From Capsaspora owczarzaki ATCC 30864 (Eukaryota; Opisthokonta; Filasterea): DNA of 64,000 nucleotides. The stretch is from NCBI RefSeq assembly GCF_000151315.2, contig NW_011887300.1, positions 1,098,373 to 1,162,372 on the forward strand, written 5' to 3'. Made by a program: the position numbers and the translations under genes. Positions 1 to 64,000 of the stretch are shown here, one piece after another (the stretch's first letter is position 1; every line of letters begins with the position of its first letter). The notes beneath the pieces were generated by a model. The model saw only the letters and a list, made by a program, of their open reading frames with translations. It ran no database searches and was not told where the DNA came from.

Positions 1-1
1 A

Positions 2-178
2 GTTGCACTCGCTTCTGAGTCGTGCAGCAACATGGCAACCACCACAGACCCAGAATTGCGGTCTCGGCGCGTCAATTACTGGCGGATGAAGTCTGTCTTT
101 ACATTTGCCGAGCTGGTGCTCCAGCGCCTGTTTGTCGCGACGTGGAACCGAGCATCTGAGACTGACGACCGCAACTGA
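2..178 (+). CDS. 3' end of an unrecognised gene (partial)
   Basis: An open frame runs in from the left edge and stops at TGA 176-178, giving about 58 C-terminal residues. The end is charged and includes WRMKSVFTFAELVLQRLF, which could be an amphipathic or membrane-proximal helix. An AATAAA signal lies at 200-205, just after the stop, which supports a true gene end rather than a chance frame. The upstream part is outside the window and I recognise no family. It converges on the LRR gene whose minus-strand AATAAA is at 269-274. Confidence 0.4.
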   Translation, partial: VALASESCSNMATTTDPELRSRRVNYWRMKSVFTFAELVLQRLFVATWNRASETDDRN

Positions 179-474
179 ACATGTCGAGACGAAAGAACCA
201 ATAAACCAAACCTAAAACCCCGAAAAAGTGACAAAATGCCATTGCGCCATCGTATTCGCCTCGGCTCGTTTATTCTTGACGTTCATGTTCATACTCGCCG
301 AGCAAAGTGGAACGATGCAGAGAGCTTGGTCGCAGCAACAACAACTTTCGAGTTCATTCACTGAATCACTCGCCCGCTTTTGATCTACTTTGTGTGCTTT
401 GTGCGGATGCCCTAACTTTCGTAGTACGATTTTCAATGTGTTCAGAACAATATGGGTTTTTCCATTCGCATGGT
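179..474. other. Convergent 3' ends, no gene
   Basis: This stretch holds the plus-strand poly(A) signal AATAAA at 200-205 for the partial gene, and the minus-strand signal (TTTATT on plus) at 269-274 for LRR copy A. I see no other coding potential. Confidence 0.5.
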
Positions 475-2005
475 TTATGCATATTGTCTTTCAATATATC
501 CGACATGAAGCGACTCGAATCGCCCACCGCCCGTACACTTGCTGGGTTGAAAGTCAACCTTCCAGCCCTCGCGCATTTGTCGCATGACAGGATGGTTGGC
601 TGGCAGGATTGTCACACGCCTGAGAGTCGAATCGACCAAAGTCGGTTTCGCAGTGCATTCGTATCGAACAGCATCTTGCTCATCTCGGACAATCAATTTA
701 ACAACGCACTGCTCTGAGTCGTTGGCATCGACATGCTTCATGTCAAGAAGCACTTGCATTGCCTGTACACGGATCGAATTCCCCGTGCTGCTCGTTGGCA
801 CAGTGACGCTCAGACTATCAAAATAACAGGCTCGATTGGTGCGCTGCACGCCTTGCCAGTAACACGCTTCGTCCATAATGAGGTCGGCAATCTCAGTCGG
901 CAGTGCCGGTAGAGATGCGAGCTGATTTTCCAACTCCGGTCCGCTGGTCAGCAAGCCAAACACGGTCTGTAGGTCGTCAGCAGTCGCCAATCGTGGAAGC
1001 GAGGAGAGTACAAGAGGGCTACACTGGTTGCCAATGCTGTACCACGAACAAGCAACATAAACGAGTATCAGTCAGCAAGGGCCACTCCATTGGTTGAAAG
1101 CAGGACTTGATAGCCAGCTCTACCGAAGCTCAGTCAGAGTGTGATGGAACTCGCGTGCATCAGCAATCGCTTGAATACCAACTTCGCCAATGAAGTTCCA
1201 TGACAGACTGTCGCTCGATCGGTGAGTAGGATGACGGCGTAGCAAGATATGGCTGACCCTGGTTCAATATCGAAGACGAGCAACCTACTTGAGCCATGCC
1301 AGCGTCTTGTTCACTTTGACCAGTTCTGCGCTCCAGCATCGCTAATCAGATTCTCAGCCAGACTGTCCAGATTCCATCCCTCGGTGAACACTCTGCTCAA
1401 TCACTCACTCATATGCATCGGTCAAAGTGAGATGGGTTACACGACCGTGGTCAGCCCCGTGTTCACTTTGAGTGCCTCAGCAATCGTGCTCGCTCCAGCA
1501 TCGCCAATTTGATTCCGAAACAGACTGTCCATCCCCATCCACCGGTGAGTGCTCTCAACGCGCCCCCCCCCGGTTGAATCACTCACTCACAATCAGTCAC
1601 AGCACTATGCCTTACTTGAGCTGCGTCACTGTCTCGTTCACTTTGAGTGTCTCGGCAATCGCGCGCGCACCAACTTCGCCAATCTGATTCTGCCAAAGAC
1701 TGTTCATCCCTCATCATAAGTATTCTGAATACCCTCTGCTGAAATCACCCACTCCCATGCACGAATCAAAGTACGGTGTTTTACTCGACTTGGGTAATTG
1801 TCATGTTGACTTTAAGTGCCTCAGCAATCGCCTGCGCTCCAGCATCGCCAACCTGTTCCCCATGTCGACTATCCATTTGGTCAAGACACACGTTGTTATA
1901 CTCTGCAATACATTCGATTGCTTCTTACCAGAAATAACGAGGTGTATTCTTGACCTTGTCGTACAACTCGCGCTGGCTCGGCGTCATGTTCTGATACGAC
2001 AGCAT
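475..2005 (-). pseudogene. LRR (ribonuclease-inhibitor type) protein, copy A, probably decayed
   Basis: Exons on the minus strand are 2005-1929, 1868-1785, 1699-1616, 1524-1441, 1362-1289, 1207-1124 and 1036-475. The first gives the family N-terminus MLSYQNMT. Exons 2-6 each hold one RNI-type LRR of the form QIGDAGAxAIAEALKVN, normally 84 nt with phase-2 introns. The exon at 1362-1289 is only 74 nt: it lacks 10 nt present in copy B (24555-24638), so the summed coding length is not a multiple of three and the frame is lost before the C-terminal domain. That domain (about 180 residues, with LPTEIADLIMDEACYW) is itself open to the stop at 475 and is shared with copies B and C. Splicing round the short exon, or an assembly error, could still save it. 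Function unknown. Confidence 0.75.
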
Positions 2006-2097
2006 TCGGAACTTGTCGAGTCAAAAACAACTGCCAACTGTGAACCTAAAAGTAGCTAAACGCCACAAAGACCCATTTTCGCCTCGGCTCTTTCCAG
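475..2097 (-). repeat. Left arm of an inverted segmental duplication
   Basis: This arm, read on the minus strand, matches 23517-25423 on the plus strand over LRR exons, introns, the C-terminal domain and about 90 bp upstream of the start codon. The upstream match includes the block TGGAAAGAGCCGAGGCGAAA and TTTAGCTACTTTTAGGTTC. Copy B has two extra LRR exons. The unrelated DNA between the arms is about 21.4 kb. Confidence 0.85.
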
Positions 2098-2587
2098 ATA
2101 CACACCCGGTAGTCATACTCATCGATGGCGGTGTCGTTTGGGCAAAATGCCAGGTTGTACCCGGATTTTTCGTGTGGAAGCACGAAGAGTTGTCCTCTGT
2201 TACCCTCAGACCCGTATTCACCAGGCCGATCGCTCAATATACTAGCTCACGGGCTTGTAGGGCTTTATCGGAGTCAGCGAGGTCCACAAGGAGCGCGCGT
2301 TTTGCATGCTGAAGGTTCTCGACAACGGTCGGTCTGTGGCACAGCAAGCCTGTGAAGTACTCTCGATCCCTGCTTGCACTTGCACACAACTCAACGATGA
2401 ACACGCGCAGTCCGTCATACTTGATGTGCCCGTCGTTTTGGTTGTTTGACAGCATCTCTCAGTCGTTATTCTACTTCTCATTGAGGACCTTGCTTGAATT
2501 TCGATTGATCAACTCTTTGGCGTTGTTTTGTGCTTTGTGTTTTGTGTTTTGTGCGTGTTTGGCATTCTTCCCATTTTTGTCTCTCAC
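2098..2587. other. Divergent intergenic region
   Basis: This lies between copy A (leftward) and the ZIP gene (rightward). It presumably holds both promoters. No TATA box or other element stands out and no coding exon could be supported. Confidence 0.4.
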
Positions 2588-3868
2588 ATGCTCAGACGCT
2601 CAGCCGAGCAACCCGATTCGTCACGCCGGGGCATCCGCCCTTCGCTGTGCCTCGTCATCGCCATCGCCATCGCCATGGCCATCCTCATCGACACACTCAC
2701 AGCATGCGTGCTACCAGCGCACGGGCTCGCACTCGCCAGGGAAGAGCTGCCCGACGCTAACCTCGCGGCCCAAGCACAACAAGCCCTGGCCCAAGCAGAC
2801 CAACTCGAGGTCCCAGATCCCATGCAACGACAGAGACTGGATCCGATGATGGATTCCTACGATCCTGCTGCTGCTGGTGGTGGTGGTGGTGGTGGTGATC
2901 CAGGTGCCGAGCGTAATCCAATCCCAGCCAACGATGCACCTCGTCAAGGAGCCCCCAAATCGCAAGGCAAGGGCAAAGACGAGCCCATCAACAAGCTCAT
3001 CATGGATCAAGGAACGTCGTACACTGCTGCGATGGTCCTCACGCTCGTGTCGGGACTGAGCACTGGTCTTGGCGGAGTGGTTGTGGTCTGCCTGGGCGAG
3101 CCGACGCGCAGCACCATGGGCTTCCTGGAAGGCATCGCTGCAGGTGTCATGATCTACCTGAGCGTGTTTGACTTGCTATTCCCGTCGGTGGAGCTGATCG
3201 GGTTGCTCCACGCATTTTACTCGTTCGTTTGCGGCTGCGTCGGCTTTGGCGTTCTGTCCGCCATCCTCGAAGCGCCGATTCGTGTCGTGTCAAAGATCTT
3301 CCGAAGTAGCTTTGGGGCAAGCCAAGGAGCCCTCACGGCAGGCACCGGCTCGTTCACCGTCGCCGCGAACGTGGATCCCGCCACGCTTCGCACGGCCATC
3401 ATGACGGCCGCAGTTGTCTCGCTGCACAACATGCCAGAGGGCGCCATCCTGCTCATCTCTACCCTGCGAGGGCTACGCCTGGGCTTTGTTCTCGCCGTGT
3501 CTTTGGCCCTGCACAATGTTCCAGAGGGAATGTCCATTGCAGCGCCCATTTATGCCGCCACGAAAAGCGTTCCCTGGAGCTTGGTGCTGCCCGTCGTGTC
3601 CGGACTGTTTGAACCACTCGGCGCGCTGGTCGCGAGTCTACTCTTGCAAATGTTCTCCACGGGACTCAGTTTGCAATATTTGCTGGCCGGCGTTGGCGGA
3701 ATCATGTTTGTCCTTTCTGTCGTTGAACTCGGTCCGCTTGCCGTCCGCCACATTGGGCAAAAGCGGCTCGCTCTGGCGAGCATCATCATTGGTATGCTTC
3801 TTTGTGCAATTCTTGTTCGACTGACCGAGGCTCTTCTCGAGTACAATGGAATCCAAGAAAACCCATAA
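2588..3868 (+). CDS. ZIP-family divalent metal transporter
   Basis: A single-exon membrane protein of 426 residues from ATG 2588; an in-frame ATG at 2528 would add a hydrophobic 20-residue leader, but 2588 starts a charged segment followed by a clear hydrophobic helix and looks better. The N-terminal third is low complexity with a poly-Gly run near 2875-2900. The rest has about eight TM helices. The two family signatures are present: HNMPEG (about 3424-3441) in TM4 and HNVPEG (about 3511-3528) in TM5. These are the metal-site motifs of the ZupT/GufA/SLC39A11-like ZIP branch, which moves Zn2+ or related ions into the cytosol. The exact ion and membrane cannot be read from sequence. It is flanked by divergent copy A and the convergent ABC transporter. 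Confidence 0.9.
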   Translation: MLRRSAEQPDSSRRGIRPSLCLVIAIAIAMAILIDTLTACVLPAHGLALAREELPDANLAAQAQQALAQADQLEVPDPMQRQRLDPMMDSYDPAAAGGGGGGGDPGAERNPIPANDAPRQGAPKSQGKGKDEPINKLIMDQGTSYTAAMVLTLVSGLSTGLGGVVVVCLGEPTRSTMGFLEGIAAGVMIYLSVFDLLFPSVELIGLLHAFYSFVCGCVGFGVLSAILEAPIRVVSKIFRSSFGASQGALTAGTGSFTVAANVDPATLRTAIMTAAVVSLHNMPEGAILLISTLRGLRLGFVLAVSLALHNVPEGMSIAAPIYAATKSVPWSLVLPVVSGLFEPLGALVASLLLQMFSTGLSLQYLLAGVGGIMFVLSVVELGPLAVRHIGQKRLALASIIIGMLLCAILVRLTEALLEYNGIQENP

Positions 3869-4108
3869 CTCTCTGTTTTTGTTGCGTTTGTTGTTGTTCT
3901 TGTTGTCATTTTATTCATGTGGACGATGTATCCGTTGATATTTTTTTAACAAATGAAAAGTATATTAAGACATTGAGTATGTTACAAGCAGCGAACAGCA
4001 TTGGGAGATTAAGAGATGAGTGATGGAAGATGGTGGGAACGTCGTTTTTTTTTTTTTTGTTTGTTTGTTTTTTCCTCGTGAGACAGATGCCGCAAAACCC
4101 TTGATAGG

Positions 4109-10061
<5,953 letters not shown>

Positions 10062-10534
10062 TCTCTGAGCAAGGAGCAAAATGGACTGAGCCGCTGAGCG
10101 CTCTGAGCTGCTGAGAACCAAAGCTTGGAAAAACACAAAACAAAGAAAAGATTCAACATTGGACAACCAAATTTGTGCAGTCTTTTATTATTATTGTTAT
10201 CATTTTCTCAGACGCGATTGTTACTGTAAATGGCAAGTCGCTCAGCAGAAGGCGTGCCCGGGCAGCAAGGGCAGCCAATCCATCCGACCGCCATGACTGC
10301 TATTCCGACTGGTGCTAGTCCAGCTGCTGCTGGCATGAATCTGGGTGGCGCTGTAGCGGCTGGAGGACTGCAGCGAGTTCCAATGCAACCTGCTCCTACT
10401 ACTACTACTGCTGCTGCTGCTGCTCCTGTGCTGCTCCTGTGCTGCCAGTTGGACCACTCTCACTCACGCCGCACGCAGGGTCGCCCGCTGCGATGGCCGC
10501 GGCGCTCGCTGCTGGGACGGCTCGCCGCTGTATC

Positions 10535-10585
10535 AAGCTCAAGCTCAAGCTCAAGCTCAGGCTCAAGCTCAGGCTCAAGCTCAGC
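10535..10585 (+). repeat. Hexanucleotide repeat (CAAGCT-like)
   Basis: About eight imperfect copies of CAAGCT/CAGGCT. In the MED22 frame it encodes alternating Ala-Gln immediately before the conserved core; in the other frames it gives Lys-Leu or Ser-rich strings. Length variation here would keep frame. Confidence 0.8.
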
Positions 10586-10626
10586 CAGCAGGAAGTGCAA
10601 GTGATGCCGCTGCCGTCGCTGTCGGA

Positions 10627-11393
10627 ATGTCGTCCACACGAACCAAGGCCGAAATCAAGCTGGTGCAGCTGGCCAAGCTCGAGGCAAAGCTCAAGGGCAG
10701 CCTGGACGAGTCCGTCCGACAAATAACGGAAAGCTTCATGGCGATCGTGCGCAACGCCAAGGTCCAGGCCGACGCCAACATGGCAGACACAACCATTGTC
10801 ATCAAGGATGAATTTGAGCTGCAACTGCGGACGACAAGCATGGTACGGGCTGGCTAGTTTTGAAACTTGTTTGCTTCGTTTTGGTTTGTGTTTCGTTTTG
10901 GTTTTGCTTCGGCCGCTCGGCTCGGCGTGAATGACAGTTGATGGCGTTGAGTCGAGTGTCGAACAGACAAGCTGGTGCTGGTGCTGCTTGCGAGCTTTTG
11001 GGCTGAATCGAGTGCAGCGTGAGCGAAGTGGTTGCGCTTACTCACTCTTTGGAACCTTCTCGTTCAGATCCGAGGCTATGAAACGCTGCTCAGAATGATT
11101 GCGGAATTGAAAGACACCCTGCTGCTCAATGATTTCGAAAAGCTCAACGCAACAGTGGCAGAGAAAGTGCTCGACTATCGACAGCGGTAAACGAACAAAA
11201 ACAAAGCACACTTTTTGGATGGTCGACTCTTGCGTCACATGTGCGAGTTGTCTCACATTCCCATCGTTTGATACTACGTAGGGAAATGCATCTCGATGCT
11301 GCGACGGCGTTGTGGCGCGACGAGTGCAGAATCGCTCTCGGTCAACTGGAAGATGTTTATTTTAGCTCACGATTCCGGTTCACTGAAGCATGA
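10627..11393 (+). CDS. MED22: Mediator complex subunit 22
   Basis: Exons 10627-10842, 11068-11186 and 11282-11393 give 148 residues. Recognised by similarity to MED22/Srb6 over its length: ESFMAIVRNAKVQ matches the animal TEIIKTAKI block, the LLRMIAELKDTLLLNDF segment matches the MKLVSDLKQFLILNDF block, and the C-terminus has LEDVYFSSRF. MED22 is a helical subunit of the Mediator head module and links activators to RNA polymerase II. The frame stays open upstream through an Ala-Gln repeat (about 10535-10585), and a separate frame starts at ATG 10230, so a longer low-complexity N-terminus is possible; an 11-bp tandem repeat near 10420-10441 complicates it. I chose the ATG just before the conserved core. 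Confidence 0.85.
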
Positions 11394-11586
11394 TGGTGAT
11401 CGAGGAGGTGATGCACATGAAAAAAAACAAAATAGGCTGTATTGTACAATAATTTCAATGAAAACAAAAGGACTCTCTGCTCTCGGTCTGCAGTGTGTTG
11501 TTGCTTCTGTTGTTCCATGAAATCGCGCAGTTTCGCAGGACTGGCTCAGTCTGCAATGAAAAAGCAAAACGCTCGGCAGACTGCAG

Positions 11587-12220
11587 TTACTTTTTGCCAG
11601 AGGCGGCAGCGGCGGCTGCTGGTTGGAGCTGCGAAAGGTTGATTTGTCGGTTGGATTGGACAATCGAACGGGCGAGATCGCGAGCGTTGAACGGCGCTGG
11701 CACTGGTGTGGGTGCAGCGACATCCCGCAAGTGGTCCTGAGCAAACGAATAGCGACCAGACTTGAGAATCACAGCTTTGGACTCGTGCCGTTGGACGAGC
11801 CAGTCGTTTGTGGCTGCGCGAGGAATGCGCGCCTCCTCTTTTGACGCCAAAGTGTGCTTGACGGACTGAGCGGCAAGCTCTCCTCGGCCGTACAACCGTT
11901 GACCTGCCAGGGTTTTGTTGTTTCGATTCCATTGTTGATTCACTGTAAGCCGCTGGAAACACAAAAGCGACCAACATCAGAAACGGCGAACAGGAAACGT
12001 TACCAAAAAGTGTCTTGTATCCAAACGGGATAATCTTGAACTCGCCCTATACATTGTTACATTGTTATTAAATCCATGCCAAATCGTACACACATTGGAA
12101 AAACCATAGTGAGTGAGCGGGAAGTGATCGCAATGACGGAAATCGAGCGATCTCGAGGATTTTCTCCAATGCCAATGCAAATGCAATGGGAACTGAGCAG
12201 AGAGCCGTCGACCCGTCCTT

Positions 12221-12257
<37 letters not shown>

Positions 12258-12554
12258 GAGCAAAACAAGAAAACAATCCAATCTAAAAAAATCCACTTGC
12301 ATTCTCGCCGGTCTTGAGTGACCGTCCAGAACGACGGCTTGACTGCAGCATCGTGGTCCCAATGCGACCGCACAAAGCGCATCCCGACGCCGTACTGCAG
12401 CATCGTGGTCCCAATGCGACCGCACAAAGCGCATCCCGACGCCGTAGTTTGGCAGCCGCGCGAGCATCGGCCAGGCGCAGGCCAGACTCTGAGGCGGCGG
12501 CGGTGGCTGGAGCTGCATTGGCGTCGTCCGAGGTCGCTGCTGCTGCTGCTGCAT
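11587..12554 (-). CDS. Unrecognised small protein, three-exon model
   Basis: A last exon at 11952-11587 is clear (ORF ending in SQLQPAAAAAASGKK, preceded by a good acceptor). A 43-nt middle exon at 12046-12004 fits between GT-AG sites and keeps frame. The first exon lies in 12554 to about 12290 and encodes a Gln/Pro-rich start and then RLPNYGVGMRFVRSHW and KPSFWTVTQ. A GVG-R-W-TVT pattern recalls mitochondrial ribosomal protein mS34, but the match is weak and I do not assign it. A 52-bp tandem duplication (12343-12446) falls inside the first exon and breaks the frame between those two strings, so the gene is damaged, or the duplication is an assembly artefact, or splicing removes one copy. 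Confidence 0.4.
12343..12446. repeat. Perfect 52-bp tandem duplication
   Basis: Two identical 52-bp units, 12343-12394 and 12395-12446, abut exactly. 52 is not a multiple of three, and the unit lies in what reads as conserved coding sequence (GVGMRFVRSHW) on the minus strand. Confidence 0.95.
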
Positions 12555-12690
12555 CGCCGCCTCGCAACGCCGCGCGGCTGCTGGCACCGGCACTCAATGC
12601 GACAGACACCATGGCTGCGGCGGCAGTGGTGGAGGCCGCGGTGGCCGCTGCGGGCGACGCTTTGAACAAGGCAACACGCGAGAGCAGCAT

Positions 12691-13914
12691 GTTTGAACAA
12701 AAACCAAAAAAAAAAAAAAAAAAATGAGTGGATTTTTCATTGGCAATGCACGGCCAGCCAAAGTCAGGACACGAAAGCTCACCCGCACCGATTGCCACCA
12801 AAACTCCAGAGCCGACTCTAAAATTCACGCTGATTCCAAAGAAATTGGTCGTTTGGCGGGAAAATACCGGGGAAGGGGGTGAGGCATGGTTGATGGTTTC
12901 ACGTCGGGTCGATGGAGGCTGCGCGGCAACCTCAAAGCACATGCTCGCAGCGCAGAAGGCAGAAATTCATCCATGCAGTCCCAGTGTGCAAAACGCACAC
13001 TGAAGGGAGGTCGTGTGCACGCGCAACGAGTGCGCACTCTCAGCCCCCGACCACATTTCGCCCGATGCCATGCCCTTCTCTCGGTCTTTTCGTCCTGCGC
13101 TACCGACAAAATTGCTCAAACATGAGAACTTGCTCCAGCGCCCAACATGCGGAGGGGTCGGGAGACGCGCCTCCAAAGTCAGCTCCAGCTCGCACATGGA
13201 TGGAAAAAAAACCGCGAACTCAAATTTTGGCGGGAAAAGCCAAATAAGGCGAAGTTTCCCTGTCAAAAGTTCAAATTTAAACTTTATTATTTTTTATTTT
13301 ATTTTTTTTATTTTTTGAAATTGAACGCGTGCGAGTTTTTGTGTCCAGCTTTTTTTTCCTCGCTGTCACACGGCCGCCGGGGTTTGTGCGCTGTCGTGCT
13401 CCGTGTGCCTTCGTTGTGCAGCATGCATCAATGAGCGTGGTTTTGGTGGGAGAGGGGAGCGAGGGGAAACGAGTGAGGAGCAGGAACGGGGGAGAAAGGG
13501 TGCGGTGGCTTTTTTTGTTTGAAATCGAAGCGCATCAAGGTCACTCTGAGATGTCCAATGAATCAGGCCAGCAGCATTGACACGCGCTTTCCCCTGTGAA
13601 CAATGAATGTTGGCACGATATTCAGCATCGCCGAACGCACAGGGTTGAAGGGCCCAGGAGCCCGAATGGTGGTCGCGGCACTCGATTTTTCAAAAAGTCA
13701 TTGGCGGCGACATTGATTTGATCTCAGCATTGAGCAGCCATCGGCTGAGATCACATGCCATGCGGCCAGTCCATTCCTCCGAGTGATGAAATCAGCGCCT
13801 TCCTCGTGCTTCTTTGTGCGATTTTCTTCGCTCTGTCTGTCTGTTTTCGCCACACACGCAGCTCCACGATTCAAAAAAAAAAAAAAAAATCAACGCACCT
13901 TGGAAAATCCCCAC

Positions 13915-13950
<36 letters not shown>

Positions 13951-14395
13951 TTTTTTTGATTTTCTTGTGGTCTTACTTTTGCTTTCCGCCTGTCGACGCG
14001 CACTGAGGCTCTTGTCGCATTTGGACCAGCCCAAGCTATCGCTCAACTGCTTCAGGTACATGCTTCTGCCCTAACGCCAATCCCATCAGACCTCTGCGAG
14101 CCTGCTGCATTTTCGCTTGACCCCCTTTCTTCCCTCTCGATGACGATTTTTTTTTTCAAGTCCTTTTTTTTTTTTTTTCAAAAAGTGCCTTGGCTGCATT
14201 TGAGTGCGCTTGCGCTCTGTGGGCGCGCTGGCCGGGCCCCGCTGCGGTATCAGCCGTGTAGCAGACCCTTGCAGCTCACTGCTGGCCAAAGTGAGGGCCC
14301 GAGCGACGCGCCGTTCTCGGTCGATGCCGCTTCTCGTCTGCCTTTCCGCCGTCTTTTTTGTTTCAAATTGAATGGCAAAAATCGTGTTTCCTTTT

Positions 14396-14427
<32 letters not shown>

Positions 14428-15293
14428 TTTTGAACAGTCGTGTCTCTCTTTCTTCGGCCTTTTTCATTTTCTGCTCTCCGTGCCATCCTGCGATTCCGCC
14501 ATCGCCTGGCTGGCGCATGCAGTGTGTACGATGCTTCACTGCACCCTCCACTGCCCTTCGTCAAATCTGAAAGTGCTTGTGCTGGGCGCCACTCGCACCG
14601 GGGCGCAGCCGGGTCTCTCGTTCGTGAATTTTGTTTGATTTTTTTTTTTTTTTTTGGCACGCTTCCTTTTGCTTTTTGAGCTTTGAACGCCAATGCAAAT
14701 CCCTATTTCATATTTTTATTTTATTTTCAATTTTTTGATTTTCACTTTTTTTTTTCTTTTTTTTGAATCAATGGCTTTTCCAGCCAACATTTGAAAAAAA
14801 AAAATCCTTTTCTTTTCTTTTCTTTTATCTTGTTTTCAAAAACCTCAAAAACAAAGGGAAAAAAAAAACCACGTTCAAATTTTTGAAAAAACGTGAAAAA
14901 AAGCAAGTTGAAAAAGTGCTGCGAAAGAAGAACAAACAAGTTGGACAGCGAAAAACACACACGGCAGGAAAGCAGGCGAAAAAGTGATCTGAGCAAGGAA
15001 GGGATGGGGAAACGCGGGGGGGAGAGAAAAATGGTTCGCCTTTTATGGTGCTTTTTGCACATTTTGACAAGTCCTCAATCACTTTGACCTGAACAAAGTT
15101 GAATGAATGGTGCAATGCCTCTTGTCGTTGATTGTACAATGTCTCAATGTGTTTTGCTGCTCTTTTGTTCTTGTTGGCAGATTTCGTGCTGAAAGGTCCA
15201 CTTTTTGCGCCATCCTCCACGTTTCGACCCACTTCCCCTCACCCTCGTTTCTTTTGGAGCAGCTGGAAAAACCAATTGCAGGCAACTGCAGAC
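12691..15293. other. Intergenic region rich in poly-T tracts
   Basis: Some 2.6 kb with no supportable gene. It contains many homopolymer runs: A near 12707-12724 and 13874-13889, T near 13918-13943, 14159-14178, 14391-14431 and 14640-14656. A (CT)n run at about 12223-12252 lies just downstream in the neighbouring gene's intron. The last 160 bp, with an acceptor-like TTGGCAG at about 15180, may be a 5' UTR intron of LIN9. Confidence 0.55.
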
Positions 15294-18200
15294 ATGAACC
15301 AACTTGGGTCGCGATGGTCAAACGATGAGCTGGAAACCTTTTTTGAGCAGTTTCGGAAGCACCACCAAAACTTTGAGCGGATTGCAAGCCAGCTGCCTGG
15401 CAGGACGGTCGCTCAAGTGAGTGCGCTGTACCGGCAGAACAAGTCTGTGCTGAGCTTTGCTACCGAGTTTTCCCAGTTCAAGATGGTCATGCAGGACTTT
15501 TACGACAACAATCCCACCGACATGAGCACGCCGTCCACCACCGCTGCTGCCCCTGCTACTGCTACTGCTGCTGCTCCATATGTGTCCCAACGCGGAACTA
15601 TCAATGCTCTCACTCCCGTTAGCAACGGTCGCGCTGGCACGAGCGGGACTCGCGTCGTCCCAGCCCCAAACACGTCCACCGCCATGCCCACGTACGAAAC
15701 CCCAGTCTCGAGCGTTGGCAGCGCCCGTGGCACGAGCAGCCCAAGCCAGCGCTTTCAAAACCCACCGTCTAGTAGCTTGTCATCCATCCCCACAGCGGGC
15801 CCTGCACCAACCGTCCACGAATTGGAGATGCGAGGCGCCACTACCCTGCACAACCTGCGCTCGTCACAACGAGAGCTGTTTCCTGCGAGCCCACAGCATC
15901 AGACACCGACACGTCGTGGTGCCGCCCTGGCCCTGGCTGCTGGTGGCAGTCCCGCCCCTCCCCGAAGCGAAGTGAGCGAAGGCAACGACGATACGTCCAA
16001 CAGGCGCTCCAGCTCTCGGCTGCGCAATCGACCAGCCGCTCAACCTGCCGCAAGCAGCAGTAGCAACACGGGCGAGCGTCGCTCTTCTCCCCGCCGGAGA
16101 GCCACCAGCAATGCACGCAACGATGACGACGAAGACGACGACGAAGAAGACAACGACGACAACGACAACGACAACGACAACACCCATCAGGGCAACGCTT
16201 CAGGCGACGCCTCGTATGCACCGGCCTTGCACCCCTCGGCTGGCATGATGATGCCTCCCATGTTTTCAGTGCAGATGCCCATGCCACCGATGATGCCATA
16301 CATGTCGCCCCGTCCGATGATGATGCCTGCACAGGGCATGTCCCCAATGGGCTACCCGTACGGCATGATCCCTTATGCATCATCCCCTTCACGCTACTCG
16401 ATGCCTTACGGCATGATGATGCCAGGCGGAGGCCAGCCACAGTTTATGCCCTTCCCGCGACCTGCGTTCCAAGGGTCGCCTGCGGGACCGATGCCCATGA
16501 ACACGAATGGCATGGCTCCCGTGACGGTTGCAGCCCATCCACGCGTGTCTGTCGACGTTAGGGCTGTACCCACCGTCATGTCCAGCCAGCCCTTGGCAAC
16601 GGCCGCGGCTGCATCTCCGGCAGCAGGGCGCTCAGCCTCGCGCACAGACTGGCCAGTCAGTACAACGCCTCGCTCCGCCTCTGCTGCTGCTGCTGCTGCT
16701 GCTGTTGCGTCTCCTCGCACGAGTCCTCGCACGAGCCCTCGCACGGTTAATGCTGCAGCATCGGCATCTCCCAAAATCGTGGCAGCGGCCAATGTCGCTG
16801 CAAATCGCTCGGGTCGCGCGAGCTCGTCAGCGCCTCGTCGACCCGCTTCGCCTAGCATTCCTGCCAAGTACGAAACGCTTGGCCGCGACTTGCTAAGTCG
16901 CATTCGTCCGGCGTTGCGCCAGGCCACGGTGCGCCAGCAAGCAATCTATGAATGGTTTTACAGCTCGCTGGACCACGTGCTGCTCCGCCCTGCCAAGAAT
17001 GAGTTTGAGCAGTCACTGGAGCGATTCGGACTTGGCCATGTCACTCACATGACGCGTATTGAGTGGGCAGCCTTCCGACGAAAGATTGGCAAGCCGCGCC
17101 GATTCTCCGCCGCCTTCATTGAGGCTGAGCGCAACATGCTGGAGCGACAGAGGACCAAGATCCGAGCCATCCAACAAATCCATGTCGCTGAGGTGCGATG
17201 CGATATTCTTGTTGAAGAAGCTTTGAGTGTCTTTGCTCAAAGTGCTTTTTGTGTTGTTCCTTGACTGTCCAGACTCCTGTGTCGTCCGAGCCTCTTCCGG
17301 AAGTTCCCATCCCGGTCATGATTCCTGAATTAATTCGAGTCAACGAGCGAGTGACAGGTAACAGTTGCAGTTGGTTTGGGGTTTTTTTGTTGCTCGTTTG
17401 GTTGTTCGCTTGGTGTTTGTGTGTGTCTCCATTCTCATTGGCTTTGGCCCTTTTGTTGTTATTTCTTGTCAGTGCGTATTGCTGAATATCCTGATCGGCT
17501 GTTCAACGGAACTGTACTGGCCGTCAACCCAGCCAAATTCTGCTACCAAATCAAATTCGATAATCCCGGGATTGAGCCGCGCTACATCCCGGATGTCGAC
17601 GTCATGGTATGTTGCATTGAGCGGGTGTTTGGCGAGAAACTGCTCGGTTGCTTGGTGATTGCGCTGACTGAAGAGAAACCTCTGCCGTGCCTAGATGACC
17701 GGCCGCGTCCAGCTCAATAAAGCGTCGTCTATGGTTCGTGTTCGCAACACGACCATCGGTGCGCGCTCCCGGAATCGCAGGCGAGAGACTCTCGCCTTTG
17801 CGCCCAAGTCTATGGTACGATTCGCTTTTCTTTCTTTGATTTCGCTGCGTGAATCTAGTCTTGTTTGTTTGCCTGCTCTGGTTTCTTCCCTGACTGACTG
17901 GTTGCTGCTTTCCCCATTTGTAGAACCAAGCTCTCTTCCATTCTCCTCACATGGAGCGCAAGATTGACGACTCGATCGGCGAGCACGTTTCCGAAGACGA
18001 ACTCGCTGAAATCCACAACCCTCACAACTATGTGCTTGGCGACATTCAATACGTTGTATGTGCTTACATCTTTGGTAGTGCTGCTTTCTGTTGTATGGTC
18101 TGGCTCACGTTTTTTCAATGTTCCTTTTGTCTCTGCTTGGTTTTTTTTTTTTTTTTTGTTTTTTTGTTTTGTTTTTTGTTTTTTGTTTTTTGTTTTTTCC

Positions 18201-19060
18201 CAAAACCCGCCAGGTCAAGCTGAACAAACTACTTAAAATCAAGGAAATTCTCACCAAGTACCTCGTCACGATGAACCAAAATGCGCTGCGCTGTGTAAGT
18301 TTTGGAGCGCGGAATGTAGCCCTCATTCTGATATTGCTGACTTGTTGGTGTGATTGCACAGGTTGGTGTTTCCGAAACGGGCATTCCCCCTCAACTCAAG
18401 CAAGAGTACGCATGGGTCATGCTGCAGTTGCACGACTGCAACAAGGCGATTGACTCGACGCTCGTTCAGCTCGAGAATATCAAGCAGCAGACTGCGGAGC
18501 ACAAGGACGCTGGCATGCCAATCTCCGTCGAGTGCGATCTGCTTGCAAAGTCGCTCTTTACTGCATCCTGCAAGAAGAATTCTTTGCAACGACAGCGCCA
18601 AGAAGAGGAGCAAGAACATCGCGAAAACCTCGGACCTGATGAAGCGGACGAGGAGGACGACGCAGAGCCTGCATCGACGAAAAATGGCGACAGCAACATG
18701 GTGCAACAGCCTCTGCGACCCGCTGCGGCCAACGCGTCCAAAGCGGAAATCCGTCGGGTGTCCGAGTACGCCACCAATGCAATGGGACTGCTTGCCCGAA
18801 TCCAAGCGTGCACCCGGCTTCCGCTCACGCGCTCTCAAGTTGAAAAGCTTCTCGAGCCCGCACTCGACTCCCTCCGCCCCACGGATGCGAGCAACGAAGA
18901 GTGAGTTTGAAGCCCTCTGTCGGTTGCATGTCTTTGGCTTGCCCTATTTGTGTACGAACGTTTTCTGACTGCTGCCTATTCTTTTGCCTTTAGGATTTAT
19001 TTGCAAATCGGCGAAGTTGTCGAGAAGCTGATTCAACACGTCGCGATTCCGGACTCTTAA
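15294..19060 (+). CDS. LIN9: LIN9 / ALWAYS EARLY homologue (DREAM/MuvB core subunit)
   Basis: Exons 15294-17192, 17273-17357, 17473-17606, 17695-17814, 17924-18055, 18214-18294, 18362-18900 and 18994-19060 sum to 3057 nt, 1018 residues. Residues about 6-55 form a SANT/Myb-like domain (RWSNDELETFF, then LPGRTVAQVSALYR). A long Ser/Ala/Pro- and Met-rich linker with an acidic Asp/Asn run follows. The DIRP domain, near residues 535-630, has YEWFYSSLDHVLL, RIEWAAFRRKIGKPRR and AAFIEAERNMLE. A Tudor-like segment (YPDRLFNGTVLAV, YIPDVDVM) and the C-terminal helical LIN9 region (HNPHNYVLGDIQ, LLKIKEILTK, MPISVECDLLAKSL) complete it. LIN9 is in the MuvB core that controls cell-cycle genes with E2F and Myb partners. 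ATG 15294 is the Met just before the SANT domain; the frame is open further upstream. Confidence 0.92.
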
Positions 19061-19375
19061 ACTATTACAACCGTCAGGTGGTACCAGCACCGCTGCTACT
19101 ACCACTACTTCTACTACTTTTACTACTACTACGAATACTACTACTAACAGCACCCCCGCGTTTCCCATCATCGTCATTTGTGCTGTCGATGCTTCGGGTT
19201 ACGTTCAAAATTGTATTGATACACTTCTTCCACACAATCCAACTCGTTTTTACTTTTTCTTGTTGGCGCGCTTGGATTGACCTGTTGGAGTGACGGACAT
19301 GACACAACGATGTGAGTGCATCATGGTATCGCCCAATGCAAAATGGCTGCCAATGCAAAATGGCTGGGACGTGCA
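19061..19375. other. Convergent 3' region with TAC repeats
   Basis: This lies between the stops of LIN9 and mS33. It carries an imperfect TAC/ACT trinucleotide run at about 19085-19145. An 11-bp phrase AATGCAAAATGGCTG is repeated at 19335-19368. No gene seen. Confidence 0.5.
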
Positions 19376-19995
19376 TTAAGCGCCAAACTTACCCTTCTTG
19401 GGGGCGCCCTTGCCGCGTTTCCTCAAGCGATCCAGGTTGAACAGGCGATCTGACTCCTCCTCGTTCGCCAGCTGGCCGACCGCGTGGAGATGCTTCAGGA
19501 CAGAGTTGATCGCGAGGTAAGGCGGGTAGCGTGAAGCCACGCGCTCGCCGATCAGCGGTCGCCGCAGGAAGCTCGTCGCTGTGCGGAAGGTCTTCTGATT
19601 GACAAGCGGGGCGCTGGGAGCGGAGGAGGGGCGGGGGAAATGGTTGGCGGTGTGGAGTGGAGATGGGCGAGAAAGATACGGCGACACGGGTTGGTAAGCA
19701 ATCACAACGTAAACAACCGCGCGAGATACCACCCTCGCTAACTAAAAGATCGACAAAGTCAAGGAAAGACTCGGTGGTTTGTTTGTTTTTTTTTTTTTTT
19801 TTTTTTTGTTTTTTTTTGTTTTTTTTTTGGTTTGGCTTACAGTTTGAGATTGTCGGTCGGGTTTTCGAGCAGCGCCGTCTCGCGCACAATTCGAGGTGTC
19901 TTGACATGTCCGAATGTGTCTGCAGCTGTCTTGGCGATCGTGTCGCGCAATGCGTTCGACAGGCGCAATGCAGAGCCCAATGGTCGGAAGGCCAT
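19376..19995 (-). CDS. MRPS33: Mitochondrial small ribosomal subunit protein mS33
   Basis: Two exons, 19995-19841 and 19613-19376, give 130 residues. The acceptor CTCCCAG at 19614 keeps frame; another nearby acceptor would not. The C-terminus RLRKRGKGAPKKGK is the hallmark Lys/Arg tail of mS33 (yeast Rsm27, animal MRPS33). Upstream the order TATSFLRRPLIGERV then RYPPY matches the family's L+GP and YYP block. mS33 sits in the head of the mitoribosomal small subunit. The N-terminus could act as a mitochondrial targeting peptide. The intron has a long T-rich tract on the plus strand. The length is slightly above the fungal and animal proteins. Confidence 0.82.
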
Positions 19996-20255
19996 GTTTA
20001 TGACAAAAAAGACTGAGCAGCAAGCGATGATGATGACTGGATAATTATAATACTATGTTAGTGTGCTAGTACGTGATGATCATGTCTACCGTTTTACTAT
20101 GTGGGCGAGAGAGACAGCTCAAGGTCGAAGCTCAAGCGGTCGCTTTGCAACGATTTTGTGCGAAAACGGTCTGCCCCACTGTACAAACCAAGTACAGTGT
20201 ATTGCGTCGACATTCAATGCAAACAACAATACTGTCACACTTGCAAAACCGGTGC

Positions 20256-21515
20256 TCACGCTGCAATGGTCACATGCACATCGGCTGCCTCGGATTCCTC
20301 GGGCAACGTTGCTAACGATGGCGCGTCGCCATGCGTAAACTCCATGCTCCCTGTCAGCATTTGGGAAGGACTGCGATAGACCATTTCGGCGGCGTGATCG
20401 CTCTCTTCCACACGCGAAATAAAGCTCGTGGCCCAGTCTTGGTGATGGTGGTCGGTGCTGGTGGCGTGGGCAGACTCGTCGGATTCGCTCGTGGCCGACT
20501 GGACTTGGCCCCTCGATCGCGAGACACGATAATACCAGAGGAAGAACACGGCCGCCATAAAGTGGACGAGGTCGAAAATGTGGGCAACGATCAGATCGCC
20601 CACCTTTGGCACTGGCTGCACATGCGGCGGGTCCAGGTTGTACTGACTCGTGGACCATTTGATAATGTTGTAAAAGAGCGCAAGGAGCCCGATAACCTGA
20701 ATGACCATGGCCCACATTGTCATCCTGTAGATGCGTTGAATGGCTAGCCTTCGTCTCTTGCTCGCAAGACCTTCGGCAGCCTTCGCCTTGGCAGAACTAG
20801 CGGCTCCGTCAATCTTGGATCCGTCCACCGAAATGGCGAATGAGGTGTCGCCCTTGCTTGAGGACGGATTGTCCTTCCGGTGGCTCGACGCACTGTTGTC
20901 GCCATAGCGTGCCTGGGCTTGCGCAAGGAGCTTTCGAATGCGGTAGGCAAAGACAAAGCTGCAACAAAAGAAGGCGGCAATAACACCGCACAGCAGGGCG
21001 TACATGGCAACCTTTCCTGCCCAGTAGGGTCCAGTGGTAAACATGAACAAGGTCGATATTAGCTGAGTAAACCACGCGTAGGCAACAGCCGCGTAGTAGC
21101 CCCATTGGAAGAGACGGGAGCGGAAACTTGCCGCCACCGAGCGAGACACGAACGTTGCCCAGGACAGGACGACGCGCATCCACACAGTCAGGATGAAGCA
21201 AGTGCTGACATCGTACAGAACTGAGGTCACCCAAGTGGGATAGACGCCGCGCCATCCGCTCGAGTCTACTTGTCGAATTGCCGCCGAAATAGCGGTCAGT
21301 GTGGACAGGTAAATCACAGTGTTGTCGAGCTTGGTGCACCATCCATTTTTGCATGTGATGCGATAGCTTTGTACCAAACCAAACAGGCTCGCTCCAATGA
21401 GCAACGTGCAGAGCAGTCCTTGGACAACTTGGTAGCTCGCGCCGAGATTTTCCGCAAAGGTAACATCGCAGTTGGGCCCCAGGTATGGCGTTGAGCAATT
21501 TGAATTCGCCTGCAT
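20256..21515 (-). CDS. Seven-transmembrane protein (TOM1/THH1-like or GPCR-like)
   Basis: A single exon of 419 residues. Seven hydrophobic helices can be counted: around residues 30-52, 66-85, 96-124, 135-160, 168-195, 265-288 and 308-332. An extracellular N-terminus has a short Cys-containing segment (NCSTPYLGPNCD). A long third cytoplasmic loop is rich in Ser/Lys/Ala, and an 85-residue acidic Ser/His-rich tail follows. Loop-and-helix order resembles the plant/protist TOM1/THH1 (DUF1084) group, with WMRVVLSWATF in helix 3 like the FWAEIYHQAR position. That is a distant resemblance, so a GPCR-like role is inference. ATG 21515 is the first Met. Both neighbours are unrelated. Confidence 0.7.
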   Translation of the reverse strand: MQANSNCSTPYLGPNCDVTFAENLGASYQVVQGLLCTLLIGASLFGLVQSYRITCKNGWCTKLDNTVIYLSTLTAISAAIRQVDSSGWRGVYPTWVTSVLYDVSTCFILTVWMRVVLSWATFVSRSVAASFRSRLFQWGYYAAVAYAWFTQLISTLFMFTTGPYWAGKVAMYALLCGVIAAFFCCSFVFAYRIRKLLAQAQARYGDNSASSHRKDNPSSSKGDTSFAISVDGSKIDGAASSAKAKAAEGLASKRRRLAIQRIYRMTMWAMVIQVIGLLALFYNIIKWSTSQYNLDPPHVQPVPKVGDLIVAHIFDLVHFMAAVFFLWYYRVSRSRGQVQSATSESDESAHATSTDHHHQDWATSFISRVEESDHAAEMVYRSPSQMLTGSMEFTHGDAPSLATLPEESEAADVHVTIAA

Positions 21516-23609
21516 TCTGAGTCTGGAGTAAAAAAAGCCTCAGCTTGGAGTCAGGTTCACGAGTGTGGTCGATTGCTAGAGTTTGTTCGATTTCGCTTTT
21601 GCGTTGGACGAGTTAACAGAACGACGGGATGTTCCACAAAAAAACAGTGCTTCTTGGTGAAGCTTTCGTGTCTGTGCAATGCAAGATCATTCACACATGC
21701 GAAAGTGAGTCCAACACAGTCATTCCCAAAAAACTGATCTGCTTGTTTCGCATTCAAAAAAGTGATCTGCGAAACAAAGCCCCAATATCAGCAAACCCGT
21801 CCATGGCTGGCGGGTTTATGCTCCACAGAAGTCCACTTTGACCTCTACTCAGTGATCCTTCCCTTTGTCGACCCGAGGGGGGGCTGCAGGCAGAGAGACC
21901 CGGCGTTTGTCACCCGGTTCCAAGCAACTCATTGAGCACCACTCCGCTCGTCCTCAAACGACTCTTAGCACGGCCCGTTTTCTTCAGCAGCACCAGTTGG
22001 AGCAGATGTGAAACCGTGGCGCTCGCGCGTCGCGACGATCCCACAACGCGAACGTGTGAATCAAAAAGTCGCAAAGAAAACAACCAAAGAATCGTACGAT
22101 TTCGTTCGTTGCGGGTTTTTGTTGGGCACGATTTCCATTTTGATAAAGAGTTTTTTGTTGTTGTTGTTGTTGTTGTTGTTGTAATGGATATTGTTTTGTG
22201 TGTTTCGCAATCGACTTTGCTGTTGTTGGGAATAAACAATAATAAAAATACAAAAATAAAGAACAAAGAAAAAAAAAACAAAGAAAAAAAGCTCCACTCC
22301 GACATGCTTTTTGGGAATGAATCGTCCGTCCACGTTGTGTCCACGCAGTCCTGTGGGTTCGGTTTGGACTGCATGATAATGTATGGATGTTTGCTCCCCT
22401 TTTGTTGCTTTGATCGCGAAAACCAACTCACCAATCACAAGAAACGACAATAAAGAATAAAAACGTTCCTCTAAAATCCAAACAACATGCCGATGAGCGT
22501 GTGTCGCTAGCAACAATGGCGTGAACCTGCATCATTCACGCCCAGTCGGAACGCCGACGACTCGAAAATGACGAGAGAGACGCACTTTGCGGGAGGGAAG
22601 GGGAAAATAGGCGAACGATGCCCGAACACCTCGCGACAACGCAACTCAACAGAAAAAAAGGGGGGCGGTGGGGCATTCCAACACCTCGAACCGGTCCCTC
22701 TACTATGATCACTCACTCGCACGCGCGGCATCTGCGCATCTCTGAGGGTCGGGCAGAAGGAGGGGGAGGGGGAATTGTGAGACATGTTATCGAGCTGGGC
22801 AGGGTTGGGATGAGCAGCATTAGAAATGCTGGCAGCAAAAACAGGAACGACAACAACAACAAAAACAAACACACAAAACACTCGCCACACCAAAAATAAA
22901 AAGCAAAGTTGGACTGGCGCGAGCCGACATGATGGGACAGCCAGTGATGAAGAGCGATGAAGTGTGGCGTGTGAGAGCCATCCAAATCGAACCAGGAGAC
23001 GAAGGGGAAACCTTTAAAATGAAGAACCACCATTTCACTTCTACCCCCGAAACCCGGTGAGCATGAGCAAACCGAGTCACCAAGCGGCGCCCGTATGACC
23101 AGGACGCTAACACCAAACTTGCAACCGCAAGAATAAGTTAAACACGTTGCCCTTGTCACTTACTCCTTGCCCCTGATCATGATCCTCCTCTTTGTGGTTT
23201 TTGAGCCTTAGAAGCTTTTTCCACTCTCCAATAAACGTAATACAAAAAAAAAAAAAAAAAAAAAAAATTAAAATGAAGAGAACAGAGAAACATGTCAATG
23301 CTGCACTCTGAGGTCGAGCATCCACTCGCGCTTTCGGACGCCTTGCGAACATAGATCTAGCACCGAAAGAAAGACAGCGCGTTGACCGTGTAGTTTCACC
23401 ACATTCTGTAGATCTAACTGATGGAGAGCTCAACCTAGACTCTGGCTTCTTACAACCCAAATCCAATTTCACTCGCCACTTTGCTCACCAACTGTTGGCA
23501 TGATTGCCATGTGTGAATGTGGAAAGAGCCGAGGCGAAAATGGGTCGTTGTGACATTTAGCTACTTTTAGGTTCGCGGCTTTCAGTTATTTTCAACGAGA
23601 AGTTCCAAA
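21516..23609. other. Intergenic region, no supportable gene
   Basis: About 2.1 kb. A GTT repeat lies at 22157-22183 and an AATAAA followed by a 25-nt poly(A) run at about 23230-23270. Several open frames exist but they are low complexity or lack splice support. The last 90 bp, from about 23517, belong to the inverted duplication upstream of LRR copy B. Confidence 0.5.
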
Positions 23610-25423
23610 ATGCTGTCGTATCAAAATATAACGCCGAGCCCGCGCGAGTTGAACGACAAGGTCACGAATACACCTCATGATTTCTCGTAAGAAGCAGTCG
23701 AATGTATTGCAGAGCATAACACCGTGTGTCTTGACGAAATGGACAGCCTGTACGGGGAAGAGGTTGGCGATGCTGGAGCGCCGGCGATTGCTGAAGCACT
23801 CAAAGTCAACACGACGATGACCTGGCTCGCGTAAAGCACCTCACATTGATTCGTGCATGTGAGTGGGTGATTTCAGCAGAGGCTATTCAGAATACTTATG
23901 ATGAGGGATGAACAGTCTTTGGCAGAATCAGATTGGCGAAGTTGGTGCGCGCGCGCTTGCCGAGACACTCAAAGTGAACGAGACAGTGACCAAGCTCGAG
24001 TAAGGCATCTCAGGTTGTTAGGAGCATTTTTCGAGTGCTCATCGACGGAGAGAATGAACAGTATTTGGAGGAATCAGATTGGCGATGCTGGAGCGAGCGC
24101 GATTGCTGAGGCGCTCAAAGTCAACACGACAGTGAACATGGTCGAGTAAGGCATCTCACTTTGAGTGACGTATGGTAGTACAGCAGACCGAGTGCTCACT
24201 GTTGGAAGGAATGAACAGTTTGGGCGGGAATCAGATTAGTGATATTGGAGCAAGCGCGATTGCTGAGGCGCTCAAAGTGAACAAGACAGTGACCAAGCTC
24301 GAGTAAGGCATCTCACTTTGACCGATACTCGGGCGCGGGCGATTTCAGTAGAGGGTGTTCAGGGCACTCTCTGATGGAGGTGATCTGGTAAGCCTGGATG
24401 AAAATCAGATTGGCAGTGCTGGAGCACAGGCGCTTGCCGAGGCATTCAAAGTGAACACGACAGTGACCCAGGTCGAGTAAGGCATCTCACTTTGACCGAT
24501 GCATATGAGTGAGAGATTGAGCAGAGTGCTCACCGAGGGATGGAATCTGGACAGTCTGGGTGAGAATCTGATTGGCGATGCTGGAGCGCAGGCAATTGCG
24601 GAACTGATCAAAGTGAATAAGACGCTGGCATGGCTCAAGTAGGTTGCTCGTCTCCGATATTGAACCAGGGTCAGCCATACCTTGCTACGCCGTCATCTTA
24701 CTCACCGATCGAGCGACAGTCTGTCATGGAATTGCATTGGCGATGTTGGTATTCAAGCGATTGCTGATGCACGCGAGTTCCATCCCAGTCCGACTGCTCT
24801 TCGGTAGGGCTGGCTATCAATTCAACCGATGGAGTGGCCCTTGCTGACTGATACTCATTTATGTTGCTTGTTCGTTGCACAGCATTTCCTTCCAGTTTAG
24901 CCCTCTTGTACTCTCCTTGCTTCCACGATTGGCGACTGCTGACGACCTTCAGACCGTGTTTGGCTTGCTGACCAGCGGACTGGAGCTGGAGGATCAGCTC
25001 GCATCTCTACCGGCACTACCGGCTGAGATTGCCGATCTCATTATGGACGAAGCGTGTTACTGGCAAGGCCTGCGAAGAACCCGACCCAACCTTTCCAATG
25101 TCCATTTTTTGCAAGTCCGATTGCCTCGGAGCAGCACTGCGAATTCGATCCGTGTAAAGGCAATTCAAGTGCTTCTTGGCATCAAGCATATTCATGCCAA
25201 CAACCCAGAGCAGTGCGTTGTTAAATTGATTGTCCGAGATGAGCAAGGTGCTGTTCGATACGAATGCACTGCGAAACCGACTTTGGTCGATTCGACTCTC
25301 TGGCGTGTGACAATCCTGCCAGCCAGCCATCCTGTCATTCGACAAATGCACGAGGGCTGGAAGGTTGACGTTCAACCCGGTATTTATGTACCATTTCTGT
25401 CGTTTTATGTTGGATACATCTAG
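23517..25423 (+). repeat. Right arm of the inverted segmental duplication
   Basis: Counterpart of 475-2097 in opposite orientation. Similarity covers about 90 bp of upstream DNA, exons and introns. The match decays near the stop codon, where the two C-termini differ. Confidence 0.85.
23610..25423 (+). CDS. LRR (ribonuclease-inhibitor type) protein, copy B
   Basis: Exons 23610-23686, 23747-23830, 23916-23999, 24062-24145, 24219-24302, 24393-24476, 24555-24638, 24720-24803 and 24883-25423 sum to 1206 nt, 401 residues. The N-terminus MLSYQNIT is followed by seven 28-residue RNI-type LRRs of consensus NQIGDAGAxAIAEALKVNTT. Each is one 84-nt exon bounded by phase-2 introns. The last exon encodes a 180-residue domain shared with copies A and C. 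It starts ATADDLQTVFGLLTSG, has LPALPAEIADLIMDEACYW (recalling an F-box-like LPPEI-xx-ILD-AEYW motif of fungal proteins), and then a beta-rich part with LIVRDEQGAVRYEC and ASHPVIRQM. RNI repeats usually bind proteins; the target is unknown. It is the mirror image of copy A. Confidence 0.82.
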
Positions 25424-25859
25424 CGCCAATCTTTGGGATGTTGGGGATGGACAATGGCCTTTGATTTCGAATACAGTGCAAGATTTTGCTCCATCCAAAG
25501 ATCGAGAATGGGTACAAAGTATCTCGAAAAACACACAATGAATGTACTGTTGATGACGATCAGTCTAGGTTGCATCGTGAATACAAAAGCCTTACTGAGG
25601 AAAGGTTTATCCCGAAGATAAGCAGAAGGACGGCAAGTGAACATTGTCAACAAATCGGAACAAAAAAAAAAAAACACATGCAAAACATACAAAACTACGA
25701 GCGTATAGTATCAACAAACCGACAAAACCAAAAGCAAAAATGAACGAAAAGAGCAAGTTCAACGTAACTAGCATTGCCCAAGAGGGGGCAAGGAGAAGCA
25801 AGTGAAAAACAAACGCGGAACAGCAAAACGTCATCCACCAACCAGACATCTGGCTGGCC
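25424..25859. other. Convergent 3' region
   Basis: Lies between the stops of LRR copy B and the WOPR gene. It is A-rich with a 12-nt A run near 25663. No gene seen. Confidence 0.5.
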
Positions 25860-27528
25860 TCAGGCGCCAAGACGCTCGCGCTTGGCTGGTGCGCCTCCAA
25901 CCCACCCACCGGCGGGGCTAGCATCGGTTGGATCGTCTTCGGAAATTTCACGCTTGAGAGCGCCGCGACCGCCATGGAACGCAGTAGCAGCAGACGCGTG
26001 GTATGAATGAAGAGCACTACCATCCTGACTCGGATAAGGCACAGGCGCTGGTATAGCGAAATGCTGCAAACGGGACTCGGGGCCGGCGTCACTGTTGTTG
26101 ATGTGGGTCGGGCTGATGCTCTCCTGGGCAGCTCGCAATTGGGGATGACCGCCGTAGGCTGATGAGCCGCTGTTGCCGCTGTCCGCTTCCATAACAAGAG
26201 AGCTGCCTGACGAGGCTGATTTCTGAGGCATGGGTTGCCCATCTTCAAAGACGAAGGCAAATTGCGACGAGTCCGTGTTGAGGAGGTAGTGGTCGTCAAA
26301 GTAGCACACCAACCGCAGGTTGGACGAAGAATCCGCCAGCGTCACCTTGCGCATACCAAATGGACGCTCTGTTTTGCTTCTGCGACGTGTACCGGCATTC
26401 GCAGCGGTGTCGGTAACTGTCTCGACCTCGCGGTACAACATGAGACGGCCACCTGGGTGGAGCGAGTCACCCCACTTGATGTTGTCCGTCCAACGCTGCA
26501 AGCGAGATTCCTCGCAATCGTACACGTAGCCCTGGCCAGGGAAAATTTGAATGGCGCGAGCACGCTCCTTGCATCGCCGCACGTTGTGAGTTGCGCAATA
26601 CTCGAGGACACGCTGGGCCATCTGCTCGTCCCGAATCCAGCCAAAGAAGGACACGTATTGGTTGTAGACATGGTCTTGGTGGCCGGGCAGTCGAAGTACG
26701 GCGTTGTCAACACCAAAGCAGCTCACGGACTGGCCGTGGATCCGGTCGCCTTGGCCCGAAGGCGCGCTAATAGTTTGCATGGACGGTTCGATGGCCGGCA
26801 TGGATTCGGTCGCCGCCATAACCGCCCGGTGAGCAGCGGCAGCGTCGGCGGCATACTTTGAATCCAAATTCACGTGTCCGCTAAAGGGCGCTGGTGTCCC
26901 GTTGCGCGAGGAGAAGGCATACCGCGCAACTTGGGTCGTTTTCGAGTTGATGACCTCGAGCTGACCGGCAGCAGCCGAACCTGGCTGACTCGGCCCAGTG
27001 CCAAGTTTGGTGGGCTGGCATATGGTCGCTCTGATGGAGACTGGGAGCTTGGCAGAGGACAGGTCCTCTTTCGGGGAGGGCTTCCGTGCCATCCCTGCAG
27101 AATCCGCCCGAGACTTGGTGCCACCACTACTGCTGCTACTACTAGAGGCTGCGGGCACGGCGCCAAAGCCAGAGCTTGGGAGGTGATGACCAGTGTTTGT
27201 TCCAGTCGACGCCGCATGACCAGCGGGATGTCCCAGTCCTGACAAGTGCAACTGCTGGGACTGTTGCTGCGCCTGTGGTAGCTGGTGCTGCTGGTGCTGC
27301 TGGTGCTGCTGGTGCTGCTGGTGCTGCTGGTGCTGCTGGTGCTGCTGGTGCTGATGATGCTGCAACATGTGCAATGGCTGCTGTTGCGGCGCCTGTTGTT
27401 GGTTGCCAAAATGAGAATAAAAAGCCTGCGACGGCTGCTGCTGTTGCCCCGGCTGTTGTTGGTGCTGTAATTGTTGCTGTAATTGTTGCTGTAGTTGGTG
27501 TTGCTGAAGTTGGTGTTGTTGTAGTTGG

Positions 27529-27559
<31 letters not shown>

Positions 27560-28969
27560 GCTGCTGCTGCTGCTGCTCCTGCTGCTGTTGTTGCTGGAAT
27601 GGCAGTGGAGAGGAAGGCGGAAGCAGGTAGGTGGTTTGGTTGTTTTGTTGCATCCATGTTTGCACTTGCGGGGAAAGCAGCATGCTGAGCTGTTGTTGTT
27701 GTTGTTGTTGTTGTTGTTGCTGCTGCTGCGGCTGCTGCTGCTGCTGTGGCTGCTGTGGCTGCAGCGAATGCTGGAGTTGCTGCTGCTGAAAGTACAGCTG
27801 CTGCTGCTGCTGCGGCTGCATGTGCTGAAGGGCAGGAGAATGGCCTCCGAACGACTGCGGCTGCATGGGGCCCGCATGGCCGACCTGGTACGGCGACGGA
27901 GCCGAATCGGAGCCTGTTGGGTTTGAGTCGCTCGGAGTCATAACAACCGGAGGCAGGGACGAACTGCTGGCGGTCAGCAAGGAGACATCTGGCAGCGAAG
28001 TTGACGAGGACGAGCCGATATAGGGCATGCTCGTGTTGCTCCCAGACTGGTTCATTGCAAACAGCTCCGTTTTGATGGCCTGAAACGATGTTGAGCTGGT
28101 GGTACGAGCACTTGAGGGGAAGAAGGCGCCGCTCATGAGCGCTCGCGGGCTTTGTTGCGGCCAGAGCTGGCTGATCGACGCCAACCCTGACTGACCTTGC
28201 TGAGTTTGCTGGCCTGGCTGGCCTGGCTGGCTTGGTTGACCGTAGTGCACGCGCCCGGCACCGTTAGGAAAGTCGGATGCGCCATTCCCGTTGAGAGCAT
28301 TTCCTCCAGAGTTGACTGCCGAGTTGATTGTCGGGACTCCACTCCCAGACGAGAAGCTGCTAAAGCTTGGTCCTGACGCAAAGTTGTTTGCGGTGATCAT
28401 GACTTGGGCACTGTTGAAGGACAGGCCTCCGCCTGCGAGTGGATTGATGATACCAGCGGTGGTAGTAGCGGGCATCGGCTTGACACTGTTCGGATTGACG
28501 TTTGTGAGAATGGGGCTTCCAATGATCGCGCCAGGACCTCCCATTGCAGGACCACCAGCGCCGTTCTGAGCATGACCCATCAGCGTCGTCGTCGTAGTCA
28601 CTGGCAGCGAGACCGACCACGACGTTCCCAGTCCAATGCTCGCGTCACGTCCATACGGCCCAGCAGCGGCAGAGGCAGCATTCACATTAACGTTGGCAGC
28701 ATTCGCAGCATTCGTCGCACTTGTAGTCGTCGTCGTCATGGTAGTCATGGCCGTCGTCGTCGGAGGGATAGGTGTTGGGGAGTGGTTGCTTGTATTCCCG
28801 CCAGCGTACTGCTGCTGCTGCTGCTGCTGTTGTTGTTGTTGTTGTAGTTGTTGCTGTTGCTGAATCTGCTGCAATGCAGGCTGGTGAAGTGGGCTGCCAG
28901 TGTAAGGCGGTTGTCGTTGCTGTGGCTGCTGTATGGCAATGGCGTTTGCATACCCGCCGACATACATTG

Positions 28970-29000
<31 letters not shown>

Positions 29001-29624
29001 ATATGGATGCTGCTGATACGGAAGCTGCTGGTATGGCGAGTGCTGCTGCTGCTGTTGATGGTGCTGCTGGTGCTGGTGCTGGTGCTGTGGATGCTGGTGC
29101 TGTGGATGCTGGGGAAGGGCGAGCGCAGCAGCAGCATTAGCAACCGCAGTCGCAGCCGTCGCAGCAGCCGTCGCAGCGTCGAACGGAAGGTGGCCGTCGC
29201 TCGGGGCCACTGCTGCGACCACTGCTCCCGTCGACATTGTTGACGGCGCCGTGTTGGCTGAGGACAGACTGGTCGTGTATGGCAGCTCTGCGAGATTGGC
29301 TGCCGTCAAGCCGAGCGAGCGAACCATCCGCCCTCGCCCTGCTGCTCCTGCGACGCCGCTGCTGCTGCTGCTGCCGCCACTGCCGCCATCGAACGCACTG
29401 CTGCTGTTGCTGTTGCTGTTGCTCATGCTGTGGCTGCTGTTGCTGGTCGTCAGTCCGGCAGCAGCAGTAGCAGTTGAAGCAGCTGTTGCAGCAACACTTT
29501 CGACTCCTCCTCCTCCTCCTCCTCCGCCTGCGAATCCGCCGCTGCCGCCGCCACCGCTGCCGCTGCCGCCGCTGCTTCTTCGCTCTGTCGCTGAGCCGCC
29601 CGAACTCGAACCAGAGCCGAACAT
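25860..29624 (-). CDS. WOPR-domain (Gti1/Pac2-like) transcription factor, Gln-rich
   Basis: A single exon of 1254 residues. The first 960 or so are low complexity: Gly/Ser, then long poly-Gln with His and Leu, typical of activation or condensation regions. Residues about 975-1105 form one compact conserved block. It has VSFFGWIRDEQMAQRVLEY, GYVYDCEESRLQRWTDNIKW, GGRLMLYREVE and, after a short insert, GMRKVTLADSSSNLRLVCYF. These line up with the WOPR box of fungal Wor1/Ryp1/Gti1/Pac2 (Y-G-[FY]-I, VFVYDE-SGI-RWTDG--WS, LIYREL, then LIKKT--V--HLVSYY). WOPR proteins bind DNA and act as morphology and virulence switches in fungi. The tail is about 150 residues of Ser/Pro-rich sequence with a late basic APAKRERLGA end. 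ATG 29624 begins MFGSGSSSGG. It diverges from the small TM gene at 30811. Confidence 0.82.
27283..27357 (-). repeat. 9-bp coding minisatellite
   Basis: About eight copies of GGTGCTGCT in tandem on the plus strand, read on the minus strand as repeated HQQ in the WOPR protein. Copy number can vary without shifting frame. Flanking CTG/TTG runs (27530-27590, 27690-27760) encode the larger poly-Gln tracts. Confidence 0.9.
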
Positions 29625-30412
29625 TTTGTTGCTTGTTCAACTGATTTGTGTTTGTAACTAACTGAAAAAAAAAAAATCAAAAAAAAAATCAAAAAATTGG
29701 ATTTTTGTTGTTTTTGGCTTTTTTTGAAATAATGAAAAAGAAAAAAAAAAAAAAAAGGATTGAAAAAAATAAGAAAAACACACGAAATGAAAAGGAAAAA
29801 AAATGGCGGGAAAACAAGAAAACGAAAGTCAAACAGAAGGAAAAGAAGGGGAAGGAAAAGGAAAAGGAAAGGAAAGAAAGGGAAACGAAGGAAGTCGAGT
29901 TGAAAAGGGGAGAAAGGAAAGAGGAGGCTGAGAAGAAGGGCGTGATCCAGCGAAACATAAGAGAGAGAGTCAGTTCAAAGAGGTGATGCGTACAGGAGCG
30001 CGCGTGCGTCTCGCGTCCTGGGGAGGAAGAGAGTGCGCGCGTGATGGAGAGATGAAGACAAAGAGACGAGGGAAGTGGGGCGAGCGAGCGAGCGATGGGA
30101 AGGAAGGGCGGCAGCGATCGCGCAAAAAAGAGAGAGTGACTCACTCGTTCGATTGGATTGAAGCAGCACCGAGAGCGGGGAAGGAGGGAGAACCGACTGC
30201 GTGCAGCAGCGCGCGCTTGTTCACAGGTGTGAGTGAGGCAACAGTCAGCGGCTTGGCTCGTTGAAGCGGAGGAGGGAGACGGACGAGCGAGCGAGCGAGC
30301 TGAGTGGAATGGAGCTCGATCTCGCTTGAATGGATCGGGACCCAAACCCAAATCCAATCATCTTGCAAACTGCTCCAGTCGGAGGCACTCGCCAACAGAG
30401 TCATACACACTC

Positions 30413-30453
<41 letters not shown>

Positions 30454-30810
30454 TGCAGACACAGAGCTGTGAGGCAAGAAGAACAATCGTCGATCAGATT
30501 TTGGCTTGGAATCCAGCGGAAATTCGAATCGCAGCGCTCTCGTTGCAAGGGGTCAGTCATTCATCCGCTATGGTGATTTCGGGCTTTTGTACTGCATTAC
30601 GAAGTTGAGGCGCTGGTTGGAAATCATTCACAGGTCTGCTTACTTGCTGGCTGGGAAACAAAAGCTCAGAAACATTTGCCGAGCAGTGCGTGTTCGTCCT
30701 TCCATTCATTTCTGACCATCAACATTATCTTCAGGATCTTGTTGGTCCTGATTTCTGAGAATCTGCTTCTCAGTCCTTTCTTCTTTTGACCAAAACAAGA
30801 GTTCTGAATC
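29625..30810. other. Divergent promoter and 5' leader region
   Basis: 1.2 kb between the WOPR gene and the small TM gene. The first half is extremely purine-rich on the plus strand (about 29720-29960), and a (GA)n run sits at about 30415-30449. Lys-rich or Arg-rich frames here are by-products of that composition. I see no gene. Confidence 0.55.
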
Positions 30811-31179
30811 ATGAATCACGAACAAGTGCAGCACCAACTGGCCGAGGCGTCCGACACGCTCGACTCACTCCATGAGCGACTGCAACTGGCGCTGAAGCAG
30901 AGCTCGGTCGATGTCATTCGCAAGGCGCGCGAGACGACATCGCAGCGGCTTGAGCAGGAGCGGGAGCGGCACTCCAACCCGACTCGCAGCGCCGCTCCTC
31001 TGCACCCGAGTGGGCAGCCAGTCGCACACAGGCCACCAAGTCATAACAGCAGCAGCAGCAGCAGTGGCTGTGGCTGTGGCTGGACCGGTCTCGTCCTCGG
31101 AGCAGCCGTCATTGCTGGCGTTGTGGCGTACTACGCTGCTCTCGTCACTGTCGAAGAGCGCACCGTGGTCCCCATCTAA
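30811..31179 (+). CDS. Small single-pass membrane protein, probably tail-anchored
   Basis: A 122-residue open frame from ATG 30811. Residues 1-60 are hydrophilic and predicted helical (HQLAEASDTLDSLHERLQLA, with many Glu/Arg), a possible short coiled coil. A Pro/Ser-rich linker and a poly-Ser run follow. One hydrophobic helix near residues 92-111 (GLVLGAAVIAGVVAYYAALV) lies close to the C-terminus, with eight residues after it. There is no signal peptide, so a tail-anchored topology is likely. No family recognised. AATAAA signals downstream at about 31637 could end the transcript. Confidence 0.6.
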   Translation: MNHEQVQHQLAEASDTLDSLHERLQLALKQSSVDVIRKARETTSQRLEQERERHSNPTRSAAPLHPSGQPVAHRPPSHNSSSSSSGCGCGWTGLVLGAAVIAGVVAYYAALVTVEERTVVPI

Positions 31180-32171
31180 CCAAAAGCCCCAAAGTGGAGA
31201 TGCCGTGCATAAGCTGAGTCCAAGTCCAAGTCAAGGCTGCACGTATTGGAAAAAGATTCGCCAGGATGACCATCAGGATTTTGACTACTTGCACAAGTGT
31301 TGAGCATCGACGTGCTCGTGTGGATTCAATGGTCGCCAGACAAGGCGCAGCCCAAGAAAAGCAGGCACAGGTTCGAGATTGGACATGTAGGACAGTAGTT
31401 GTCCTTGTTGACTGCTCTTTGCCGCATTTTCAAGAAGTCTGCACGTCAAAATCTGGTTGCTCGCGCTCCTGCGACGCTCTCGTGCCGTTTTTCTCAGTTG
31501 GCGAATGAGCATGCATGCATCCTTTGCCTGTTGTGCTTGTGTGCAGTTGCCTCTGGCTCACACACCTCTTGGCCAGCCAAGACTTACCAGAGACCCGTTC
31601 CCCTTTTGTTCCAGCGATCTCAAATGCAGTGATCTCAAATAAACCAGGGTCAGTCAGTGCTGTTCTGTTGAAGCCATGTCACTTGGTGTTGATACGAACA
31701 AAGAAAATGCTGGCGAAGCACGCATTGCCCAATAAATGAATGTGGAAAAAGTGGTTTGTTGGACAACAACAACATGAGACCGAGCTTCGCAGATTTCTGA
31801 GCAGCAGTGCTAAATGTGAGGGTGAATAAAAACTCGAACTGCTCTTCTGAGATTGCTCAGTTGCAGTGCCGAGGCTCAAAACGCTCCATCTTTCATTGAG
31901 TGTGACTTTTCACGACCCGCGCGCGTTGGATGATCGCGCTCTCAGCTCTCAGCCAAAAGCAAACAACAATCCAACACTGCCATGTCGACTGCAGAATAGA
32001 ACACAGACTTGTTTTGCTGGAAGGAACAGGCAAGAAAATGTTGTTTTCAAAACAACCACGGCACGAAGCAAACTAACATTGCACCACAATGGCGATGGGC
32101 TGGTTGTGACTCCTTCGGCAACTGCTTCTACAAGCCAAATCAAAGGGCAGAACAGCAGGTGCAGATCGCAT
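31180..32171. other. Convergent intergenic region
   Basis: Almost 1 kb between the small TM gene and the 3' end of the RTK. It carries AATAAA-like signals near 31637, 31731 and 31826. Short frames lack support. Confidence 0.45.
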
Positions 32172-35100
32172 TCACAGCATTGCCCCAAAGTCGCGAATCG
32201 TAGTCCCATCCTCGAAGGTGTTCAAAGCTTTGACCAGCTGCGAAAAGCTTGGCCGCAATTCCGGCTTCGCGTTCCAGCAGCTGAGCATGAGGTTGAAGAG
32301 GTCGGCGGTGCAGTGCTCCGGCATGGGCAGTCGGCCACCGGCCTCAACGTGAGCCAGCGTTTCACGTCCTTCCATTTTGTCGTACGGCGTTGCGCCGTAA
32401 CTACAGCATTCCCCTGCAACCAAGCATCGCCGTCATTGAGCACAATCTGTTGGCTCGCGCCATTGCGATAGAGCCTTTCACTTACAGGCTGTTACGCCAA
32501 ACGACCAAACATCGGACATGGTCGAGAACTTGCGAAAGGTCATTGTTTCCGGCGCCATCCACTACAATCACAAACACAATCAGAATCACATACTACCAGC
32601 AGTGGAGCCATCTGACTCGACCCACCTTCACAGGAAGCTTGCCACGAGTCTGCATGCGATAATAATCCTGCTCGTCGGTCAGCTCGCGAGAAAGCCCGAA
32701 ATCGGCAATCTTGACCACCATTCCCTGCCCCACGAGACAGTTGCGTGCGGCGAGGTCGCGGTGTACAAAGTGGAGCGTGCCCAGGTACTCCATGCCGAGT
32801 GCAATCTGGCGAATGGCATGCACCTGCTCGTTCTCTGTCCACTCGAACGACTGCTTTTTGGACTTTTGCAGCAGCGTGCGCAAATCGCCGTACTGCACAA
32901 ACTCAAGCAGAACGAGGTGCGGCTCTGACTCGACAAGAGCCGCAAGCAGACGCACGACATTCGGATGCACAAACGGAGCCATCAACTTGGCCTCGCTCTC
33001 AAAGTCCTTGCGGGATTTCTCGTCAGCATTGGACTTGAGCGACTTGACTGCAACTTGAATGGTTTCGGTTGCTGCAGGCCCAAGCAAGTTTTGAGCTCGC
33101 GGGGGCAGCACGCTGAACGGCACTTGACCCAGCGCCACATCGCCAAAGTTCCCGCTGGCAAGGTGTTTCACAATGGTCAAACCTTCACGAACGCGACGAG
33201 AATTGCTGCCAGCAACATACGGGCTTTCATTGTCGTAGAATTCCTCTGTAAAGGGCGACGAGAAATCTTCGTACAAAGGCTCCGGCTGCTTTTGGCCGAC
33301 CGTGGCGACGCCCTCCACTTTCGTGGCGAAGGCTGGGACGTCCTCCACTTTGCGAGACTCGGGCGCACGGGGAAGTGGAGTAGTGGTCAGTTCAACAGCT
33401 TCTTGATAGATTGGATCGGTAGAGTTCTTCTTAGCACAGCTGCACGTTGCATGCGCCGACGTCGCAACACGATGAATCCCACTCCAAAAATCGCAACAAC
33501 CACAACAGACACCACAGCAGCAGCGATGGCAGCCGCTGGAGATGAAGATGAGTCTTGCGAGCCGCCACCGCCGTGTTGTGCAATAGAGGATGCAACAGAT
33601 GCAGCAGACGCCGATGCTGTTGAAGCAGCAGAAGCGGAGAGCGCTGAGGTAGCGGAAACAACCGACGCAATTGAGGAGGCCGATTGTAGGGACGCGACTG
33701 AAGCGATCGAAGCGAGCGGAAAGCACGATCCACTCAGGATGCCATATCCTTCGTAGCACTGAGTGCACACAGAAGATGAAGTGCAGGACAGGCAATTGAC
33801 CTCGCAACACGAGCTGTTCCCAAAGGCAAAGCAGGTGGCGCAAACTGTATCGCACGCTGCAATCCGAATGTCAGTGATGTGATCTCGTCCGAGAATTGCA
33901 GGCCACGTCGCAAACTTACGGTACGGCTGGGACGCACTGCCGTACGTGCTGGGCGGAGCGACAGTGTGTCCATCAAAGGTAAAGTTGTTGGGGGCCAGAT
34001 ACGGGAACGAAACCGACAACCACAAGCCATTTTGCAGGCCCTGAAACAGACCGGGCGGCAGAGTTGTGAGGGGGTTGTCATTCAAAACCCTGCAAATAGG
34101 ACAAAGTAAGAAGCAAATCGAATCCGTGCAATGAGAGTAAATACTAACAATCTCGTCAGCGCAGTCAGACCAGTGAAGGTGTTTGTAGCAATACTGGCGA
34201 GTCTGTTGCTGGCTAGATCCCTAGAGATAGAATCGCAAACGAGTGAGCCATTCGTACTGGATTCCTCACGCCCTTGCTTGCTTACAATGAATTCAGCTTG
34301 GTCAGGCCTGTGAATGCGTCGGTCGGAATGCTGGTGAATAGGTTGTGGTCTAGGTACCTTCATAGCGAGCCGAAAAAAGTGAGCCGCGTGTGTGTGGATC
34401 TTCATGTTGTTGTTTGCTTACAATCCTGTCAGAAGAGGCAGGCCTGCAAATGCGTTGGCAGGAATGTTGGAGATGTGGTTGCCCGAAAGAGAGCTACAGA
34501 TGAAGTCGCAAGCGGTGAGCCGTCTGCGCACGATTCTTCATGTCTTTGCTTGCGTACAATGAATTCAGCTTGGTCAGGCCTGTGAATGCGTCGGTCGGAA
34601 TGCTAGTGAACAAATTGCTGTCTAGATATCTACATAGCGAGTCGCCAAAAAGTGAGCCGCGTGTGTGTGGATCTTCATGTCGTTGTTTGCTTACAATCCC
34701 GTCAGAAAAGGCAGGCCTGTGAAATCGGTTGCAGAAATGTTGGTGAGCCGATTGCTGCCAAGCCACCTGCAAATAGAGTCAAAAACAAGTGAGGAGGTTG
34801 AACACGGCTCTTCATGTCTTTGCTTGCTAACATGACATTCAGCCCAGTGAGCTCTGTGAGCGCGTTGACGGGAATGCTGGTGAGCTCGTTTGCGCTAATA
34901 TCCCTATCATACATATGGAGTCGCAAACGAGTGAGCCGTTGGTGGGTTCTTCATGGTTTGCCGGGCTTACAGGTAAAGCAATGCAGACAGGCCTGTAAAT
35001 GCGTTGGCAGGAATGCTGGAGATCAGGTTGCTCTGCAGGTACCTATCGACCGCAGACCAATGATGAGGGGACAAAGCTTCATTCAATTCAAGGTCAACTT

Positions 35101-36503
35101 GACGGCAACGCTTACAGCTCTGTTGTGTCGACTGGGATTCCGCTTGGAATGGCATTGAGGGATTTGCCACTGCAATCGACTAGAGTTCCCGTGCATGTGC
35201 ACACGCCGCCAGTGCCACAAGCAAGCGGAGCACATGATCCACCCGTCAAGCCGTAACCCTCATAGCACTGAGTGCACACAGCGGATGAACTGCACGCCAG
35301 ACAATTGATTCCGCAACACGAACTGTTCCCAGCGGCATGGCAGGTGGCACAGGCTGTATCGCACACTGCAGAACACATGTCAGTGAAACGATCACCTTGT
35401 GATTGCAGACATATCGAAACTTACTGTATGGAGTGTCTGCACTGCCGTAGGTGCTAGGCGGAGCGACAGTATTGCTACCAAAGGTAAAGTTGTTGGGGCT
35501 CAGGTATTGGTTCACATCAGACAAATACAGGCCATTTTGCAATCCCTTGAACAGACCAGGCGGCAAAGTGGTGACAGGATTGAAATTCAAAGCCCTGCAA
35601 ATACCGTAAAGTCAGAGGAGAATTGAATGCGCGCATTCACAGAGTGCTTGCTTACAATCGGGTCAATGCAGTCAGGCCTGTGAATGCGTTTGCAGAAATG
35701 CTAGTGATCTGGTTGTAAGATAAATATCTATATCACGTCGCAAACGAATGAGCCGGATGTGTGCAATTCTTCATACATTTGATTGTGCTTACAGGGTAGT
35801 CAGCGCAGTCAGGCCTGTGAATGTGTTTGCGGAAATGCTGGTGATCTGGTTGCTGTCCAAATTCCTGCAAAATAGGAAAATAGTGTCGCAATCGAGTGAG
35901 CTGTTTTTGTGCGAGATTCCTCTGGTCTTTGCGTGCTTACATTTGTGTCAGCGCGCTCAGCCCTGAGAAGGCGTTTGCGGCAATACTGGTCAGCGGGTTG
36001 GTGGAGAGAGATCTGCAGGATACGAGTCGCAAATGAGTCAGCCGTCTGAGTTCGATTCCTCCTGTTTGTGCTTGCGTACATGAATTGCAGCGCAGTCAGG
36101 CCGGTGAATGAGTTTGCGGGAATGCTGGCGAGCTGGTTGGTATGCAAATATCTAAAGATCGAGAGACTCGAACGAGTGAGCGGCCGCGAGGGTTCGATTC
36201 TTCATGTCTTTTGCTGGCTTACAATGTAGTCAGCGCAGTCAGGCCCGTGAATGAAGATGCAGAGATGCTACTGATCTCGTTGCCTCGCAGATCCCTATCG
36301 AACGTGCTCCCATCAGAAGGATGATGCTTCAATTCAACTTGTGCTCAACAGCAACACGTACAAGATGGTTGTGGTGACTGGGATTCCGGTTGGAATGGTC
36401 GGGAGAGCGTGACCAGCGCAATCGACAGTAGTTCCCGTGCAATCGCATTCGGTGCAGGCATCGACGGCCTGTGCCAGCTGGACGTGATGGACGACGCCGC
36501 ATA

Positions 36504-36531
36504 GAGGGGGGTCGCCTGAATATGAACAAAA
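36504..36531 (+). repeat. Left terminal inverted repeat of the pogo element
   Basis: 28 of 28 bases match the reverse complement of 39666-39693. The TA at 36502-36503 precedes it. Confidence 0.95.
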
Positions 36532-36662
36532 AGTGTTCGCTGGACTACATTAGGGTTTTCCGTTTGAATATGAACACACTGGTATTTGCGTCACAAGTCG
36601 ACTTCGTGGTCTCTGATCTGCTCCCCAGTTTGAATTTATAATAAAGTCATTCTTTTTTATCG

Positions 36663-39254
36663 ATGGCGGGTGCATCCGAGGCGGCAACTCGGTGTCTCGC
36701 GTGGCTGCAGGCAGTGAAGGCTGCGCCCGAAGGAGAAAAGCACAATGTTGCCGTCGCAGTCGCTCTCAAGCTTGTCTACCAAGACTCTGTGACCCTTCAA
36801 GGGGGCGAAATCTATCGCCCTACAGGCTGGACAACACGGGCCATAGCCGCGCGGCTGGCGGAACAGGGCTATCAGTGCGGTCACACCACAGTTCATGGTT
36901 GGAAAACGAAACACGCGAATTCAGCCGAGTGGATTCGTTCCAGCCCGCTCGATCAGGTGCTCCAGCTCGTCAAGGAGAGCCCATCGTGCGGAGGACAGAG
37001 CATTTTCACTGAAGATGAACTGGAGTACTGTATCCGGCTGCTGGAGGGGTTTGCCCGGGCTGGGCAGTGTCTCAACCAGAAGCAGGCGGGCGCTTATCTT
37101 GTGAAACTCTCACGCCTCCCGCGCATGTCGGGCGCCCCGCGTCGCCAGTTCGCCGGCAGTCTGCCGAGCCATGAATGGTGGAATGCCTTTCTGCGCGATG
37201 CTCGCGGGCGCCTAGCCATCCGCAAGGGTCGAACGCTGGAGCTCACCAGGATTGCCGCTTTACAAGCTGAAACACTCGATTGCCTCCCCGGACTTTTGAA
37301 ACAGCTGTTCGATGAGCATCCGCTTCTTGTGGAGGAGCCCGGTCGGATTTCCAACATGGACGAGACAGAAATCACGACCCGTTTTTTTGCGGGTCGTGTC
37401 ATTTGCACTCCCTCGTCAGACACGCGTTCTGCGGTCGTTCAAGGGGGGCACCAGCATTCACTCGGGGCGCACATCACGGGCGTTTTCACCATCTGCACTG
37501 ATGGCTCATCCCCGCCCTTGCCTATGATCATCTTCTCGAAAAACAACAAGATACGCAGCGCGACAGCAGATGTGGGTGACAATAAGGCTGTATTTGAAGT
37601 CTCGCCAAACGGCTACATGACAAAAGAGCTGTTTCACAAGTACCTCTCGTCCTGGGAAGAAGCCATGCGTGCAAAGTACACAACAGGGCCATTGCTTCTC
37701 GTCATGGATGGGTCGTCGACGCACCAGCTGTCGGCTGACGTGCTTGCGCGCTTTCTGGAAAGCGACATCCACGTCCTTGTCCTACCCGCGCACACAAGCA
37801 CTGAATCGCAGCCGCTGGACCGCACGGTGTTTGGATTCTTCAAAACCACTTTGCAAACCCTTTACAAGCAGGCGATTGAGTCCAAGGCGTTCGAGAACGA
37901 CGACAAGATGAGAGTTCATTGCGCCCTGCTCGCTTGGGACAGGGTGATGAGAAGAAAGCGATGCATCCGGGCAGGATTTCGACTGACTGGCATCTGGCCG
38001 CTTGATGAGACGCTCTACAAGTCGTGGATACTGAATCCAACCCCTCCTGCATCGGAACTCGAGCTGGACCTGCTTGATACAGATTCAACTCCGACCGCCC
38101 CGCTTCCATCCCTGGATCGACAGAACACTCCTCCGGTGATCGATTCAGCCGTCATTACGCCTGTTCTCACTCGGAGCAAGTCCTCGTCCCGTTCCTCCGA
38201 CGCGGAGGCCTCCACCTCCAGCACTCCGTCAGCGTCCGGGTCGCCCTCGTTTGTACAGTCCGTCTCGCAGCTGGTTGCCATCCAAGATATTTCTAGCGTG
38301 GCCCTCAGCAACATCTCTACCTCACCTCTCGAGAAGGACAAGCGATACATCGAGCATGAGGCCTTCGGGGCAATCCGCAAACTTACAGGAGTTACGCTCA
38401 CGTTCCAAGATGTCGTCACGACGGTCAAGTTTTCTCTCTCACTGCCGGCACATCCTACGCACAAGGCTAAACCGGCTCCGGCCTACATTGCGACGACACC
38501 TGAAAGGCTGCAGTCGACCCTGGCGAAGGAGGCCGCCGCGGCGGAGAAGGAGCGCAAAGAAAGCCGACTGTTGCCTGCCCGCTTGGAATACCAATCAAGG
38601 GTTGCCGCGTACGAAAACGAAAAGCAAAGGTTGATCACGGCTATCGCAGCGTTGGATGCGCAGCTTCGTGAGCTTCAAACACAGACGGTAAATCCGTTGC
38701 AGCAGATGACCATTGACAACACTCAGCTTCAACGCCAACTGACAGAGATTCAACTCAGCCAGCTCAAGCAGCCGAAACGTGGCTATGGTGGTCGCAAAAC
38801 AACGTCACACCTGGGTCCCAAGACGGCGTCGCGGTCGAAGAGGCTGTCGCGCAGCGCAGAGCCAGTGAGAACTGCTGCAGCACAGGACAGCTCCTCTGAA
38901 GATTCGGACCGCGAAGACGACGAGGATCAGAGCGACTGGGACTCCGACGATTCCAGACTAGGTCAAGTGCGGCGGACTGGCACACAGAGCGAGAGCGACG
39001 TGGAGTTTGATCTCAGCCCGGCTGAAAAGCGGAATATGGCGGAAAATGTTCGCCTGCGTCCAATGCGCCGAGCCCGCGAGCAGGCACCCGATCATGATGA
39101 TGATGCACCCGGTCGTATTTCGCAACGAGCGCGCCTCGATAGTCCCGATCAGGCTGTGCAGGCGCCTCCCGCGCTGGTGGATCTGTCGCACCGGCCAAAT
39201 CACCTTGGCTTTGTCCCCGCGATGTTCCCGTCCCAACACCTGTTCATCCAATAA
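36663..39254 (+). CDS. pogo-like transposase (DDE superfamily 1)
   Basis: 863 residues with no internal stop. The N-terminal part has helix-turn-helix-like segments (TTRAIAARLAEQGYQCGHTT, then a CENP-B-like block ending SLPSHEWWNAFL). The catalytic core shows the pogo DDxD pattern: MDETEI (near residue 237), LLVMDGSSTHQ (near 346) and LPAHTSTESQPLD with FGFFKTTL. After about residue 470 there is an unusually long 390-residue C-terminal extension with a Ser/Thr-rich part, a predicted coiled coil (ENEKQRLITAIAALDAQL) and an acidic region. Pogo transposases are usually nearer 500 residues. It cuts and pastes at TA targets. The three catalytic aspartates are all present, so it may be active. Confidence 0.92.
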   Translation: MAGASEAATRCLAWLQAVKAAPEGEKHNVAVAVALKLVYQDSVTLQGGEIYRPTGWTTRAIAARLAEQGYQCGHTTVHGWKTKHANSAEWIRSSPLDQVLQLVKESPSCGGQSIFTEDELEYCIRLLEGFARAGQCLNQKQAGAYLVKLSRLPRMSGAPRRQFAGSLPSHEWWNAFLRDARGRLAIRKGRTLELTRIAALQAETLDCLPGLLKQLFDEHPLLVEEPGRISNMDETEITTRFFAGRVICTPSSDTRSAVVQGGHQHSLGAHITGVFTICTDGSSPPLPMIIFSKNNKIRSATADVGDNKAVFEVSPNGYMTKELFHKYLSSWEEAMRAKYTTGPLLLVMDGSSTHQLSADVLARFLESDIHVLVLPAHTSTESQPLDRTVFGFFKTTLQTLYKQAIESKAFENDDKMRVHCALLAWDRVMRRKRCIRAGFRLTGIWPLDETLYKSWILNPTPPASELELDLLDTDSTPTAPLPSLDRQNTPPVIDSAVITPVLTRSKSSSRSSDAEASTSSTPSASGSPSFVQSVSQLVAIQDISSVALSNISTSPLEKDKRYIEHEAFGAIRKLTGVTLTFQDVVTTVKFSLSLPAHPTHKAKPAPAYIATTPERLQSTLAKEAAAAEKERKESRLLPARLEYQSRVAAYENEKQRLITAIAALDAQLRELQTQTVNPLQQMTIDNTQLQRQLTEIQLSQLKQPKRGYGGRKTTSHLGPKTASRSKRLSRSAEPVRTAAAQDSSSEDSDREDDEDQSDWDSDDSRLGQVRRTGTQSESDVEFDLSPAEKRNMAENVRLRPMRRAREQAPDHDDDAPGRISQRARLDSPDQAVQAPPALVDLSHRPNHLGFVPAMFPSQHLFIQ

Positions 39255-39665
39255 ACATACATGTTGCATACATCAATTTCTGCATAACGGAAGGGACTTC
39301 GGACTCGCCTATCCAAAGTGCCGCCGTATGGCTGTTTGGCTGGGTTGAGCCTCCATCGGGCCCTGCGGCCACCCCTGCGCGATTCTGTCCCGCTTCTTGC
39401 CAGAAATAGGAAGATCTAACTCGATAACATAGGCACCGGTGAGAGATGGTCCGCCTGGATGAGTATGGTCGCGACCAGAGAGGCCGTCCGCCTGAATATG
39501 AACAAGCGTAATGGTCGTCCAGCAAAATGAGCGAAACTGCCACGCGATACCCTACCAACCCATCGCCCGCCGCCGACCTCTCCGTCGCACCTATATATTA
39601 AAAGAGTGTGTCGAGTACTTTAATGTCAAAAACTCGGGCGGCACTCGAATAGCCAGCAACTTTTA

Positions 39666-39693
39666 TTTTGTTCATATTCAGGCGACCCCCCTC
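39666..39693 (-). repeat. Right terminal inverted repeat of the pogo element
   Basis: Pairs perfectly with 36504-36531 and is followed by TA at 39694-39695. Confidence 0.95.
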
Positions 39694-39735
39694 TAGCAGC
39701 AAAAGCAGCCGTAAGGCAAATCCTGTGGTTGTCAT

Positions 39736-41741
39736 CTGTTGAGCAGAGACATTTACAAGGTGAGCCCGCAGCTTATCAACAAACACTCGCCCGCAACGTC
39801 GCAGTGCTGAACTCTAGTGAAACTTGTACGTGTCGATAGTGTGTATAGGTTTGTGTGAGGTGTATGCTGATGGCTTCAAGCCTCGTCCCACCTGCTGGCT
39901 CCATTCCCACAAGATCAGACTCTGCAACTCAGCGCGCTACCCGTCTGCCCTCTCCCCGCGCTCCCTTTCTGATCACCTCCACTGTCTCCCATTGACATGT
40001 TGCGCCTTCACGAGAGCAGTGAGCAAGCGACGACTCATCAGAACTCTGTGTTTTCTGCTGTTTTTTTTTTTTTTTTGAATTAATTGCGAATTTCCGCTGC
40101 TCCTTTGTCGCTCTGTCACTGCTCCTTCTGCTTTGACTTGATCAGCGTGGTGCAACAGAGCACATTCAGAGGATCCGAGTGAAGGAGAGGAGACAGAGCG
40201 AGAGAAGTGAGAAAGGGTTGCCATGCAATAATTCGCTTCGTCCGGCCTCAGCAAATTACTCCTCCCACTCGCCGACCCACTCGTTGCCGACTTTCGCGCC
40301 AGAAGCTCGCTTCAGACAGCAGAGAGAATGTGGAACAACAACATATGCGCTGTTGGCTTGCTTGGTTGTTGATGCTGCGCGTTGTTGGCTTACTTCTATT
40401 GTTATCAAATGGCAGAAAAAAAATCAGAGGAAAAAAAAAAAAAAAACAAAGAAGTGATCGGCCATTTTTGGAACGAATTTGCTGAGCTTTGGCTTTTGAT
40501 GGACTATGGACGAGGGGAGGGCGGCGTGCATGACAGTGAAAATGGAACCATCACTATGAATCCATTCGCAAGGGAACTTCTGTGCTTGAGGGAAACAGTA
40601 GTGCAAAGTTTGGTGGTCGCCAGCATTGGCTCACCGACTCGACTCACGGATGCACTCACTTGCACTCAGTCAAACTCCCCAATCACTCATAATCACCTGT
40701 GATGGCCGAGACGGGATGCGAAGGTGGTCGGTCAACATTGCCGATGGATTGAAATCCTCTTGCAAAATCGGTCTGTCTTGCTTTACCTGACTTTGAGTTT
40801 GGGGCCGAATGTCTGCATCGTCTTCAGCAATACGCTAGTAAACATGCAGCGTTGATCAGCGGGAAGGCCTAAGCTCTGGAACTGTGACCGCATCGACGCT
40901 TTTCGAGCGAAAATGATCAAGCCGGACAACGTGTTGGCTTGAAACAGTGAGCAACTTGGTGAAAGCCTGACAGTGACCCGCTTGCTTGGTAGCGCCTTTG
41001 CTATGCTGCGATTGTTAAGAGAGCCCGCCATGGAAGGGCGTTCTGAAAGGTCACTCCATTTTGGTTTCACCTCAGTTTCAGGTTTCGTTTTCGCGTCGCG
41101 CAACCACACATCCAAACCTTCTAGCCTCGCTTGACTTGTTTCTCCCGACCCTCTAGGTATGTACCCTCAGATGAATGCCAGCCGCGAGCTGTTCCAATAG
41201 CAACCAACCAACACCAAGCGCGTTTTTCTGTGATGGTCGGATTTTGCTCGAGACACAGTGCGCCATGTGCGATTTCGCTTTCAGCACGATCATATGTTTC
41301 ATTGTCACGATTTTAGGCAGCAGTCCATGCGGCGGGGGGTCCCTCACCTCACGTGTGAAAAGCTGCGCTATTCCAATCCCGTGCACACATCTGAGCGTGG
41401 TTGACATCCGCCAACCTCCAAACAACAAAACGAAAACCGAGCGTCTGCAGCCGCGATCGTCGTTCCAATGCACCATAGTGGGGTTTTTTTTCTTGCATCA
41501 CTCTATGAGATTGTGGATTGGAAGCGAGCGCCATTGACTGAGCTCACTGTGATTGTTGGGGTTTAACGAACGAAGCTTATCGGTTTTCAATCATTCTTCT
41601 TTTTTCTTTTTATTTTTTTTTCTTTTTTTTTTGAATTTTCATTTTAATTATCATTTTGGTTCAACTCTTTCTTCTCCTTTGTTTCTTCTTCAACAAACCA
41701 AAATCCAACACAATCAGATTCATACGTTTACATCATCATTC
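39736..41741. other. Divergent intergenic region
   Basis: 2 kb between the 5' end of the RTK and the start of the Cys-rich receptor. Poly-T near 40060-40075, poly-A near 40431-40446 and T-rich DNA at 41596-41632. Possible promoters of both genes; no motif can be named and no coding exon supported. Confidence 0.5.
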
Positions 41742-41840
41742 ATGACGTCGTCATCGTCGCGGCTGCTGTCGCTGGTCGCCGCCGCCGTCGTGCTCGTCCT
41801 CTCCACGCAAACGGGTCAAGGTTAGTTCGGACAAGAATTC

Positions 41841-41876
<36 letters not shown>

Positions 41877-44800
41877 CGTTCTTTTCCTTCTTCCGCGCTT
41901 TTCTCGGCTTTCTTGACCGATCAGCCAACGCACAAAGCGAGTCGAGTGCAGTGATGACGCGAATGTCCGTCGTTTCGCTGCGCTGTCAAAAACCGTGATC
42001 ACGCGGAGTTTAGATCACCAAAACCCGGCTTTTTTGAATGAAATGAATGGCTGGAAGTTTTGGTCGCGACATGACCCGTCCGTCCATTGAGATTTGTCTG
42101 GTCCTGGTCCTGCTTCACCACCAGCATTGAAACATTGGAAACAGAGCTGGGCGTTGAATGGCTGAAGGGCACCCCCTTTGTCGTTTTGGGGAGTTGGGAG
42201 ACGTCAGGGGAGCTTTTTGTGTGGTAGAGTGAGTGACTGCAGTCACAAGGCGAAAAAAAAAACGGTAGCGAAAAAAAATAATGTGATCAAAGCGTCGTGC
42301 AAGGCGACGGGAAGGAGCAAGAGCAAGTAGTGGCTATGGTCAGCAGCTCACTGGGTGGGTAGAGCAGGGAAGCTGGAAGAAGCAGAAGAAGAAGGCGAGC
42401 GGGGTGGAATCGCGGTTTGATTGCGGTTTAGAGCGGCGAGCGAGCAAAGAGCGACAGGCACCTTTTTGAGGCGGCTGTTCTCCCACACACGTCGTGAAGC
42501 AAGTGCTTGCGAGCTGAGTTTATAGTCAGAGTGAGCATGAAAAGTGAGTTGAGCAGTGTGAGCAAAGCGAGTCGAACTGACGCGACCGTCATCGGTTTCT
42601 TCTTTTTTTTTTTTTTTTTTTTTTTTTGGTTTTGTGTGTCTCGTGCTCCCGTCCTTCTCACTTCGCTCTCGCTCACACACTCACTCACTCACACACTCAC
42701 ACACTCTCACACACACACACACTCTCTCCTTCATGGGACTGACTCGCGTTCCCTCGTTCGTTTTGATCCCCTTTTTTCTTCTTCTTCCAATTTGCTACCA
42801 ATGGACCTGCGAGGAGCAGCTGACCTTTTTTTTTTTTTTTCATTTCATTATTATTATTATTATTTTATTTTGTTTTCAATGGAATTTTGTATGGCGAACA
42901 AAGTGCGGGTTTTTTTTTCAAACTTTTATTTTAGGACGACAAAGTGGCTGAAAACAAAAAACAAGGCAAGAGAGAGAGGGAAGCAGGGGAAGCAGGGAGG
43001 GGAAAGGGAGGGGGGAAAAGGGGGGAAAACGAGCCAGAAGAAAGGAGCTCAACCCGCTTCTGAGCAAAAATACACAAATGTCAAACTATGGTGTAAAATG
43101 GTGTAAAATGGCACAGAGCAACAATAATAGAAGGCTTTTTGATCGGATCGGCCTTCCAACATCTCATCTGGTTTTGTGTTTTTTTTGCTCTCATTGACCT
43201 TCTTCTTCTTCTTCTTGAGTGCACTGACTGACTTTTGATCGTTTGCTTTGAAAATGTTTGCCTTGTAGCTGCGCACTTTGATCCAACGACGGCAAGTTCG
43301 CGCGTTCTGAGCATTCCTGCGTCTGGATGTGGGAGCAGGACTAGCGGCTATTTTGACACCTGGACTGGCACGAGCTGGACTGGCACGAGCACCAGCAACG
43401 CTGTCGGCTGCAACTCGCAAAGTCCCAGCCGGCCTGACTGTATCAATAGCAGCGGCACGTGTGGCGGCGCAGATTTCACCGAGGACAGCAGCAAGGGCGA
43501 AATGTTCAAGTGCCCGGATCCTTCAAACAGCGTTGACACTGCCATTCGCGTGGGCAATTCGTTCTCCATTTCCGCAGTGTTCAAATGGTCGCCAAACAAC
43601 AGCGTGCGCTACGTTACCATTGTGGCCAAAGGCTGTGGAACGGTGGGCACGACCAATACGCTCGACACCCAGTTTTGGGTTGGCGCTGTGAATCGTGCGG
43701 GGTGGGGCACGCAGTACCAAATGTGCTTCCATGCTGGCTCCGGCACGTCCGCGGGAACGAACGGTTTCCCCAACCTGATTTGTGGCGGGACGCCGCTCCC
43801 TTCCACCTCAACCCCAAGCGTGGTGACGGTGACTGTTGCCGGCCAGATGCTCTCCATCTACTTTAATGGCGCATTGCAAATCGGACCGGTTGCACTCACG
43901 TCCGCGAATAACTACGCCTCGGCGTTTCCCATCACTCTTGGCGCGCTCCCCACCTGCGGGACTCAAGCTGCTTGTACCTCTTCGACATCGGGCTGCAACT
44001 CGATTTCCGGCCTTTGGTTTGACCGCACTCAGCTCTACGACGTCAACATGCAAAACGTTGCCATGCCACAATCCGACGTGGTCAGCATGGTGTGCTATTA
44101 CAACGGATTGTACGGCTCTGCGGCTTGCCCCACAAACCAGTGCGGCAACAGCGTCGTCGAGGCGGGTGAAGCGTGCGATCGCGGCGCCAACTGCTTGCCG
44201 GATTGCACCTGTCCCGCCGGAATGTATCCTTCTGGCGGTGGTTGTACGCCATGTCCCAGCGGAAGCAAGTGCCCTGGTGGACTGGCAGGCGCCACCCTGT
44301 GCGGTAACGGCGAGTACCAAGCCTCGACCGGCCAATCCTCCTGCTCCCAATGTGCTCCAGGCTCCGCTTTCACTGGCTCTGGCCGCACGACACCATGTCC
44401 GGCTTGCTCCCCAGGCTCGTACCAAACCGATGGTGGCCGTGCCTCGTGCCAGCCCTGTGCGATGGGCACCGCTTCCACGGACCAGGGCCGCACCACAGAG
44501 TGCCCTTCGTGTACTGGTGGCTGGTATCAAGACCAGACCAGTCAAACGACTTGCCTCCAATGCGCCAAAGGCACTGCTTCCAACGACATCCGACGCACAA
44601 CCCCCTGCACTGGTTGCACTCCCGGACACTACCAGGATGAACTGGGCAAGACGTCGTGCAAGGATTGCGACAGTGGCACGGCGGCCTCCGACTCGAGTCG
44701 CACGACTGCCTGCCCGTCGTGCCTTGCTGGTCAGTTCCAGCCGCAAAGCGGACAGCCTTCGTGCTCCAATTGCACCGAGGGCTCTGCCAGCAGCGACACG

Positions 44801-47149
44801 GGTCGCCAATCGTCGTGTCCCGCGTGTACCTCTGGACATGAGCAGCCCTACTCGGGACAAAGCGCGTGCACAGAGTGCCTTCCGGGATTCTCGTCCCTCA
44901 ATGGCGGCATTCGCTGTGATCCGTGCGGCGCTGGCTGGTACCAGCCAGCGGGCGGCTCCGTCACTTGTGTCAAATGCGATGCAGGAACGGCCAGCTCCGA
45001 CCAGACGCGCGCCTCCGCTTGCCCAGAGTGTCCTGTCGACACCTACCAACCACTCGCTGGAAATTCTGGCTGTCTAGCCTGCAAAGACTTTAGCTCCACG
45101 GAAGGCTTGACAAGACAAACAAGTTCAGCTGCGTGCAAATGCCTTCCTGGTTATTTCAGCGACATTGGCGGTGCTTGCCAACGTACGTCATTCTCCAGCT
45201 CTCTCTCTCTCTCTTGCCATCTTCTGGTCATTTGGATGAGTTTAAATGTCACTCATGAGATGTTTTATTGTTGGATTGTTTGTTTTGCTTTGTTGGCGGG
45301 GGTGTGTGTTTGCTTGCGGTTGTGCAGCCTGCCAAGCTGGAAGTCGCTGTGCTGGGCAGCAATCCTTTGTCTGCAACGAGACGAGCGCATCGTATCAGAA
45401 CCAGGCTGTCCAGTCATCGTGTAAAGTCTGCGACGCGAATGGAACGGTCAGCGCTGACAGGACCACGTGCACTTGTAACGATGGCTATTACTCCCCGGCC
45501 GAGGGTCTCTGCGCAGGTAACGTAACGGGAGTGTTCTTTTCATTGGAAGGATGGGCTGGTGCAGTTTTGCTTGCGCAATGTTTGACTCACCCATCTTGGT
45601 GAACGCCTCGCTACACACAGAATGCCCTCCTGGCTTCCGATGCAGAAACGGCATCAAGACGTCTTGCTCGGCAGACAACAACGGCACTATCCTCTGGTAC
45701 CAGGACAAACCCCGTGCGACCGTGTGCAAAGTTTGTTCCAACGGCGAGCCAACCGCAGACAACTCGTTCTGCAACTGCCATCCCGGTTTCTTCGAGCAGA
45801 CAAGTACTTGTCGAGGTAAGATATTGCACCGATTTTGAAGGGAGACGCAGGCTCAGTCATGATGCATCTTTGCTCATATTGACTCATCATGTTGCCTCTT
45901 GCTCATATTGACTTTACTTTTCCATGATAGCTTGTCTTGCCGGATACCAATGTGCCAATGGAACTCTGGTCGCCTGTCTGGACGGTGAATACCAGAACGT
46001 TACCATGCAAGTCAGCTGCAAGCTCTGCCCAGCCAATTCAACCTCCACTCTGCCTGCAAGGACGGCATGCATGTGCCAGGCTGGCCGCGACTTTGACCGT
46101 TATTCTGGCAACTGCACTACCCCACTGAGAAATGTGGAAAGCAGCTCCAACACGTCGGCTGTTGTTGTGCCCATCGTGGTCGTTCTTGTCTTGCTCCTGG
46201 TTGTCGTGCTGATTGTTGCCGTCATTCGTCGCAAACGACAACAAAAGAAACAGTACGTGTGCAAGAGTGCGCGAGTTGCTGTTTTTGTTGTTTCTGATTT
46301 GTCCCTGATTTTTTGTTTGTTTGTTTGTTCGTTTGTTCGTGTGCTCATTATGGTTTTCATCGCTCTCTGCTTGTTCCTTACTTGCTCAGAGTTACTTCCT
46401 CCTTTGAGAACAACCAAGAAATTGGCGCTGTGGGCAACAACATCAACATTGGACTGAACGAGCTGCATCGTTCGGCCTACTCGAGCACGGACGCTCTTTA
46501 CGCAACCGCAACCCTTCCTCGCAAGCAGAAGCCTGTGGAGGAATATGCCGCGCCCGGCTCGTACAGCGCACCCTCCGACTCGTACCTTGCTGCTGGTAGC
46601 ATTCGCAAACCCAAAGCCACGCCACCAAGCGAGTACTTTGCCCCGGAAGATGCCAGCTCTTCGTTCTACAGTGCCCCTTCGACTGACAAAGGCTACTCTG
46701 AACCCGTTTCGGCGGAAGGCGATTCTGCCGTGTACGCTGTTGCCCCCGTGTCGACGTCTCGCACCGTCGTTGCCCCACTTGGCGACGTGTACGCCATGCC
46801 TTCCCGCCAACCCAGCCAACACGGCAAACACTCGGCGCCATCGTCCGTGCCGTCCACGATTGGACCGAAGGGCGACGTGTATGCTGTTTCCTCCACTTCG
46901 GCAACGCTTTCACCCAAGCCTGATCGGAAGTCTGTCAAGTCGAGCGAGATTGGTGATGCCATGTACGCAGAAACGGGCATTCGGCCAAACCCGTCAGCTG
47001 CCGTGCCCACCACGACAGCTCCTTCCGGCGACACGTATGCCGTCAGCACCATGGACAACCGTCCCCAGGCCAACCGTCTCGGCAAGCCGACCATTCCACA
47101 GCTTGATCGGACGAGCAAGCCAACCTTTTCCGCCGACTCTAATATCTGA
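41742..47149 (+). CDS. Type I receptor with Cys-rich GCC2/GCC3-type repeats and a tyrosine-motif tail
   Basis: Exons 41742-41820, 43269-45182, 45328-45516, 45621-45815, 45931-46252 and 46390-47149 sum to 3459 nt, 1152 residues. Exon 1 encodes a signal peptide (MTSSSSRLLSLVAAAVVLV). Residues about 50-290 look like a concanavalin-A/LamG-like fold (FSISAVFKW, TQFWVGAVNRAGWG, ISGLWFDRTQLY). Then come about ten Cys-rich repeats of the type CPxCxxGxYQxxxGQxSCxxC (GCC2/GCC3, ephrin-receptor-like). A TM helix lies at VVVPIVVVLVLLLVVVLIVA. The 270-residue cytoplasmic tail holds at least a dozen tyrosines, six in YxxP form (YAAP, YSAP twice, YFAP, YSEP, YAMP) plus repeated GD[VT]YA. There is no kinase domain. 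The first intron is long (1448 nt), the others 84-145 nt. A surface receptor or adhesion protein that docks SH2 proteins when phosphorylated is the best inference. Confidence 0.85.
41821..43268 (+). other. Long first intron of the Cys-rich receptor
   Basis: 1448 nt from donor GTTAGT to acceptor TTGTAG, about ten times the usual length here. It has T runs at 41848-41873 and 42606-42627, and a CA/CT-rich patch at about 42670-42727. No coding sequence seen inside; it may hold regulatory elements. Confidence 0.7.
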
Positions 47150-47543
47150 TACCATTGATTTTTGTTTTCGTTTTTTTTGTAGTTATGCATTATACCACTT
47201 GTTTTTTCTCTTGTATGTCCCTGTCCGAGCTTCGAGCTTGATCAGTGATTGATTCTTTTTGCTGCACCGACCTTGATGTTCTCTCCCTTTCCCCCTACCC
47301 CTCCCCAATGTATAGTACAATCAGTTTCATCACAATCGTCTTTTGTTTCATGGTAACAACGCTTCAACCATTCATTCAATCCATCAATCAGCCAAACTTG
47401 ATCACAACTTGGACATTGGCTGATGTTTTTCTTTTTCTCCTTTTCTCAGTCATTGTTTGATGACCCTTGTTTTTATTTCTCTATTTTCTCAGACCTTTCT
47501 CAGTCTCTCAGTCTCTCAGTCTCTTTTTTTGTTTCCGTTTGCA
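47150..47543. other. Short intergenic region
   Basis: T-rich DNA between the Cys-rich receptor and WDR4, both on plus. A tandem CTCAGT phrase sits at about 47497-47521, just upstream of the WDR4 start. No gene. Confidence 0.5.
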
Positions 47544-49606
47544 ATGCAATCCCAGTCAAACTTGCCCGTGTGGCGCATCCTCACTTCGCCCGTCCGCCCG
47601 GCGACCGTTGCGCTCGTCCACGGCGCTGCCATCCGCATCTTTGATCTCGAGTGAGTTTGACTTCACTTGATCGATCTATCCATATGCTGCTGCTGCGACA
47701 AGGCGAGACTGAGCGTTCGAGATCTCGCTGTTGGACGTCCTTTCAACTCTCCCAACCCCCATCCCATCACCCCGCGCGTCTCGTGACATCGATAGAGGCG
47801 GGGGACCTCTCTACTGTATCTGTGTATCGTTTGGAGGACTGACGGAGGCTTCGTTTGCATTGGAACTGGCACAGGACAAAGACACATGTAACGCCGCTCG
47901 ATCTGACAGTGACCCTCCCGCGCGACCACCCAGAGCACCAGCTGCTGCAGGAGGTGCTGGCCACGGCGACCAAGTCCAAGAGCCCGACGGCGGCGGCGGC
48001 AGTCCTGGCGGAGGCGACCAGCGAGACCTTCCGCATTGCCACGGCCACGTTCGCGCCGGATGGCCGCCACATTGTCGCGGTGACGGACGCCAAGCAGGTC
48101 GTGGTCATTGGCCAGACCGATGCCAACGCTGGGCCGACCGCGTCGTGGGCGCTGCTCAGCATCCGCCGCGTGTCCAAGCGCTGCAACGCCGTCGTCGTCG
48201 ATCCAGTCACCCTGAACGTGCTTGTTGGCGATCGCTTTGGAGATGTTAACATGCTGCCGCTGCTGGGCAAGTCGTCCGAGCCGGTGGAGTCGATGCAGCA
48301 GATGGTCGACGCCGTCCGCGCCGAGCGCAAGCTCTTTGTTGAGAAGCACCTGGCTCTTCAACAGCAACAGCAACAGCAACAGTCACAACAGTCACAACAA
48401 CTGCAGCAACAACAGCAGCAGCAGCAACAACCAAAGCGCGACAAGAGCGAAAAGAAACAGCAGGCTGGCGACGATGATGCCGATGAAGATCGCGCACATA
48501 ACGACGGCACCGTCCTGATGGGCCATCTGTCCATGATTCTCGATCTCCAACTCAACCAAAAGAGCAACCGGCTGTTCACCGCAGACAAGGACGAAAAGGT
48601 GCGCGTGAGCCACTTCCCTAACGCGTACAACATTGAGTCGTTCTGCCTCGGACACACGCGCTCTGTTTCGGCGATTGCACTGCTGCCGTCGCCCTCGAGC
48701 GGTGCTGCCGAGCTTCTTGTCAGCGGCTCGCTTGACGGCACAGTCCGGCTGTGGAACCCCGAGCAAGCCCGGTGCCTGCAAATCCTCCCGCTGGCTGATC
48801 CCGTCATGTCTTCGTCAATGGACACGAGCGCTACCAGCACGACCGCCGTGAGCGAACCCACTTTCCGCGTTGCGCACTTTGCTCGCAATGTCGCTGCAGG
48901 CCATATTGCCGTCTCGGCCATGCATTTGCCAGTCGTGCACATTATTGCACTCCAACCGGACGCGACGCTGCAGCACGTTCAAACGATTCAGACTGTCGCC
49001 AACGTTGCGCATCTCGCTTTCGACACACTCGGGCGCCTTTGGATTTCGCAAGAGTCGACCGAGCAACCTACAACTGTCTACGTCTCCGATGGTGGCTCGG
49101 TAACAGATAATCCTGAAGGCTGAAGTGTTGGGGGGAGGAATTGGCGGTTTTTTGGCTTATTTGTTTGGGGGGGGGGTTGTTTGATTCCTTGTTTCTTTGC
49201 CACTTCTCTTGCAGTACATTTCGATCGGCGAGGAAGGTCAAGTTTGGTTGGCGGAGGTCAACAAGAATGCGCTGTTCACTTGTAAGATCCGAATGTGCGG
49301 CTTCAACTTTTGCATTGCAGCACTTTGACTCAACTCTTTCCCCCCGTGTGCTTTTCTCGGCGAGTAGCTTCGACCCATCGTGTGGACGTGCTTGACGAGC
49401 TCGGCCGACAATTCCTTCACGATACCCGTGGCATGGATAGCTACCAAGCCAACAAGCAGCGCCGCGAGCAAGAGCGTCAGGAACGCCAAGATGCTCACAA
49501 GCAACGAGTGGCTGAACTTAGCGCACGCAACCTCGCCGACCCGCGTCCACCAGCCGGCGATGCCACCAGTCACAGCGACAAGCGCGCTCGGTTGGACGAT
49601 GCATGA
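47544..49606 (+). CDS. WDR4: WDR4/TRM82, non-catalytic subunit of tRNA m7G46 methyltransferase
   Basis: Exons 47544-47650, 47875-49099, 49215-49281 and 49368-49606 sum to 1638 nt, 545 residues. Conserved WD-repeat strings fit WDR4/Trm82: GHLSMILDLQ, LFTADKDEKVRVSHFP, IESFCLGHTRSVSAI, then VSGSLDGTVRLWN. With METTL1/Trm8 it makes N7-methylguanosine at position 46 of tRNAs in the nucleus; Trm82 holds the catalytic subunit in shape. A Gln-rich and Lys-rich insertion (48358-48500) lies in a loop before the GHLSM repeat and is longer than in the human protein (412 residues). The C-terminus is charged and basic (QRREQERQERQDAHKQR), as in homologues. ATG 47544 is the first Met in the frame with a typical start. 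Confidence 0.92.
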
Positions 49607-49798
49607 GGTTTTTTGAGTGCTGTGCATTTTCGTGATTGAAACCGGAACCAAGCAATCGCTGTTTTTCTTCTTTTTTTTCCGTTAAGAATTCGCACAGTAC
49701 ATGTTATCCAAACACGAATTTGCTCAGTTTCAGTCTTTGTCTATTTCTAAATTTGTTCAGTCTCAGTCGCTTTTGTCCCTCTTTTGGTTCCTGTCAAA

Positions 49799-50491
49799 AT
49801 GTGCCGCAACTGCCTCAAAGAAGACACTCCAGCCCGGGTAATCCAAACCAACCCATATATACTACTATTACGACTCATAATATTCATCGCGTATTGTCAG
49901 AGTATAGCTTGTACTAACATGCGATCGTATCGTTCCCTTCCTTTTGGTTTCTATGGAACTAGGGCACGACGTGCTTGGACACTGGCGCGTATCTCGTCAA
50001 CTTCAAGGGCTGCGCGCAATGCCAGTCGTTCGAGTTCCCGCGCGAGCAGGATCGCAAAGTGGACGAGGACGACGAGACGGGCGAAGAGACAGTCACATTC
50101 ACGCGTAAGTTCACAAAACGGGTCAAGCAAAACATATGAACAGCTTGACTCAGTCAGTGAACCGAGTATCAGGTTAAACGGGTTTTTAGGCGTTTAGTTT
50201 GACTCAAACACTCACGCAAGCCAACGCGATTCTTGTCGAGTTAGATGTCTGCAAACAATGCAATCACGTCATTGCAGAGCACAATTACACGTTTGAAATC
50301 GAAGACGGATATCAGGTTTGTTTGTAGGATTGAGTGGAAAAACAGCTCGAAGGTTGCATGTTCTCACTCTCGCATCAACGTGTTATATGTGCCATTAGGA
50401 ATACACAATGGAGTGCCAGCTCTGCGGTACGGCAGATGACACTGCAAGTGTCTTGCCGGACGATCCTCGCAAGGCGCAGACATTGTTCTAA
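49799..50491 (+). CDS. CHURC1: Churchill protein (zinc-binding)
   Basis: Exons 49799-49837, 49963-50104, 50245-50315 and 50399-50491 sum to 345 nt, 114 residues (human 112). It starts [13 protein letters not shown] and keeps [14 protein letters not shown], the zinc-ligand pairs [23 protein letters not shown] and the end [14 protein letters not shown]. Churchill is a small zinc protein first described as a developmental regulator in vertebrate embryos; its molecular role is poorly defined. An acidic insert (DEDDETGEE) lies between the zinc sites. The stop codon overlaps the poly(A) signal (TAATAAA). It converges on the lactone oxidase, whose stop is 134 bp away. Confidence 0.95.
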
Positions 50492-50495
50492 TAAA
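50490..50495 (+). terminator. Poly(A) signal overlapping the Churchill stop codon
   Basis: AATAAA begins at the second base of the stop codon TAA (50489-50491), so the 3' UTR must be very short. Confidence 0.7.
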
Positions 50496-50624
50496 AAATG
50501 AAAAAGTTGGTATCCATCGTCGCCCCCGGTATATTCTACAATGGCAGTAGGGCGACAACAGGACAAAATCACGCTTTGGAAACAAAGGTAAGATGGAGAC
50601 AGAGAGAGAGAGAGAGAGAGAAAA

Positions 50625-52701
50625 TCACCGCAGGCCAAACACGCGACGAAGATTGTCGTTCAAAAAGATCCCGCTTGAATCCAGCTGAGCCCGAAGTTGA
50701 GCCATGGCGTCAAAACAAGGGTAGAGTTGACGAAATTGCTCGGCCTCAAGTTTATGTGCCTGCAAAGCATTGATCAGCCAAACGACGACACACAACAATA
50801 CAAATCAGACAAACCGAACTCACCTTGGCCCAATGCGGTCGACCAGCAAAGTCGCGCATGATTCTCTCGTATTCTGACCAGTAGGGCTCTGTTTGGACTG
50901 GCTTCCCGTACGGGCTGCAGGAGGGATTTGACAGAACGACATATGAGCAGCGAAGAGGTGAATAAAACAAAAACCTTTGGCGAAAACAACAAGACAGCCA
51001 TACCGATACATGATAATGCCAATAAAGCATGAGTCCCGCCCATAGCATGGGCTGAGCGGAATGGCATCTCGTCGGACGAATCGTACTTCGATAGGAAAGT
51101 GTGCGTGAATGTCAGGATTGTCGTGGATGGCGCTGCGAATCCGTCTCAGAGCAGCAGGTGCATCCACCCTACGCGACGGCAAGGCAACAATGACAGTACT
51201 GCAGATTCAGCTACCCTTGCAACAAAATTTCAACCAAAATTCAAAAAGACAAAAAATCTGAAAAAAACAAACAAAAACTTACCAGTCGATGGCCCATTCA
51301 GAGACGTACTGTTGGAAGAGCACATCAAAGTTGAATATCCTGTAGCTGTCGTCAACACGAGACGTAGCATTTGACAAGAGAAGGCGGACAAACAGCCGAT
51401 TGCAGAGGGGCACCAACCACGCTGGTCGAAAAGTGCTCAGCCAATACGCGAATTGAACAAGGTGATGGCTCCAAAGCGAGCTTATGGCAGACGGTGGCTT
51501 TGTCTTTTGCTGCAAAAGGCAACATCACAACGATTTGGTCAGCAGCGGAATCAAGTGGATGGCAACACAAAAACAAAAGGGAAAAACGTGCGGCCCTACC
51601 AACGTGCGTGCTCTGTCCGCTTCAATGATAACTGCGTGGTCTGTGTAGGGATACCACAGGATCTTGGTATGCTCGGACGACGTGATGAGCTCCGGTAATC
51701 GCTCCAGCGCCTGGATGTTGGAACGAGAACATGTCAGAACCAACATCAACAGCAACAACAACAACATACTGTGTTCCAACACAACAAGAGCCAAACCTCA
51801 GTCAGCGTTGTTGGGGTTGAGCGCTCCCACAACAAGAATGCACGCTCGCATTGCAACTTGACGCGTGTGATGATTCCGAACGCGCCGAGTCCGCATTGAG
51901 CAGCTGCAAACAATTCCGCGTTTTCGCTCCGAGAGCAGGTCAGCAATCGTCCATCGGCCACCACGATATCCAGCTCGAGAATCTATCCGACGCACACACA
52001 GGCGGTTCGATCAGTTGAAGCCAGTCTTGGAGGCCAAACGCCAAGTTTTCCGATAAAACAATTCACCCCTCCCGTTCAATTCGATGGTTACCATCGTGGA
52101 CAGTATTCCAAAGTTTGCACCAGAGCCATGCGTGCCGCTTGAAATGACGCCGGCAATGGTGACGTCTGAGACTGCGCCCAGATTGGAGATGGCCAGGTCG
52201 TGCTTGGCGAGGTGCAGGTGGAGGTCGGCCAAGACGACGCCCGCCTCGACAGTGACGGTCGCACAATCTACATCCGTGTGGATGACAGAGCGCATCTTGG
52301 CGAGCGAGACGAGCGTGTCTGACGTGCACGCCAAGTCCGACGGCGAGTGCGCGCGGCCGACCACCTTCACATGCGCCTGGGCAGCGCGGGCGGCGCGGAC
52401 GATGGACTGGACGTGCTCGGGCGACTCCGGGAAGAGGATGCGCTGCGGGGTGCACGAGAATGTCCTGAGGATGAGGATGAAGACAAGGAGGACGAGGGTG
52501 AGGTTTTTGATGACAGGGCTGTCAAAATCTGAGAACGAATCATCATAACAATTCACACCTCGCCCAGTTGTTCATTAGAACAGCGTTGGTGAGGCGATCG
52601 ATGGCCAGCGTGTCAAAGACGCTTGGAGGAAGGAATCTGGTGCGCAACCGAGGCGGAAGCACGGAAAACCATGGCGGAAGCAGCGCTGAGAGCGGCTCCA
52701 T
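50625..52701 (-). CDS. Sugar-1,4-lactone oxidase (D-arabinono/L-gulono/galactono type)
   Basis: Minus-strand exons 52701-52559, 52464-52092, 51982-51797, 51710-51600, 51509-51283, 51168-51004, 50914-50824 and 50759-50625 sum to 1431 nt, 476 residues. The FAD-binding (VAO-type) half has [33 protein letters not shown], whose His is the covalent FAD site in gulonolactone oxidase, and [15 protein letters not shown]. The second half is the ALO domain, with [31 protein letters not shown] and a final [14 protein letters not shown]. Members make the last step of ascorbate or erythroascorbate synthesis, oxidising the lactone with O2. Which lactone cannot be told. The second-exon donor ATG/GTAACC was chosen because it keeps frame with the [12 protein letters not shown] exon. 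An N-terminal hydrophobic segment is weak, so location is uncertain. Confidence 0.9.
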
Positions 52702-52879
52702 TTGCTCAGAATGAAAGAAAAGACTGACTTGAACCGAGGAAATTCAGGCAAACATGCTGTACACATGAGCCATTGACTGAAACGGTCAATTGAAGATCGC
52801 AGTCAAAGTACAGAATAGATTCATCAATAACACCATCTTGTACTGTATTGCAACAAACAAAGACCAATCAAACACATCG

Positions 52880-54340
52880 TCATGCGGTTGGCTCCTTGCC
52901 GTTGCCATAGCGCTCGACGCTCTCTCGCAATTGCCGAATGACAGCAGCTGGATCGGCAGCATTGTAGACAGAGCTGCCAGCAACAATCATGTTCGCTCCG
53001 GCCTTTGCGCAAGCATCAATGGTTGCACCGACGCCGACACCGCCGTCCACCTCAATGTCCATCTCGGGGAACTTGGTGCGGAGGTGCTCGACCTAGACAG
53101 TTTCAGGAAAGCAAGCGATGAATTGTACAAACAAAGTGAGCGATTCAGTCCACAAAATGAACAAAAAAAAAAAACAAATGGCAAACTCCACCGTCGTACC
53201 TTGGGCATCATGTGAGCCATGAACTTTTGGCCACCAAAGCCGGGCTCGACAGTCATGACGAGCACCATGTCGACGTGCGGGACGAGGTACTCGACGCTCT
53301 CGGCAGGGGTGTTGGGCTTGATGGCAACACCGACCTTCATGTTCTTGGCACGGATTTGACGGATGAGAGCCATAGGGTCGGCTACGAAAGACAACAACAG
53401 CCAAAGAAAAAAGCATGGGACGAGAATGTCAAGTAAACGTGAGACTGATCAACAATCATCACCAAAGGCGCTTTTCATCCAACGGCCAAGCAAAACCAAC
53501 CTGTCGACTCGAGGTGGAAGGTGAATTGATCACCACCAGCATCAGCCATATCGTCGACCCACTGTGTGAACCAGCATTTCAATCACAAACAGAACAAGCA
53601 AACAGAACAAAAACACGGAGAAAACGATGGGTTACTGAAGACTGGCTGAAAATCAGCTCAAAGCAAAAGTCGACTTCACAACAGAGCTCAGAGAACAGAG
53701 TCATAAGCGATGAGTCAAGTCACCAACGACTTTGGCTGAAATTTGGCGGCCTCAGACCATGATTCCAGATTTGGGTTACCTGTTCCGGCTTTGAGACCAT
53801 CATGTGGAGATCTGCGATGAAGATGATGACAAACACACAGAATGATGAATTGAATGAAAAAATTTCCAATGGAACAACAAGCAAAGGACAGCTGCGTTGT
53901 GGTCGAAACACAAAAGAGGAGAGAGAGGAAAATGTGGCCACACAAAACGGCTCAGATTGAAAGGCAATAGTCGTAATGCAGTCGTACCAAAGAAGGCCTT
54001 GGAGTGCTTGCGGAGGCACTTGATGACTGGCGCGCCCATCGTGATGTTTGGCACAAAGTGACTGAGGCAAAAGGGAGAGAGAGAGAAAAAGAGAGAGAGA
54101 GAGAGAGATTGGATTTTGGGGAACTGTGGGTGAGATTTGGTTTTCAGCGACCGCCGACCACGAGGAGCACAGATTCAACGCATGGCAGCTTGGGCTTCGG
54201 CTGTTTTACCCGTCCATGACATCAAGGTGGACATAGTCAGCGCCAGCATCAACCACGCGCTGGGTCTCGGAGGCGAGGCAGGACATGTCCGACGCGAGCA
54301 CGGAAGGACCAATGCGGCAGTTGCACTTGTGGAAGACCAT
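52880..54340 (-). CDS. RPE: Ribulose-phosphate 3-epimerase
   Basis: Minus-strand exons 54340-54210, 54061-53988, 53811-53780, 53561-53501, 53381-53200 and 53092-52880 sum to 693 nt, 230 residues (human 228). Motifs in order: [26 protein letters not shown] (metal-binding His and catalytic Asp), LHMMV (second metal His), [12 protein letters not shown] and IEVDGGV (second catalytic Asp), then [10 protein letters not shown]. It interconverts ribulose-5-phosphate and xylulose-5-phosphate in the cytosolic pentose phosphate pathway. A TIM barrel is expected. Six exons is many for so small an enzyme; one is only 32 nt. A (GA)n run lies in the first intron at about 54078-54109. Confidence 0.96.
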
Positions 54341-54566
54341 TGCTGCTTTCAAAATGTGTATTGCAAGTTGAAAAAGGATGACTGATGGTGGTGGTTCATG
54401 TGCCAGGTCAGAACAAGTGTGTAAATAGGAGGTGTTTGAATACAAAGCAACAAAAGAACGAGGGCAATGCTCGAATAAAATAATCACAACAAGAAGGAAG
54501 AAGACAAAAAAAAAAAAAAAAAGAACAAGCTCGTTCGCTGGTTCTTTCTCATTCGCTGGTTCTTTC

Positions 54567-56299
54567 TCAATCGCGTGAAAGCGTGCTCTCATCCTGTTCA
54601 CCAATGCCAGAGCTGCCAAACTGCGTGTTCCACTTGATGTAGCCCTCCAGGTCCTTTTGGGAAACGCTGGCACGAACCTGACGGAAGGCCTTGTCGAAAT
54701 CCACATACTGAATCGGACGCACCTGGTCCGCCGAGATGCTCGACAAGTCACTGATGCACCGGATGGGTCCGAGGGCAGCCTCTTTGCAGAGGTGACTCAT
54801 GTCTGCGCCAGAGTAGCCTTGCGAGCGCGACACGACAAGCTCGATTTCGTCGCCACTCAGCGCGTGGCCCTGCCGCCCGAGAAGATTCAGGACGATTTGG
54901 CGCCGTGCAGGCGCATCCGGGAGCGGAATGTACAGCTTTTTGACAAGACGACGGCGCGCAGCCTCGTCAATCTCTTGAGGGCGGTTGGTTGCGCCCACCA
55001 CGAGCAGGCGGTCATCGTCCGATCCGGACGTCGCGCCATCAAGCTGGACAAGAAACTCTGTCTTGATGCGCCGCGATGCCTCGTGCTCGCCGTCTGAGCG
55101 CTGCGTCAGCAGTGAATCGATTTCATCGATGAAAATGACGGAAGGCTGATGCACTCGCGCTACAGCGAAAAGGGCGCGCACCATCTTTTCGCCCTCGCCG
55201 ACCCACTTTGAGGTCAGGGACGACGAGCTGATGCTAAAGAAGGTAGCTTTGGACTTGACAGCGATGCACTTGCCGATGAGGGTCTTGCCCGTGCCAGGAG
55301 GTCCGAAGAGCAGCAGTCCTTTCGGCGGTCCGAGCAGGCCATGGAACAAGTCGCTGTTTGCACCACGCACAACAGATCGTACCAACGTAGAACATGAATA
55401 ATGAGATCAAGGGCAGCTCAGAAATTGCATCGACAAGACGCTGCAGAGCACTTACGGTCGCAGCATTGGCCAGACAACCATCTCTTTCACGGTCGCCTTG
55501 GCAAACTCGAGACCCGCAATATCATCCCAATCTATGGGGGCGCCGTGGTCCATGATCTACAGAACGAGATAAAATTGCAAACGTCAGTGGCGAGTGGACA
55601 AGGGAGCGGATTCTGAGGCATCATCGCGAGTTACCTCGTTCATGATGAGCTCCACCATTTTCGGCTCAATGTTACGAAGGCGCTCGTCTTGCATGATCGG
55701 GTCGTCCTCCATCGCACTAGTAGGGCCACCGCTCGGAGGGCTGCAGTCGTTCAGGGTGTAGGATGAGCATCAAGAGCGAAACGAAAAACGAGAAACGAGA
55801 AACGAAAAAAAAAAAAAAAAAAAAAAAAAGTCCAAGAAACAAGAATCAGGCGTGGCTGGCTTACCGGCTGAGCTGACCACCTTCACCAGAACGTGGAAAG
55901 GGAGGAACAAACTTGGTTCCTGGAGTGCGTCGCGTTCCGAGCGCTTTGCGGGCGCCTTGGTTTGCGTTGTTCGTCTGCGGTGTCGCCCCGAGATTGTAAT
56001 TGGGGACACTGGAGCCAATCTCCTTCATGAGATTGGAATGAGCATTACTTGAACCAGGAGGAGCATCGAATGAATTGTCGGGCTCGTCATAACGGCCTCG
56101 TCCGCGACCACGACCAAACGCCGAGACGCCACCGCGCCCTTGTCCACCTTGTCCACGCCCGCCATAGGCCGGGCCAGAGGCATTGCCGCCGCCTCGTCGA
56201 AGCTGCTGATTGATGATCTGGAATGAGAGAGACAACATGCCATGGTGAGCGAAAAAAAAGCAGCAGAAAAAAAAAAACACCAAAACAGCGAAGGCCACC

Positions 56300-56340
<41 letters not shown>

Positions 56341-57507
56341 AAGCTGGTCCCTCGCCGTCACAAATTCACTTGGGGCAACATTCATTGGCTCGGTATCCAT
56401 GTCAACTTTGTCGTCAGGAAGTTCGATTGGCTCGCGATTGAACGGTCGGCGCTCAAAGGTGTCGGCTGAAGGTTGACGCTGCCGAGGCGCTGTCGAGCTT
56501 GTAGCTGCACCAGACCCGGGCCACGATGGTGCCGAAGCAGTTGTCGCAGTGTTGGATGCTGCTACTGCTGGAGGAGGAATGGCTGCAGTCGCAAACCTGG
56601 AGCGTGCCGTCTGCATGGGAGGAGCGGCTGGGCGAGGAGCGCCATTGGTCTGGATGGTGCTCCCACCCCGTGCCACCGATGAAGACGTGGAATTCAACGA
56701 CATGGCTGGCGCTTGCGGGATGGAGGTGTGGAAGAGACTCAGTGCAGGCGGGGTGAAGACGAGACCCGACATGGCTTGGACTTCCGCCAGCGTGAGCGTC
56801 GACACTGCTTGTCCCAACCCATCCTGGAAACACGTAGCATTTTGCAAATCACAGAAAAGAGGCGCATCACACCCATTCAACCATTCACAACGCACAGAGT
56901 GAGTTTGAGAGTTTGAGTTTTTCCATACACTTTGCATTGCAACATTGAAAAAGTTGCAAAACGTTACAGAGTTGTGATGCGCGGCTGCCGCGAGCGACGG
57001 TGCAAGCCCGCGATCCATTGTGTGTGCATAGACTGCCAGTGCGTGTCCGAGCTGCACCAGGTGCGCCAGCGCCTCGGGGTCGTTGCGCTCGCCCAGCTCG
57101 TGGTGGAGCAGTTGCGAGTGGGTTGCTTGCTCGACCATGCTCCGTGCTGCGTCCGCCGATCGCGCTGCGCTGACATGTGCTGTGCTTGGTTCAACCTGTT
57201 CATGCTGCAGCGCGAACAGCGCTCTGTCATCAGCAGCGCAATTCAAGGAAAAGTGAGCGAAACAGATTTTCCCGCCAAAAAAAAAAAAAAAAAAAAGTTT
57301 GGCGGCTTTTTTTTTTGTTTGTTTGTTTGTTTCTTGCGTTTCGAACGCTTGCGTTTTGCAATTGCGTGTGTGTCATGCTCAGAAGGGGGAGGTGTGACCC
57401 CCATGTGCATGGAAGAGCCGATTCGAGTGTGGCCAGCTGTGTGGCGGTGCTGAATCTCACCTTTGCCAGCGAAAGAGCGACTCGGCGGACTGGTCCAATG
57501 ATGACAT
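54567..57507 (-). CDS. FIGNL1: Fidgetin-like 1 AAA ATPase
   Basis: Minus-strand exons 57507-57461, 57223-56929, 56823-56341, 56217-55865, 55740-55635, 55556-55456 and 55353-54567 sum to 2172 nt, 723 residues (human 674). The start [16 protein letters not shown] matches the N-terminal SEWQK helix of FIGNL1. A Ser/Pro/Gly linker with an RG-rich patch (about 56170-56080) follows, then TKFVPPFP, the short motif RAD51-linked FIGNL1 proteins carry before the ATPase. The ATPase has [31 protein letters not shown], Walker A GPPGTGKT, Walker [27 protein letters not shown] and the Vps4-like end [12 protein letters not shown] and [14 protein letters not shown]1 removes or remodels RAD51 filaments in homologous recombination. 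The intron before 56217 carries a 33-nt A run, and the first intron an A run near 57278-57296. Confidence 0.95.
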
Positions 57508-57996
57508 TGTTGCTGAGCTCGCAGCGCTGAATCTGGCAAAAGCACCTGCAAGTGAATAACAACGACTTGTAAACCGAAGAAGAGAGAGAGAAAGAGGGGG
57601 GGGGGAAAGGGAAAAGGGGGGACAAAAAAATGGGGGAAAAGTGAAACAACAAAGACTGAAACAGACAAAAAAAAAAAAAAAAGGTTGCTCGTTTTGAACT
57701 TGTGCAATCGATACAATGGAGCGCTGTTTGTTCGTTTCGCTTTTTGCTCTCCTGAAGGTTTCCAGTCGTCGTTCAGACTTGTCCTGCTTTCTTTTCCCAG
57801 TTCAGTTTGTGTTCTTCAGTCTTTTGCACTTTGTTCGTATTTGTATTGTTTTTTGTTGGTTTTTTTTTTTTTTTTTTGAGTCGCGGCTGCACTTGGGGCT
57901 CTTGCTCTGTGTTTGAGATATTGCTGTTGCGCAAAGAAGCGGAAGCCGCGGACTGAAACATCCTTTTTCTTTGTCTTAATAGATTGAGAACCAGTA
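57508..57996. other. Divergent intergenic region
   Basis: Between FIGNL1 (leftward) and LRR copy C (rightward). Holds a G run at about 57598-57606, an A run at 57666-57682 and a T run at 57859-57878. The stretch just before 57997 does not show the duplicated upstream block of copies A and B. No gene. Confidence 0.5.
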
Positions 57997-60900
57997 ATGC
58001 TGTCATATCAGAGTATGACTGAGAGACAGCGCAGGTTGTATGATACTGTCAAGCGCACGAGCGGACAGCTCGGGTAAGAGAAGGCCGTGTTTCTTTTGAA
58101 AGAGTGACGACGGGTATTGACGAAATGGAGGACAGGCTGCGCAGCAGCCAGATTGGCAATGCGGAAGCACAAGCGGTTGGCGAGGCACTCAAAGATAGCC
58201 CGACGGTGACCAAGGTCGAGTAAGTCACCTCGCTTTGCCTGATGCATGTGAATGGGTGATTTCAGCAGAGAACATTAAGAGTGCGAGTTCGTACTCACTG
58301 ATGAGGGTGGGATGGACAGTCTGGATGAGAATCAGATTGGCGATGCTGGAGCGCGGGCGATTGCCGAGACACTCAAAGTGAACACGACGGTGACTCACCT
58401 CCAGTAAGGCATCGCGCTTTGTCTGTTGCACTCGAGTGGGTGGGTGATTTTCAGCAGAGGACGTTCGCAGTACTCACTGAGAGGGCGCACGGACAGTCTG
58501 CACCAGAATCAGATTGGCAAACTGGGGGCTGAGGCGATTGCTGAAGCACTCAAAATGAACAAGAAGCTGGCCACGCTCTAGTAAGTCACTTGAGTGAAGT
58601 TTCTAAGCGTGTGATCTTGCAGCCAGCATACAGAGTGCTCACTGATGGAGGATGTGGACAGTCTGAACAAGAATCAGATTGGCGAAACTGGAGCCCAGGC
58701 GATCGCTGAGGCACTGAAAGTGAATACGACGCTGATTGAGCTCAGGCAAGGCATTGGACGTTGACGGATGAATGTGAGTGGGTGATGCAGCGGAGGGCAA
58801 TCAGAGTGGCTCAGTGATGGAGGGGACGGGCAGCTTGGGCACGAATCAGATGGACGATGGTGGTGTACGTGCTCTTGCTTTTGCACTCAACATGAATCAT
58901 ACGCTGACTGGGCTCTCGTAAGTATCTCACTTTGACTAAAGCGTGTGACTGGAAGGAAGATCGAGTAGAGGGAATTCAGAGTACTTACGGATGGAAGGGG
59001 ATGTGGACAGGCTCAATGGGAATCAAATTGGCGATGCCGGAGCGGAAGCAGCTGCCGAGGCACTCAAAATGAACACGACACTGACCGAGCTCAGGTAAGT
59101 CATCCCATTCTTGTTGGTGCATATGAGTGGGCGTTTCGGAAGCGGGGTATTCCAGAGTCCGTCCTGATGATGGAAGGGACGGTCAGTCTGCACTGCAATC
59201 AGATTCGTCATGCCGGAGCGAGCGCGATTGCGGAGGCGCTCAAGGTGAACAAGTCCTTGAAAGTGCTCAAGTAAGGCATTTCACTTTGACTGATTCAAAC
59301 GACTTGCAGAACGCACACTGATGGAGGGAACAGCTTGGAAATGAATCAGCTTTTCGATGACGGAGCAGAGGCGATTGCTGAGGCACTCAAAGTCAACACA
59401 GGGCTGACAAAGCTCTGGTATGGCATCTCGCTTTTGCTGACAGTTTCAGTGGGCTACTACAGCAGGGAGTTTTCAGAAAGCTAATTGATGCAGCAATTTG
59501 ACAGTTTGGGCAAGAATATGATTGGCAACGCTGGCGCGCAGAAAATTGCTGAAGCACTCAAAGTGTCGACGCTGCTGATTCTCGAGTAAGGCATTTTCAC
59601 TTTAGAATGGCGCGTATGAGTGGGCGATTCAGCAGAGTGGCTCACTGATGGAGGGACGGGCAGTCTGCAACAGAATCAGATTGCTGCCAGAGCGCAGGCG
59701 ATTGCTGAGGCACTCAAAGTGAACACGAAGCTGAAGGAGCTCAAGTAAGGCACCTCACTTTGACTGATGCATGTGAGTGGGTGATTCAGAAGAGTGCTTA
59801 CCGATGGAGGGGATAAACAGTCTGCACCAGAATCAGATTGGCGTTGTTGGAGCGCAAGCGATCGCTGAGGCACTCAAAGCTAACACGACGCTGACTTCGC
59901 TCTTGTAAGTCATCTCACTTTCGGTGATGCTTGTGCATGTTTGCTTGATCAGCAAATTGAGTTCAGGGTGCTTACAAATGGAGAGGACGGACAGTCTCGC
60001 GCGGAATCAGATCGGCGATGCTGGAACGCAGGCGATTGCTGAGGCCCTGAAAGTGAACACGAGGCTGACCGTGCTCCAGTAAGGCATCCCTCACTTTGAC
60101 TGATGCATGGGGGCAGATAATTCCGCAGAGCGCACTCAGAGTGTTCCTGATTGTGAGGAGTAGTTTGAATGAGAATGAGATTGGCGATGCTGGAGCGCAG
60201 GCAATTGCTGAGGCACTCACAGTGAACACGAAGCTGGGCGATCTCTTGTAAGGCAGCCATCCCTCATGGGAGTGAGTGGTTCCACTTGTGTGCGAACTGA
60301 TGGAGGGGATGAACAGTCTGAGTGCGAATCAGATTGGCGATGCTGGAGCCCAGGCGATCGCTGATACGTTCAAACTGAACCCGAGGCTGGAGTATATCAC
60401 GTACAGTGTCGCGCGCTTTGCCTTTGAGCTAGGGTCAGCCATACACCCTGCTCACTCATTTGCATTGCTCGACAGTTTGACGAAGAATTACATTGACAAG
60501 GTTTGCGCTCATGCAATCCATGCATGCACGTACAGTGGAAGGGGAGCTTAGTAAGTTGTCCTTGCCTCGCCAAACTTAGCCACTGATACTCAAGCGAGCT
60601 TTTTCCAACCAATGGAGTGTCGGCTTCTGATTGCTCATTTACCTTGCTTGCGTATGGCACAGCACTTACCCCCAGATTAGCCCTCTCGTCATTTCAACAC
60701 TTCCACAGTTGGTAACTGCTGACGATCTTGAGACCGTCTTTTGCTTGCTGACCAGCGGACCAGATCAGTCCTCATTTCTACCACCCTTACCAGCCGAGAT
60801 TGCCGTCCTCATTATGGACGAAGCGCAGTGCTGGCAAGGCGTGCAGCATACCAAACGAGACTACTTGGGTCCGGACTATCCTCTCAAAGTCACAGTGCCT

Positions 60901-61206
60901 CAAAGCGTCAATGGAGATTTGACGCGTGTGAAAGCAATTCAAGTGGTTCGTGACGCCAAGAACCCATACAAAAGAGTCTGTCACGACGGCGTCTTTGATT
61001 TGATTGTCCGAGATGAGCAAGGTGCTGTTCGATACGAATGCGCTGCGGAAGCGACTTTTGTCGATTCTACACTCGTGTCCGCGACGCTCTGGCCAGCGAG
61101 TACTCCTATTATCAGGCAAATCCGCGTGGGTTGGCAAGTTCAAGTTCAACCCAGCAAGTCTCCCTATGATGTGCGATTCGAATCGCTCGTTGTTAGATGT
61201 AAGTAG
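57997..61206 (+). CDS. LRR (ribonuclease-inhibitor type) protein, copy C, intact
   Basis: Seventeen exons: 57997-58073, 58136-58219, 58320-58403, 58497-58580, 58662-58745, 58834-58917, 59011-59094, 59187-59270, 59334-59417, 59505-59585, 59664-59744, 59821-59904, 59995-60078, 60164-60247, 60317-60400, 60476-60550 and 60663-61206. Total 1866 nt, 621 residues. The N-terminus MLSYQSMTERQRRLYDTVK is shared with A and B. Exons 2-15 each encode one RNI-type LRR, twelve of 84 nt and two of 81 nt, all with phase-2 introns. Exon 16 is a degenerate 25-residue unit. The last exon has the family C-terminal domain (VTADDLETVFCLLTSG, LPAEIAVLIMDEA, LIVRDEQGAVRYEC). The donor after 58745 is GC rather than GT. 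Introns are also alike, so whole exon-intron units were duplicated. The stop TAG lies 16 bp before a retrotransposon LTR, so the native 3' UTR has been displaced. Function unknown. Confidence 0.85.
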
Positions 61207-61222
61207 AGTACCTGTGTCATAC

Positions 61223-61425
61223 TGTCAGGACCCGCAGGGTCTGTGTTAAGATCCTGGACTGTGTAAGACCTTGGTAGGCAATATTGTTGTAAAGTGTTTT
61301 ATTTCACTTTGCAGACTGAACTGCAATTCCAAATGCATGCAAACAAACAATACAAAGACATCAACGCCGAGTCTTCTTAGCAAAGAACGACCCAGCCGGG
61401 ACCGCAGAGCCTGCGGGTCCTGACA
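61223..61425 (-). repeat. 3' LTR of the chromovirus
   Basis: 203 bp bounded by 16-bp inverted ends (TGTCAGGACCCGCAGG and its complement), with the canonical TG...CA. On the minus strand it contains AATAAA near 61288-61294. It begins 16 bp past the stop codon of LRR copy C. Confidence 0.85.
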
Positions 61426-61450
61426 CTCTACCCCCTCCTGGTCCTCCCCT
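61426..61450 (-). promoter_or_regulatory. Polypurine tract of the chromovirus
   Basis: On the minus strand this is a nearly all-purine run (AGGGGAGGACCAGGAGGGGG then TAGAG) ending directly at the LTR, where plus-strand priming is expected in this family. Confidence 0.75.
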
Positions 61451-61720
61451 CGGAGAAGAGTGTGAAGGGCCCACCGGTGTGGACCCAGGACGCGACGTCG
61501 GCAACGCCGATGCCTGTTAGGATCCCGGACTGGACAGGGAAGGGTACTCAGGTGTTGGCGCAAGGCAGGACAAGGAATTGGGGATTTTGGGGATTTAATA
61601 AAGACAAGACAAGAAAGGATCCAAATCGAATCAGGTTGATCAAATTTTGACGACTGACAGACAAACATAGAGAGGGTGCTTCTAATTCCGAACAAAACCT
61701 ATTTCGCTGACGCTTCGACA

Positions 61721-61783
61721 TCCCTGGGACCTGTGTTGCTTTCCGTCTCGCCCGCGGAATGTTCATTCATGGTACGGTGTACC
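61721..61783 (+). repeat. Left inverted repeat of the Tc1 element
   Basis: Identical over 63 bp to the reverse complement of 63206-63268. Confidence 0.95.
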
Positions 61784-61946
61784 AGACACATTTTAGAAGT
61801 GAAGCAGCGGGCTGGGAGTTAAGATTCGAAGCGAGAACAGACAAAAATGAAACTCAAAAAAACAGAAAAAGAGCGGATTTTTTGCCCAATTTTCACAAAG
61901 CATTACATGGCACACAAACAACGTGTCGCAGCGCCTTCGCTCCACT

Positions 61947-63068
61947 TCAGTACTTGGTATAACCACCATTGGCATCTATCACAGCTTGAATGCGGCGCGG
62001 CATCGATGAAATGAGATCGCGGCAGACCTCTGGCGTGAGCACTTCTTCGTAGACCGCTTGGAAGCGTTCCCACAACGCGGCCTTGCTCTTGATCTCCCTC
62101 TCCTGGTAGATCTTGTTCTTGACCATGTTCCACGCATTTTCGATGGGGTTGAGGTCGGGAGAGTTCGCAGGCCAGTCCAGGACGGTGATCTGATTGGTTT
62201 CGAACCACTTCGCCACATCTTTTCTTTTGTGACAAGGGGCATTGTCATGCATGAAAATCATCTCGTTTTTGTTGTTCCACACGCGAATGCTTGCTAGCAA
62301 CTCGCTCTCCAAAACTGAGAGGTAGGTGTCGCCGTTCATGACGTCGCCGACCTCGCAGAAAAGCGAAATTCCGAAACGAGAGATGGCGCCCCAAACATTG
62401 ATATGGCCACCGCCGAACTTGACCGTGCCCTGCACGCATCGATCGGTCAACGTTTCGCCAACCAGACGCCATACACGACCACCGTTGTTGTTCCTGTAGA
62501 GATAGAGAGCAGTCTCGTCGGAGAAGACGACCCTCAGCCAGTCATCGACGGTCCAATGCTGATGAGCGAGTGCAAAGGCCAAGCGTCGCTCTTTGTGTGT
62601 CTCTTTCAAGAGGGCTTTTTTGACCTTCGCTCCGTTGACAAGTCCTGCACCATGCAGCACCCTTCTTATCGTGCATGGAGAGACACGAACTTTGGACAAT
62701 GTGCGCATAGTGGCGGCCACTTCGGGTGCGGTGTCGGACTCATCGAGGAGGATCTGTGCTACAATGTTGTTGCGGTGAAATGACTTGAGCTTGCTGGGGC
62801 GACCGGGGCGGGGGCTGTCGCTCGTCGTCGCCCTTCCCGAGAAACGTTGGGTGATGCTGATCACTGTAGAACGTGGGAGGTGAAGCTGGGTGGCGATCTT
62901 GTTGTAGGAGAGGCCAGCATTTCGCAACGCGAGCACTTGACCGCGGACGACCTCCCTGGGCATCTTGTCCAGCACGGGCAGCGGTCTTTTTGGTGAAGTT
63001 GGACGCAGCCATACCGGGGGCTGTCTGGGAGCCACGCGGGACGTGGACTGACTGCGTGTGCGAGTCAT
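61947..63068 (-). CDS. Tc1 transposase (DD34E)
   Basis: 373 residues from ATG 63068, no internal stop. Two N-terminal helix-turn-helix regions are visible (GLSYNKIATQLHLPRSTV, and a second around VAATMRTLSKVRVSPCTI) with a GRPS-type linker between them. The catalytic triad is FSDETALYLY, FMHDNAPCHKRKDV and SPDLNPIENAWN, with 34 residues between the second Asp and the Glu, the Tc1 spacing. All three acids are present, so it could be active. It makes the family's TA-directed cut-and-paste reaction. It is read in the same direction as the chromovirus. Confidence 0.95.
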   Translation of the reverse strand: MTRTRSQSTSRVAPRQPPVWLRPTSPKRPLPVLDKMPREVVRGQVLALRNAGLSYNKIATQLHLPRSTVISITQRFSGRATTSDSPRPGRPSKLKSFHRNNIVAQILLDESDTAPEVAATMRTLSKVRVSPCTIRRVLHGAGLVNGAKVKKALLKETHKERRLAFALAHQHWTVDDWLRVVFSDETALYLYRNNNGGRVWRLVGETLTDRCVQGTVKFGGGHINVWGAISRFGISLFCEVGDVMNGDTYLSVLESELLASIRVWNNKNEMIFMHDNAPCHKRKDVAKWFETNQITVLDWPANSPDLNPIENAWNMVKNKIYQEREIKSKAALWERFQAVYEEVLTPEVCRDLISSMPRRIQAVIDANGGYTKY

Positions 63069-63205
63069 GCGCACAAAAAGACTGAACCCAAACCAAAATT
63101 TGGGCGGGAAAAGTGAATTTTTTGAGTTTCCTTATATTTTTTATTTTGCTCGCTGCTGCTCTGATATGACTCACAACCCCCGCTCCCGGTGTTCATCAGA
63201 CGTTC

Positions 63206-63268
63206 GGTACACCGTACCATGAATGAACATTCCGCGGGCGAGACGGAAAGCAACACAGGTCCCAGGGA
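63206..63268 (-). repeat. Right inverted repeat of the Tc1 element
   Basis: Identical over 63 bp to the reverse complement of 61721-61783. Confidence 0.95.
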
Positions 63269-63492
63269 GGGCGAAAAAGTGAAAAAAAGAGGGGGGGTCG
63301 AAATTTAATGATCGGGATAGTATTTGTCATCATCAACTCAGAAAATCAGACAAGACAAATCAGAGCAAGATAGAAGAAAAACAGGAAGAAAGACAAGGGT
63401 GAGAAAACATGCAAGACATCATTCAACGTGGCAGGTTGCATCCAGAAACCTGACAGATCCCCGCACAAAGGATCGCGTCGTCCCTGACGCGC

Positions 63493-64000
63493 TCAGGAAT
63501 GGAGAAGCCGGGCAGCGGGCTTGGGCTTGCGAGGAAACTTGCGATGGAAATCGCGGACGAGGACCAGGAGGTTGGACAACTGGGACAAGGGTTCCCAAGT
63601 TGTGTCGGAAGGGCTGAATCCTTCCCAGCGGCACAGATAAAAGAAATCATCACCGCGACGCTCGACATCGAGAATGTCGGAAACCTTGTAAAGGATTTCG
63701 CCATCAACGATCTCAGAGTAGGGGAACGGCTGAGGGCGAGAGGAGCCAGAGCTGGAACGGAACTGTTTCAGAAGTGAAACGTGGAAGGTCGGATGGATCT
63801 TGAGGTCAGAGGGCAGAGACAGGGTAAAGGCAACATCGTTGACCTTGGAAGCAATGGGAAAGGGACCAATCCACTTGGGGTGGAGCTTGTTGAGAGAGCG
63901 GATGTTGGAAGTGCTGAGGAGAACTTGATCGCCAACTTGAAAATCCGGAGGAGGGATGCGATGCTTGTTCGCATGCTTGGTGTAAGCAGACACAGCAGAC
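63493..64000 (-). CDS. Chromovirus polyprotein end: integrase C-terminus and chromodomain (partial)
   Basis: The frame enters from the right edge and ends at 63493. It shows the integrase C-terminal fold (DFQVGDQVLLST, LHPKWIGPFPI, HPTFHVSLLK) and then a chromodomain (YKVSDILDVERR, YLCRWEGFSPSDTTWEP). A chromodomain fused to integrase defines chromoviruses and steers insertion toward marked chromatin. Only this tail is visible and it looks whole. Confidence 0.92.
   Translation of the reverse strand, partial: SAVSAYTKHANKHRIPPPDFQVGDQVLLSTSNIRSLNKLHPKWIGPFPIASKVNDVAFTLSLPSDLKIHPTFHVSLLKQFRSSSGSSRPQPFPYSEIVDGEILYKVSDILDVERRGDDFFYLCRWEGFSPSDTTWEPLSQLSNLLVLVRDFHRKFPRKPKPAARLLHS

What the first reader, a model, noticed from the sequence alone, without database searches (positions are those of the whole stretch)
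36502..39735. An apparently intact pogo transposon sits inside the signal-peptide exon of a receptor tyrosine kinase
The flanks of the element join, when one TA is counted, into a continuous signal-peptide reading frame (MTTTGFALRLLLLLCGVV) that leads into the Cys/LRR ectodomain in the same phase as exon 2 (182 nt, phase 2). The element has perfect 28-bp TIRs, a TA duplication and an open 863-residue transposase. So a recent insertion has separated the start codon and half the signal peptide from a 1000-plus-residue RTK. This may be a strain-specific or heterozygous knockout.
Basis: partly seen in the sequence, partly recalled or inferred. Interest (0 to 1): 0.85.

Follow-up and report, generated by a model that had tools for sequence, protein, structure and literature searches.

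The report
Transposon inside a twice-broken receptor gene
In a single-celled relative of animals, a recently moved piece of jumping DNA sits inside the opening stretch of a gene for a cell-surface receptor; the same gene also seems to have a second, separate break, so this looks like an ordinary young insertion in a receptor gene that is disabled in the assembled genome.

Summary
A 3,190-bp pogo-type element (36504-39693; perfect 28-bp inverted repeats, TA duplication, open 863-codon transposase) splits the 182-nt first exon of a minus-strand LRR receptor tyrosine kinase gene of Capsaspora owczarzaki ATCC 30864. The joined flanks read MTTTGFALRLLLLL|CGVV; 67 of 75 search rows in this genome carry such an exon unbroken across that point. 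The element is young: another copy is identical over 1,596 aligned bases.

(1) The gene is broken twice: exon 17 is out of frame between membrane helix and kinase, where 11 of 11 fetched paralogues read through; an assembly error is possible. Even without the element the assembled gene would encode no receptor kinase. (2) The public model (996 aa, 'Fes') starts downstream of the element and splices out the helix with very weak sites, hiding both breaks. (3) Reading into the element gives 45 residues and a stop; no in-frame start or plausible frame-keeping splice was found. Kinase dN/dS (0.10) matches that of paralogues, so decay is recent. Comparing strains is not possible: one culture, described as polymorphic, existed as of 2014.

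The parts
36504..39693 (+). pogo-type DNA transposon, 3,190 bp
   Evidence: TIRs and TA duplication; five copies in the genome, this one included
36504..36531 (+). left terminal inverted repeat, 28 bp
   Evidence: exact reverse complement of the right one
39666..39693 (-). right terminal inverted repeat, 28 bp
36502..36503 (.). TA target-site copy, left
39694..39695 (.). TA target-site copy, right
36663..39254 (+). transposase ORF, 863 codons, DDE_1 domain
   Evidence: 3 residues differ from the C17 copy, whose product equals the public protein CAOG_09158
39696..39735 (-). RTK exon 1, upstream part: ATG and 5' half of the signal peptide
   Evidence: paralogue exons
36362..36503 (-). RTK exon 1, downstream part: rest of the signal peptide and Cys-rich LRR cap, ends in phase 2
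33920..36294 (-). RTK exons 2-16: two LRR blocks with Cys modules; introns of 59-76 nt
   Evidence: gene model; matches public protein P0126
32626..33856 (-). RTK exon 17: Cys module, Ser/Ala-rich stretch, transmembrane helix, juxtamembrane, kinase N-part; out of frame between helix and kinase (about 33410-33450)
   Evidence: 11 of 11 fetched paralogues continuous across the helix/juxtamembrane border; length off modulo 3
32172..32561 (-). RTK exons 18 (32561-32486) and 19 (32413-32172): kinase C-part and stop
   Evidence: identical in P0126

Best explanation
A full-length, probably autonomous pogo-type transposon recently cut-and-pasted into a TA inside the signal-peptide codons of one member of a large LRR receptor tyrosine kinase family in Capsaspora owczarzaki, in antisense orientation to the gene. 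Shown from sequence: element anatomy, the split exon, near-identity to other copies, the frame break in the assembled exon 17. Inferred: from the native start, translation makes a 45-residue peptide and stops inside the element, so the assembled allele makes no secreted receptor; and even without the element the assembled gene would encode no receptor kinase. Both breaks are recent, because the kinase still shows normal constraint. The public gene model conceals both. The order of the two breaks is unknown.
For: TIR/TSD/ORF. Copies: C17 differs at 13 of 3,190 positions with an open 863-codon frame; C10:174135 is identical over 935+661 aligned bases around a run of Ns. Gene model: 19 exons, 18 introns of 59-76 nt. 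Exon 1 unbroken in 67 of 75 rows. Frame break: 11 of 11 fetched kinase-family paralogues read through the helix/juxtamembrane border, the window does not; motif-to-donor distance is 0 modulo 3 in all 7 of 11 paralogues where both motifs were found, 2 modulo 3 in the window. Read-through 45 residues, no in-frame ATG from the element into exon 1. Kinase (198 codons) median dN/dS 0.096 in 11 window pairs against 0.100 in 55 other pairs. Public model P0126 starts at the ATG at 36461, downstream of the element, and removes the helix by a 71-nt 'intron' with donor score -4.0 (18 modelled introns: 1.9 to 13.8) and acceptor score 2.7 (5.5 to 16.1).
Against: No reads or transcripts were available. The frame break might be a consensus error of a draft assembly; the public model probably rests on the same assembly and is not independent. 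One of the 11 paralogues (L069) has a break of its own further down, and two of them (L064, L067) are near-duplicates, so they are not 11 independent controls. The insertion might be heterozygous or carried by part of the culture only. Two published Capsaspora sequences (a coYki primer and a 90-nt coYki arm) found no match in the held genome, which I cannot explain; species identity rests on protein identity and contig lengths.
Confidence: 0.82

Rival explanations
1. The element is the only real lesion; the exon 17 frame break is an assembly or sequencing error, so the empty-site allele would encode an intact RTK.
For: Kinase and juxtamembrane sequence are otherwise clean and constrained; the genome is a draft with N-filled gaps.
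Against: The window has no N and the aligned spot is not a long single-base run; the public gene model also needed a helix-skipping intron there, though it probably shares the assembly. A sampled paralogue on C8 (L069) also has a juxtamembrane break, apparently a 29-nt tandem duplication, so real breaks may occur in the family.
Confidence: 0.25
2. The insertion is polymorphic: one homologue, or part of the culture, carries an empty TA.
For: Cells 'may be diploid' (PMC9170242); the sequenced culture is described as polymorphic and outbred, and young copies are expected to be polymorphic (PMC4007536).
Against: No empty-site copy among the 75 rows; a collapsed assembly would not show one, so this is weak.
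Confidence: 0.45
3. The element is spliced out as an intron and the receptor is still made.
For: The inverted repeat read outward resembles a splice acceptor (TTTGTTCATATTCAG at 36515, score 5.7, at the low end of the 18 modelled acceptors).
Against: It needs a phase-1 donor; the two phase-1 GT sites before the stop score -10.1 and -9.8, and the only passable donor (39618, 2.2) is phase 0. It would leave exon 17 out of frame.
Confidence: 0.04

Closest known systems
Capsaspora pogo-like families Cop1-Cop5 (Carr & Suga 2014, PMC4007536)
   Same: pogo class, conserved TA target, mostly young copies (passages); the C17 copy's product is public as CAOG_09158, in a cluster named 'Transposase'
   Different: I could not say which Cop family it is: no family sequences were read; five copies found here (a lower bound) against 15 to 51 observed copies listed per Cop family in that paper
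Capsaspora transposase W4P2Z5 (P0122)
   Same: 67% identity over 73% of the query
   Different: diverged, so probably a separate family
Capsaspora LRR receptor kinases, e.g. P0127
   Same: signal-peptide-like start, LRRs, Cys modules, helix, tyrosine kinase in one frame; 63% identity
   Different: the window gene has a transposon in exon 1 and a frame break in exon 17

Membership tests
pogo-type DNA transposon | DDE_1 (PF03184) transposase | tested here: met
   55.8 bits, cut-off 22
pogo-type DNA transposon | TA target-site duplication | tested here: met
   TA also at the surviving ends of the other four copies
pogo-type DNA transposon | terminal inverted repeats | tested here: met
   28 bp perfect
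pogo-type DNA transposon | N-terminal CENP-B-like helix-turn-helix (recalled) | tested here: inconclusive
   no Pfam match at E<=0.01 other than DDE_1; no profile or structure comparison made
pogo-type DNA transposon | active transposition | not testable with these tools
   near-identical copies suggest it; no assay
receptor tyrosine kinase | tyrosine kinase domain | tested here: met
   PF07714 162.3 bits; HRDLAARN, DFG, APE present
receptor tyrosine kinase | signal peptide joined to the ectodomain | tested here: not met
   split by the element in the assembled allele; the joined flanks fit paralogue exons; no signal-peptide program was run
receptor tyrosine kinase | membrane helix in frame with the kinase | tested here: not met
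   helix judged by eye and by paralogues; assembly error not excluded

The most novel reading that the evidence does not exclude
The public gene model is partly real: with the signal peptide cut off by the transposon and the membrane helix spliced out through a cryptic 71-nt intron that also bypasses the frame break, a former receptor is expressed as a soluble, cytosolic LRR tyrosine kinase; a transposon and a frame break together turned a receptor into an intracellular kinase.
Probability: 0.03. Interest if true: 0.7.

Novelty: new member of a known kind. Interest (0 to 1): 0.3.

Why it matters
It looks like gene loss in progress in the large receptor kinase family of a close relative of animals, and it shows that a reference gene model can look complete (996 aa, 'Fes') while hiding a transposon and a frame break. 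Counts of Capsaspora RTKs should treat this locus as a probable pseudogene or polymorphic null. The mechanism, a young transposon in an exon, is ordinary.

Tried and rejected
Start codon supplied by the element: none in frame between the last in-frame stop and exon 1. Element acting as an intron: rejected on phase and donor scores. An intron explaining the frame change in exon 17: 11 of 11 fetched paralogues have none there, and the one used by the public model has a donor and an acceptor weaker than all 18 modelled ones. A haplotype copy of the locus with an empty site: none among 75 rows. Species check by two published coYki sequences: no match. Enrichment of pogo relatives near LRR-RTK first exons: 4 of 37 pogo loci lie within 5 kb of one of 75 exon rows, one of the four being the element of this finding; 1.15 expected by within-contig shuffling, P 0.025. 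The 37 come from the 43 rows after I left out 6 further rows belonging to elements already counted; two contig lengths in that script were assumed and some were taken from public contig lengths, so I do not rely on it. Literature: the listings showed no paper on this insertion; only PMC4007536 (outline with abstract, and passages), PMC9170242 (passages) and PMC10232365 (passages, not used) were opened.

Full report
What is there. The window lies in G000 contig C9 (27.46 Mb, 29 contigs). The product of the C17 copy of the transposase ORF is identical over 863 residues to public protein P0121, named CAOG_09158 of Capsaspora owczarzaki ATCC 30864. The RTK exons match public Capsaspora protein P0126, and three contig lengths printed for G000 (C2 2,667,796; C13 955,234; C16 798,668) equal contig lengths printed for public Capsaspora proteins; others differ, C9 among them (1,374,202 against 1,380,398 for P0126). 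Against this, a published coYki primer and a 90-nt coYki arm found no match; I take the held assembly as incomplete or edited, without proof.

The element. It spans 36504-39693, 3,190 bp, with perfect 28-bp inverted repeats and TA on both sides. It has an 863-codon ORF with a DDE_1 domain. Searches with its two ends gave five copies, this one included (lower bound by the tool's own words). The C17 copy is also 3,190 bp with 13 substitutions and an open frame, 3 residues different. The C10:174135 copy is identical over 935 and 661 bases around a run of Ns. The C5 and second C10 copies share one internal deletion of about 1.4 kb, and the latter has lost its 5' end. I infer a young family with a deletion derivative.

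The gene. On the minus strand a 19-exon gene runs from the ATG at 39735 to the stop at 32172, introns 59-76 nt. Exon 1 is 182 nt, ends in phase 2, and is split after 40 nt by the element. A search with the joined exon gave 75 rows in the genome, none with a stop inside; 67 span the split point, the closest (C2:260098) at 88%. This supports the signal-peptide reading by homology; no signal-peptide program was run.

The second break. In exon 17 the transmembrane helix and the kinase lie in different frames. In 11 of 11 paralogues fetched, taken from the high-scoring kinase rows, the helix/juxtamembrane border is continuous; two of them (L064, L067) are near-duplicates, and L061 and L069 show no LRRs in the stretch fetched. 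The distance from the Cys module to the exon's donor is 0 modulo 3 in all 7 of 11 paralogues in which both motifs were found, and 2 modulo 3 in the window. The assembled frame runs 21 residues past RRRR and stops. Without the element the assembled gene would thus encode an LRR membrane protein without a kinase. One sampled paralogue (L069, C8) has its own break further down, apparently a 29-nt tandem duplication. Whether the window's break is biological or an assembly error cannot be settled here.

The public annotation. P0126 (996 aa, 'tyrosine-protein kinase transforming protein Fes') is this locus. It begins at the ATG at 36461, downstream of the element and in another frame than the LRR cap, uses a weak exon 1 donor (score -1.0), is four residues shorter at each Cys module, and removes the helix by a 71-nt intron whose donor scores -4.0 and acceptor 2.7. 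The 18 introns modelled here score 1.9-13.8 and 5.5-16.1; the score matrix was made from those same 18 introns, so they score high by construction. I read the model as a prediction forced round the two breaks; I did not see what evidence it was built on.

Consequences. Reading from the ATG into the element gives 45 residues, then a stop. No in-frame ATG leads from the element into exon 1. The inverted repeat contains an acceptor-like sequence at 36515, but the phase-1 donors that it needs score -10.1 and -9.8. The kinase part (198 codons) has median dN/dS 0.096 in 11 window pairs and 0.100 in 55 pairs among paralogues, so constraint was lost recently if at all; gene conversion could also keep it low.

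Known or new. Pogo-like Cop families with TA sites and many young copies are described for this species, in a culture called polymorphic and outbred, the only one established as of 2014 (PMC4007536; outline and passages). Cells may be diploid (PMC9170242; passages). The insertion itself was not found described in the searches made. It is a new example of a familiar process.

Noticed in passing
L069 (G000:C8:1264900-1267200), reverse strand, about 1067-1125: A paralogous RTK has a juxtamembrane break that looks like a 29-nt tandem duplication (GQRQPEPL in two frames, 29 nt apart), with a stop.
   Followed up: partly
L046 (G000:C2:251500-261400), about 6126-5200 minus: The paralogue closest in exon 1 (88%) has LRRs, a helix-like stretch and a Tyr-containing tail, but the window's kinase found no match in L046: kinase-less relatives may exist in the family.
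   Followed up: partly
L010 and L012 (C5 and second C10 copies): Two copies of the element share the same internal deletion of about 1.4 kb, suggesting a non-autonomous derivative that moved or was copied.
   Followed up: partly
36515 and the mirrored right repeat: The inverted repeat, read outward, carries an acceptor-like TTTGTTCATATTCAG; it could matter for splicing in other insertions.
   Followed up: partly
G000:C7:173377-174574, upstream of the RTK exon at C7:172113-172286: A decayed pogo relative lies about 1.1 kb upstream of another LRR-RTK start; 4 of 37 pogo loci lie within 5 kb of such exons (P 0.025, weak).
   Followed up: partly
43235-46457: Plus-strand open frames with many cysteine-rich repeats and a membrane-helix-like stretch, perhaps another receptor gene.
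   Followed up: no
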